Assembly: GCA_947561395.2 (NCBI GenBank)
Contig: OX387184.1
Location: 5,766,001 to 5,830,000, forward strand
DNA: 64,000 nucleotides
Direction: 5' to 3'
Source of the DNA: Buxus sempervirens
Lineage: Eukaryota > Streptophyta > Magnoliopsida > Buxales > Buxaceae
The notes beneath the pieces are model-generated. The model ran no database searches, was not told the DNA's origin, and saw only the letters and a program-made list of their open reading frames with translations. Shown piece by piece: positions 1 through 64,000 of the stretch. A program made the position numbers and the translations under genes. Each line of letters opens with the position of its first letter. The first letter of the stretch is position 1.

Positions 1-756
1 TTATTGTTCATAGAGACTTTCTTCTGACAATGCCCTCAAAAGACTTTGAAAACCTTTTCGCTCATTTAAGTACAATTGAGATTTGTAAGTTTTTTTGAGG
101 GTATTTTTGAAAGAAATTCTTCATCAATAGTAAAATGACACTGAATCCCAATTATTTTAAAAGTATCATTAATTCTTAATTTTCAAGAATTGATCGACTA
201 AATCTAAATTATTTTGGAAAAATATCACTAAAAACCAATTTTCCCAAAAAAAAAAAAACAAAATGCCATTATATGCATTGATCGATTTTGCTGTTGTTAC
301 TTGTTAGATCGATGTTACTTGGCAGTAGTTTAGTGGCGCATGGTGCATACACAATCACAAGTTGGTGCACATGAGACATAGTTTTCACTGGCAGGGTTTG
401 GCTTGTACCGTCGACGAAAGAAGGCCTCATTTTCATGCTTTTAAAATCACAAAACCGGCGTGGTAAGATCTGAACCAAGGCCTAAATTGTGCAAAAGCGT
501 GTAAACACAAGACAAACGGGCCAGTTCAGGGAGAGAATTCGACCTCTCTTCAAAATACTAGTCCCTATTAAGTTTAATGTCAATTTACATCTTTGATTGT
601 GTACATCATTTCTATATTCCATAAAGGATGACAGGTAAAAATAATAGGATATGATTAGAATATGCAGAAGGAAACTTTGGGAGATTTTATGAGCAAAAGA
701 TGAAATCATCACAGAAATACCTGCCTCGTATCCACAAAAAGACAGCAACTTCTAGC
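1..756. other. Gene-free stretch downstream of the WAKL gene
   Basis: AT-rich DNA with A and T homopolymer runs and no ORF that resembles a known protein. It lies past the stop codon of the minus-strand WAKL gene, so the part nearest 757 is likely its 3' UTR. No transposon ends were recognised. Confidence 0.5.
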
Positions 757-3700
757 TCACTGAATCACATTACCCAACAAGCTGTTTGTGGAGGGCGAGC
801 TCTGTTCACTCAACCATGGGTCCTGCACAGAGACAGGGGAGCTATCATCCTTCATCTCTTCCTTCGAGATAAATTCGGCCCCCATCTGTGGTAGAATCAA
901 TTGCCGACTGGCCACTCCAGGCTTCTTAACCGTTGTTTGTAGGGATTTTTCACTCCCACGTAAAGGTGATGAACATGCCGATATCGATGATGACGCAATA
1001 CAGAGGTCATCCTCGGTGGGGGTAGATCCACTGAGCCTTATGTATTCTAACTCAGCTGCCACTTCCGTCATAGAAGGTCTCATGTCCCTGTGAAATGCAA
1101 GGCATCTGAATGCCAGCTCGGCCACCTTATGCACTGACGAAAGTGTCCAAGCATCCGTATGTGGCTCAAGCAAAGGGTCTATTATCTCATCCAAACGCCC
1201 CTTCCCAATCCTGTCGATAGCAAGTGCAGCCAAATTCACCTCACTTTGGGGCCGGGAGAAGTCTACCACTTTCAATGCGGTTATGATTTCCACAAGAACT
1301 ACACCAAAACTGTAAACATCACTTTTATCAGAGAGATGGAAGTTCTGGTGGTATTGAGGATCAACATACCCTGGAGTCCCTTGTGGGGCCGTCGAGATGT
1401 GGGAGGATTCTGCCGACATACCAAGCCTAGAAAGACCAAAATCTGCTACTTTGGACTTGAAGTTGTGGTCTAAGAGTATGTTACTGGATTTGATGTCTCT
1501 GTGGTATATTGGTGGGTTTATTGCGGAGTGGAGATGAGCAATGGCTTTAGCAGTTTCAGCAGCAATGGTGAGGCGAACTGTCCATGAAAGGCCGGTGCCC
1601 CGTTCTCTCTGTAGATGCTGACACAAAGTTCCATTAGGCATGAATTCGTAGACAAGGATCTGTTCACCCCTCTCTATACAGCAACCTAAGAGGCGTACTA
1701 AATTTGGGTGGCTCACAGATGAGATGAGCTTGATCTCGTTTATGACTTGCTCAAAGCCATCAGAATCGCGATGTCTGATCTTCTTAATGGCAACCCACTC
1801 ATCGTTGAATAGTTTTCCAGCATAAACAGTCCCATAAGCTCCAGTTCCCAGTCTTTGTTTCTCTGAGAAGCCAGTTGTGGCTCTCTCAATTTCTTTGTAG
1901 TGATAGAATGGAACACCAGAGCTACCAGCAGCTTCAGATAGTAAACGTTTTGTGCTCTTTAGGGTTTTCAATAAGGAGGAACGCCGTCGACACAGATAAC
2001 AGAAAAGAGCCAGCACAGCCATTAAAGAAGCTCCAGCAATGATGCCTGAGAAAAGAACTCTCGTTAGTAACACAATGAAAGTCAAAACTTTTATTATTAT
2101 TATTGTTATTGCCTCTATTTTTCCTATGATTTTGCCATAGAAGGATCATTCATGATTGTTTGAGATCTAATATTATATGGAATTGAATTGAACTACATGG
2201 TTGGTATGGCTGCAACATAGAACACTACTAAGAAAATTGTGATCTGGAATAAATTATATTCAGGCTTATATATATTGCTTCCAATTGTGAAACAACTCAA
2301 GTAATCGTCACATTAAAGTAATTAATGGCTTCAAAATCATATGAATGGAGGAGATTCACTTCCTTTAAAATCTTTTCATGCATCTATCATTTCAATCCCC
2401 TAATTCTTGGGCAATTAGTAGATATTTTGTCACCTGTTGTAGTTATGAGCCATAACACTTTCTGTACTTGTAAAATTTCCATAAAGTCAGGATATCGAGA
2501 CAGGAAAACAAAATAAGTGTAAAGAATAAAATATTTTTAAGTGACCATGTGAACAATATGATGGCAATATTCAATGACATCAATGATCAATAAAGATTTT
2601 TAGTAGGAACGGTGTTTTCTACATGTTATCAGAGCCTCAGGCAAACGCGAGGTCTGAGATTGCAGAACTGAGTTCTAAAATAGAAAATACCAAATCAGTC
2701 ATGAAATCTGGGTATTTGAAATATAAAAGATTAATGAATACCTATGGAACTATGGAATCCCAACCACGATAATAATTGATGCAGTTGATAATGTTTAAAA
2801 AGTGGAAACCTAAAGAAAGCTATGACATCGAGAACAGCTGCCAAGTAAAATGGTTGTAAATCTTTCCCAGTGAAGAACAGAGGAATTACCTCCAACTAGA
2901 ATACCAAGTCTTGCAGTTCCTCCACATCGGTCAGACATGTACTTAGAAGGGCTGCAGCTAGAAGTAGCTAATAAAACGACCAAAAAAAAAAAAAACAAAC
3001 AAACAAACAAAATTGATCAGTTAAAAACATCACAATACAGATATACGCAACTAAAGTAAAAAACTAAACTACACCTATTTGTGTTTCTGCTCCAAGTGTG
3101 TACAACGCTAGAATTCGATATGTTATGACTTAGGAGTTCATCATCACCCATAAACAAAGGTAACAGTTAAACTAAATTGAAAATTACAAAGGATATAGCA
3201 TAAATGAGCATTCTATGATAACAGGATGCTTGTTTTCCTTAAAGGAAAAAGGAAAAGCAACGTTCATAAGTGAAAAGCATTTTTTGAGAGCATTTGGGTA
3301 ACCGTGGTGCAGAGTGCGACTCCGGGAACTGTTTGTTCGGTGATTTACCAAAGGAAAAAAAGATTTTACTTTGGGTACAACAAGTTTTTTTTTAAAAACA
3401 AAAAAAAACGAAGATTAAGGAGCCTGTAGCTGCTATATCTTCACGGCCGAATAATTCAAATTCTTTATCTTTGAAGAAGAATCATATTTCCCTTCCTGTT
3501 TAAATGGACCGCAGATCAGTCAATACTAATTATGAAGTTTGACTGGGAACGCCTTTTTAATCATGACATAAATATATTTTTGTCCGAAAAACAAGATGAC
3601 TACCACCATGGCTTCACACTCAATTACTCAGCGAGGGCTTAGGAAGGACATGCTCGTGATTTACCAACCGTTATGAATTTATGTTTATGAATTATATGTA

Positions 3701-4592
3701 AATTAAAGACGTAATATGACATTAAAAAGACCAATATTGTCCTGCATATTAGGGATTGTGTTTCGAATGCATAAGAGTAGGTTAGTCTTTAATTAATTAG
3801 TAAATAAACAAATAGATAAAAATCGGCGCCTGAAAGCTGAAACTCACCTTTACGGCAAGGTGTACCGGCGTTGAATCCGTCTCCTTCGAATCCTTCATTA
3901 CATCGGCACCGGAATCCTGGCTTTCCATTGACTGGCGAAACGATTTGCGTGCAATTCGCATGTGCAGAGCAGTCGCAGGAGCCCTCTAACCACCATCCCA
4001 ACTGAAGAGTCTGAAACTCCAGTGAAACCAGAGAGTTCTTATTTGCATCCGCGGCGATCGAAGAAAAAAAGAGGCCACAATTGCTTTCGCTCACGTTAGC
4101 GTAAGACATGAAGATCTTCTTCTGTTTGTCTTGTCCGGAAAAGCAGCTTAGACTTTCGTTTCTAGGAGTACAGTCCTGCAACTTTATACCAGCCTGAAAC
4201 AGAGCCCTCGGAATCACGCATCCGGATAGAGCCGAGCTACAGTTCTGTAGCAACAGACCGTTTTGCCATGTCAGCGCGTAGTTTGGACCGAAGAGATGCT
4301 TCAGGCTTCCGATAGGGCGGTTGCAACTGGGTGGTATATTGATCAAGAGACTATCTGCGGTTACGTTCTGGACTCGGAAATCACCGAGTTTGAAATCACC
4401 GCTTTTCGAACAATTTAGACGGATTTCGCAGCCCTCCGAGAAACCAAAAGGATACTGAACACGTTTGCCTTTGCCGTGGCCGCAGTATCTGTTGCAGTTG
4501 CTTGAGGTATTTCTAGCGGTGATCAGAGGGAGAACGATGATCGCAGCGACAGCGAGGAGGACCAAATTTCGTTGGTATAAAATCATCTTCAA
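757..4592 (-). CDS. WAKL14: Wall-associated receptor kinase-like protein, WAKL14 type
   Basis: Transmembrane receptor Ser/Thr kinase expected at the plasma membrane/cell wall interface. Three exons join in frame: 3848-4592, 2890-2967 and 757-2045, all with GT-AG junctions, giving about 703 residues, close to the roughly 700 expected. Residues 1-27 look like a signal peptide. Next come a Cys-rich GUB_WAK-type region (YPFGFSEGC) and an EGF-like segment ending near residue 248. A membrane helix lies at about 275-293, followed by basic residues. The kinase has a glycine loop LGTGAYG (340-346), VAIK Lys362, HRDIKSSN (456-463) and DFG (476-478), so it looks active. The tail motif SVQDPWLSEQSSPS matches my memory of Arabidopsis At2g23450. 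No lesions were seen. Subfamily assignment rests on the tail motif and overall order. Confidence 0.92.
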
Positions 4593-5947
4593 TAGGCGAT
4601 GAATTGAACTGAGCAGAAAACGAAGCTTTTATTCACTTTCTTTCAAGGATGAAGATCAAGTGGAACAAGAGGAATTGCCAATTCATTGCTGCAAAAAGGA
4701 GTTCGAAGTGAAAACTCATGACTGAGCTTCAAATAACAGTCTGATTCTGCAGACGAGACGTTGGAACTTCGAATCGATGATTGTGCCTCAAATCAATCGT
4801 AGATGGCGTTGATCAGAGGGAATTCGATTTCCTTGCTTTTGTAAGCAAGAAAACATGAATATCAGCCGTGAATCGGGAAGCTTCAGCTGGTTATTCTGTA
4901 GGATGACAATCACTCATTAATTACGCGCATGGAGTAGACAGAACACCCTGTCCTATAAAGAAAGAACTTTGGAAAGGAACTTCCCTGCTTCAGTCTACAA
5001 AGTCTAGAGTATCCGATTCTTTAATTGTCTGAAATTTCTCAGCGATTTCGCAAAACGATGATGAAAAAATAAATTGCCCAGAATCGAAACTGAAAGTCAA
5101 TGAAAAACCTAAACTCTTCTCTCCCCTCATTCCCTCTCTCTCTCTACAACGTTAGGGTTCTATCTTTCAATCAGGAGATAAAGAAACTGAAAGGCGTGGA
5201 ATTTGGAGGAGGAGGAAGCTTCTTTTCTGTTAACCAATAACCAAGATACCCTCACCCCCATCCTAGAGGAAATGGCTTAATTAAGGCAGATAATAAACAA
5301 TACCCGGCCGATACCAATTAAGCGACGTTTGACTGTTTGAGGTTATTTATGTCCTTTTTCCTTTTTTTTTTGTGGTAAGTAAGGCTATTCATGTCATTGT
5401 GCTAAAACATTTGACTCCAGTCTCCTTCCAACATGCTATGTAGCGTCCCCCACACGTATGAGATAATGGTAAAGCCTAAAATCTATGTAGTCGTTTTGAC
5501 TAAAGTACCCTTTTACCACAAAAAAAAAGGTTTGACTAAAGTACCCATAGGGCGGAAGGGTTGACTCAAAGGACGCCTGGCCTGGCATGTCCGGGTCTTT
5601 GGGATTTACCAACGGAAGCATGAATAAATATAAAAGTGGTGGGGAAAATTTCTCCGACTCCACGCCATCGTCATCGACGTTAAAGTCAAGATGATTGATT
5701 GTTTATTTCAGATTTCAGGCCAGTCCTGCAAGATCTTTTTCTATCGACTTGAAAAGTCTCTCACGTACGTCGATCGGATCCCCGGTGCTACTCATGGATT
5801 CGGATTTCAGATCACTTCTGGGTTCGGATTTGACAAGTTATTTTGTCTTTGCCAAGTCTAACTAAATATGTTTTAATTTGTCGCTTTAATTTTTCGTTTC
5901 TTTATTAATATTTCCATGAGGAATATGATACCCCAGGATTGTCAATG

Positions 5948-6470
5948 GTCAATGGTCAATGGGTCGGATCCTGATCCGATTATCGTCCAGTTCCGATTAA
6001 ATTTATCTGATTTAATAGGATTTTTATCCGAATAAATGTTTGGCGGATCAAATACAGATTCAAAGATTAGATCCATTTAATAATCAGATTCAAATTCCGA
6101 TCTTATTATATCCGTTTGATAAAAATCCAAATCTGATTAAATTCAAGATAAGATTGAAACTTTTAGAATTCTATAAGGGTGTTTAAATAAATATGCTAAC
6201 ATACTACATAATTAAATCGGCTAACATAATATATGTGAAAGTAATAGGTTTAGTTTAAAAAAGGCCATTTTAATCGGATTTTCAGATTTTTACCTAGAGA
6301 TATTTAAACAGATTTGGATGCAAATTTATAACCATATTCGGATTCGGATTCAATAACAAATATGAAAGATCCATCGGATATTTAATCGGATTCGGATATC
6401 TTACATTTTAATCGGATTTGGAATCGGATCTTGGTAAATCTTGTCTGAATCCGACCCGTTTACATCCGCA
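5948..6470. repeat. Diverged hAT-like element rich in GGATCCGAT-type motifs
   Basis: About 520 bp packed with variants of CGGATTCGGAT. The two ends are inverted relative to each other: the left reads ...CAATGGGTCGGATC and the right, reverse-complemented, reads ...TAAACGGGTCGGATTC. This style is common in non-autonomous hAT-like plant elements. The left end also carries three tandem copies of GTCAATG. I found no convincing target-site duplication, so the boundaries are approximate. Confidence 0.45.
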
Positions 6471-9400
6471 CAGGAAAATGCCCTTTAATTTCCTTAATTT
6501 TCACTTTTATTGATTAAAAAAAAAGGGGGAACAAAACAAAGGCAATGCTTATATGCTTTTTTGGCTTTAAACTTTGTATAAAGCGGGGATTCATGGGGAA
6601 ACACACATGAATAGGTTACATTTTCTTTTTCAAATAATCTGCCTTGATGATTTAATTAATTAATTTTTATTACCACAAGATAGCTCAGTCTAACCGTATG
6701 ATCAAAACTAGGTCTTAATCTAAATTTAGTGTTTTAACATGTTTGAGATTACGTGGTGAAAGATGAAAGATACGAGGAACGCCCATTAAAAAATATCTGA
6801 GTCATTTTTCAAAGAGAGTGATGGTGGAGCCACAACAAATCAACAATGGCACTTTGGCAAATGGATTTTAACAGGGTTATTTAATGAATGCCGTCAAGGT
6901 GACAAACTTTTATTGGTGATCTTTAGATAAAAAATTTTTTTTTTATTGGTGATCTTTAGGATAGTAAAGCCTCAATAGGTGAGATCTTTAATATTGAATG
7001 CCTTTCAAGTTGGCATTCTGTTTCAGTACTCCTCGGATTGCTTCTACCAAAAAAAGTACTCTGGATTGCAAGTATTTTCACGTTTTTTCTACGTTAAAAA
7101 TGTGAAAAGACATTTCTATTTCTAGGTGAAAAATATCAGCCGTGAGATTTTATTTTTACCCGATAGCTGCAAAGAGCCGTTATGATGGCACCATAAATAA
7201 TGTCAGTCAAATGTAATTGATTTGCAATGGATCCAGATGACCCCACTTCCGCCCGGAGAATCCAATAACTACATTTCCCATAATATCCCTTGCGAGTTGC
7301 GATCTATTAACGTGCACTTTCTATGCGGTAGAGAGTCTAGAGACCCGAAGCATAAGGACTAAGTTGATAAAAAAGAAAAAGAAAAAATCCTCATGGAATT
7401 AGGTGAACAAATATGAGGAAGGCAAGTGGGGATGGAGGCCGACTCCATTAGAATATATGTTAGTGCAACGACTTTAAGAGAAGGTTACGGGGCATTGATA
7501 ACGTGGCGAAATCTATCAGGGGGAGGAGCTCGCTCATGTTTCAAATGAAAAATGAAAAATGCGATAGTACGTAGAGTGGGAAATTAAGAGCAGTTTGTTT
7601 GACTACAGGGGATAAAAGTTGGATGCGCCGAACAAAGAAAATGACAGACTACGCGTAATTTGATCAAGTACGAAGACGGAGTGGTTAATGCTTGACTTAA
7701 TTCTGTTTTATATATGCCGGTCATTGCTTCTAGAATAAATAACTAAAAACAAACAGATGGGCTCCACTTGTCACCCCCACAATGCATCTTGAAGTAGCTA
7801 GCTAGCCAGAGATCGATTATTGAAACGGTACGTGTATATTTCTTAGTTGCACGCATAACATGTGTACCTCCCAGAATCTAGTGTTGAAGCTACTAAGGAT
7901 TAATTGATACCAATGGTTGCAATAGTTCGCAACACCAGTGATCTAGGATTCTGGGTCTTGTTCTTCGGTTTTAAACTGTTGCATGTGAAAATTGAATTGG
8001 ATGGAGTTGGGTCATTCATTCAATTGTGACCCGATGCTAATAAGTAATAACGTCTTGCATGGTTTTCAATACACGTAAAAGAATATAAAGAAAACAAAAC
8101 AGAGTACTGCAGCCTGCATCCACGAATGTCGTTTAGATAGGAACAGAATAGGAAGAAAAAAAAAATGAAACCTTAGGGTGGGTTCATAGAGATGAGAGTG
8201 CTCCACGAAGGATCAATCATTCATACGCTATGACGCGTGGAAAGTGGAAACAAGTCTCCGTATCTATTGCAAAAAAGGGACGTGAGTCGTGTGACCGCTT
8301 GGCTTGTCCTCCTCATTTTTTCTTCCACGACTTTCCTTCTTCCACACTAACGACAACGCTCTCCCTGACGTGCGTTTGGCGATCGTATTTTTTTTGGAAT
8401 CACATTTTCCTCCTTGTTCAATAAAAGAGCATGGAACAGTAACGGATCAGCTTCTAAATGAATCTGATTCACTCGTTTAATTAGTCTAACTTCTTCCGGG
8501 TGCGAGATGATTGGAAAAAGCCATAAAAATGGGCCCCCACATGATATGGATGCTGATTTGTACATGTACTTCTTTCTTCTTAGTTCCAACGTTCACACTT
8601 GAGACGCAGATCCCTTTCCTTATTTTTTCCTTCTCTGTCTAAAAGTATATACTTGACTAACTGTTGGTGAGAGGACTACAGAGTCCCCTTTAATTGCGGT
8701 TGTTTGATTTAGTGCTTAAAATCCGTTGAACTTATTAAAGCAACTTTATATACTAAAAGTAATCTTGTTTCTGATAAAATCTTTTCTTGTTCATTACTTG
8801 CGGAGAAAGTAATCTTGTAGACATTATTAGATCTTAAACACCATTATTAAAATCTTCAATAAGCTACTCGATCATTACACATGCTCGTCCAATTTACAGC
8901 TTTCTGTGTAAGAACAAGTGATAAATCATTTTAAATTTGAGTTGCCCATATCATATAAGAGAGAGCTATTTGAACGCCGGGATTGTTCATTTTCTACAAT
9001 CAGAAATCTTACTTCTCCGGCATGTTTGTAAGGGATCTCCTGGTTAAGTTTTTGTTGGAGTTATCTTCAACTAGTAGATGTGGATTTAAGATTAGTCTAC
9101 TGGTTATAAATTCTATTGGGAACTTGAATATGCAGAAGATAAGAAAGTAACAGTACATCTGTCATGTAGACCATCATGTTATTGAATTTTGTCCATTCCG
9201 CCTACTTTGTGCCGTTAGCTACAACCACTGTTTTGTAACCTTGTTTGGCCTCTAGCATAAAGAAGACTAAAAACGTGTACGCCCACATATTCAGATCGTT
9301 CAACCACCATTGGATAGCTGCTTTCTGGGTCCATGACTGTTTTAACCAAATTTGGCGTCATCCCACGACCTGCTGTTAGGTACTTCAGCTCTTTTTGGCT

Positions 9401-11046
9401 TAGGAGAAAATAAAATTTATAGCGCTTAACTACTGAGTACGTCACAGGCACCCAACCTGAGACATCATCAAACAGAGTTCTACACGAAAACAAAGGTGCT
9501 TTTTTTTTTATGCACAACATGAATGCTTATCTAACTAGAGCAAATTTAGCGAGATATTCGGCTGTTTGGTTGGCCGCTTTCACAAGATGGGGAAATTTTT
9601 ACTGTTTGTTTAACATCTGAAAGAGAGTTTTGATTTTAGACACTATATAGTTGTAATCCTCCATGGAACTTTGGATGAATCTAAACTGAGAATGTCAATG
9701 GGAGTCTTGGTCCCCTTCTAAATGGATGTTTATAATTCATATCCAGTGTAATGTTATAAGGACAGAGTCTGGGTTGCTGCTATGATCTTTGAATTTTCAT
9801 TGTGTTCTTTACAAGATCAATTGCCTTTGAAGTGAAGGATTACACTTACAAAAACAACCAAATTTTGTGTACTCCAAATTGTCCAGCAGTAGTTTTCACA
9901 TGTTACAGAGAACAAATTTTTAGTGTTAGTATAAGCCTAGTAACATCCTATTTTAATGTTCAGAACCCGAAAAACTTTCTCACCATATTATGCTTATCTG
10001 AGAAAGAGGGAAAAAAGGAAATAAAGAAAAAAAAAACAAACATTATTAAGAAAGATTTTATCCCTTTAAAGTCTAGGAACTTCTAAGTTGGGTATCCATG
10101 AGCCAAAACTAATCATACCCCTTGCTTTGTCTTTCAGACCCAAAATTCACAATGCCCACTTTCAAGCGATTATGAACCCTGGTCTAGTGTGACATTGCAA
10201 ACCTTTAATCTTAAGGTTGTCTGAAAGAACCTCATGGATCAGTGAGTAGGGATATCTCAGTGTGCTAGATTTCAATGCCAATAAGAGAGTTTTGGGACTA
10301 AGGAGAGTTTTTTAGTCCTTTTTATCCGAGAAGTGTATCCAAAATCAAGCTTAACATTTGTCTCTGCTGATACTTTATTTTGTAACCTATCATGTTGTGC
10401 AGTAGCTAGAAACAAAACAAAGCATCAGAAAGCTTTTTTATATGTTTCTCCTCTTACTCAAATACTACATGTAGGTGTGAAGTGTCATCAATGAGAAATC
10501 GATGAGAGGCCGATCCCAGGTTCAAGTGTTTTTGATTTGAAATTAAGTTTGGGATAAGAATCTTAAAGATGAGCAAACGAAGGAATGAGGATTTTTACCA
10601 TCACTGAGTGAGGAGAGCTGAGGAAGAGAGAGGATGTATATGGTTGGCTAATAGCTTGGGGCGTTCATGGAGGAGCGACCCGAGGTGACTGACCCATTCT
10701 TGAATGGGCTTGGTCATGTATTTGTTGACTATAAGGCCGAGCTTGGATTGCTTTCGAAAAGCCCCAAAAAGGATTGGGGGGTTTTGATTTTTTGATACTT
10801 TAATATTTTATGTTTTTTCTTATAATTCTAGAAAAGTATTATCTGCATTGTAATACTTGGCCCATTCTTAGAGAAGGGAATCAAGTAGTAGATTCGCTTA
10901 CAAGCTTTGCAATTGATCAATTGCCATGTGTTTGCCTTAAAAAACCCCCCGCAGCTATCTGTATGGCTTTAATGGCGAATGCTCAAAATGTAATGTTTTC
11001 CAGAAGATGTTATACAATGTTGGGACTTTCATCCTCTGCAGCGCAT

Positions 11047-11132
11047 GCTGCGTACACCCCCTCACATTCAATGGGGGGGCCCACCATACATTTGGGGGGC
11101 CCCACACGATCATGTGAGGGGCTGTCTACAGC
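11047..11132. repeat. GC-rich imperfect inverted repeat
   Basis: The left arm (11047-11067, containing CCCCTCACAT) pairs with the right arm (11112-11132, containing ATGTGAGGGG), with two G-rich/C-rich runs in the loop. It could be a small MITE or a palindrome. No target-site duplication was identified. Confidence 0.5.
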
Positions 11133-11254
11133 ATGCACTGTAGACGATGCCTGTTGACAATGTTGTTCTGTTCTCCACCAAAAAAATTTTTTTGAATTAT
11201 TAAAAAAAGAAAAAACAAATTAATGTTTTTAATATTAGATGTATAAGTAATCAT

Positions 11255-11420
11255 GGTTGGGCGGGCTCGGTCAGGCTTGTTTTTAGTCTCTTTTGAACAG
11301 GCTTGGTCATAAAGTACAAATCCAATGTTTGAGTTGGTTAGGCTTAGACAAAGATCGTATGGCTTGTACATAAGCCATACATGACCCTTGGCTTGGCCCA
11401 AACCTGACCAAGCCCATCTA
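11255..11420. mobile_element. Small MITE with hAT-like 8-bp target duplication
   Basis: A 166-bp segment whose ends are imperfect inverted repeats (GGCTCGGTCAGGCTTG near the left end, and its near-complement in CAAACCTGACCAAGCCC at the right). It is flanked by GTAATCAT (11247-11254) and GTGATCAT (11421-11428), an 8-bp duplication with one mismatch. A second hAT-like start (GGGGTGGCAATGGG) follows at about 11464 but has no clear partner. Confidence 0.45.
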
Positions 11421-11813
11421 GTGATCATCCTACTGGTAGCAGAAGGCCACAATAGAAAGACAAGGGGTGGCAATGGGCTAGGCTCGGGTGGGTTTGGGCC
11501 GGGCCAAGGTATTGGCATAACGCAATTTATATATTCCTAAGCCCGGCCTAGCCTTATATCGGACCTAGGATTGCTTGCCCAAGCTGGCTTTATAAATTCT
11601 TATTAAATCCGGTCGACATTTTTTTATTTCTTTTTAATTACAAAAATATATGTTGTTTAATAATAATTGTTTATTTTATTAATTTTAATAAAACCCTGAA
11701 GCTCAAAAACCCTACGTACAAATCGAGATGCATCGCCCTTTCTAAAATTTCTACTCCAAGAAGGCTGAGTGAAAAGAGAAACCTCAAACTCTAGATCAGA
11801 CCTTGCAGAGTCG

Positions 11814-14800
11814 ATGTTGGAAAGAGAAGACGACTCTGATGCGCCCGAGGAACTCACATCCGCGCAGGTTCGTTCGCTGTCATACCCTTTCCAACAACCA
11901 GTGTCACTGCTCTATTGTTCTCAAATTCGATAACAATATTCTGCAAATGCAGATCCAACTGTTCATTTATGGTTTTATTTCCTTGTGTGTGTTTCAGGGA
12001 ATTGAACAAGATGAAGATATTAGAAAAGTTAAGAGAGACAATAAAACCAGGTATATTCCTACTATTATACATGGAACCATAAATTCTTTCTTCCCATGCC
12101 TAGGTTGTTATTTCTGGCCCTGATCTGTGTTTCTGAAGGGGAATATGTGTCCTTTGAACGTCAAAAGTGTCGGTAATTTTGTTGTGAGGGAAGACTCTCA
12201 CTAGTTTTTTATTTGTTTTTTTTTTTCTTGGGATAGTGGGGTGCCATTTCAAATTTCTGCCGGAATTTTTTTTTTCTCAATTATAGTTTCTCTTCAGCCT
12301 CGTACTTTTGAAGAGAAAGTTTGACTCCTTGAATAATTTTGTAATCAAGGAAATTGCAGGCATATGGCCTCGTTCATCACCAAATCAGAGAGATATTAAT
12401 AATTTGATAAAGAACTGATAAGTTCTTATAGTGGCTAAGGCTGCAAGTGAGATGAGGTGAACTGAGCTGAGATTCATCCAGCTGGCTTGGGGTTATAAAA
12501 CTTGGGCAAGGCGCAGGCTTAGCTTGCAAACTTCATCCAAAATAACTTTAAGAATTTATGATTGGTCATTAGGTTCCATACTATGGATCACATTGTTTTG
12601 TGAATTGAAATATGAAATATTGAGTTCGAGGGCCATTTGTTTTTAACATTTAATTTTTTTCTATTGACATATAAAGGAGTTAGTCTTTAAATATCAAAGC
12701 ATAAAAAACCCACTTATAGGGCCAATAAATGATGGCTGAAGTTGAGTTGTCTTTTTGGAGTCAAAGAAGCTAAGAGATTTCATTTGGACTGCCTTAGATG
12801 GGAATTCAGAGATGGTTATAAAGTTGAATTAAACAAGCTAGATCAATGGGATGGCAGATTCTTAGCAAAGAAAGGAGTGAATAGGATGGTAATGGCCTTT
12901 GGTGATGAGGTACAACTCAGCAAGGGTGCTGGTATTGGGTTCTTGTTGGAGATATTTGCCTTTCTATGGAATAGGACTTGTCAATCTTGTTTATATTTTA
13001 TTCTTTTCTATTCATGCTTGTTGTACCTTATGTAGGGATTGAGGTTTTTGTGTTCCGAGGTTTACCATCTTCTTACCATGTTATTTTTGGTTTGCACTTA
13101 AGAAAAAAAGGTAAACAACTGGATTTATCATTTTGATTACTACAATTCTCTTCTGTGGCTTTATTATGTCTTTCTGCAAGGAATTTCAGGTCTACTCAAT
13201 AATGTTTCTTGGGCAATCTGCTTCTTTGCTCAAGTGAGGCTGTATTTTCCCTGCATTGCAATACCTGCATGGGCAGCTGCCTTCAAACTTTGTTTTGCTG
13301 ATTTCTGAATTTGTTGTGGACTGCTGATAGATTTAATTTTTTTTTTTAACTTTTTTTTTGTTATCAACTTTAGGTCTAAAAGAAGTTGATGCCTGAAGTT
13401 ATTAAGATTTCAGTTGGGACTTGATATTATGTATGTTATCGCTTCACATTTTGCTGTTCTGAAGTTGAAATGGGAGCCTGTATGCATCAAGTCAGATATA
13501 TTTTGATTTTTGCATTGATAAAAGGAGAATGGGGTGTCTAGGCTCCTTTATTTTATTTAAGTTGGCAATTGAATATGTAAAAATGAAATTATAAGTATCT
13601 TGAGAGGTGCTTTGGGATTCTTGTAGTGTGAGGACAAATGAAATACGGTAATTATTTTGAGAAGTTTTGCTCGCTTTGAACACCTTTCTATGATGAGGAA
13701 ATAAAATGTATAAGTAGAATCTCATATCAATGATGGACGATAGATATGATATTGTACTGTTTTGGACTCCTACGTGTTTACTGGCAGTTGATGCTCGATA
13801 GACAAATGAAGCATTACAAATGGCTAGAGGAAAATAGTACAATTACTTTCATCTAATTGCACCAATTATTTCCAGTTAGGCTCTGTTTGCGTTATGAATA
13901 CATGGACAAAATGTTAGCAATTTATGCATTTTCCTCATGCTTGTTTTAGTGGAGAATCTGAGAACAATGAAAATAATTTACAGAAAGGCCCAAATAACCA
14001 TTCTGGATTACACATCCCTGGCTCTGCTTTCCTTTGTCACACGTCACCAGCTTTCTTCATCTGTGTCACATATTAGCATGGCACTGCTACAGTTACTATT
14101 GCAATCAATGGTGCTCTTCTTATAGAATGATTGATCTATACTGTATAATCCAGGCATCACTGATATTAATCCAAAATTTTTGCCTTCTTGATCTTGGAGC
14201 TAGGGCTGTCAGTGGGTCAGACTCTGATTTGAATTCTACCAAAAAAGCTTGAAAAAGTGAACGCTAATATATTGATCATAGACTTCCAGAATTTTTATTT
14301 GAATCTATTAGAATTCAGTTATGGATGTAAAATTTTCTGATCTAAATTTATAAGATCTGATTGAGAGTTTTTTTTTTATCGGTAATGAAAATCATATATA
14401 TACAAGGAGAAAAAAGAGAGTACAAGAACACAAGTACGAGACTAAATAAAAACTGGTACAGACACCCATGGACATAGTAGAACAGGACGTTCTAAACCTG
14501 TCATGAATGTACATACAAGGCCACCAATAATCTCCTATGGCCTAAATCCATCCATCACTCCACCTCCATACCCACCAAAAACACCCCTTCCCTAAATGCA
14601 CAGGGATGCCCAGCACCGTCTAATATCCTTAAATAGAGTAACCCCTGAAAGAAGGAAGAAGAACAACCCAAAAGCAAACATGGAAGGTAATAGAGTCCAC
14701 CACAACCCCTTTGTGTCTCTCTGTTTTGCTCATTTCTTGTTATTTTTGCTATCTTGTTTGGTTATTTCTGCAACAGAAACTTTATCAGTGTAATAGAATA

Positions 14801-16323
14801 TATAAAAGCATTTAACATGCTTTGACTTAAGATATGGTGAGAGCTCTTTATATACAGCTCGGCTTGGAAGGGTGCACAACCTTTTGCCCCACATCAGTTA
14901 GGAAGAGATCTCAATTCCAACCCAGATCTATGCAAGATCTCTCTCACGTCCTTGGTTATACAGTCCAGCCCAAAGGGCATGCGACGGTTCAAGTCATGGT
15001 TTGAACCAGTTGAACCCTATATTACACGGACCCTTTATAAAACCTCAAAGTTCTCGTGTCGATATGACACGACATGGGTACCGGTACAGGATCTGTGTCA
15101 GATCCTTCTCCCTGCTTTTAGACATGACACTGTAAAAAGAAAAATTTTAAACCATGTCACAGTGAAAGAAAGGAGAAGAAAGAAATAAAGAATAGTGAGA
15201 GAGAGGAAGTGGAGGTGAGTGACAGTGAGAAGGTGCAATGTTGCCCTCCTTTGTTTAAAAAAGAAAAAAAGAAAAAGAAAGAAAGAAGAGAGAGGAGAGT
15301 GGAGGAGGGCGACACTGCGGAGGGGGCTCACTGTCGCCCTCCCCTGTTCGTCTGAAAAAGTGTGGAAGGAGAAAGAAAGAAGAGATATATAGAAAGGGAG
15401 AGAGGGCGGGAGGAGGAGGGGGAGAGAGAGAGAGAGGGTATACCAGAGAGAGGAGAGTGGAAGAGGGCGACAATGAGGAGGGGGTGCACCGTCTCCCTCC
15501 TCTGTTACTCTGAAAAAAATAGAAAAGTAGAAGAAGAAAGAAAGTAGAGAGGGCGAAAGGGGGAGGGGGAGGGAGGACGAAGGAGACAAAGTGAAAAGGG
15601 AGAGGGGGAGCATACCTGGGTTGTCTTCTTCGTTGGTGGCGGGAGGGAGCCTTTCTCGACAGGAACGAAGGGCATATGCCCATCGTTTATAAAACGAGGG
15701 TATAAGTTGAGGTGTAATTAGGGCGGATTGGGTCGGGTTATGAGAGTTCGAGCTCAACCCAATCTATAGGATTTACAAGCCCAAACTCGTCGTTGACCCG
15801 CCCTTACCAAAACTCACTAAACCCAAACGCAACCCAAACATTATTGTTTTAGTTCGGGCTGGGTTCAGGTTGGCCCAAACAAAACGTAAGATTTTGAATT
15901 TTTTTCAATTTTTGTTATAATTACAAAATGTTTGAATATCATTCATTAAATTGTCTATCAACATGCTTTTATGTTTGTTTGTTATAAATGCAAATGTCAC
16001 AAATTCCTCTTGATTTGTCCCTTGAATTTGGGAAAAAAAAACACTTAATTAATTTATTTCTGTAAAAATTTTAAAATATAATACTAGCTCACTATATTTG
16101 TGGTTTTGTACAATCTTTCTTGTTGAGTATGTGCTCCCAAATATTACATTCATTGTAACATATATATATATATACGTGAGTATAAAATTATTTATTTGAC
16201 AAAAATTCATAAACTTATTATCACATGTTAATAAATTTATGTTTAATAGTTGATTGCATAAATATAATAACAATATAAAAGGAAAAGAAAACAATGATAC
16301 ATATACATACAAATAAATATTCA

Positions 16324-16376
<53 letters not shown>

Positions 16377-18785
16377 TTGGTGGAGTTTTATACATATATC
16401 TATATGAGAGCGTGTACATAAAGTCAACATTAACTTCAGGATTTTCGGGTTGTATAGCTTGAACCCGAGCCCAACCCAAACTCAACTTCGGGCTAGAAAT
16501 GAAACCCAACCCAAACTCAATGCTTACTTCAGGCTCTTATTTGGGTTGGGTTGGGCGGGCATTGGACGGTCCGGGCTAGATTTACAGCTCTAGGTATAAG
16601 CCCTTCTTTTTATAACTATTAAGAGCATATTTAATTTTATAAAAATAAAAAAGCTATAACATAATTAATATAAATATAAAATATAAGAAAAAATGGCCAT
16701 AACAAGATGCCCTTCTTCTATAAAAATAATATATTTTATACAATACAAATATATAATGAATATACAATAATACCTATATATATTATTTTTGAGTTGAGAA
16801 AATATATGTATATATATATATTTATAGGATACTGGAAAACTTATTTTTAGCCGAGCCCCAGTATCCATATCCAAAATTTGGACACTTTTCAGCCTAGTCC
16901 CCATATCCTAAATTTTGAGGGTCAAAGGGATCCGACTCCTAGACACGTACCCGCACCTGACACCCGTACCCGCATCCATGTCACATAGGTTGAACCAGAG
17001 AATCTAGGTAGTTAAATATTTTAATGGTAGATTAGACCCTTTTTAACATAAAAGTTTAAGAGAAGGCTTTTGATTTGAGTTTAAATATGAATCATTTTGT
17101 TTGGTTTTAGGATTTAGAAATCTGATCAATTACAAATGTATATTGTAAACCCAACTGGAATCACTGGATATTGGTCACATATAGATCCAGTTAGATCCTA
17201 TCTGTAATCAACACATTGATAGCCATAGTTGGACCAGTGATGTTTGTTCAGTGATTGTTTTCAGTATTGCTGCTCTCTCTCTCTGGCAACCAGTGCTGCT
17301 AAGCATGTCTTGATTTTCCCTTTTTTGGTGGTCTACTGAATTATATCTTCCTGATTTTTGGTGAATCAAATAGCGCCTTAAAATAAAATAATGTTATGGT
17401 CATACCGACCTGCAGGTGCAAGTGTATATGTGAATCCAATATTGAATATTGTAATCTAATGATCTGTAGCTCAATATTTTGCATGATTATTGATCCTTCA
17501 ACAATGAAGATGTACAGGTGCAAAAGAAACTATAACGATTTTTTGATGTTCAACACTTTAGCCAACAAAGAAAATGATCTTCAGTACCTTTGGTTTGTTC
17601 TTGCTAATTAGATGCTGTGGAACTTGTTGACAAGAAAAAGTAACAGATGGTGTCATGAAAACACAGTTCTTGAGATATGTAGATGATATATCACCTTCTT
17701 GATAGTCTTTTAAGGTACAGCTATCTGACTAGCCAAGTTATTTTTCTATCGTCTTACTCCTTGAAGGATTAAGCTTCAGAACAATTGCTGTCATATGTTT
17801 AAGAAGGTTGTCTGCGAATGCAGTGGAGTTCATGGCAACATAGCAAAATATGGTTGCGCTTGCCAGAATTATTCAATGCCATTAACAATAACTACAGGAT
17901 ATCTTTTGTTGTGATGTATTGTTTCTTAGCTTGGAACCCATCTTGAATTTACACAGATAAAACTGATCATAATCTAGTAAGTGGCAGCAAGCATTGCCAC
18001 AAGTTTCCATGTCAGTAACCTTTTATTTAATTATTCTAAATTAACCTTGTAGAGTTGCTCGTGAAGGAAAAGAACGACGAAGAAAATGGGCTCAGAGGAA
18101 AACACCAAAAGGTCCAAAACCATCAGCAGGGAAAGAAAGTGTTGATGTTGCAGAGACCGAACCACTAAATGAGGCTGATCATCAAGGATTGCTTCCAAAT
18201 GACATCGTTAATCTAATTGCTGCTCGGGAAAAGTATGTCACATTCTCCTGTTGCTTGTGTGTGTGCGCGTATGCATGCTTATTTATTCCTTTTTGTGCAT
18301 TTTGCGCGTGTGAGTGCACTTGCATGTGCATGTTCATGCATGTGTGAGTGGATGCATGTGATAAATGTGTGTTTTAAAGAGCTTAACATTTCCTTTGGTG
18401 GGAGCATCATTAAGATAAAGTGTTCCATATGCAGGCAAGTCTTTCTTTCTGATTCTGAAGAAGAAAATATAGAAAAGAAGCCCATGCCAAAAAAGAAAAA
18501 GCTGAAAAGCTCTGGGTGAGGAATCTGTTCCTTTACTTCTTTTGTGAACAACTGAACGTAATACCGCAGTGACCCAAGATAACTTTGTACTAAAACTAAC
18601 AAGTTTAATTCTGGATTCTGATTTTCAGGACAGAACCTGTGATTTTGAAGGACATTCCCCCTGCAGAATGCTTACAGAACTCCTTGGAATTTTTGAAGAA
18701 AAGGAAAATGCAGGTGACAAGGTCGTCATCGGTGTTGAAAAACTCCAATCAAGCCTTACGCCTCATTTCAAGGTGCGGCTTGTGA
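11814..18785 (+). CDS. Small basic nucleolar-type protein, UTP16/BUD21-like
   Basis: Five exons join in frame: 11814-11867, 11998-12050, 18053-18232, 18435-18515 and 18629-18785, all GT-AG, giving 174 residues. The N-terminus is acidic with DDSDAPEELTSAQ, as in U3-snoRNA-associated UTP16/BUD21 proteins, followed by a highly basic KERRRKWAQRK helix. Later come an acidic SDSEEEN stretch, a lysine-rich PKKKKLK that could be a nuclear localisation signal, and a conserved-looking C-terminal KDIPPAECLQNSLEFLKKRK block. The family role would be early 18S rRNA processing in the nucleolus. This is inferred from composition and the N-terminal motif only. The ATG at 11814 is the first in frame after a stop at 11766. 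Intron 2 is 6 kb and contains transposons. Confidence 0.68.
14367..14640 (-). repeat. Possible LINE 3'-end fragment
   Basis: Read on the minus strand, the segment ends in a TATATATATGATTTTC-type stretch, then CATTACCGAT and a poly-A of about ten bases (the plus-strand T run at 14368). This resembles 3' tails of plant LINEs. No coding homology remains and I found no target duplication, so this is tentative. It lies in intron 2 of the UTP16-like gene. Confidence 0.3.
15168..15620. repeat. Purine-rich low-complexity tract (GA/GGA) in an intron
   Basis: About 450 bp in which the plus strand is almost all A and G, with GAAAG, GAGAG and GGAGGG units interrupted by short pyrimidine bursts. A phrase of the type GAGGGCGACA(C/A)TG recurs about three times roughly 150 bp apart, so an older tandem unit may underlie it. 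The long open frames on both strands are compositional artefacts. Confidence 0.7.
15707..16592. mobile_element. Non-autonomous hAT-like element
   Basis: An 886-bp element flanked by a perfect 8-bp target-site duplication GGTATAAG (15699-15706 and 16593-16600). Ends are imperfect inverted repeats: TTGAGGTGTAA at the left and, reverse-complemented, TAGAGCTGTAA at the right, followed on both sides by GGGTTGGG-type subterminal motifs. No transposase is encoded. An 8-bp duplication with TAG...GTAA ends fits the hAT superfamily. It sits in intron 2 of the UTP16-like gene. Confidence 0.75.
16326..16371. repeat. (TA)n microsatellite
   Basis: An uninterrupted TA dinucleotide run of about 46 bp inside the hAT-like element. 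Confidence 0.95.
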
Positions 18786-20218
18786 AGTAAGAAATGGAAG
18801 TTCTGGTTGGAATATGAGGATCCTTTCTTACAGTTTGTTCTTACTTCAATCTTGACACTTCCTTTGTGTAAATGATAACAACTAATTAAGCACCCTCGTC
18901 AGCTCAAAAAACATTGGAGTTCAAACCAGCTTTCATAGGAAATACTAAAAACATTGGAAAATCCGACGGTCCTGCTTCACATCAGGGACTAGTTCCATTC
19001 ACATTTAAAAAAAGTAACCACCCTCCTTATTTTGATTTTATTTTCTTTATTTCTTATATGATGGGAGCAAGCAGTGGTAGGTTGTAGGTGGAACTGCAAG
19101 ATTCTCACTGCAAATGATATTCTTCACTTCTGTTTAAGATATGGACATTAGTGGGGTTCCATCAAATAACGTTTTGCATTCTTGCAGGAATATGTAGGCC
19201 TATGATCTCCATGGTACTAGTCTTCCACCACCTCATAGCTAACAGAAGGTATTTATTAGATGGAAAGCGTCTGCAGCGGTTGGATGTATAACGGTGTTGT
19301 GATTAGTCTGTTGAATTTAAAAAATAAAAAACAAATAAAAAAACCTAATAATCTGTTTTTGTAGAAGAATATATTATTTAAATGGAATAAGCCAATAGAA
19401 GCCGTCATTGCACGGACTGGTTGTAGAGAATACAAAAGAGGGTTTTTTTTGGGTAATGAGAGAATACAAAGAGTTTTTTTTTTTTTTTTTGGTAACGGAG
19501 AATACAAAGAGTTAGTCAAGAGAAAGGTATGAAAACTCTTTGAATTTGATTGATTGATGTTACTAATCAATCATGTTTGGATTAAGACATTTGATTGGTA
19601 AGGTTTTTTTGGTTTTAGAACAATACTTCTGTCTTACGAATGAAATATTTCACTACTTGATATAATTAAAGGTCTTTCCTTTTTTTGGTATATTTATGTT
19701 TCTTTTTGGTTTTTGGCGTGTCGAATTCCTTCTTGATTGATGAGAATCTTTTTAATCAACTTAAAAAAAATAAAAATTCGGACTCAGCTGATGTTCATGG
19801 TAAAGAGAGCCTATTTTAGATTGATTAGAATATATTCTGATAATCCAGTTAAAATCATCTGGTCAAGAAGAGAAGATTACGGTTAATAAGCTCCCTTTAA
19901 CTCCCACTTGGTCCTCCCTTGGAAAGAGGACAATTTTTCTAAAAAACAAAATATATATATTGGGTAAAAACCCTTAGGAGAACATCCGCTGTGCGGTCGT
20001 GTTTCGAGCGTTGCAGGAAACTAATAAATCATTAATACCCAAAGCACACCCTTTTATATACCCTGAAACGAACATTATACCAAAATACAAGCAGTTGCTT
20101 CCATGAGTAACTGTGGTAGTACACAACAACTGTAGTGAGAATGTCATGTGAACTACTGGTGACGCCAAAAGAGAGATGCCAGCTGACGCAGGGAGACCGG
20201 TGGTTGCTGAGGCAACGG
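18786..20218. other. Intergenic, with a small poly-T tandem repeat
   Basis: 3' flank of the UTP16-like gene and of the convergent small minus-strand gene. Between about 19424 and 19515 a unit of the form GAGAATACAAAGAG followed by a T run and GGTAA recurs three times, with T runs of different length. Nothing else coding was recognised. Confidence 0.5.
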
Positions 20219-20518
20219 TCATGTGGCTCCGCCTGACCGCTTGTGCTCGCGTACCGAGACCTTTCCAGTGCGAGACGAGAAGGCCCAGCTCCGGAGAGCT
20301 TGGACAGCGTTGCGGAGCTTGTTTACTCGCTTACGATGACGGATACGCCGTAGGACGGCGTCCTTGTCATGGGATTCAGTGGGATGTGCAGGTTTCAAGT
20401 AGATATGGGTTGAGACGTCTTCTGGCGCTACAGGCCCTTTTCGATCCTCCCTGTGAATTATCATCTTCTCGGCGTCCGAGAACGAAGAGGGTTCGTTTTT
20501 GGAGACTACGAAAGCCAT
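20219..20518 (-). CDS. Small single-exon plant protein of unknown function
   Basis: Encodes 99 residues starting MAFVVSKNEPSSF. An in-frame ATG lies 156 bases further upstream, but it is on the far side of the TATA box and its extension is proline-rich and low-complexity, so the inner start is preferred. The first half is acidic/neutral. The second half holds a strongly basic helix, RRIRHRKRVNKLRNAVQAL, that could be a coiled or amphipathic segment, and a Ser/Arg-rich tail. No membrane helix or signal peptide is visible. A clear TATA box 58 bases upstream supports a real, compact promoter. I do not recognise a named family. Confidence 0.65.
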   Translation of the reverse strand: MAFVVSKNEPSSFSDAEKMIIHREDRKGPVAPEDVSTHIYLKPAHPTESHDKDAVLRRIRHRKRVNKLRNAVQALRSWAFSSRTGKVSVREHKRSGGAT

Positions 20519-20576
20519 TTTCAGCGAGAGACTAAAAGCCTTTAAGCGTAAGGAGGACAACAATTGGGGCGGCCAC

Positions 20577-20584
20577 CTTTTATA
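20577..20584 (-). promoter_or_regulatory. TATA box of the 99-residue protein gene
   Basis: The minus strand reads CTTATAAAAGG, a canonical plant TATA box, 58 bases before the preferred ATG. A start site about 30 bases downstream would give a 5' leader of roughly 30 nt. Confidence 0.65.
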
Positions 20585-20900
20585 AGAGGTTCCTGCGAGG
20601 GGTGGTGGTGGTGGTTTGGTCGGTGAAGGATCTTGAAGTGGTTTCGACTTTCGAGAGTTGTGCCTTAAACCCAATGGTTTTTGCCGGAAAAACTAGGGGT
20701 GGTTTTTTGCCTTTTTCTGCACTGACCGAGTTAGCCTTTAAACGGGACGAATCCACGAGTTAGGAATGACCCATCACCCTGCTTTACATCCATCAATACT
20801 TAATATATAGAGCTCTGCTTGACATTTTATACCTAAATTTCTTCCCCCCTAATTGATTGCCTCAAACTAAAACAATTAAAATTTGAACCAGGAAATTTAC

Positions 20901-21021
20901 CTGAGGACAAGAATCTGCTCCAGCAGCAATGGCAGCATCTACTTCCCTCAGTACACTCTTCCAATCACCAATCTTTTTGGCATCAGAACATCTGCTCACA
21001 TGCCTCTCCAATACTTGCAAC
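20901..21021 (-). pseudogene. Orphan exon of a TTL-type TPR-thioredoxin-like gene
   Basis: A 121-bp exon with intact AG acceptor (GCATAG) and GT donor. It encodes a segment with CSDAKKIGDWKSVLREVD and AAIAAGADSCPQ, the signature I remember from the middle TPR region of plant TTL proteins (tetratricopeptide-repeat thioredoxin-like). No neighbouring TTL exon was found: downstream lies the small unrelated gene and upstream the transposon gene. It is therefore a gene fragment, perhaps captured or moved by the adjacent Mutator-like element. It is not a working gene by itself. Confidence 0.7.
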
Positions 21022-21522
21022 CTATGCATGGGCTGGAACTAAAGGATGAGATTCATAAAGAACCCATTTCCTTTGCAAAAAGGCAGTGGTGGTCACGTGG
21101 GTTCAAATTGAGATGTCTGAAACAATATAATCCTTCATTATGCACAAACATAGTACAAGAAGCATATGATTAAAATAAACTTCAACATATTGAGCAACTG
21201 AAAGAAAGAATTACAAATGTCCAAACAAACTTATTCATTGGTATTATGATGTGAAAGGGGGAAAAACAAAAATATAATAGTATACGAAACATTCACTTGG
21301 GAGCACCATGCTACCTGTAGCCTTTACTCCCAAATGATAACTTGATGGAGATTTCACAAAGCCAGTCTTCTTCCTCATTTTGCACCTGGACCTGCATTCA
21401 CAGACACAAACATTGACTTAAGTAACTATAAAGAACAAAGACGAAACAAAACCAAGTTTGAATGACAAGAACAGTAAGCACATGTCGTGAAGTATTTATA
21501 CAATTCTACTACGACTATGTAC

Positions 21523-23279
21523 CTACAAGACTTGGTTCTCGGAACCAGGTCTAGTGCGGAACATACCATCTTGCCTACCCATTTGTGATACATAAGCGAT
21601 AGCCATCTTATACTCGTCTTGCATCATGCGCAATGATGCACGCATGCGATCCAAAACTTTTTGGGATGCCTAACAACAAAGTATTCATAATTTAGAACAT
21701 TGTAAAACATGTCAACAACGCCGATGACCAACGTAGGGGGTGACAAGTCTTACCGGATCAATCCCTGGAATAGGTCCTTCATCAACATCTCTATCTCCTT
21801 CCTCAGCATGCACCGTGAGTGCCACCACCTGCATCGACTACACTATATTAATAGTCCATCCACAATAGACCATGAAGAATATGAAGGGGCATATAAAATG
21901 ATGGTTTACCTCCCCATTGCTATAGCTGCCCGCTGATTTTTCAGCCTTCTCCCGTGCCTTCACACGATCGTCGTCCCACCACCCCAGACGTGGCGTTGGA
22001 CGACTTGATTCAATATCACCAACGCGTACAACTTTATAGTAGAAAAGCTGAAACACGACATAAAATATGGGAAGTCATGGTGTTTTCAGCATATACTTGT
22101 CGCCTTGAACCAATACAACGAAACAACTAAAAACAAATCAGAGACGAACATACCTGTAAAAATAGGAGGCATCCACCAATGTTGGTTTTTTTTTCACTCG
22201 ATATTTCACAATTTCATTAAACAACACATCAAGTACAAATGCACCCCAATTGTACTGCCCAACCCTACTAATATTAGCTACGGCATACAAAAAATGAAGC
22301 TTCACGTGTGGGTTCGAATCCGGGCATAACAAACATCCCACAAGAAATAGTACAAATGCCTGTTGAAAGGCATGGCCGGACCCTAGAGTGGCCAATCTGG
22401 ACTCTATATCGTTTAGTGCTATGCCATGCCTATCAAAAGTAAAGCTTGCACGAAGCTGGGCAAGCTGCTCAATGGGACCATCTATGACAACCTTGGGCCC
22501 TTCGCTCCTAAGGCCCAAGATGGTACTTACAGCGGCGGGGGTAATGGGGACAACCGAGGAACCAATCCTCAAACTACGACTATGTACATCGATGTGGTCT
22601 ACTAACCAGGCGCAAAGCTTCACACATAGGGATGTGCAGCGCATCTGGAGAAGAGAACCAAATCCTATCTCAACAACTACACGTCGCTGGTCCTCGTCAA
22701 GCGAAGTCACGAAATGCACAAATCGCTTTGGGGAGCATCTTGTTCCCAGAGACGCCTACACTTAGACCAACATGTGTTAGTATAACGCAACTGCATACAA
22801 AACATTCATAATGTTCAAGAAATCAAGTTATACCTTTCCTCTTATTTTTCCTGTTAGAGTCGGGGCCGCTTCCAACCACTCTGTCCTCCTATCATTGTAT
22901 AAATCTTTGTACTTCTGCTTCGCACCATCATCCATTGCTTTCCATAGCCGTTGTGCCTCTTGGGTGATCTACAAAATAGTGATGCAACTATATTTATTAC
23001 AATTGACACTGTAAACATTATCAACTAATATATAGCACTTTAACCAACTCACCGTCGTGACATTTATGGAAGACCTACTCTCCCGAATTGTTTTAAGGTA
23101 CTCATTTCTGTAAGAAGTAAGCATAACATTAGAAATCCACTTAGTTCGGGTTTGGAGAGTAAAACAACAATGCTTTATCAGTTTATACTTCATCACCTGA
23201 ATATGAGGAAGGCGTTGGCAGGACGCGATGGGCCACTAGAAGAACTACCGGACACAACATCCTTCTTGTTCTTACCCAT
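21523..23279 (-). CDS. HMG-box plus plant-mobile-domain-like protein (transposon-associated, one frameshift)
   Basis: Seven exons in consistent phase: 23197-23279, 23053-23107, 22834-22968, 22154-22755, 21910-22047, 21754-21828 and 21523-21669, all GT-AG, about 411 residues. Residues 18-90 form an HMG-box-like unit (SRPANAFLIFRNEY, then RLWKAM and KQKYKDLY), closest in style to MATA-type HMG boxes. The next part, with FVHFVTSLDEDQRR, TPAAVSTILGL and NWGAFVLDVLF, resembles the plant mobile domain/DUF1985 group found in Mutator-like elements. Exon 4 carries a one-base frame error in a run of nine A (22186-22194). Frame on both sides is otherwise coherent, so it may be decay or an assembly error. 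It lies about 460 bp behind the transposase on the same strand. The function is unknown; DNA binding is inferred from the HMG box. Confidence 0.72.
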
Positions 23280-23738
23280 TATTCAGCTGCAACTAAAATA
23301 ATATAACTCACGGATACTAAAACCAAGGAAGGTTAGTAGTAATTACATACCAGGTAAGATTACAAACACAAACAGTCATAGTAAGGCAACATTACAACTA
23401 CCCTAGGTCATAATAAACACAAAAACATGTTTCACAATGCAACTAACAAACCACCAACGTTGGCAGTAAAATATGTTTCACAACCAACATATTTCACAAT
23501 GTTACTAACACGACTATGTGGCCAACTAGTTCTTCATAAAACAGTAATAAAAATAAGGAATCGTGGGGTTGTTGATCAAATCTTGCCACATACTACGACC
23601 CCGAGCAAAACACATCGCGCCAACCTGCAAATTAGACGTCGGTAAGTCAAAGTTAATTACAGGCTACAGCAAGAACTTAGATGCATGAATAGATGTAAGG
23701 TGGACTACAACAACCTGCACATTATACCATGCCAGTCT

Positions 23739-26027
23739 CTATATTGAAGCTCTGCAACTTGCTCGGTTGTGTTCAACACCCTTGCATCTGGAACAATGAA
23801 CCTGTCGCTTGTCTTGGAATTGCGATTCAATGCGCTTCTGCTTAGGGCGCCCTGGACGCCTTGCTGTCTTTGGTGGGAACGAGATAGATGGGGTTTCACT
23901 TGAATCTGCTACGGAAACCACGTCGATGTCCTCAACCATGGGGAAGTCATGTGTTGGCACAGCATGCATCAATTCGTCGTATATCAACCCTTGCGTTGCC
24001 TTGTGGTAGCATAGGTTGACAAAGTCATACACATTGAGCCTTACCAAGTTCAGGACGGCACATGCGTGTGCATAAGGAATGCCCACCATCTGCCACTGTT
24101 TGCACATACACTCACGACGGGTTAAATGCACCATGATATAGATCTCATCACCTCTAACTTCGTATTTGTGTTGCCCACATTGAATGACACCCAGCCCCAA
24201 TGCTCTAGTGAGATTCTCCTGAATCTTGGCATCAATTCGACCACCGACATTGGACGCCCACGTGTCAATACAACTCCGCTTCCTCACCAATAGCTCTGTC
24301 AGCTTCACTCGATGTGCATCAATAAACCGCATTACAGGCAATTTCCTTTCTTCCACCATCCAAGCATTGAATGATTCCGCTAAATTTGAATTCAGCTTAT
24401 CCCACCGTTTCATAGGGAACAATGAATTGGCCCAATGTTCGGGCCCATTTCTCCTCACCCAATCAGCTAGGTCAGGTGCATATTCATGCATGGCAGCCAA
24501 TGCCTTATCGTAGTCCCGAGGGAGCCTTGCGTAAGCAATATCATCAAGTAACCGTAAGGCAAATTTCTTTCCCTCCCTCAAATGAAAGGATCCAACGAAT
24601 TTACTAAAGTTTTCCTTCAGATGTCGAAGACAATGAGAGTGGTTCCTAGCGCCAAAGGTAGCACTTACTGCAGTTATAATGCTTTGATTCCTATCACTTA
24701 CAATGACTAAATCCTCTCTGACATCTATGGATGACTTAAGAAGTTGTAGAAACTACATCCAATTCTCATTATTCTCAGCACTAACAATTGCAAAGGCAAC
24801 TGGAAACATGCCGTCATCAGCATTGAGGGCTGTAGCAGAAAGCAACGTGCCCTGGTATGGCCCGCTGAGATGACTTCCATCAATGAACAGCAGTGGTCTG
24901 CAACCGACCGCAAATCCCCTCAAGGAACAACCATAAGCAATAAACAATTGCTTAAATTTTCCATCTTCACTTGCTGCCCAACTTGCCATTGTGCCAGGAT
25001 TGGTCTCTTGCAGCCGTTCACACATCCATGAGATGAACTTATAAGACTCCTCCACATTACCATCTATCCTCTGTTTCGCCTTTTCCTTGCTCCTCCAACA
25101 TTGCTGATATGTCAATGGCATTGCATGATCATGATAAAAGTCCTTGCCAATTTGTCGTGGCAAGTAACTTGGAGTGTTCCTAATTGTCCTCTCAATCACA
25201 CCCGAAAGCCACTTCGTTCTCACAACCGGTTTCATAGACAATTGCTCTTGGGCTGAGTGTTTATGCTCCTTCACAAACTTCATCACCCTCATAAAACTCG
25301 TATCCCTCACACGTCTTGCAGTTACCTTCCAAGGACAATCCGTGCCTGCACAACGGACACTAATGTATGCTGGAGAATTTTTTTCATCACATATTCAAAC
25401 CTATTGGCAATGGCATGCTTGTACACTGCTTCTCTAAACTCCTTAGGGCTCTTAAATATCTGGTCGACCTCAGTAATTGCATCCTGCCACAGGCTAGATA
25501 CAAGCGGACCTCTACTGACTTCAGTGCAACTTTCAAGAAGCGGAGTCTCCCGATCCTCTACTTCATCGTCATTGCACGGAAGTACGGAGTGACCACTTAA
25601 AGGTACACTCGTCCTGAAATTACAAAATATATGACTATCATTACATGTAATATGGAGGAAACATAATCCCATGTACGGTTAATGAAAATTACCTCTGACA
25701 AGTGTCTCTTTCTTGTGATGATCCTTCATCATAATAGACATAAATGTTGGCCCAACCCTCGTTGTAGCGAAATAGGTACGATAACGCATCTTGATCAGTG
25801 AGTGCCAGTAGAACGCTCTTGTCAAACTTGACTGAGTACTTCATACTTACACTCACCAGGGATATATTCAATAACCGACAAACAGTTTCAACTACCTCAG
25901 TATAATTCATGTTGCTATTTAGCTCAATACCCTTACTACTTCCCCCACTATACCCCATTGACCCATCTTCCTTCGTGATTACTTGTCCTCCAATGTGACA
26001 AAAACAGAATAGAATCTCACCTGACAT
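23739..26027 (-). pseudogene. Mutator-like (MuDR-type) transposase, decayed
   Basis: Two exons (25693-26027 and 23739-25613, GT-AG). Domain order is typical: an N-terminal PB1/MuDR-like region, the Mutator DNA-binding region (CAGTDCPWKV), a MULE transposase core with the first Asp in FIDGSHLSG and the second in VIVSDRNQS, then a SWIM zinc finger and a CCHC knuckle (CSRCKGVEHNRASC). Lesions: a frameshift in a seven-base A run (plus-strand T at 25378-25384), an in-frame TAG at 24753-24755 where the family has Trp, and Tyr instead of the third SWIM Cys (GIPYAHAC). It is unlikely to make active transposase. Confidence 0.9.
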
Positions 26028-26066
26028 TGTGCACTGTCCAGCGAATTGAAATATTAAATTCTTCAT

Positions 26067-27640
26067 ATTAAAGTATAATGGAAAAAATCTAATTTGAAAT
26101 ATTACAACATACTAAAATAAATATGACTCACAAGACAAGAATACATAGACAGATCAGGTATGTCAGTCAATTCCCCTCAAATTAATTGAAGACAGATGTT
26201 GGGGAAGACTTTAGACTAAAAAAAATTGTAAATAAAAAATAAAGGTTGTAGAGTTAAATTTTAATTCTATTTCCCTAGTAGGAGGTTTTCACTTCAAAAC
26301 AACTACCAGAAATAGAAACAAGAGAAAAAGACTTTACAAATATTTGGTAACAAAGAATTATTTTCACAATCTACCATTATTTCTTTTGTAAAAATATTTC
26401 AAGGATCCATAAGTTATAAATTTTGCGGAAGTCATTAAAGATCCATCAGGACCATCGCAAACTATACCATAGAAAGGAACAAGATTTAGATGATGCAAGG
26501 AACTTAATACCAAATCTTCCTTCTAGAAATCTACAATTTTGTCATAGATGAATATAAAGAGTCAGTTCACTGCAAATAAAAAGCTATAATAGCACCTGTA
26601 ATTTTGACATAATTAAGAAATCAATTATAGTTGGATCCAAGCAATATGAATGTATAAATGATTAGAACCCATATTCCATTACAACATTGCTCCTGACAAA
26701 ATAGGACTTCATGTCATTAAATCATTCTTTCCTACCAGACTTGAGTATGAAGAAATAAAGAATATTAAAAATGACAGCACAGTCTGATTGCTGAATAATA
26801 ACTGCACTACATTTTGACACATCAATGAAATCAGGCTTAAAGGAGCAAACATTGATACCCAGAAAAATTTGTGAAAGTAATCCACAAACAAATACGACAA
26901 TCATGTTATGTTTTTGCATTGCCAGTCGAATCAAAGCTATTGGTCACATAACCACATGCTGGCTCGAAATCTATCAACAAAAGAGACCAATTAAATGCAA
27001 CATACTGCTATTAAACTGGATCACCAACAACTATTACATTTTAATGGCTTATGCGGATGAAATGCGGAATGTTTCTCTCAAAAAATCAATGGTAAACAAA
27101 ACTTAATCCAGAAACAATAAAATAACTGCAAGAAAGTGGGTTACATCTTATTTTTAATGCATATTAGGTGACTGCAGGTAGCGTTTCAACAAAACTAATG
27201 ACGTTGATTAATTTTCCAATAATAAGGATTTTCATGCTTGAATAAAAGAACTACTGGACCTTGAGGGAAAAGAATTTAAGAGGGCCTGACATTGCCTTTA
27301 GCACCCCATAACCAATAAACCCAACCCTTCAGAGGCACCAGTCTAAAACAATGACAAAATAAAAAATAAGTGAAACACCATTTTCCTACATTAACAGAAT
27401 CTCTTTACAAGGATGCTTGGCTGACCAAATACATCACAGTGGAAATCCCGGTGTGACAATTTCTACAAATGTTAAATGAGTTGGCAAGACTCGTCTTGTC
27501 CATGTGCTCGTCCAAAGTTGCAGCCAGAAACACATCTACTATGCGGAAAAACCAGCCTCTTTTCCAAATTTCTTTTTCTTTGGCAAAATACTAGGAAAAG
27601 TGTTAAAAACAAAAAACTTGAGACCACACCGTACGAATAA
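26067..27640. other. AT-rich non-coding stretch upstream of the transposase
   Basis: No convincing ORF or structural element. It should contain the upstream end of the Mutator-like element, but I could not locate it. Confidence 0.4.
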
Positions 27641-28163
27641 CACAGGACAATTCAAGGTATGAATAGCACATTTCCAACCAAAAGCACAAAATCCTGTCTA
27701 TGTGGTTGGTAAGATCCAAAAGAATTGATCACAAATGTGCGTGCACATATGCTTGGTGAAATACATATGTCTAAGTGTACTTGTGGTGATGTTTCAGAAT
27801 CAAAACATTCACCACATAGCAGGTAGCACAAATGATTTTGATAAATCTAATATCATTTTTGTGCATAACTTTAGAAAACAATTCCAGAGCTGTTTTTATG
27901 CATAAATAAATCTACAAATATGTATTAATGTGGTCCATATGAGTTGAAATAATGTCCATATGGTTTATATCAGGGTCCCATTAGGTGGATGATTTGGATC
28001 AGCCAAATGAAACATCTAGCTAAATACTAAGAAGCTTATTTAAAAACAAAAAACTTAATGACTCTACTGTAACTAATAACAGAATGATTCAAACTATGAA
28101 TAATTGAATATCACATTTGCCAAGCAAAGCGCAAAATCCTATCTTAATAATTAACAAGAATAC

Positions 28164-29423
28164 TTCTTGTTTCATTTGGTAACGTGGGAATCTATTTGTA
28201 AAAAGAAAGAGGAGGGGGGTCTTGGGTTGAGGCCACTAAAGTTATTTACCAAAGCTTTAATGCAGACGTGGATTTAGAGATATGGAATTGAAAAGGAGAA
28301 TCTTTGGAGGAAGGTCATTCACTTGAAGTATGGCTCATCATTTGGGGATTGGTTCCCGAGGCAATCAAAAGACATATATGGGGTAAGTTTGTGGAAACCT
28401 ATTGCAAAGATGAGCGCTTCAATTGCGAAAAATTGCAGATTTTTAGTTGGTGAGGGTAAAGTTTGGTTTTGGTTGGACACTTGGTGTGGAAACCGGAGCT
28501 TAAAAGATAAGTTTCCCACTCTTTTTAATATATGTTGGGACAAAGAAGCTACTGTCAAGGACTACTTGGTTAGCACCGGGACTGATATAGTGTGGAACAT
28601 TATTCTAAGAAGAAATCTCCTAGACTGGGAGGTTGTTAACTATGAAGATTTACTGAAAGAACTCTACAGTACTAAGCTGAACCAAGCGGAAGACGTGTGT
28701 TTCTGGATAAAAGGAGAAAAGGGAAGATTCTCTGTTAAATCAGCGTTTGAAACTTTGAATTCTACTGGTCTTACGTTTATGGAAAGCAAGCTGATTTGGG
28801 TTAAGGCTGTGCCAAGCAAAGTGGCTTTCTTCATGTGGGTTGCTTCCTTGGACAACATCCTAACAGTAAATCACTTGAAAAGTAGGGGATGGCAGCTTCC
28901 GAACCGTTGTATAATGTATAAACTTGACGAAGAATCAATGGAGCACCTTTTAGTCCATTGCAAGGTTGCAAGCTATATGTGGAATACAGTTCTAAGCAGA
29001 TTTGATCTGAAATGGGTTCAGGCAGAAAAATTTGATGAAGTGTTGCAGACATGGGGGAAGAAGTTTGGGCAGTCCAAGAAGGCCCCGGTGTGGAACTTGA
29101 TCCCTGCGGCAAATTCTTGGGTGATTTGGAATGAAAGGAATAATAGTATTTTCAGAAACCTTGAGAACAATGTGAACTTCCTGGAGAAGAAAGTCCTGTT
29201 ACTGATCTATAAGTGGTTAGAATCAGAAAAATTGATGGCCACTGTATCCTTGGAAGAGTTCTTAACATGTGATAAGTTCCCAGATTAGTAAGGGAGGGGA
29301 TTGCTTTGTTTCTAATTTCCCTATTCCTAGTCTTAGGTACACAGATTGTGTACCTATTCAAAAATGTCTTTCTCTATCTAAGTTCATAATATATATATCA
29401 TCTAGATTACTGATCAAAAAAAA
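28164..29423 (+). mobile_element. 5'-truncated LINE with target-site duplications
   Basis: Flanked by direct copies of AATTAACAAGAATAC (28149-28163 and 29424-29438; 13-15 bp depending on poly-A overlap). The 3' end carries a poly-A of about nine bases after TGATC. Only the C-terminal part of the reverse-transcriptase ORF is present, as expected for a truncated target-primed insertion. It sits inside the middle unit of the surrounding tandem repeat, so it is younger than that array. Confidence 0.9.
28215..29288 (+). pseudogene. LINE reverse transcriptase, C-terminal (zf-RVT) fragment
   Basis: In-frame similarity starts at GGLGLRPLKLFTKAL, which follows the reverse-transcriptase core in plant LINEs. 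It continues through FLVGEGKVWFWLDTW to a zf-RVT region (WVKAVPSKVAFFMWVAS, then HLLVHCKVASYMWN). An in-frame TAG at 28275-28277 replaces what is usually Trp. The 321-residue open part begins at 28323 and ends at 29288. The polymerase catalytic half is absent, so this cannot mobilise itself. Confidence 0.9.
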
Positions 29424-30839
29424 AATTAACAAGAATACAAGACCCAAAGATCCAACAGGTTCATTTAGAATCCCATCTGTCCATGTGTACTTTTAGTAAT
29501 GTTTCAACACTAAAAAAGTTATCATACAGCAAAAAGTGTTCTCCTGAAACTAACACCGTTATTGTGCTTAACTTAAAAGATTAAACAATTTCATGACTTT
29601 TGTTATATGTAACATAACCTATTAATACGGGTTGCAATAATGTCCATATAGCCTATATAAGGCCCATTTAGGTGGATGACTTGGATCAGCAACATGAAAA
29701 AGTAATTAAAAACAAAACAAAACAAATAAATTTAATGACTACCATACATACTAAAACATTGAGCATAAACTGGCCTACATCTTTCTAAAGCCGGATCCTT
29801 TTTTGAAAATTTGGTAAAGCAGGGTCTTGATAGGAGCCAATTGACAACAGACCTAATATTTAGCATTTTTATGCACAGTCATTGTGCTTAGACTTGAACT
29901 TGCCTTGTCGCACTAGTAATCCAAGGCTTGTTCCACCACACCTAGTGATGTTCCCCACTCTATCATAACTAATAAAGCATCAATACCACATTGCCAACCA
30001 AAGTCCAATTCCTATCTCTATGTTAATAAGATCCAAAATATTTTATTTTATTTGTATGCATGTACAAGCACGCTTGGCAAACCCTATTTGTCCATTTGTA
30101 CTTCAAAGGATGTGTCAAAACCAAAACTTTCACTAAATGGCAGAAAGATCTCTCCCAAATCTAATGCCATTCTTGGTGCATAATTTAAAAAATTAAACAC
30201 TTTCATGACTATCGTTATATTGAAAAGAAAAATCTATTAATATGTATTAATAGAATTTGTATGGGTTGAAATGATGTCTACATGGCATATAGAGGAGTCC
30301 CTTTAGCTGGATGCTTTGGTTAGCCACATCAGACATCTATGCAGAAGAAAAAGCCATTCTCAGCATGTAACTAAACAAAAGTACCATCATCAGTACATAC
30401 ATGTAATTTGCACAGAGATGGGGATGAAGGAGATCAATATATGATAAACAAGCATGCATTTAAGAGTCCTTATTTAGATATATAGATACATATGTGTATG
30501 TGTGTGCGCATGCGTACTCTGAAGTGTGCCTCGCATTCCCTTGTAGTTTGTGCACAGCCATTCATGATTCTAAAAATCAGAAAGCCAAAAGTGACTAAAT
30601 TGTTTGCCATTTTCCCAATTAATAAACAATCAATAGAGCTTTACTAAAAAACAATGGAAACATGAACTTGTACTCACCTTGTTTGTTAAAGCCTTCCTTT
30701 CTATCCTTTTATTGCTTTCAATTTTTATCCAATTGAGTTTTATTTTACCAATCCAGAGAAGAAGATGATGAAAGGGCACTTGAAGTGAACAAGAAGAACA
30801 GAATCATTTAAATTCAAGCCATTTCTACAACAAGATTAC

Positions 30840-31750
30840 CATTTAAATAGGTGCAAATATGCAAATGCGCAAATTCAAATTCAATTTCCCAAAATCAAAT
30901 TCAAAGGAGGCACTCGGCAGCTACCTGGTCGCCAACGGCAGCACTCCCTACGGCGACGAACAGCAACTTCGATGAGACAGCAAGGTTGCCCTCGGCAACA
31001 CTCCACACCGCAACGAAAACCAACTTCGATGAAACAGCAGGGTCGTCGACGGCAACAAACTTCAACCGCGGTGGCTCTCCAACGACGAATGCCTCAATGT
31101 GTGCAAACAGAGAAAGGGGTTTCGATTACAGAGGGTTACTTAACGACGGAGAGGGAAACAATGCACGAAACAAATGGAGGAGGAGAGGGTTTCGTCGAGG
31201 TAGCGAAGGGGTTCTTGGAGAAGAATAGATCAATGGGGAAGGAGAGTGGGGGAAAGCTGGTCGGCGTTCGTCGGCCTTGAAGAAGACCAAAATCTGAGTG
31301 GAAAAACCACTCGCATTCGCCGGCGAAGAGAGGAATGGGGGAATGAGAGGGTTTCACCCTTTTGGAGAAGAAGATGAGAATGGGTCGGGGTTCGTCGGCC
31401 TTGGAGACGAAGCAAACTTGCTCCGGCAACAACCCTAGCTCGCCGGCGAAGAAAGGATTCGTCGGTCGTTCGTCGTCGGCTTCGGGTTTAGGGTTTCGCA
31501 GGGTTTTCGCACAGGAGTTTCGCACAGGACAAGAGGAGAGGAGAGGAGAGGAGAGGAGAGAACGACGGCACGTGCAATGGCCCCCTTATATTCAAGGGCA
31601 TTTTGGGCATTGCAATTTTCCCAAATGTGCAATGACCCCTTTCTGGCAATAATTCTCAAAAGTGGCATGTTTTTGAAATTAAGCATCTTTATGGCATGTT
31701 TTTGTAATAATCGCTGTAAAGTAGCCTTTTTTTGAAATTTTCCCAATAGG
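30840..31750. other. GC-rich repeat-like region, no gene assigned
   Basis: From about 30910 to 31590 the base composition is far more GC- and CpG-rich than its surroundings. Internal near-repeats occur: AACTTCGATGA(A/G)ACAGCA at about 30966 and 31022, GTTCGTCGGCCTTG at about 31267 and 31389, and CGCCGGCGAAGA at about 31319 and 31440. The segment ends with GGAGA repeats (31540-31560) and an A/T-homopolymer block that finishes in GAAATTTTCCC. The long ORFs on both strands are low-complexity. It may be the end region of a Mutator-like element or a decayed first exon; I cannot decide. Confidence 0.4.
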
Positions 31751-32122
31751 GGGATGCTCCGGATAATTATAAATGTCTCACCTTTAAAGGTTTGGGGATC
31801 AAATATAAGAACCACTTGTCTGGAATGTCATGAACTGCAAGGCCTTTCTAACTGTGCTTGAGCACCTCTGTAGTTATTATACTAGCGGGATGTACGTGCA
31901 CGTATGTAGATAAAAGAGAAGGTGGGGTTAGACAAACTGGCTGGAGAAGTTAGAACCGAGTAAGTGATTTAGGGAAACTTTAAATATATTAGAGAGAAAA
32001 ACACATGCAAGTATACCGTTAGTTACTGTAACAATGATCTACAAGGACGTTATGGACAAAAATGTATGATTTATGGCACGCTTCCAAGGGGCACTTCACT
32101 TTATATGTAGAATGTAGTATAG

Positions 32123-32228
<106 letters not shown>

Positions 32229-32867
32229 CTACATGGATACCCTCTATCTTCTTTTGCACATTTCAAAACAGGCATTTTCATCTGACTTCCCATACGGGCC
32301 GTCCAATATATACTAGGGTGGGCTTCAGCCTTCTTACTAGACTGGGCCTTAGGCTTACAATAGGAGTTTTGATGTGCATCGTAATCCACTCTTAAGGATA
32401 ACCTGGCAGGTCAAAGTTCTCCCGAGTTAGCTAGCTACTTCAGCGATCTTTCCTCGGCCATGATTATTATGGATTTAATCTCTCGTTTTAGATGACAATT
32501 TTCCCCCAAGAAACACGAGGGTAACAAAATTAAATAAACGATTATCGTGATGCGATGGAGATAGCAATCAAGGGATCATTAACAGTAAAAATGGTAGCCA
32601 TAGCCATCAAATCAAACGGTAGGAAAAATAATCAAACGACAATGCCAACTGCCCACCAACCAAGGTTTTGAATTTTGGTGCACTTGGGCGTGCCGCCCAG
32701 GGCACCGAACGGCATTTCTGGCGTGCCGACAAAATTTTGACAGAAACATTTCTGTGTGTTTTTTTTTCAAAAACAATGCTAAATTTACAACAACTCAACA
32801 AGCATAAGTTATATACTTCAAAATTGCATTTAAATTATCACAAGCATCAATAATATATCTCAAAAAT

Positions 32868-33190
32868 CATTTATCTTTTTTATTAATAATTAATTAATTC
32901 CAAAAAATCAAAAATATATAAAAAAATTATATAAACTCCAATTATTTAACATAAATCATTCTACAATAAATAAATCAATTTTATGAATTTAATTTGAGTA
33001 TTTATCTTTTTTTACTAATTTTATTAATAATTAATTAATTTTCGGATTAATTAATTCCAAAAAATCAAAAATACATAAAAAATTATATAAACTCAAATTT
33101 CTTAACATAAATAATTCTACAATAAATAAATCAATTTTATGAATTAAATTTGGCAACTTATCTATTTTTCTTCATTTTATAAATAATATA
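32868..33190. repeat. Tandem duplication, roughly 150-170 bp unit
   Basis: Two AT-rich units, each containing TAATTAATTAATTCCAAAAA, a TATAAACTC(C/A)AA block and TTCTACAATAAATAAATCAA followed by TTTTATGAATT, one starting near 32868 and the next near 33001. They lie inside the hAT-like element. Confidence 0.75.
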
Positions 33191-33750
33191 TCAATTTTCG
33201 GATTTAAAAATTAAAACAAAAATTTTTTAAAATTAATTCGGGGGCACCCATTTGTAGATCGGGTGTTCCCATATAACATATATAATTATCAAAGTCAACA
33301 ACATTATTTATCTAATTTAAATGAATTAAAAAAAATTATATGCATTTTCGGTGCAAATAATTGCTAAAAATGAAATTTTTGTGCAAAAAATAAAACGCCG
33401 ACACCCATTTGTAGATCGGGTGTCGGACTTCAACATATAATGAAATCAAGACATTCCACAAGCTTTAGATAAAAAAATTTGAAAAAAACGACCTTACCCA
33501 ATGTGTGCGATGAACGTGGCTTTAATCTCCTCCAAATCCACTAAACCTTGGCTCAAACCACTTTAATCTTGCTATACGATGAAAAACGACAAAAAACGAG
33601 CCTAAATCCATGCAAAAATCCCCCCCCCCCCCCCAAGCACTGGTTCGTCACCCCCTTTCTCCCCCTGTGTTTTTTTTTTGCAGGTCGATTAAAAGCCGCG
33701 CGCACGTGTGCGATTCGCACACGTGTGCGCGATTCATTTTTAAAAAAAAA

Positions 33751-33791
33751 GCCGACTGAAACCGAGCGAAATTTCGCTCGGTTTAGTCGGC
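33751..33791. repeat. 20-bp-arm hairpin in the hAT-like element
   Basis: The arms GCCGACT-GAAACCGAGCGAAA and TTTCGCTCGGTTT-AGTCGGC are complementary apart from one unpaired G and meet with no loop. The sequence just left (about 33698-33731) is another palindrome built on GCACACGTGTGCG. Subterminal palindromes of this kind could be transposase-binding or foldback structures. Confidence 0.85.
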
Positions 33792-33899
33792 ATTTTGATG
33801 GAGGCATGTCCCAGAGCTTTCCCCCGGTGAAACGCATCGTCAGGGGTTCCAGGACCGAAATTTCGGCGGCACGCCGAAACTGTAAACCTTGCCACCAAC

Positions 33900-35824
33900 C
33901 ATTAGCTGCATGGCATCCTATGAACACTTGCACTTAAAGGCAAACTTCATCTACAAGGGTTCTTTGTCCCAGTTATGGTTAGTCATCAGGAACAATAATT
34001 AAATGACTTTCTATTTGACTAACGAGTAGTCCTTTATTTTCCCTTTTTTTTGTTACCTATCGCTGGATATTTTTCTTTGAGATTGGAAGTAATGAAGTTA
34101 AAGTGAACCATATATCGGTTGTAAATTAAGTCAAATTAGCACCAATTTCAACAACAACAAAAAATTTGACTTTATGAGAGGAGATCGAGGAGCACATATG
34201 TGGTGTTTTAAAGGAGCAAGATCACATATTATTTCGAGTTTCTTCCACTCCCTCTCTCGATCAATGCTCAATTAGCATAGCCTTTGGGGAGCAAAGAACT
34301 CCGAGAGAGCTGATGGAGCAAGTTTTCAGGCTGTAAATTATATATCCCAAAGGTGGAGATTCAGTTCAAGTGAAATGGTTTACCCCTGAACTTACAAGAA
34401 CCACAGTGATGTGGCACTATCAGAGGAGCTATCAGATATGAAGAACATCGGCAAGAGCCAAATGTGGTGCCAGGTCCATGCCACCAACGACCATTCATTC
34501 CTGTGAAACCGAACCGTAGGCTACGTACATACATACAATCCAAACGGTTTGTCAGACGAATGATAATACTTTGTTTTACGTATTTGGAATTCTGTCTTCC
34601 GAATATTCATACTAGCTAGGGTGTGTAGCTCAACAACTTGGAATCCAATACAGCTGGTTGGTCAACCCTAAATAACTGGGGCTCGTTCACCCACGTGGAA
34701 GCATCCCAGTACAAGGGAAAAATTAGCAGACGATTCCATTCCTTGTAATCCAGTACAGGTGGATCATGAGGTCCAAGGGAAGCACCACTATGCACTGGCT
34801 CATTATTGCACCACGTTAGCTCGTATTATTGCCAAATGAAAAACAAAAATGGGATCTTATTGCAATATTTCTGACATATGAAACACGAATAGAGGCTACA
34901 TTCATGCTTATATTGAGAATTTGAGATTGTTGAAATTCATTGGACATGCAGCTTATCGACTTGGGTCGTTGCAACTAGTCCAAATCATACATATGTTGCG
35001 ACCAAAATGTTGCGTAGAGCTGCTGCCAATACACATCGGCGTGCTCGCTTACGTAAACATGTCGATAGCCCTATGCAAATCTTTGTTACAGTTGCAGAAC
35101 TTGAAACATTGGTGTGTCTGTCGGAGTTAACATTAGGCCATTCCGGAGACGTAAAAGGACTCCGCACAGTGAGAGGTAAACGCTGTCCTTGTGATTAAGT
35201 TCCTTCCCTAAGTTAATTTGATTTATTTATTGAGCCAAAATCCACAAGTTGGCAGGCACAAATGCCACATGGATCTTGATGGAACAGTTCTTCTCTCGTC
35301 ATCTGTGCTTTGATTAAACAAATCAACCATATCTCCGCACTGGTGACAACAATGATAATATATACATCAAATCATCATTTGAAAACTTTCTTCCAAAATG
35401 TTAAGAAATATTATCAGTTGAAGACAGCAGGACTTGATAAAACCCATGCTCAAATAAGTGTAGGCCTTCTGGAATGGGAAGAAGTCCCAGTCGTCACCAA
35501 ATCGTGTTGCTTAAAACCCGTCTAACCGGCCAAGTTGTCTCCTCCTTCCTCGTCACGACGTCGGATCACAAACGAGGCTAAATTATTAAACCATCGACGT
35601 CTGACCGGTCATGAAGCAGCCATTTTTCTCTTCCCTTCCTATCTTTTGATTTCTAATTAATTGTTGGGTAAGAATTGTTAAATGTAAGGTGAACATGTTG
35701 GAGGATTACCAGGCATTGGACTTTGGCTGGCAATTTTGAATGCTCTTCCTTTCGGGTTGGGCATGATTTCGTTCAGCTACAGACACGTAACAACCATCTT
35801 CAATATCATAAAACTTTTAAGAAT
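33900..35824. other. Gene-free stretch
   Basis: No recognisable coding exon, RNA gene or bounded transposon. Only short random ORFs are present. Confidence 0.45.
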
Positions 35825-36727
35825 GAATTTCCCAATAACTTGTTAGGAAATTATGATATCGTTGGTCATTGGTGGGGCTAAACCTATGAAAGCATTGTGT
35901 ACGTCTTGATGTAGGGCTTCGGTGGTCATTAAACAATGTTTTTCGAACAAGGGGTATTTTAGTAATTTTTTTTTCAAATTCTTGAATTTTCTTGTCTTAT
36001 GGAATGATATCTTGGCCAATTCGTCGATCAAAACAATATATGATTTCTTCTCTCTATCTTTTCCTGCGTCATTGTTTGTCAATGATTTTTTTTTTACTAG
36101 ATGAGAAAAAAATGAAAACTAAAAATAATAAAATGGAGCTAGCTCTACTAACAATGGGGTTTTCTTTGACCCTTTAATTTTTTTTTCCAAAGCAATTATA
36201 ACCATAAGGTTAAGGATGTCGACAATGCTAGCAGTCACGAGACACATACCCTTTTGTTAGATAGACAATGGGGTTTTTTTTTTTGGTGAGACATACCGCA
36301 TCCGAATGGAACACTTCAGTTCAGAATATACTTTTAAACACTTTGATTTGATGTTATAATTAATGGAAAAGGATCTGATAAGTTTGGTCCATTCTGCAGA
36401 GCATTTGTGCATGGTTTTCGACTTTTAAAGTTACGTATCTGGTTTTTAATCATCCACCTGTCGGAGTAGGTGACCGTTGACGAAAGTAAAGGTATCTTGA
36501 ACTGTTACTTTCCGTTCGGTATCGACACCTGTTGATAGAGTACGCTAAAGGCAACGTTCTGCTTCCATAAATATGCATCTACGATTATAAATTTGTTGCC
36601 TGGACGAGTAGACTTCATACTTATACCTACGCCAGACACGATTCGGACATGACACAATGCTTTCGTAGGTTTAGCCCCACCATTGACCAAAGATCTCATA
36701 ATTTCCTAAAAAGGTATTGGGAAATTC
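35825..36727. mobile_element. Long-TIR non-autonomous element (Mutator-like or foldback)
   Basis: The two ends are inverted copies over about 75-80 bp: GAATTTCCCAATA, then TTAGGAAATTATGA, then TTGGTCA(T/A)TGGTGGGGCTAA and GAAAGCATTGTGT on the left at 35825-35902, matched in reverse complement at 36652-36727. The roughly 750-bp interior has no transposase. Long TIRs suggest a Mutator-like MITE, but I could not settle a 9-bp duplication because the flanks are T-rich. Confidence 0.7.
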
Positions 36728-37113
36728 TTTCTTTCTTTTTTTTGGTAGAAGGGAAATTCATTCTTTCAGTTTTTTTTTTTTTTTTTTGGGTAGAATTCTT
36801 TCAGTTCCAAACTTCCAATTGTTTGTTTTGCTCTTAATTAAATTTCAATCACCTTGACATTGCGTATAGCGATTAGATCTGGTCAAATGTCAATCTCTCG
36901 TTAGTGTATGAAAAGAAAAAGTCAAATAGATTCTTTATCCAACCCAACAAATCTAAGCCAAATTCGGCAAGGACCAGCCACCTGGCAATCCCAACGGTCA
37001 TTCTCCCGAAATGGAAAAACCAAAATAACAAACAACTCCTTTCTATCGTACGTCGGAACAGGTTTCCCGGGCGCGAATAAAACTCCCTTCGTAACGATCA
37101 CGTCTCGTCCTTA

Positions 37114-37119
37114 CACGTG
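37114..37119. promoter_or_regulatory. G-box/ABRE core upstream of the WD40 gene
   Basis: ACACGTGTC, containing CACGTG, lies 50 bp before the TATA-like sequence and about 245 bp before the start codon. G-boxes are bound by bZIP/bHLH factors. Stress or ABA control is a possibility only. Confidence 0.4.
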
Positions 37120-37165
37120 TCAGCCTCTTTCAAGCCAAGATACCTACCAACGTTCCATATTCTCC

Positions 37166-37177
37166 TATTTATATATA
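37166..37177 (+). promoter_or_regulatory. TATA box of the WD40 gene
   Basis: TATTTATATATA, 183-194 bp before the ATG at 37360. The leader in between is pyrimidine-rich, as is typical for plant 5' UTRs. Confidence 0.6.
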
Positions 37178-37359
37178 GAAGCCCTCCCCATCTCCCACCT
37201 TTAGTTTTTCTATTCACCTGCTTTGTTGTTATTCTCTCCCTCCAATTAATTTTTCCATATTTAATTCTTCAAATCTCTGGTTCGTCTTTCTTCGTATCTG
37301 GTGGTGTCTGGTGTCTTTGGTTTTCTAGTTTATGATAAGAAGAGCGTCGTAGATTAAGA

Positions 37360-38838
37360 ATGAGAGACAGTCGAGGAGGCACCATGTTTGCCGAGGTGAA
37401 TAGTATACCACGTCCCAAATTTGGCAACCTCTTGTTCTCTGATCCAAACATTTCATCGACTAGCAACGAAGATGATTACCCAACTCGCCACAGCAGTGCT
37501 TCCGCAGCAAGTCCCGGCTACTATGACCGCAATCCTCTCAGTGCAGAGAGTTCGCCTTACAACATGTCTCCCTGGAACCAGCCAATATCTCCTTACGCTA
37601 AATCTCCATGGACGAGGTCATCTCCTGCAGTAGCTCCACCAGAGGAGAGTTGCGCTCCTAATGGCCTCATCGGATCGATTGTCCGAGAAGAAGGCCACAT
37701 ATACTCCTTGGCTGCCTCCGGTGATCTACTTTACACGGGGTCAGACAGCAAGAACATTCGCGTCTGGAAGAATTTGAAGGAGTTTTCTGGATTCAAATCT
37801 AACAGTGGATTGGTTAAAGCCATTGTTATATCGGGTGAGAAGATCTTTACAGGTCACCAAGACGGCAAGATTCGAGTCTGGAGGGTCTCCGCTAAGAACC
37901 CAAGCGTTCACAGGCGCGTCGGAACCATGCCCACTCTCAAGGATTACATCAAGAGCTCCCTCAACCCGAGTAATTACGTCGAAAGAAGACGCCATCGGAA
38001 CGGCCTCTGGATCAGGCATTTCGATGCTGTATCTTGCTTGAGCTTAAACGAAGATCAAGGACTTCTTTATTCTGGTTCTTGGGACAAAACCCTGAAAGTA
38101 TGGAGGATCTCGGACTCCAAGTGCCTGGAATCGATCAACGTTCACGATGACGCCGTCAACTCTGTGGTGGCGGGCTTCGATGGTTTAGTCTTCACGGGTT
38201 CTGCGGACGGCACCGTTAAAGTTTGGCGGAGAGAGCTTCATGGAAGCCGGACGAAGCACTTCTTCGTTCAAACCATGTTAAAACAGGAGTGCGCAGTAAC
38301 GGCGTTAGCCGTGAACTCTTCGTCGTCCGTGCTTTACTGCGGGTCGTCAGACGGACTGGTTAACTTCTGGGAACGTGAGAAGCACCTATCTCACGGTGGG
38401 GTCCTACGAGGACATAAGCTGGCGGTCCTGTGCCTAGCTGCCGCTGAAAGCCTTGTATTTAGCGGGTCGGCGGACAAGACGATATGCGTGTGGAGGAGGG
38501 AAACGGGAATTCACACCTGCTTGTCTGTCTTGACAGGGCACACAGGGCCTGTTAAATGTCTGGCCGTTGAATTGGATCGCGAATCAACGGATGACGATCC
38601 ACGATGGATTGTGTACAGCGGCAGCCTAGACAAATCTGTAAAGGTTTGGAAGGTGTCGGAACAGTCGCCGGAACCACAGCAGAAGCCTGCCGTGAAACAA
38701 AAGCATGTGTCAAACGGGTATCCGGTTCTTGACAAGGTGGCGTCCGGGCAAGGACAGAGCTTCTCCTCCCCTGGGAGACTTAACCCAGAACACGAGGTAC
38801 TAGGAAATTCTCAAAGACTTCAAAACCAAAAGAGATGA
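37360..38838 (+). CDS. JINGUBANG-like WD40-repeat protein
   Basis: Single exon, 492 residues. A Ser/Pro-rich N-terminal 100 residues precede seven or so WD repeats. Visible repeat cores are [72 protein letters not shown] and [12 protein letters not shown], spanning about residues 110-445. The insert between repeats 2 and 3 ([21 protein letters not shown]) is the hallmark I know from the intronless plant JINGUBANG (JGB) family, in which JGB restrains pollen germination. Which family member this is cannot be told. The first ATG is used, with a TATA box upstream and no lesion. The tail after residue 450 is polar and probably disordered. Confidence 0.9.
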
Positions 38839-39207
38839 AAAAGAGAGAGACTGCTTACTCATCTTCACGAACCAATGGACAATCGTTAAATTAAGCGGGT
38901 TTTTACTGTATTAAGCATATAATTTTCTATTTTTGGTTTTTTGGTGGTAAATGTAATGAAAACATTACTCTACCTCTACTACGTGTTTAGCTAAGGTGCT
39001 TGCGGTTGTAAATAGTTCTGTGTTGTAGGATATTGGCTTGTAACGTTTGTTAGAATATTTTTTTAAGACGTATAAGTTGCTTTCTTTCTAATGGTAAAAA
39101 TTAATAATATACGGACCTAACGAGTAACTAGATTGGAAGAGCTAAGAATGAGAGGTTCATTGGTTGAAGTAGAACGGCCTCTGTTGGTCTCAGTTCTATG
39201 CCAATTG
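38839..39207. other. 3' flank of the WD40 gene
   Basis: AT-rich sequence, likely the 3' UTR, leading to the hairpin that starts at 39208. No coding signal. Confidence 0.5.
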
Positions 39208-39348
39208 AAATCCTGTGGATCATTTATCTAGATTCCTTATGTGGATCTTCCACAAGATTGTGCTATGTGCCATAAGGAACATATGGCACATAACACAATC
39301 TTGTGGAAGATCCACGTAAGGAGTCTAGATAAATGATCCATAGGATTT
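39208..39348. repeat. 141-bp near-perfect hairpin (MITE or small-RNA precursor-like)
   Basis: The left arm 39208-39274 and right arm 39282-39348 are 67-nt reverse complements with only four differences, separated by a 7-base loop (AGGAACA). Three of the four differences give G-U pairs if the plus strand is transcribed. The arms contain GGATCATTTATCTAGA and GATCTTCCACAAGATTGTG. No target-site duplication was obvious. It lies 370 bp downstream of the WD40 stop, in the same or opposing read-through zone as the kinase 3' end. Confidence 0.9.
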
Positions 39349-40068
39349 GAACCCGTTTTATGCAAGAGCCTCCGAATGACGCACACGCGTCTCGAGTATC
39401 CAACCGTAAAGGTCATCATTTTTTTCTCTTGTTTATTCAGGTTGGTAGTCAGCGTTAATTAACTGAACAGTGAGTTATTTTAGATTTTTTAGAATCTGAG
39501 CAGTGGAAGATTACCTACATACCAAGGAAGGGTAATGCAGCAGCTACCTAATACAGTTGTAAGAATGGGACAGAGGATGAATAAGTACCAGGTTTGGGTT
39601 GAAATTTTGCTAATAGATATTTAGCAGTTGTCCGTAAAGGAAAAACTGAAGAATCTTTTGGGCTGATGCGGAGACAAGTGCTTATTGGAGAAAAACTAAA
39701 AAGAAAAAACAAGAATTAGTTGGTGTGAAGATGCAGTTCAATGTGATACGTGTTCAAGTTGGCAGTATGCAATAACTTGTTTAGTTGGTGGCCAAACATC
39801 TATTCCTTTATAAATGAATTAAGAAAAAACCTAGCTAGATTAATCGGTACATTTTTATAATTGTACGTAACACATACTGAAAAAACAAAAACAAGATGAA
39901 GATGTGGCCTATTGATAAGCGGCTTTCCCCGGCCGCTTGGCTTATTAATTTTGAATCCAACCTTTTGGGTAATTTGGATCAAGCAGTTCACCTTAATTAC
40001 CCTGCCCAAACAGAGAATCCAGTACTGTCTGCCTTCAGAAAATATACATTCAAAGATCTCTCAGATGC
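39349..40068. other. Intergenic between convergent genes
   Basis: 3' flank of the minus-strand kinase gene. No exon beyond its final stop codon at 40069-40071 and no other feature recognised. Confidence 0.5.
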
Positions 40069-43000
40069 TCACTGTGAAAGCTTTCGAGAATGGTTAATAT
40101 ATCTCATTTCGTTTTGTGGCTGTGAGCTCAAACCTCGCATGCGCCCACTTCTGTTGCCTCCCGAGTTCAATTCCAAACCAAGGGTCATAAGTGCATCTCC
40201 TCCTTCCAATATTTTAAGTACCTACTTATTAAGGGAAAAAAACCCATGAAAGCAGCAGGAAAAAGTCAGTATTTAAAGGACATGAAAGATACATTAATTG
40301 TACCCTATAGTGCCAAAGGAAAACAATATACATTAATTAGGTGGAGAAACCTTGCCTTAGACATGGGAGGTCTAGATTCTGGATCTCGATGCAGGCACAA
40401 GGATGCAGCATAAGTCATGGCTCCTAATTGGTTGGAGAAGTTGTGAACTTGGCTGGAATCCAAGACCAAGCGCCTGTCCATCAAAGAAAGATCTAAGTGC
40501 AGGCCATCACATTGTTCCAGTGCCGAAAGAGGAAACCGTTCGCCTGTGTACTTCTGGTCCATGAGACGAGCCAAGTCATCAAATCTCCGGCCAGTTATTA
40601 GCTCCAGCAAAACCACCCCAAACGCATAAACATCAGCTCTCTCCGTGACTTTTCTCCCCTTTATGCACTCGGGTGCAAGATACCTGAGAAAAAGTTGTGT
40701 TTCCATTAAATTAACTAACAATGGCGATTAGTACTACCTTCTAATACCTTACACCTTTCATGTCATCTGTGGGCAATACGTACCCGAAGGCCCCCGACGC
40801 CGGTGGCTTTGAACCAACATCCCATTCAGGGTTCCACCTAGCCAATCCGAAATCTCCAACCTATATGCACATCGTATTTTAAATCAAACGATTGGTCATA
40901 AATCTCCGTTTTGAAGACACAATTAAATCACGTAATCATGGAAATAAGGAAAAAGAAAAAACGTAGTTGGGGGGAGTATACCAGTGGTTCGAAATCGTGG
41001 GTGAGGAGTATATTGTTGGGCTGCACGTCTCCGTGTACGATGCACCCAACCCTGCAATCTTCGTGAAGGTATCGTAGACCTCTTGCTGCCCCAATTGCTA
41101 TCTGAAGCCGCTGCTGCCAATCCAATGGGGCAGCACCGACGCCATCGTTGCTTCCTAATCATGCCAGCCACAGCACTTTTAATAGTTTCACAAAATGCAT
41201 CATTATCATTGTGCCATTCTTTAAAATTAATGCATATATCTATACCATATAAATGGAGGTCCAACGAGCCGTTGCAGATGTACTCATAAACCAAGATTCT
41301 TTTCGTCCCTTTGATGCAAAACCCAATTAGCATTACAATGTTCTTATGTTGTGCGCAGCTCAGGATGCTGACCTCCCTACAGAACTCAGCAATTCCTCGA
41401 GTCCAGTCTCTTTCCAGTTGCTTCACTGCAACCACTTGGCCATCCCTCAACACCCCTCTGTGAATCGTCCCAAACTTTCCTTGTGCTATGAAGTTCGACC
41501 CAGAAAACCCATCTGTAGCAATCTCCAGCTCGCCATATTCGAACTTTATAGCTGGTTTTCCGAAAGTGGGTGACTTGTGCCGACACAATGAACAAAGAGG
41601 AGGATGTTTTGAAAAACATTTGCTTAAGGACACCGCATCTCTTACCTCCAAGTTGAGATTGTAGCCACTTGGATTAGCTTGGCTAAGTTCCACACGCCGT
41701 AGTCTCCTTTCTGCATCGAATTGGGCAAACCTCTCAATCAGCGTTATCGAATTGGGATGTTTGGCACTATCAGTACTTCTGTATGTTCCGGTTATCGAAT
41801 TTTGCTGGTCCGCTATGCGTTTGAGAAGAGTCTGGTATACATTCTGACGGATTGTAGAGGGAGAAATCAGCCCATTCCCGTCGGAGCGAAATTCTGTAAA
41901 TTTTTCATTCGAGTCGACTTGTTCGTTTAAGGGTCTAGACTTACCCTTTTCCAATCCTTCAAAAAGAGGATTTCGCTGACAGAGAAAGAAAGGAGAAGTA
42001 CCCACGTGGGAACTCGATACTGAAAGCTCCCCTGTAGTTGTTCTTGAACAGGAGCTTTCCCCATCTTCAGGGCTGCTCACAGGAGTCGGATGCTTGATCC
42101 TGTGGCCTTGGTCTGATACGGGTGAAGAAGCATCAGAAAAAACAGGGGCTTGTAGTTCATCTGGGTAACCCAACTTGAGCCTTAAGATTTTAGGTTGGGA
42201 ACGTTTCATAACCACGATGTTACATTGGAGTTCCTCAATGCACCGCTTCTCTTCTTGCTTCAATTGCCTGTGTCCGTATCAACAACAAAATCCCTTGTAA
42301 AACATAAGCTGTAACATCTTCAAAACCCACAAAATAAAAACACAATGGAGAAACAAAGAACCAGTTTGGTATCTTCTGTTACTTTTTCTTGCATTTGTTG
42401 TATATCTAATTTGAGGGAGATGCTGACACGTATAGCATCCGACAATCAGGAGTTTTTTCCCATTTATAAACGTACACGGCTTTTCCTGTTAAAAATTATC
42501 AACCGTCGGATTCTAGACGCGTAGCTGCATCTCCCTCAAACTGCAGGACAAATGCAGGAATGCGGCATACTGGTGAACGTAGGCATGAGATGCTCGCATG
42601 CTTTCAAATAATCTATCTTTTTACTCTTTTGGAAAAAAGTAATCCATCGGCATTAGGTAGTCAATAAAAGACTAGAGAAAATATAGCAAAGACAGCTCAA
42701 AGAAGCTGATTAAATTAGAAATAAGAAATGAATGATACTTTGTTTAATTACTTGTCCAATACGACCCAGTTGGCCCCAGCCTTTTTCGCTTCAGCAGCCA
42801 CCACACCAGCCGGTGAACCTGATACCACCTTGATCCTCACACTAACCTATCAATCACCAAAATCACTTCTTTATCCGTCATTAATCATGTAAGGAACTCC
42901 TGAATTGACCACGTAAATGTAAACTTTGAATTTGGTTTGGGCCATTTAAAGGAAAGCAACTAAAGGGTCTTTTGCTTAAGACTGAGACTTAATTAAACCA

Positions 43001-44343
43001 ATCACATAAGCTCCATTTCTTATTCTATTCTTTTCTACGAAGGCAAATGCTCTGCAATCCCATGCGATTTTATACTGCATTAAACTGGCATGAGATGTTG
43101 TTATATGAAGCATTTTCATGATTAGTGTTTTTCTCTTGTTGTAAAATGTTTCATATGGGTCACTTTAAAAACACCACGTGGGATGCGACACATGATAGTA
43201 TCTTAGGCTAATAATAGTGGGCAATGCAGTAAAATAAGGAATAAAATCATCTATAATTTTTGACAGAATTGTGACCTACTGTTCGAGTGAGATTCTTTCA
43301 CGTGAAACATCCTATAATTAGTGTTTCTTCACTTTTTGTAAATATTTTATGTATGACTTGCTTAAAAATAATAACAATAATAACAACAACAACAGTGGGA
43401 TGCTCTAAAATTATCCCATCACTCCAACATCTGGTTGCAATTCAGCCAAAATAGCAAACGATTTCATTCCCTAAAACAGAGCAGCAGGTGAAACACTCAG
43501 GAAAAATAATAAAATGTGAAAAAAGGGATTGGAGCATTCATTTGACGCCGTGCAACTGCATCTGTCATTACACAACGATACGTCTATTATGACTGTCCAG
43601 TTTTTTTTTGGGTAAGCTGTAAGCATGACTGTCCAGTTGGTTACCAAAAAAGAAAAGCATGACTGTCCAGTTGTTCCTTTCTCTGAAAGTGTCAGGAATT
43701 GAAGGAAACTGTTGGGTAGTAAAATTCCTTTTTTCGGCTATGTAATTAATGACTAAAGTACCCACTGGTGATTGGTCAGCAAGTTAATTAAAAAAGAAAA
43801 GCTAGACAAGAAGACAAAAGTTTAATAATTTCGAAGTCACCTGGTTGGGATCGTGAAACCGAAGAAGCATCTGAGAACAAGAATTTGAGATCTGACATAT
43901 CCACTCTGGAGATTTTCCCCGGTGACCGCCTCCATGACCTCCTCCGATAAATCTCGGAAACTTCCACGTTCTCCAACCTTTTCAACGAACAAGAAGTTTC
44001 AATTTGAACAGGGGGAAAAAAACGGAAGAGAGGAAGAAAAACAGAGAAAGGAGGGATCAAAATGAACAACAGTATTACCCCTATCGTCGTCGGAAGAGAC
44101 GGCGAGCAACGTTACGCAATCTCCGGGACGAACGAGGTGAGTGAAAGCCCAGGACAATGCCGTCTTGGAGATGTGCTTCTCCGCTCTAACGGCGACAGTT
44201 ACCTTTCCCACTCCAACCCCATCCTGGCTTCCTTTTTGTCTTCTCTTGCCATCGTGTCCGGACGGGATTCCGACCGGGAACATAAAGTTCGTCAAAGAGA
44301 GGACCCCTGAGAAATTATGAGAAGTGCGTGAAAAAGAGGCCAA
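40069..44343 (-). CDS. USP-like domain plus protein kinase (PERK-related, atypical HRD)
   Basis: Eight exons join in frame: 44079-44343, 43841-43977, 42752-42846, 41246-42267, 40982-41154, 40784-40860, 40356-40683 and 40069-40221, giving 749 residues, normal for this family (compare Arabidopsis At3g13690, At1g55200, At5g56790). Residues about 45-190 form a USP-like alpha/beta region ([38 protein letters not shown]). The kinase follows [15 protein letters not shown], with a QGKFG loop at 428-432, Lys448, HGD instead of HRD (547-549) with Gln where the catalytic-loop Lys belongs, and DFG at 567-569. Such proteins are often labelled inactive kinases. Intron 7 uses a GC donor (AAG|GCAAGG). A second in-frame Met at residue 21 is an alternative start. 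Confidence 0.92.
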
Positions 44344-46734
44344 TCAAGCTTCTCTTTTGTCTTCCCTTTTTAGCTTCTAGACGGCCAGGTCTTAAGGGAC
44401 GGAAGAAGGAGGGTACGACTACAACGATCGGCAGCGAGGAAGTGTGAGTATTGGGAATTCATTAGGAATCTTCAAGACACGTCGGTCCGGGAGCAGTTCT
44501 GCTGCACCACGCTGCGCACGTTCAGGTACGGATGATCATAGCTTGATCTCGTCTAAATTATATCAGTGATGTGCATCAAAGTCTCATATGCCGCTATAGA
44601 GTGTTCCATGTGCATATGGGCATTATTTTACCCCGTTTATAAAGTTTTGTTCAAGTGAGAGAAAAGATACCATTTGGAAAGACAAGACTGCCCTTATGCC
44701 TTAAGAGTATAGCCTATTTGCTTTCATTGGATTGGCTAGCTTTTCATTAAAGATTGTCTCTCTCCTCCCTCATTTCTTCCTCATTCCATACCTACGAGGC
44801 TTATGAGTATCTAGGCTTTTTCAGAATTACATATCAAAAAGGTCAACCAAATGACGAAGTTATAAATAAAATTTTTATTGATGTTTAATTGATTGGGGAT
44901 TTCTTGATAATCTTAATCTTATATGAGGCTTATGAGTATCTAACAGTTTTCAATCACAGAACACGTGTTTGTTTTCACCTTCTCTTTCGTTATTCCGTGT
45001 ACATCACGATTTTTATACACCGCTTGAAAATTGTTACCTCCTACCAGTCGAAAACTAGATTTTTGATGGCGTCTGTTTCACATTGGACGCATCTTTGAGA
45101 CACGACTCTAAAAACCAACCAAAACCCCCCACCAAATAAAGAAAACTTGTTGAGAAAACTTTATTGATGGTTACTTGTTGAGAGAGCAAAGTTCTACGCG
45201 GCATAAAAGCCTTACCTTACCTAATACTGAAGCCTTTTTCCTCGTCTGAAACGTAAGAAAAAAGTCAAAAAGAGAAAATGAATGTAAAGTAATAATAGAT
45301 GCAACAAAGACAAGAAACAGGAAAACCGCTATAGTTTGGTACAAAACAAAATCTGCGACACTGGTAGGCCATGAACTAGGGTAGGCCATGAACTAGATAC
45401 CCTTTATATTGGCAGGACATGAACTAGGCCATGAACTAGTAACTGGAGAAGCAGGTCACTGGCCTTGCAATGGGACATACAAGGCTCACATCACAGAGGC
45501 TGCGAACTCAATTTGCACATACATTGTAGTGGCATCCATCTCCAATAATATTATAACCTTAATTTAATTAACGTTTTTTCATTAAAGAAAAAACCCCCTC
45601 ATATTCAAGTAATTTTAAAGCTTTACAATGATCTAAAATTTCAGCATATATGACAATCTTCCTCTCAAGTTTGATTTGGAAGTTAAATAATCAGATTGAA
45701 ACTGACTAAATCTTGTTACATCTATACTATTATATAAAGTCAACCCCCTCTTTTTTGCCTGACATTTTATAACCAAAATGCCCTCCAATCTTTTTTCCAA
45801 TTTATTTCAATACCAAGGTTTGTTATTGCTACATGAATGAGTATCGTAACTAACTACCAACATAACATTTTCTTTTGCTACTTGCACGGTGCTCATTCCT
45901 CTAGTCAATGAAATTCCAACCATTCTCAATTGATTTGTTCTTTAATGTAATTAACTTTGTAATCAAGCTCTACTACATGGCAATATAAATTGGTGCGAAA
46001 ATTTTTTATTTGCTACAAGTAAGATCCTAAATTGCCTAAATTGAATGGATCAGATAGTTTTCTATTTTTGAAGTCATGGCCAAAGGCAGACCATATCTAT
46101 GCAATCAATTCCGTGCCGTGCCTCTTGCAAGACTTTGGAGGGTGTTCAAATATATCGGGATTCAGGAAACATGGCTCCGGAGTCTGGAATCAAAGCAAGC
46201 ACAAATAAAGAATGAGTTTCGGTCCCTAGTCCAACCCAAATTCATGCTGGAAGGTGGATTTTAGAGCTCCTATCTACAATTTTATGTTATTTATAGTTTT
46301 AAAGTAGTGCAGTTCAATGTAGGGTCCAACAAAATTTTCAAAAAAAAAAACCTAAAAAATATGAGTTTGGGACCGACGTCCAAACCAAATTCACGCGGCT
46401 CACGTTTATGAAGTTGCCACTTCTTCAAGTTGAAGCCAGACCCACTTCTCCTCGATGTGTATGGCCTGCACCAATAACCACGTAGATCACATTCTCTCCA
46501 CGGTACAAACCCCATGCTATCCAAACCCATCAAGCCGCGTCGGAGAAGCTTTGCCATACTCCGTTTCAGGCTCTTTCTTCCAGAAATATTTCAATGAACA
46601 AATAGAAGGGACATGGAGATCAAAAAAGTTCTATAAGCCTTACTGATAACTTAAATTTTCAAACTGCCAACTTTATGGAAGTCCCCTAAAAAAACCACAA
46701 CAATGGTGCAGGGTCCCCCATAAAGGTTCCACGA
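44344..46734. other. Intergenic between the kinase and RUS genes
   Basis: Contains the kinase promoter at its left and the RUS 3' flank at its right. Around 45370-45440 the phrase GGCCATGAACTAG occurs four times in slightly varied form, a short tandem repeat. Two related stretches (GAGTTT(C/G)GG, later ACCCAAATTCA or ACCAAATTCA) lie at about 46211 and 46365. No gene recognised. Confidence 0.45.
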
Positions 46735-49700
46735 CTACGGGCAGTCTACAAAACTATATCGCACTTGCTCCTGCCCACCCAATAAAATGTTTTTAGCAGC
46801 CCAACCAGACCTCTTGATTTCTTCCTTCAACAGATCAACATCCCTCTGTGTGCATCTCTTGCTATCTTCAATAACCTGAAACCACTCCTGGAGTGCTATA
46901 TCTGAGGTTGCACTAGCTTCTAGAATGTACTCCCACCTGCTTCTGTCCGATAAAAGTGCCTCACGGATATGACATGCCTATATAACACCAGAGTTTCATC
47001 ACAGAAAAATTTATATCATACAAGCTTAGAAAGATATGACACAAACTGGAAACTGAATTCCAGATTCCTTTATCCAGAAAAATGTACTTGGTTATGGTAT
47101 CTAATATGGAAAATAATGTGCAGACAGCCAGTCATTTACTACTGTTCAGCACAGTAAGTCAGTCAACATGCCCCTGCGGCTAAAAATGAGATAACCTCTC
47201 CTCTTATATTCAGCATGCTTCGTTTGAATTCAACAAGTAAATAAATACAATTCCTGTTTACCTGCATTAATCCCATGATGATATCTGTAGTGCTTGCTCC
47301 TTCACGTAGACCAAGAATAATACCATGCTACATTTCAGCAATGGGAAAAAATATACATAAACTCAGATGAGAATTACAATATAGAAACTAGTAACTTAAA
47401 AATGTTAACAGTGAAAGATAGAGCTTTCTCTGACATACTTGCTTATTTCTCCCCAGACTTCTATATGATAATTCAAGGCAGATGAAATAAAAATCTTCAC
47501 ATCTCAATGAATGCATCGTCAACATTGACAACCTTGGTACTGGATTCTTGGTATCTATACATCCAATTCTTATCGGCCACATTTCTCTGCCTGATCCAAA
47601 GCTCACTAATTATCTGTAAGCTCCATCATTCATGCACCCTTAAATTTCAAGAAGTTTATAAGGGCGCACTAAACACAAATAAATTTAATTGCGCGGGTCA
47701 AGCCTCACCTTTGCACCATGGAAATTCAATGCCTTCCTTCTTACTCACTTCTGAGGGCGACGGGACATATCTGAACTGAATCCATGAGTTCAGTATGATC
47801 TCAAGCCTATCCTGAATGCCAAAATCCAATAATTCAGGTGCTAAGCTTCAAGAACATTAGGAATGAAATATTGAATATGCTTGGATTGAAAAGCTAAACT
47901 TCTGCAAATGACATTACAGATCAAATCTGTGTTTCAGTGGTACCAGTAAAAGTATCAAAATCTGACACATGTATGAAGTAAACAATTTCATATGGTAGGC
48001 ATTACTAGATAATAGTATGCATGGGGAATTGCCTCATATACATTAACTTGTAATGTAAAAATAAAGAAAAGGAAATCTACAAGCATCAGCTTAAGCTGCT
48101 GGATTTTAATATATGGCCAACATATGATGTACTTATTCAAATGCCCCCAAAAACCAGCTTGAAATTTTTTCCAAGCACAAAAGACTAACTCTAATATGAC
48201 CACCAACCACCCACCCAACCCCCAAAACACAGCATGACCCGATACAGCTCCAAATAATAATGGGAAAAAAAAAACCAAAACAATACACAACCAGCAGCAA
48301 AGGCTGCCAACGGATTTAATCTAAGTAGGCGTAGTGAACCTGAGAAGGCAAACAAAAGGGTCGAATGTAACCCATAGGAGGCCAGCAGTGACAGTAAAGC
48401 CCATGCTATCCGAGTCCCACCCCTTTAAGTTTGATCTAAATCTTATTTCGAAGCAGTGGGTTTGTAAATGGTTTTTATCCAATAATCTGAAATTATATAA
48501 ATTCTTCTGATCCAAGTTCCAACCACTAATCAAATCAAATTTGGACATACCTGAATTCAATCCCATAAGTCCAAAACAATATACAAATAAAATAAAGTCC
48601 CATTACTTTATATAAATCAGGTTTTGTCACACACAAAATCAGTGATCATAAACCCTTTTAATGTTTCTTAAGTTTTATACAAGGAAAGATGTAAATCTTT
48701 GGTGAATCCTTCATAACACATGCAATTTATTTGTGTTTAAACTTAATATATGACCTAAATTTGACTTATCATATATGTAGAGAATTTGGGCTCTCAAAAT
48801 AAGCTTCAACGTGTGAATTACCCACAAGCAAGCAAGGAAGGCAAAATAATCCATTCATAAGTCTGGCAAGGAATTTCACTTTTGCCTTATTCTCTCTGTC
48901 CTGGTTGTAAAATAGGTTTGTTAATGATCTAATAATAATCAAAATCTGATTCGAAATAAATCTAAACAGACTTCAAGAGGGAGTTTGATTTCATGGCCTC
49001 ACATTGTATAATGATATCTGATCCAATCCAGCTATCAATTTTCGAATTTATAGACACTATAGAATACCAATCCTACCAAAAGCCTAAGCTGATAATAGGG
49101 ATGAACTTTTATATAATTATATTCCTAACACTCCCCGTCACGTGTGGGCTAGACACAAACCCACTTTTAGGGAGGCCCTACACGTGGAATATTTTTTTCA
49201 ATGGGTGGAGTGGGGGTTTGAACCCAAGACCTCGGTGTTAGCCTAAGGCTCTCATACCATATAGAACACCAATGAACTTTTATATTTAAATATATTCCTA
49301 ACATACACCATGATCAAATCTTAATCTGATGTGTTGACAGCATGACTAGAGGGTAAACTAGTTGGTAGCATGGAGGTTAATGAGTGAAAACAGGTTTGAG
49401 CCCAATGCTTTGGTACTAATAAACATACTTTATCAATGGACTATGCTCAAATGTTGAAAATAAAATATGAACATAAGGGAAAATGATGAAAGAAACAAAT
49501 GTGAATGGTTGGGACAATTTATGACTCCAACTTGTCCACAATGTAGAATGAAGGATAACTTTTGTGGTTCAGGACATACATTATTCTCATAGATGGAAGC
49601 TTCTTTACAATTAAACTGCCAGATATCCTATAAGTTTTGAGATGCTGGAAACAGTTATTCCAGAATAAATGGGCAAGACTAACCTTTGTCAATGTTTGCA

Positions 49701-52700
49701 GATGAACGTGCTTCAACCCTTGGTAGATTCCAAAAATGTCAATTGCAGAGAAAATTGGGTAGGCAACGAAAGGCAGACTTGCTTGCAATCTTGCAAACCA
49801 ATGACATGTGACTCAAAAAAGAAAATAAAAAAAAAATTTTTAAAGAACAGTAAACTGATGAAACATGGATCTTGATCACAGAAATCAGCATAAATGGTGA
49901 TGATTTCAAAACTCGCAAATATCAGGGATTTAGTTTGGTAGACAAGTCCAACTTCAACCTTTGGCAGACAATAAATATTGTTCTTAACAAGCGCTATGGC
50001 TGAATTGCAAATAATAACCCGATGCAGAAAGCTGTATTAATTCGTAGCAACACATTTATGGATCAGGACACCAGTTGCCCATCTTTTGCTATGACTTCCA
50101 GCAGACTACTGCTGGCTATCAGTATATTCTAATGAGATTCATGGTACATATATACTTTACAAGATGTTAACCCTATCATTAACAGACAAAATACCACTTC
50201 AGGGAAATCCACAATATAATCATAAACAAAACAGATCTATGGTGGGATGGGAAAACCTTTGGCTGTTCTTGCACAATAGATTGAGAAGCGCAGCAAGCAT
50301 TAGGCCAAGGTTATCAAAGCACACAGTTTGAATCTGAAACCCAAATCAAAGATCAGTCTACATACCATAAGAAAGACAAGAAAATTTAAATCTAGTGACA
50401 AAAGTTACAACTAACTTGCGCCTTAGCAGAGACTTCACCAAGATTATCTGCTATTGCAAAGCTTCGATGTACAGCGGACTGTAAGTAGGACAAACAAATT
50501 AGATCATCATGAGTAATGATCTCCAAAATGACATTAAGATTTTCGTGTTTCTATACATCAATACCTCAGTTCATTTACACAATTTCAACAGAAAAGAAAA
50601 AGCTGTCTTATAATGCACCACCTCGGATTGAAAATTTCTAGAAGCAGTAGGTCCATTAGAGGGTGATACACTGAATTAGCAACTAATACCAGTTTTCATA
50701 GCAAGCTTATGGGCATCTAGACAACATATTCATTGTTCCAGGTATATTGCAAGCAATTAAGCTAATTAATACTATACCCCAAATACTTGCTATAAACCAG
50801 GCATTTTAACAATAGAGATCATAGTTGACTGGAATGGGACTGGATACTGGACCGGGCATGGCTGGTCCTGGTACAAATTGTACCGGACCGGTCAGACCGG
50901 CCGGTCCTAGATGATCCAAAAACCAAAAAGAGAAAGATAGATATTTGCAGGACTACTGACAAGATTTTAGATGAGGACGCATGCAATCTCAATCTCAATC
51001 TCAATCTCTCTCTCTGAGAAGGCTTTGAGAATTGAACTCATAAAAATGAGAGCCTATCTCGTCTTACTTTTCTCAATAGATCAGATTATTTTTTGTTTCA
51101 AGCAAAAGAAAGATGGCAGTCAGTCTGACGACCATGAATGGGTGCTCTCAAACACAATGAAGATATTACGCCTGCAATCCCCTCTTCGATCACGACATCA
51201 AGTTCAAAACAGCCTCCATGGCTCCATTGGTCCCCAAGAGCATTGACACCAACCTGCAAATGGATCTATTCTCAGTTGTAAACCTCTTGTTCCTCTACTC
51301 TTCCTCACCAAATGCACCTACACCTCCCTTCTCTCGGTCTACAACCGTCGACTGTTAACGTTGCCAAGCTGCAGGTGTGGCACAGTGGCAGTGCTAACAT
51401 TGCCCTCCCTCCTTTGCCTCTCCCTTTCTATCACTTCCTCAGTCCAGCTGCAAATCACCCTTGTAAAAGCCGTTTTGTTTGCCAGCTGTTGTATGTAAGG
51501 TTCTTGGGTGGTTCCAAGTTAGGACCGCCTGAGTCTAAACGGTACCGTCCTGTCCGTTCTGACTCAGGCAGTCCCAACTCAAGACCGTCCGAGTCAAATC
51601 CATTTGTTAGAACCTATGTTCCCGGATCAAAATACCAGACTGGGACCATCCGATCCCAATCCTGATCCCGATCAGGACCGGATGGTACAGACCGGTACCG
51701 GCCAGTCCAGTAAACCATGATAGAGACGAATGTTGATTTCCTATTCTTCATAATTAAAAGATATTGAATGTTTCTACTTCTTATTTTCACTTCTCTTCTT
51801 TCCTAGTAAACATTAAAAAAAAATACTTAAGGCATTTAGATAATAACATTTTTAGGCACAACACCGTCGAATTTTCATGCAAAAATACATTACTCTGAAA
51901 CATTTAGAGCATTAATCACATATAATATTTGAAAAATAACTAACACATACAAGAAAAAATATAGTTAAAAGATATTGGATAAAAATTGAAATAAGAAACA
52001 GAAAATAAATTCCAAGAAGAAAAAAAAAACTGCCGTTAAAATATTCTTACATCTTGTACCTGGGGGATCTAACAGTATTTAAATGAAGTTTCTGAACTGG
52101 GAAGCCTAGGGAGAGCTAACAGCTATGTTAAAATATTCTTACACCTAGAAGCTAGGGAATTAACATTATCTTAATGCATTTTACTCCTTCCTATATATCA
52201 ACCATGTGTACGAACAGTTGTCTCTATCTATGTCATATAACATCCATATGTAAGTGTAATCCATGTCCAAAGCCTAGATTTTGAGAATTTGCCATTCCTA
52301 ACACCTTATGTTCTTACCAAAACAGGACCCTTATTCCTCTATCTAAATATCATATCCCCAAAACTAATCCTATTTTGTGGGCATCCTGATTCATTTGTCA
52401 ACTTTGTCACATAAGATTTATAAACAATAAACTAACAGTAAAGTGTAATTTGATAAAAAGCCATGTAGGTTCTTATCAGTCAGTCATTTGGATTTTCAAT
52501 CCAAATGAGGCGGACTGGTGGTCAAAATTTTGACTGGGTCATTGAATTTTCTAAGTTGAGTTTGTGTTTAGCACCACAAATATGACTTATGATTAGACAA
52601 TCAGAAAATGGTTGGTACCTGCAACTTTTTTTCTTCCAGCACATCCAAGGATTGTTATCAAATTTGCAATACAGATATAACTGGAAATATAAATGATTTG

Positions 52701-55700
52701 TACACATTTCAAACATTCTGTGTATAAAGAATCTTCCTGGGTAACAAAACAACCTCGAAACAGAACATGATAGCAGAAATAATCATGCGGAGTTTAGAAG
52801 AAATATGTGAAATGCAAAAATTAATAGCAACGCATCAGCCGATAATAAATCCAACTAGCAATATCAACCTTGGCAAAGCAGTTGAGAGAAGTGGCATCAT
52901 GATAAAATAGAGATACAACAATATATTACTGAGACTTGAGGCCTTACACTAGTTGCTAGATAGCATGCCAGGCTTATTTGTTTTGCAATATTAGCCAAAG
53001 TCGCCAGAAGCAAGAAGTATTGAGGAAAAGCCGGAGTCAGTAACTCCACTCCAATGCTCAAGCTGAACAAGACAGATGTTGAGAACCTAACCCACTTGAC
53101 AAGAGACAATAACACCCATTAAATCATATTATTAGTCCATGGCGCCTCGTTTTCTGGTGTAAACAGAAGTATTCATACCTTCAACTTGGTATCAAATGCA
53201 GAAGCTAAGCTGGCAGTGTAGATGCATCGACTCAACCGCCCAAGCCCATCCTTCAAAACCCAGTTCAGTGCAGCAGCTGATGGCAGAGATCTAGAAAACC
53301 CTATCCCTATTGCTCTGAACATTGCCTGATCCCAATCCAATACACTAATAATAAGAAATAACATATTCCATATTGCCAACTCATGGATACTAAAGCAGAA
53401 CTTTGCAAAGTAAAACTTATTAAAGAACAAGTTTTGTTTTTGTAAGAATTTTAAAGCAAAAGCTCTGATACCATGTAAGAAATTTAAAATGCACAAGTGT
53501 TGATAACATTGATATTGACAGTCTGTGTCTCTCATACAATAATAAGGATATAGGTGAGAGCCCATGTCTCTCTTACATAGAGTGAGAGTCCGTATCTCTC
53601 ACATAATTTTTGATAGAATTTGTATCTCTATCATGGTATCCAAGGTCAAAAGACCCTTGACATACCTCTTTTATATCCAATGGTTATATGACCCTTTGGA
53701 ATATGACTATAAGTTAAGATCACTAACCTATTCATAGATTCTTAAATCATCATATAGCCTACATTTTTTGACTTTCAATCATCTCCTTTGATCAGCCAAC
53801 TCATTCCACCGCAATTTTTAACTTGCTAACTCATTGTCAACTTAGTTTATATCTTCTCAAATCTTCTAGAAAACACTTCATGCTTCTATTGTAGCAAAAT
53901 ATTTGACTTTAAAAAAATGCATTTATTCCAACACTCCTCCTAAATGCATTTTTCCGATGCTCCAATTTTGTTGTATATTAACTCCTCTTTAATGAGTTTT
54001 TCCTGATACTTCGATCTTGCTGCATAGAAACTCATTCTGTAAAATCTCTGTTGTTTATAGATTGTGCAGGAGATCTTACTAGAGTGTTGAAGACTATTCC
54101 TTAATTCCTTAATTTGATGCTCGTAGATTGTGTAAAAAAACTTAGCTATAGTGCTATAGACTTAGCCTGATAAGAATCGAACTTCGCTATAGTGTAGATG
54201 AGTTTTCCTAATCAGAGTTACACAACGTCGAAATCCTCTACACTACAACCAAGGTCGATTCCAAAAGGGCGAAGCCTTCCATGATGTGCAACTCTAATTA
54301 GGCAAAACCCTCCACAACTACAGTTAAGATCAATTCTTATCAGGCGAAGTCTATAGCATTATAATAAGATCTTCAACATAATTTATAAGCAGCATGGGAT
54401 ATTCTACAAAACAAGTTTTATGCAACAAGATTGAAATATCAAGAAAAAACCCATTAAGGAGAAGTTACTACGCAACAAGTTGTAGCATAAAAAATGCATT
54501 TAGAAGAAGTGTTGAAATAAATGCATTTTTCAAAGTAAAATATTGCGGCTACAATAAAAGCATGAAGTGTTTTCTAGAAGATTTGAGAATATACAAACCA
54601 AGTTGATAATGAATTGATAAGTCAAACATTGAAGCCGAATGAGTTGGCAATGAGTTGGCTAGTCAAATGAAGTGATTTAAAGTTAAAAAATGTAAGCTAT
54701 ATGACAGTTTGAGAGTCTATAAATAGGCTAGTGATCTTATCTTAGAGTCATATATCTTAAGGGTTCTAACCTTGAAATCCATGATAGAGATACGTACTCT
54801 ATCATTAGTTATATGAGAAATGTGGATTCTCACTCTATTTAAGAGAGACATAGGCTCTCACCCATATCCCCGTATTGTATGAGAGACACGGACTATCAAT
54901 ATCACTATCAATCTCAATGTTGTTAGAACTTTTGCTTTAAAATTCTTACAACTTTAAATGGCTAACTGATTCTACCATGAGTTCCAAAGGTATGATACAC
55001 AATTTCTACCAAGGCAAATCCTTTTTAAATAAAAGATAAGAAACAGATTTTGGATCTTTCCATATAATTTCCATTCGATAAGCTGTCTACACTATGAATG
55101 ACAAGCCGTGATTCTGCATGTAGATACGGACATTTGGATTGAGAACCATATCTTTGAACGTCTTTAACCCAAACTAAACATCACAATCTTAGTATTCTCG
55201 ATAATCCAATGAGTTAGCATTTCTATCCAAGCTGTTAAAATTAAAGCAACTTATTCGAGAATCCAGGTATTGTTATACCAATTTGAAGGTCCAGCTCGAG
55301 TAGACCCTCTAACTAAGTTCCATGCTCTCTCTCCCTCGCTCTTCCACTTTCTCTTGCCTTCCAAGTCTAATTCAGTTCCCAATATTCAAGTACAAAACTA
55401 ACAATTTGAAAGACTTGCAAGTAGTATAACAAACATACACGAATAATGCAGTCAGTCACATGCCTGTGTAGCTAGAACCTGAAGGGCCGAACTGAAAACC
55501 CGATGCAAGAACTTCCACTTCACGTAATCCATGTAATTCCTGTGGACTTGCTGAGGAATAAAAAAATTCCGAAACGCCGTACTGCAGAATTGAAAAAAGT
55601 TGCGAAGCCCATCGTCGAATGTAATGCAATTCCAAGCGCTTCTATCGAGAGATAGCAAGCGCAGATGAGTTCCATCCCACGAGTAACGCGACACCCTTCC

Positions 55701-56015
55701 GCAGCTTCGAATTACTATTGGAAGGCGTACGGTAGTTGCAGTTTCATCTCCTCTGCCGATTCCTTCAAACTCATACTCGCACGAAGTTCTCAACGAATTT
55801 GAAGCAGCTAGGGCTTTCAGGTTGATTTTCGATTTCTTTAAACTAGGACTGTGAATAATCGGATGGGCATCGTTGGTTTTCCATGGAAGATGAAATCGAG
55901 AAGAATCAGAGGCGATATAAACCGCTGGGTGCATCAGAACTTCGGAAACCTCAAAACTCCAACTAGGGAGTTTTTTTCCGCCATTTCCCCTCCGGCATGT
56001 AAATTGTAATCCCAT
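46735..56015 (-). CDS. RUS4: ROOT UV-B SENSITIVE family protein (DUF647), probably RUS4
   Basis: Ten exons in continuous frame: 55464-56015, 53179-53325, 52948-53094, 50416-50478, 50257-50333, 49684-49789, 47709-47811, 47439-47605, 47262-47327 and 46735-46977, giving 556 residues. The DUF647 core begins FFIPQQVHRNYMDYVKWKF and runs through LNWVLKDGLGRLSRCIYTAS, ELLTPAFPQYFLLLATLANI, KQISLACYLATSSAVHRSFA and IQTVCFDNLGL, with several hydrophobic membrane-like stretches. The C-terminal WPIRIGCID region completes it. RUS proteins act in early seedling, hormone and reproductive development; the biochemical role is unclear. RUS4 is chosen over other members on remembered motif fit, not a tree. Intron 1 has a GC donor (ACACAG|GCATGT). 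Introns 1, 3 and 6 are about 2 kb and two of them hold transposons. Confidence 0.88.
50820..51719. mobile_element. hAT-like element in RUS intron 3
   Basis: 900 bp with ends CATAGTTGACTGG and, reverse-complemented from the right, CATGGTTTACTGG (11 of 13 matching). Subterminal ACCGG(A)CCGG-type motifs occur at both ends. It is flanked by ATAGAGAT (50812-50819) and ATAGAGAC (51720-51727), an 8-bp duplication with one mismatch. No transposase. It contains a short (CAATCT)n run near 50988. Confidence 0.7.
53440..54951. repeat. Long inverted repeat made of Copia-LTR-like sequence, RUS intron 1
   Basis: The arms, about 700-750 bp each, start TTGTAAGAATTTTAAAGC at 53440 and end with its complement at 54951. 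Shared blocks include GTGTCTCTCATACAATA, CTCAAATCTTCTAGAAAACA and AAATGCATTTTT. On the minus strand of the left arm the sequence runs from TGTTGGAATAAATGC (about 53932) to TTTCTTACA, followed by TGGTATCAGAGC (about 53486-53470), the usual Copia primer-binding site. So the left arm looks like a solo LTR with its PBS, and the right arm is an inverted diverged copy. No internal coding region remains. Confidence 0.75.
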
Positions 56016-56123
56016 TTGAAAAATCTAGGGTTTAACCATAAGGACTATTATACCCTCATAAAACTCTTATTATTTTTCCTACCAAAAAAAAACTCTTATT
56101 ACTTGAGTCTTCTACACCACGAC

Positions 56124-56641
56124 TAAGGTGCAACTTGGTCTGGTTAAAACCGAATCCGAACTGACTCAAACCAACTTCGGTTCGGTTTGGTTCAGTTTTA
56201 TAGTGGTTCGGTTCGGTTTCAGTCCAAAAATCTCTAAACCGAACTAGGTCGGTTCGGTTTTGGGTTGCATATTCGGTTAAATTGAACCGAATCGAGTTCA
56301 TTTATTTCCCTAAACCAAACCGAATTCTTATATGTATTATAACATATAATCTATATTATATATATATAAAATATAATATATGTTAAAACTTTCAAAGTTT
56401 ATCTTTAAACTTTATGGATATTACAAAAAAAACCATTGTCTGAGATAAGAATATATTGGTCTAACCTGAAACGAATCGAACCAAATAGTTTTCATGTAGT
56501 TCAGTTTGGGTTTCGGTGTTTCTATATATTTTCAGTTTAGTAGTTTCGGTTTTCAATTCAGTTCGATTTAATTATATATATTTTCAGTTTGGTCTTGGGT
56601 TGACCTCAACCCGAACCAAACCGACCCGAATTGCACCCCTA
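56124..56641. mobile_element. hAT-like element upstream of the RUS gene
   Basis: 518 bp flanked by a perfect 8-bp duplication ACCACGAC (56116-56123 and 56642-56649). The ends are TAAGGTGCAACTTGG and, reverse-complemented, TAGGGGTGCAATTCGGG, a classic hAT-like terminus. The interior is full of GGTTCGGTTCGGTTT variants. No transposase. It starts 109 bp beyond the RUS start codon side, so it may affect that promoter. Confidence 0.85.
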
Positions 56642-56649
56642 ACCACGAC

Positions 56650-57632
56650 AAGCTAGCCGTTGCGAGCTGACAATTGGAGGCCCAACCGCCAACACTGCAA
56701 CATTCAAGAAGTTTTGGCCTGGGCTTCTTTAGCTATGTGGCCCATTTAGTTTCCTATTTTATGAACATCTATAATTAATATATTTAAGTACCTTCACACA
56801 CAGGTTTTTTTTTTTTAATAATTAATTAGGAAAGTCACCAATCCCAAACAACACACGTACACAGAAGAAAATGAAAAAGGAAAAAAGAGGTTGGGTTATA
56901 AATGTAAAAACATTAACGTGTGTCATTTTAAAAGAATAATAGAAAAAAACTTTAAGGGTTTATAATTAAAAACTATACGTTAGTTTTTAATTACAAATGA
57001 TACATTGGTCATCTAAATATTTGATAGGCATCGTAAAGAGTTAGGGGGTTTATGGTTAAAAACTATACTTTAGGCCAAAATCTCCCCACCTCCCTTTATC
57101 CATGCAACCATGTAGGTAGCATGTGGAGGACTAGATGATTTCTTGTCCCCAAATGCATTGGTTCAGTTTAGGCATTTTTTAGGCTATGTCTGTGTATCAC
57201 AAGAATAATGTTTATCAGTTTTCCCCAATATAAAATTTTCCTACAATATCTCGCAATCCTAATGGATTTGAAGAAATTAAAGGGTTTTTAATAATCAAGC
57301 TCCCACTGTCTAATAATGGTTTGCAAACAATTTTGTCATACAGCATGCACCCATTTATGCGTTTGATGCATTCAATCATTTCAATTTCAAGAGAAACAAA
57401 TGTTTTTTTTTCTTAGGCGGGATGCACAATTGGCTGTTGTACGGGTGCGGGTGCAGACGATTTCCGTTCGTGGTGGACGCAGCAAAGAAAAAGAGGACGA
57501 AAAACAAAAACGAGTGTCTGGATCTGCTTTTGGATGAGATTCAGATGTTGCTGATATTACAAATAAGGAAGCATTTGTACACAATCTATGATAATACTAA
57601 TGTCATATGATGTTCTTCACGGCCGGGTGCCG
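56650..57632. other. Gene-free stretch
   Basis: AT-rich DNA between the hAT-like element and the 3' end of the small minus-strand gene. No exon, RNA gene or bounded repeat recognised. Confidence 0.45.
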
Positions 57633-57893
57633 TCAGCAAGGCGCGAAACGGTCCATGAGCAGACAGATTGTGGCTTCTGAGAGAGAGGTTTCCGAGTTCG
57701 CTTCCAATTGTCTGGCTCTGCTTTTGGCGGGTTGCTGTTCTTCTTCTGCTTCATCCGTTTGTTCCTGCTTTCCGGCCTTTTTCCTGGCGATAGGACGGCC
57801 AGACTTGATTTCAGAACCTGAGGATTTGCGGGGTCGGATCCTCTCTCCGACCTTTGCGAACTCGCTCATCCATTGCTCCACCAAGGCAGACAT
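57633..57893 (-). CDS. Small plant protein, paralog A (MSAL...W..E.AK type)
   Basis: Single exon, 86 residues. It begins MSALVEQWMSEFAKVGERI, has a basic and then Glu/Gln-rich middle, and ends SEATICLLMDRFAPC. The same start and end blocks occur in the protein encoded 1 kb upstream, so the two are tandem duplicates. There is no signal peptide or membrane span. The middle is likely disordered, leaving two short conserved terminal helices. I associate this architecture with small stress- or hypoxia-induced plant proteins, but I cannot confirm a name, and the function is unknown. Confidence 0.75.
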   Translation of the reverse strand: MSALVEQWMSEFAKVGERIRPRKSSGSEIKSGRPIARKKAGKQEQTDEAEEEQQPAKSRARQLEANSETSLSEATICLLMDRFAPC

Positions 57894-58930
57894 TCTGAAT
57901 CAAAGAACTCAACGCAAATATTTCGAAAATTCCAAGAGAGAAAATAGAAACAACAGTTGGGAAGTTGGGGATCTGCACTTAACGTTATTCTCTAGATAAT
58001 AGAGAGATTCATAAACCTTGAGGAGTTGGGGTTGGGGATATATAGAGAAAGAGATAGCTAGGCCGAGAAGGCAAAAGAAGAGAGAACAAAGGAAACAGGG
58101 TTCGTGGAAACAGCGTGAGCTGCTTGTTTTGATTTGAGTGAACACACAAAAATCAGGGAGTAAACGGGTACAGTACTAAAGTATATTTCCGGATATTCTT
58201 CCTATGTGGCGGCTATTCAATCGCTCGGAACGAGATATTTTTAGGACTAATCCTACATCGAGAAGAAACTTCTACTGTTAATTAATTAAACTGCTCTCAA
58301 TGTGAAACCAATTAAGCGGATAATTGGAACTTTTCACAAAGCAAAGAAGACCAAACGCTGATGAGATCGATGGTCTTTCTTTTGGAAGCATTCTCATAAG
58401 ATAATGTCACTCTCATCCCAACCCAACTTGGCATTTATTTATTTTTCACCCTTCTATCTTGTATCTTGAAAAATCTTCTGTAGTTTGCATCCAAACCGTG
58501 AGATGCTCCCAAAACTAATTTTGCACAGGAAAACACTGCAGAAGCTTCCATCCCCGTTTTACCATTGGAATCACTCCCTTTATCTTGAGAGTATTACAAA
58601 GATGGATGAGCACCAATTGGGATCGCTAAAACAGAGGCTTTACATCAGACACGCTCTTCTGAATCAAATGGATCAGGCTCCAATTTCAATCAAAAGTCAT
58701 AAGGTTTTAGTGACAATGGAAAGGGGCAAAAGTTACATATATTTAGACAGAGAATCACAAGTTACAAGGTTTTACTGCAACTGGAAGGGGCGGGCAAAAG
58801 ATAGATAATTTTTACAGAGAACTGGAAACCGAAGGAGAAGAAAATGAAATGAAACGTCGAAAGCGGATAGACGTATCACATAAGTAGCATGCTTTCACGC
58901 CTTGGACGATTCCATCCATTGTTGTTGTTC
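57894..58930. other. Spacer between the two small paralogs
   Basis: Holds the promoter and leader of paralog A on the left and the 3' flank of paralog B on the right. No other gene recognised. Confidence 0.5.
58038..58045 (-). promoter_or_regulatory. TATA box of paralog A
   Basis: The minus strand reads CTCTATATATCC, 145 bases before the ATG at 57893. Position and sequence fit a core promoter. Confidence 0.5.
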
Positions 58931-59170
58931 TCATGGGCTAAAGCATTCGACGAGCATGGACACTGAAGCCTCGGTGCATAGAACCATAGGCCACCTCATT
59001 AACCGGGATCGGCCTGAACCTGAAGCCAGCGACCTTACGTCTCCTTCTTCAACTCGAAGCACCGCCTGTTTAGGCTCGACAGTGGGGGCCTTGCTAATTG
59101 AGAAGATGTTTTCACCCTTCTCACGAAGCTTCGCGATTTCGGCTGTCCAAATATCTATCAATGCAGACAT
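58931..59170 (-). CDS. Small plant protein, paralog B (MSAL...W..E.AK type)
   Basis: Single exon, 79 residues. It begins MSALIDIWTAEIAKLREKGE and ends TEASVSMLVECFSP. Shared with paralog A are MSAL-V/I, a Trp at position 8, an E-x-A-K helix, a Ser/Thr-Glu-Ala stretch and a terminal F-A/S-P. The middle differs almost completely (S/T/V-rich here, K/R/E-rich there), so the conserved ends are likely the functional parts. A strong TATA box lies 125 bases upstream. The function is unknown. Confidence 0.75.
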   Translation of the reverse strand: MSALIDIWTAEIAKLREKGENIFSISKAPTVEPKQAVLRVEEGDVRSLASGSGRSRLMRWPMVLCTEASVSMLVECFSP

Positions 59171-59294
59171 TGTTATATGTTTGTTTCACCACGAGGCACG
59201 AAAATGCTCAAAGGAAAGGAATAAACGGATGCTGTATTCTGGGGCACTGCAATCTGGATGCTTAACGATGAGCCACCCAGGAGGGTCTCTGGAC

Positions 59295-59302
59295 CTTTTA
59301 TA
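59295..59302 (-). promoter_or_regulatory. TATA box of paralog B
   Basis: The minus strand reads CCTATAAAAGG, a canonical TATA box, 125 bases before the ATG at 59170. Confidence 0.65.
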
Positions 59303-60381
59303 GGAGAAGAGATTATCAGTTCCTTTACTGAGGAAGACAAATCCATGTGCTCTGCAACGGTGATTGTAGGATTTGTATTGCGGGCAATTACGTTTCCAAG
59401 GTCCCAAATCAGCTGCTCGCTGCCGGAAACCGCTGCTCGCGCCACAGAAAAAAGATGAAACCACGATGAAGCCGCTGTTCTTTATTTTATTATTTATTAT
59501 TACTAGGTGGCGAGGACGTATGTGACGAGCATTATCTATAAGTTGTTCATAGCATGTTTCAAAAGGAAAATAAATCAATGTATAAAATAAGATAAGACAT
59601 TATGTGACGAGCATTATCTATAAGCCGCTGTATGAAGGATCTTTGCTGTAGGGTTATTGTGATTAGACTGAGATTTATTAAGAATTCTTATTGATGAAAA
59701 AATAAAAAATTGAGCCACTAAGTTGATTTTAGCTAAGATCAAGGGTTTTAAGGGTTAGCTTCAACAAAGTGATAGGGATCTATATTATATAGAGATAAGT
59801 TCTGTCTAATGGCGTGATATAGGGGGTTTTTCCATTGTTTTTCTTTTTATTTTTTCTTTCTAAGGGTAAAGATATGAGTTTTTTTTTTTCACATTGCTTA
59901 TTTAGGATAGCTAAATTGTCCATTTAGCCTGTCTATACGGTTCACAGTTTCTTACTTTATGGATCTAAAAACTTAAAATATACATTTACAAACCTATGGG
60001 TTTTGTAATTTCATATTTGAGAAATATTGAGATGGTGGTCTTACCAAAGAAAAAAGGAAAATATCAAAATGTGAAATTGGGATCCTCTAATAAAATCTAC
60101 AATTTAAAGTTTTCTGTTTTTGTCTGATAAATTTGTGTACATGTGAAAATTAACTCGCATGGTATTTATATCTAGCATATGAAAACTCATAAAAATAGAG
60201 TTGGTTGTTTCATGTTTTTGAGTTCATTTCGCTTGTCATTGCATATGAGCAGGTATCCTATCTCCTGGCAAACCAGCCATACGTTGGCATTTCAGTAACG
60301 ACTATTTATAGAAAACAAATAATAAAGCAGTCGAATTAATTTGTGGACAAACACAATTTCAACATCAAGAAATTTCCATTT

Positions 60382-60385
<4 letters not shown>

Positions 60386-60422
<37 letters not shown>
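60386..60422. repeat. (TA)n microsatellite
   Basis: About 37 bp of uninterrupted TA dinucleotides. Confidence 0.95.
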
Positions 60423-60424
<2 letters not shown>

Positions 60425-60630
60425 TGCCTGCTTGCTGCACGAACACATGCACATGTGTAAGTGGGTTGGTGTGTGTTCGCGCTCGCTGTTCAATCATCGT
60501 TCACTACAATAAGGTTAAGCTCATAAGCCTTCAATAATACTAGCTAATAAGCACTCCAAAGAGAAAATGCAACATAAATACAGGGCCTGCGTTCTTCGAC
60601 ATGGGAAACAACAAAAAACAGCATCTATAT

Positions 60631-60726
60631 AGACAAATTTTCATATCAATTATACATGGTAAGTCCTGCAAGGAAGTAAGACAAATTTTCATATCAATTA
60701 TACAGAGTAAGTCCTGCAAGGAAGTA
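60631..60726. repeat. Two tandem copies of a 48-bp unit
   Basis: AGACAAATTTTCATATCAAT...AAGTCCTGCAAGGAAGTA is repeated head to tail (60631-60678, 60679-60726), with only two or so differences, so the duplication is recent. The period is a multiple of three, so an ORF across it shows a 16-residue repeat, but there is no other evidence of coding. Confidence 0.85.
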
Positions 60727-62324
60727 AGGCATCAAAGTTCTCTAGTCCTAAAGTTTATTCCAAAAGAAAGCATGTCCATCCAACAGTTCAAGCACCTCCA
60801 ATGGAAACGTGTCAACAGTTTGTTAACCTCCTGATTTCTTCCTCTCCCTTGGAAGTCGTAGAGGCAAAGGATGCAACTTTCTGTTGCCTCCCTCACCACC
60901 CGAAATCAAGCCCTGGAATTTCACGATGGCTAGGCTATCTCAGAGTAGATGACAGATATGGACTGAAACTCCGGGAGATGGGTTGATTGTTCCGGTGAAG
61001 TAATGTCGAATTTGAGAATATCTCTGAAACCTATAAAGGGAAATTGCCAAAAAATGAAGCTTTTAATGAAATAAAGATGAGAGAAAGGGCAAAATTACAG
61101 GGGAATTACAATCGCCAACCTGGTCTCGAGTTACAGAGAAGAGTCAGAGACGGAGAAAGGACGGCCGTCATGCAGACATATCAGGGGAGCAGACATCACA
61201 TCTGATGGATCTGCATCGGATGTGTTCAGATCTTCGTAGCCCACTGATGGAGGTTACATTATTGTTACTTTTTTATGGATCCAGCCCAAGGGATGTGCTA
61301 ACCGTTATCACATTCAGGCTCGGCTGTGCTCCCACTTAAACCAGGAAAGGTGACTTTGGGTGTATGACATGCACCTGGAAGCAGAAGAAAAGGAGAGTAG
61401 AATCTAATCCACACAACAGAGAACCATGACCATGCCTTGCCATCATTAAAAAATCAATTTAAATTCTGTCAAAATGGAACAAATTTTATTCAGCCAGAAA
61501 TGAAAGGGCAAATGGCGACTCTTGACTAGCAACACATGTCAATTTTCCCCTTACGCAGCAGGAAATGGAATGATATTGCTTGCTGCCATTTACTGCTGCA
61601 ATCCATGCGGCATAAGTGAGATGCTTCCATGTGGAGCATCTCAAGTTTAGGCCTTTTTTCAACAAAAAAAGATTTTTCTTTACCTCTACAAAAGCGAAAA
61701 CTCCGCAACCATTGGATGCTCGGATCTTGGCAAATAGCATTACAGCTCGTCAAATCATCTCCTCCAATCACCAACAATAAATGGGTAACACACTGAAAGG
61801 TATAGGCAGAACAATATCATTCTCACACATGGTAATCAGTTTCAGTAATGATCCTTAACCTGCTTCAATGGTCCTCAGAGACGGGCAACAGTGCAGCAGA
61901 GTCTGAGCTAAAATTCAATGGCAATCTTCCAAAGTTTTGAGAAACATGCAATAGCTCCTTGTGAATGAGAGATATATTTATCAAAGACTCTGTGTCCCCG
62001 GACTCCCTTCCAAGTAAACATAGATTAGTCCTGTGAGGATGGAGGGGCTGAGCATGGAAGAAGGCCATTTGGGTAGAGCGTCTATTTTAAGGTGAACAAT
62101 TCTGCTGCATATCTCTATCCACATGAACGAGGCTGGACACGCAGTGAAAGTGAAGCTCAAAGCCATAGCTGGCAGGTTAACCATATATTCAAAATGTATG
62201 CTCTGCAGAAAGATTGACCACACCCTCGCTGACCTAGGATGTATATCTGACTGTGCCCTTCCTCTCCCATATATACCATTTCCATTAAGTTCAATGACTG
62301 TCCAGGATGCACAATATAAAATGT

Positions 62325-63686
62325 CTAAATCCAGGGCGTCCAACCTTCATACATGTTGCAGAGATTATCTACACTCATAGCTTGCTTAAGAAGATAATCC
62401 ACTTGCTCTACAATATCAATTTCCCTGCAAGTTAAATTCTAAAGAAATTTAGTTTCGAAAAAGCTATAACAGCACAAATCAGAATACCAATGTTCCAGGA
62501 ATCAAAAGTACCTGTTATTATCGATATCTTGACCATCTATTTTCATCTCAACTCTCCTTAGAACAGATATAGCATAAGCATTTTTGCCTATAAAAAGACA
62601 AGAGCAAGAAACATCATTCTTGTATTTTGTGCTAAAGGAACTGAAACACTTCCCCGTTTGTAGAAAGGATTAAGGAAAACCAACAGAATCTACAAATAAC
62701 AATTACAAATGCCATACGATGTCTGGATTCATGAGGTCATTTTGGTATTTCTCTAAGAAAGAATCAAATGGCTAACCATTTAGCCTTTACAGGCAAGTAT
62801 GATATACAAATGCTATGCCAATTTGATCAATAGACTCATATGTCAGGGTTGGTTGATTGAATCAAGCTAAAATTTTCCAACAACATTGTCTCAACTGCAA
62901 AAACATGTCTAGGTTTTCACAGCCATTGCAAACCATAGCTACAGACAAAAAGCTTTGTAAGGCAAAAAAAGATACAAACCAAAAAATGGTACCATCAAGA
63001 GAACGAAATGAATAGAATTGATTTTTACCCTTATTAATACGACTAACAGAAGTTGCATGTGGAAGAGAAGCTTCATGATATCCATCTTGCCCCTTGACTG
63101 GGTTTAATGCAGATACCTCATCTATATGACCACTCTTCACTATCTCGGAGTCACAACTTGGGGGATTCAAAGTGTCAGTATGTTCAGTAGCGACTATGCT
63201 TTTTGGTGATGCTGAAACTTGCAGATGTTCAGTTAGCTCCTCCAAGGCCAAAGAACATTCAGTACCACCACTCCTTCCCTCAACGTGCAGAGATTCTGAT
63301 TGCCCACAAGATGAGTCTTCTCCGATATCAATAACAGAAAATGGGAGGGAGTCTAAATAATCTCTGGTTTCTCTGCTACCAAAACCTTGGGAAAATTGTT
63401 CCATCGTACTTTCTTGGCCATCAAAGCTATCAAGAAGACTTGTCTCAGCTGAGGAAATGCCAGATTCTGAGCCGCTACTGGGAATGCTATCTGGAGGAGA
63501 GATCCATCCTCCATGATGCAAAGGATATCCAATATCCGGTAACTTCTCAGTGTTTCCTCCAGAAGATCTGGAGAAGGTATCAATGTCCTTGTTATCAAAT
63601 GCAGTAACATTGTCTGCAAGATCTGATCTTGACAAATTAATTTCCTGTGACCTTACTCCCTGGCTTTCTCCTAGTCCTTCCAGTGC
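62325..63686 (-). CDS. SMG1: SMG1-type PIKK kinase, C-terminal exons only (FATC)
   Basis: The last three exons of a gene that continues past the window end: 63029-63686, 62512-62587 and 62325-62424, all GT-AG, with the stop at 62325-62327. SMG1 is a very large PI3K-like Ser/Thr kinase that phosphorylates UPF1 in nonsense-mediated mRNA decay. The final roughly 60 residues carry the identifying signal: KNAYAISVLRRVEMKIDG, then EQVDYLLKQAMSVDNLCNMY and the terminal EGWTPWI. These match the FATC end of SMG1 (human ends ...LYEGWTAWV) rather than TOR, which ends differently. The 219-residue exon before it is Ser/Asp-rich and low in conservation, consistent with the linker between the kinase domain and FATC. 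The kinase domain itself is outside the window. Confidence 0.92.
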
Positions 63687-64000
63687 CTGAGGAAGAGGAA
63701 AAATAATAGATTTACTATTAATTTTCAACTGTCACCAATTAATAAGACAAATAAATCAATAACTAAAAAAACAAAAAGAATAGCATGATGAAGTGCAAGG
63801 CCTGTCATCCATACTGCACCCAATCACAATACTATACATGAAACCATAATATCCTCAAAATTATATACTTCAGAGGAGATTGATCTCCCAATCTAGAGAT
63901 AAATATTGAACTCTCGGAGATATAAGGTACAGATCAGCAAGCGAGTCATTAACAGTTGCTACAATAGTTCAACGGATCCGACTTCTAGCTATACCATGCA
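63687..64000 (-). other. SMG1 intron, cut by the window end
   Basis: Begins (minus strand) upstream of the CTCTTCCTCAG acceptor at 63687-63688. No further exon is visible before the window ends. Confidence 0.7.

What the first reader, a model, noticed from the sequence alone, without database searches (positions are those of the whole stretch)
21523..23279. HMG box fused to a plant-mobile-domain-like region, carried behind a Mutator transposase
Hand-spliced exons give an N-terminal MATA-style HMG box (SRPANAFLIFRNEY...RLWKAM...KQKYKDLY) running directly into a mobile-domain/DUF1985-like region. I know of MULEs with a second Ulp1- or mobile-domain gene, but not with an HMG box. A DNA-bending HMG module could act as an accessory factor for transposition or targeting. 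The HMG box is split over three exons in consistent phase, so it is not a chance match.
Basis: partly seen in the sequence, partly recalled or inferred. Interest (0 to 1): 0.8.

Follow-up and report, generated by a model that had tools for sequence, protein, structure and literature searches.

The report
HMG-box gene inside a jumping element
A plant "jumping gene" family, present in many copies in this genome, carries a helper gene that joins a DNA-bending HMG box to a plant mobile domain; a related gene, usually fused to a third domain, is an ordinary conserved gene in many flowering plants, so a transposon helper and a host gene share an origin here.

Summary
At 21523-23279 (minus) lies a 7-exon gene whose first three exons encode an HMG box (Pfam 4e-12) running into a plant mobile domain (PMD). 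It is no stray neighbour of the transposase. In the window's own 676-Mb genome 40 of 40 scored matches are near full length at 92-100% DNA identity (window included), and in 30 of 30 fetched loci the homology runs on into the transposase gene. One copy is a complete 19,186-bp Mutator-like element with a 9-bp target duplication and 1.15-kb inverted repeats. The window copy is truncated and broken; 7 of 30 copies keep all seven exons open. The PMD exon is clearly constrained between subfamilies; for the HMG exons this is not shown (they diverge faster than their introns). Distant loci of the same genome have the same gene layout. The HMG-PMD fusion is also an annotated, uncharacterised eudicot protein, mostly with a SINA domain. 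A 21-bp tandem array lies downstream in 29 of 37 testable copies, as VANC targets do in VANDAL elements. Best reading: a VANC-like anti-silencing gene with an HMG box as DNA-binding module. Element, gene and domains are shown; function is inferred.

The parts
20835..31744 (-). truncated copy of a Mutator-like element (MULE); left part lost at 20835, right terminus intact at 31744
   Evidence: homology to other genomic copies starts at 20835 in 5 copies; they share more sequence to its left that the window lacks; right end TGAAATTTTCCC followed by different flanks in window, L011, L016, c30, c34
21523..23279 (-). HMG-PMD gene, 7 exons, this copy with a frame lesion in exon 4
22834..23279 (-). 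exons 1-3 (23279-23197, 23107-23053, 22968-22834): HMG box
   Evidence: PF00505 4.1e-12; no length change in 30 of 30 aligned copies, but the introns between hardly change length either; dN/dS 0.33, yet exons 1 and 3 diverge faster than the introns beside them
22154..22755 (-). exon 4: plant mobile domain core; strong donor at 22153
   Evidence: PMD 5.9e-7 on residues 93-345; 1.6e-12 in L030; dN/dS 0.25 and lower divergence (0.030) than six introns around it (0.029-0.100) save one; intron just before TRCS also implied by Vitis MULE gene models
21523..22047 (-). exons 5-7 (22047-21910, 21828-21754, 21669-21523): end of PMD region and C-terminal tail
23739..26111 (-). MULE transposase gene, broken by an internal stop near 24754 and a frame slip near 25390
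   Evidence: MULE, DBD_Tnp_Mut; mostly 36-50% identity to Vitis MULE proteins over the main pieces; open over 646 aa in the complete copy on C8
30794..31744 (.). right terminal inverted repeat region of the element
   Evidence: matches both ends of the complete copy in opposite orientations, 86-98%
28278..29285 (+). LINE remnant (zf-RVT) inside this subfamily of the element; about 26777-28623 is absent from L011, L016, L017
   Evidence: PF13966 4.9e-22

Best explanation
The gene is the accessory gene of a high-copy Mutator-like element family. SHOWN: it encodes an HMG box joined to a plant mobile domain; it moves with the transposase inside one element; its PMD exon is constrained between subfamilies; more distant loci of the same genome have a PMD gene behind a related transposase with HMG exons read between them. 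INFERRED: it works like VANC of Arabidopsis VANDAL elements: the protein recognises the 21-bp tandem repeats in the element's noncoding region downstream of the gene (HMG box binding and bending DNA, PMD giving specificity or contacts) and strips silencing from its own family. INFERRED, weaker: the eudicot HMG-PMD-SINA gene descends from such a MULE gene that became fused to a SINA-type gene.
Confidence: 0.57

Rival explanations
1. The HMG-PMD protein is a transposition cofactor: the HMG box bends element ends so that the transposase can pair and cut them, as host HMG proteins are recalled to do for other DNA transposons; the 21-bp array is incidental or a transposase site.
For: HMG boxes bend DNA (established knowledge); gene moves with the transposase. 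[quoted passage not shown]
Against: The array lies kilobases inside the element, downstream of the gene, not at the ends. In Vitis gene models the same slot is filled by a PMD-like region without HMG, so HMG seems not to be needed for this transposase type.
Confidence: 0.25
2. The MULE captured the host HMG-PMD-SINA gene (without SINA) as cargo, Pack-MULE style.
For: Host proteins with the same fusion and near gap-free HMG-to-PMD spacing are widespread; this family carries what look like host gene fragments.
Against: Introns are kept, and loci diverged to about 45% share the gene, so any capture is old; the PMD slot next to the transposase also exists in Vitis MULE models with matching junctions; no fused host gene was found in this genome: best PMD match 43% among 71 of 2,503 candidates scored, and the one SINA homologue examined, on C10, reads as a RING gene without HMG-PMD. 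The trees do not settle direction.
Confidence: 0.2
3. An unrelated host gene that happens to lie beside a MULE.
For: No element ends could be found around 20-28 kb of the window itself.
Against: 30 of 30 fetched loci share gene and transposase end; complete element with target duplication.
Confidence: 0.01

Closest known systems
VANC genes of VANDAL MULEs in Arabidopsis, and Ulp1-bearing KIU genes / KI-MULEs
   Same: further gene of a MULE besides the transposase; PMD/DUF1985-type region; tandem repeats in noncoding parts of the element; an Ulp1-like piece in reverse orientation, as in KI-MULEs
   Different: HMG box at the N terminus; PMD rather than DUF1985 by Pfam; Ulp1-like piece apart from the PMD gene, whereas KIU genes are VANC genes with an Ulp1 domain; long terminal inverted repeats, whereas KI-MULEs are described as non-TIR
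Eudicot HMG-PMD-SINA proteins (uncharacterised, e.g. P0001, P0061)
   Same: HMG box and PMD in the same order and near gap-free spacing, 29-37% identity to the window protein
   Different: extra SINA zinc finger/TRAF-like part; close to each other across eudicots (62-77% to P0061 in the 34 others aligned); no such fused gene found in this genome
Grapevine MULE proteins with PMD-like region and Ulp1 (P0124, P0126, P0127, P0129)
   Same: transposase mostly 36-50% alike, PMD-like region next to it, junction before TRCS
   Different: no HMG box in the gene models; Ulp1 in the same model and orientation (for P0124 and P0127; listing for the others)
MULE-captured PMD-C genes in grasses and Amborella
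   Same: PMD associated with a MULE transposase (PMC5418596, section 11 read)
   Different: reported there as fusions with the transposase; no HMG in the paper's main text (term count)

Membership tests
Mutator-like element (MULE) | MULE transposase domain | tested here: met
   MULE (below cut-off in each broken half) and DBD_Tnp_Mut (31 bits, cut-off 25) hits; Vitis MULE relatives, best E 2.7e-184
Mutator-like element (MULE) | 9-bp target site duplication | tested here: met
   TATTTTAAA on both sides of the C8 copy; not testable on the truncated window copy; no other copy had both ends reached
Mutator-like element (MULE) | terminal inverted repeats | tested here: met
   1,154 bp at 99.9% in the C8 copy; one end only in the window
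HMG-box protein (PF00505) | score over the family cut-off | tested here: met
   46.8 bits against 25.4; L030 46.1
Plant mobile domain (PF10536) | score over the family cut-off | tested here: met
   47.7 bits against 34.9 in copy L030; the window copy alone 27.9, below
VANC / KIU anti-silencing genes | DUF1985 over its cut-off | tested here: not met
   16.4 bits against 35.1; no hit reported in L030
VANC / KIU anti-silencing genes | same fold as VANC21 | tested here: inconclusive
VANC / KIU anti-silencing genes | tandem repeats in noncoding region of the element | tested here: met
   21-bp array downstream in 29 of 37 copies; absent from the truncated window copy
VANC / KIU anti-silencing genes | loss of methylation on own family | not testable with these tools
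   no expression or methylation data
Eudicot HMG-PMD-SINA gene | SINA zinc finger after the PMD | tested here: not met
   no hit of the hosts' C-termini in the window (120 proteins, E up to 0.01); the SINA homologue examined on C10 is a separate gene

The most novel reading that the evidence does not exclude
MULEs of this plant evolved an anti-silencing factor that uses an HMG box to recognise 21-bp tandem repeats in their own noncoding DNA, and the conserved eudicot HMG-PMD-SINA gene is a domesticated descendant of such a factor, fused to a SINA-type ubiquitin-ligase gene in place of its RING.
Probability: 0.33. Interest if true: 0.85.

Novelty: new variant of a known kind. Interest (0 to 1): 0.66.

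Why it matters
It gives a MULE accessory gene a recognisable DNA-binding module and a candidate target (the 21-bp array), so that sequence-specific anti-silencing can be tested outside Arabidopsis. It also suggests an origin for a conserved eudicot gene family. In the searched library (open-licence PMC) no paper held HMG-box together with plant mobile domain or DUF1985 (0 papers each); the rows seen in broader searches were on other topics (20 of 98 listed). The host family was not searched under its SINA name.

Full report
OBSERVATION. Pfam finds an HMG box at residues 17-82 with E 4.1e-12, well over the cut-off, and a PMD at E 1.6e-6, below its cut-off; DUF1985 is at 0.009. The sequence matches among solved structures are nearly all HMG boxes or HMG-bearing proteins (42 rows at E up to 1; best BBX, 4.7e-6). 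The HMG box is spread over exons 1-3.

THE TRANSPOSON. A joined transposase plus HMG-PMD query gave 21 hits, 20 of them Vitis proteins, mostly MULE transposases by their Pfam column. Several Vitis gene models run from transposase into a PMD-like region (P0127: 27% identity over window residues 93-360, E 1e-22 in a database of these 21 proteins) and then into an Ulp1 protease. Pfam itself finds no PMD in that Vitis region. Different upstream pieces of these models join just before TRCS, which is where the window's exon 4 starts, and an alternative junction falls before the residues matching window exon 5 (read by eye). The Vitis models show no HMG box.

THE OWN GENOME. The window lies in an unnamed 676.5-Mb assembly. 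The HMG-PMD gene as DNA has 40 matches among 109 candidates (40 scored), all near full length at 92-100%, the window's own included. In 30 of 30 fetched loci (window included) the homology continues through about the last 1 kb of the transposase gene to the edge of the fetched locus, and in six copies followed further it runs on to 26.2 kb or beyond. The right end is sharp, TGAAATTTTCCC, with different flanks in the window (31744), L011, L016, c30 and c34. For the copy on C8 both ends were reached: 19,186 bp (G000:C8:7383273-7402458), the same 9 bp TATTTTAAA on both sides, and inverted repeats of 1,154 bp at 99.9%. The window copy keeps only the right end and stops at 20835, where other copies go on. 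The C8 element also holds an Ulp1-like piece on the opposite strand (E 1.9e-6 and 3.6e-7 to Vitis Ulp1 parts) and stretches that read like ABC-transporter, sugar-transporter and bZIP exons (names recalled from motifs, not searched).

IS THE GENE ALIVE? In the alignment of 30 copies (window and 29 others), 4 have a stop in the HMG exons and 1 has lost the start codon; exons 1-3 change length in none, but introns 1-3 hardly do either (1 of 30, 0 of 30, 0 of 30). The window copy is out of frame in exon 4; 7 of 30 copies read all seven exons with GT-AG borders. In one of these (L030) the PMD passes its cut-off (47.7 bits) and exon 4 ends GGCLLFLQ as in the host proteins. Between 13 and 11 copies (six of the 30 left out) dN/dS is 0.33 (HMG), 0.25 (PMD), 0.39 (rest); pairs are not independent and no test was made. 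Against the HMG figure: its dN, 0.062, is no lower than the divergence of introns 1-3, 0.053, and exons 1 and 3 (0.085, 0.100) diverge more than those introns (0.029-0.067), while exon 4 (0.030) is slow. So constraint is clear for the PMD and not shown for the HMG box, which may simply evolve fast. The window's transposase is broken; the C8 copy has a 646-residue open frame there, though its own HMG-PMD gene is not open (L034).

AGE. P0061 against the genome gave 74 matches (71 of 2,503 candidates scored): PMD matches at 38-43% plus three short ones at 42-45%, and two SINA matches at 49-50%. Of ten fetched loci, three (L044, L049, L052) have a transposase end 58-64% like the window's about 1.2 kb upstream of a PMD at 41-45%; in the other seven no transposase was matched within the fetched flank. 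HMG exons with the same three-way split are read by eye in L044, L049 and L045; hand-joined, L044 scores E 4e-7, L045 only 0.009, below cut-off; L049 was not scored. L003 on C3 is a further HMG-PMD gene, cut short, with no transposase match in 20 kb (HMG E 3.8e-11). So HMG-PMD looks like an old MULE gene here rather than a recent capture. The SINA homologue examined on C10 reads as a RING-type gene with no HMG-PMD match in 9 kb (RING read by eye). In a tree with the L030 frame the host and MULE clades are sisters with Vitis set as outgroup, which fits descent of the host gene from a MULE gene; long branches and missing taxa leave direction open.

VERDICT. The finding is real and better than stated in one respect (a true, repeated, partly intact mobile element) and less unique in another (the HMG-PMD fusion is also a conserved eudicot gene). 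New variant of a known kind.

Noticed in passing
G000:C8:7383273-7402458 (loci L034, L056, L057, L059): The complete element also carries stretches that read like ABC-transporter, sugar-transporter and bZIP exons, as in gene-capturing MULEs (names recalled, not searched).
   Followed up: partly
G000:C8 copy, element positions 4180-4317: Ulp1-like piece on the strand opposite to the HMG-PMD gene.
   Followed up: partly
L003 / G000:C3 around 14967300-14968240: A further HMG-PMD gene with the same HMG exon split, cut short in the PMD, no MULE transposase match within 20 kb.
   Followed up: partly
L053 (G000:C10:34413000-34421999): Gene reading as RING-SINA, with no HMG-PMD match in the 9 kb, about 50% like the SINA part of the eudicot fusion; a second SINA match at C10:34425156 was not examined.
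   Followed up: partly
window 22834-23279 in 30 aligned copies: HMG exons 1 and 3 diverge between subfamilies faster than the introns between them, with high dS (0.19); unexplained.
   Followed up: partly
window 28278-29285: LINE remnant (zf-RVT) nested in this subfamily of the element.
   Followed up: partly
window 23424-23448 and 23486-23510: 25-nt direct repeat (88%) between transposase and HMG-PMD gene, near the start of the latter.
   Followed up: no
window 21508-21522 and 22573-22587: Identical 15-bp words ACTACGACTATGTAC, a third partial one at 23505; weakly above chance.
   Followed up: no
G000, contigs C1-C15: 47 of 100 listed 21-bp-array hits lie away from the 37 copies tested; they may mark other or truncated members.
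   Followed up: no
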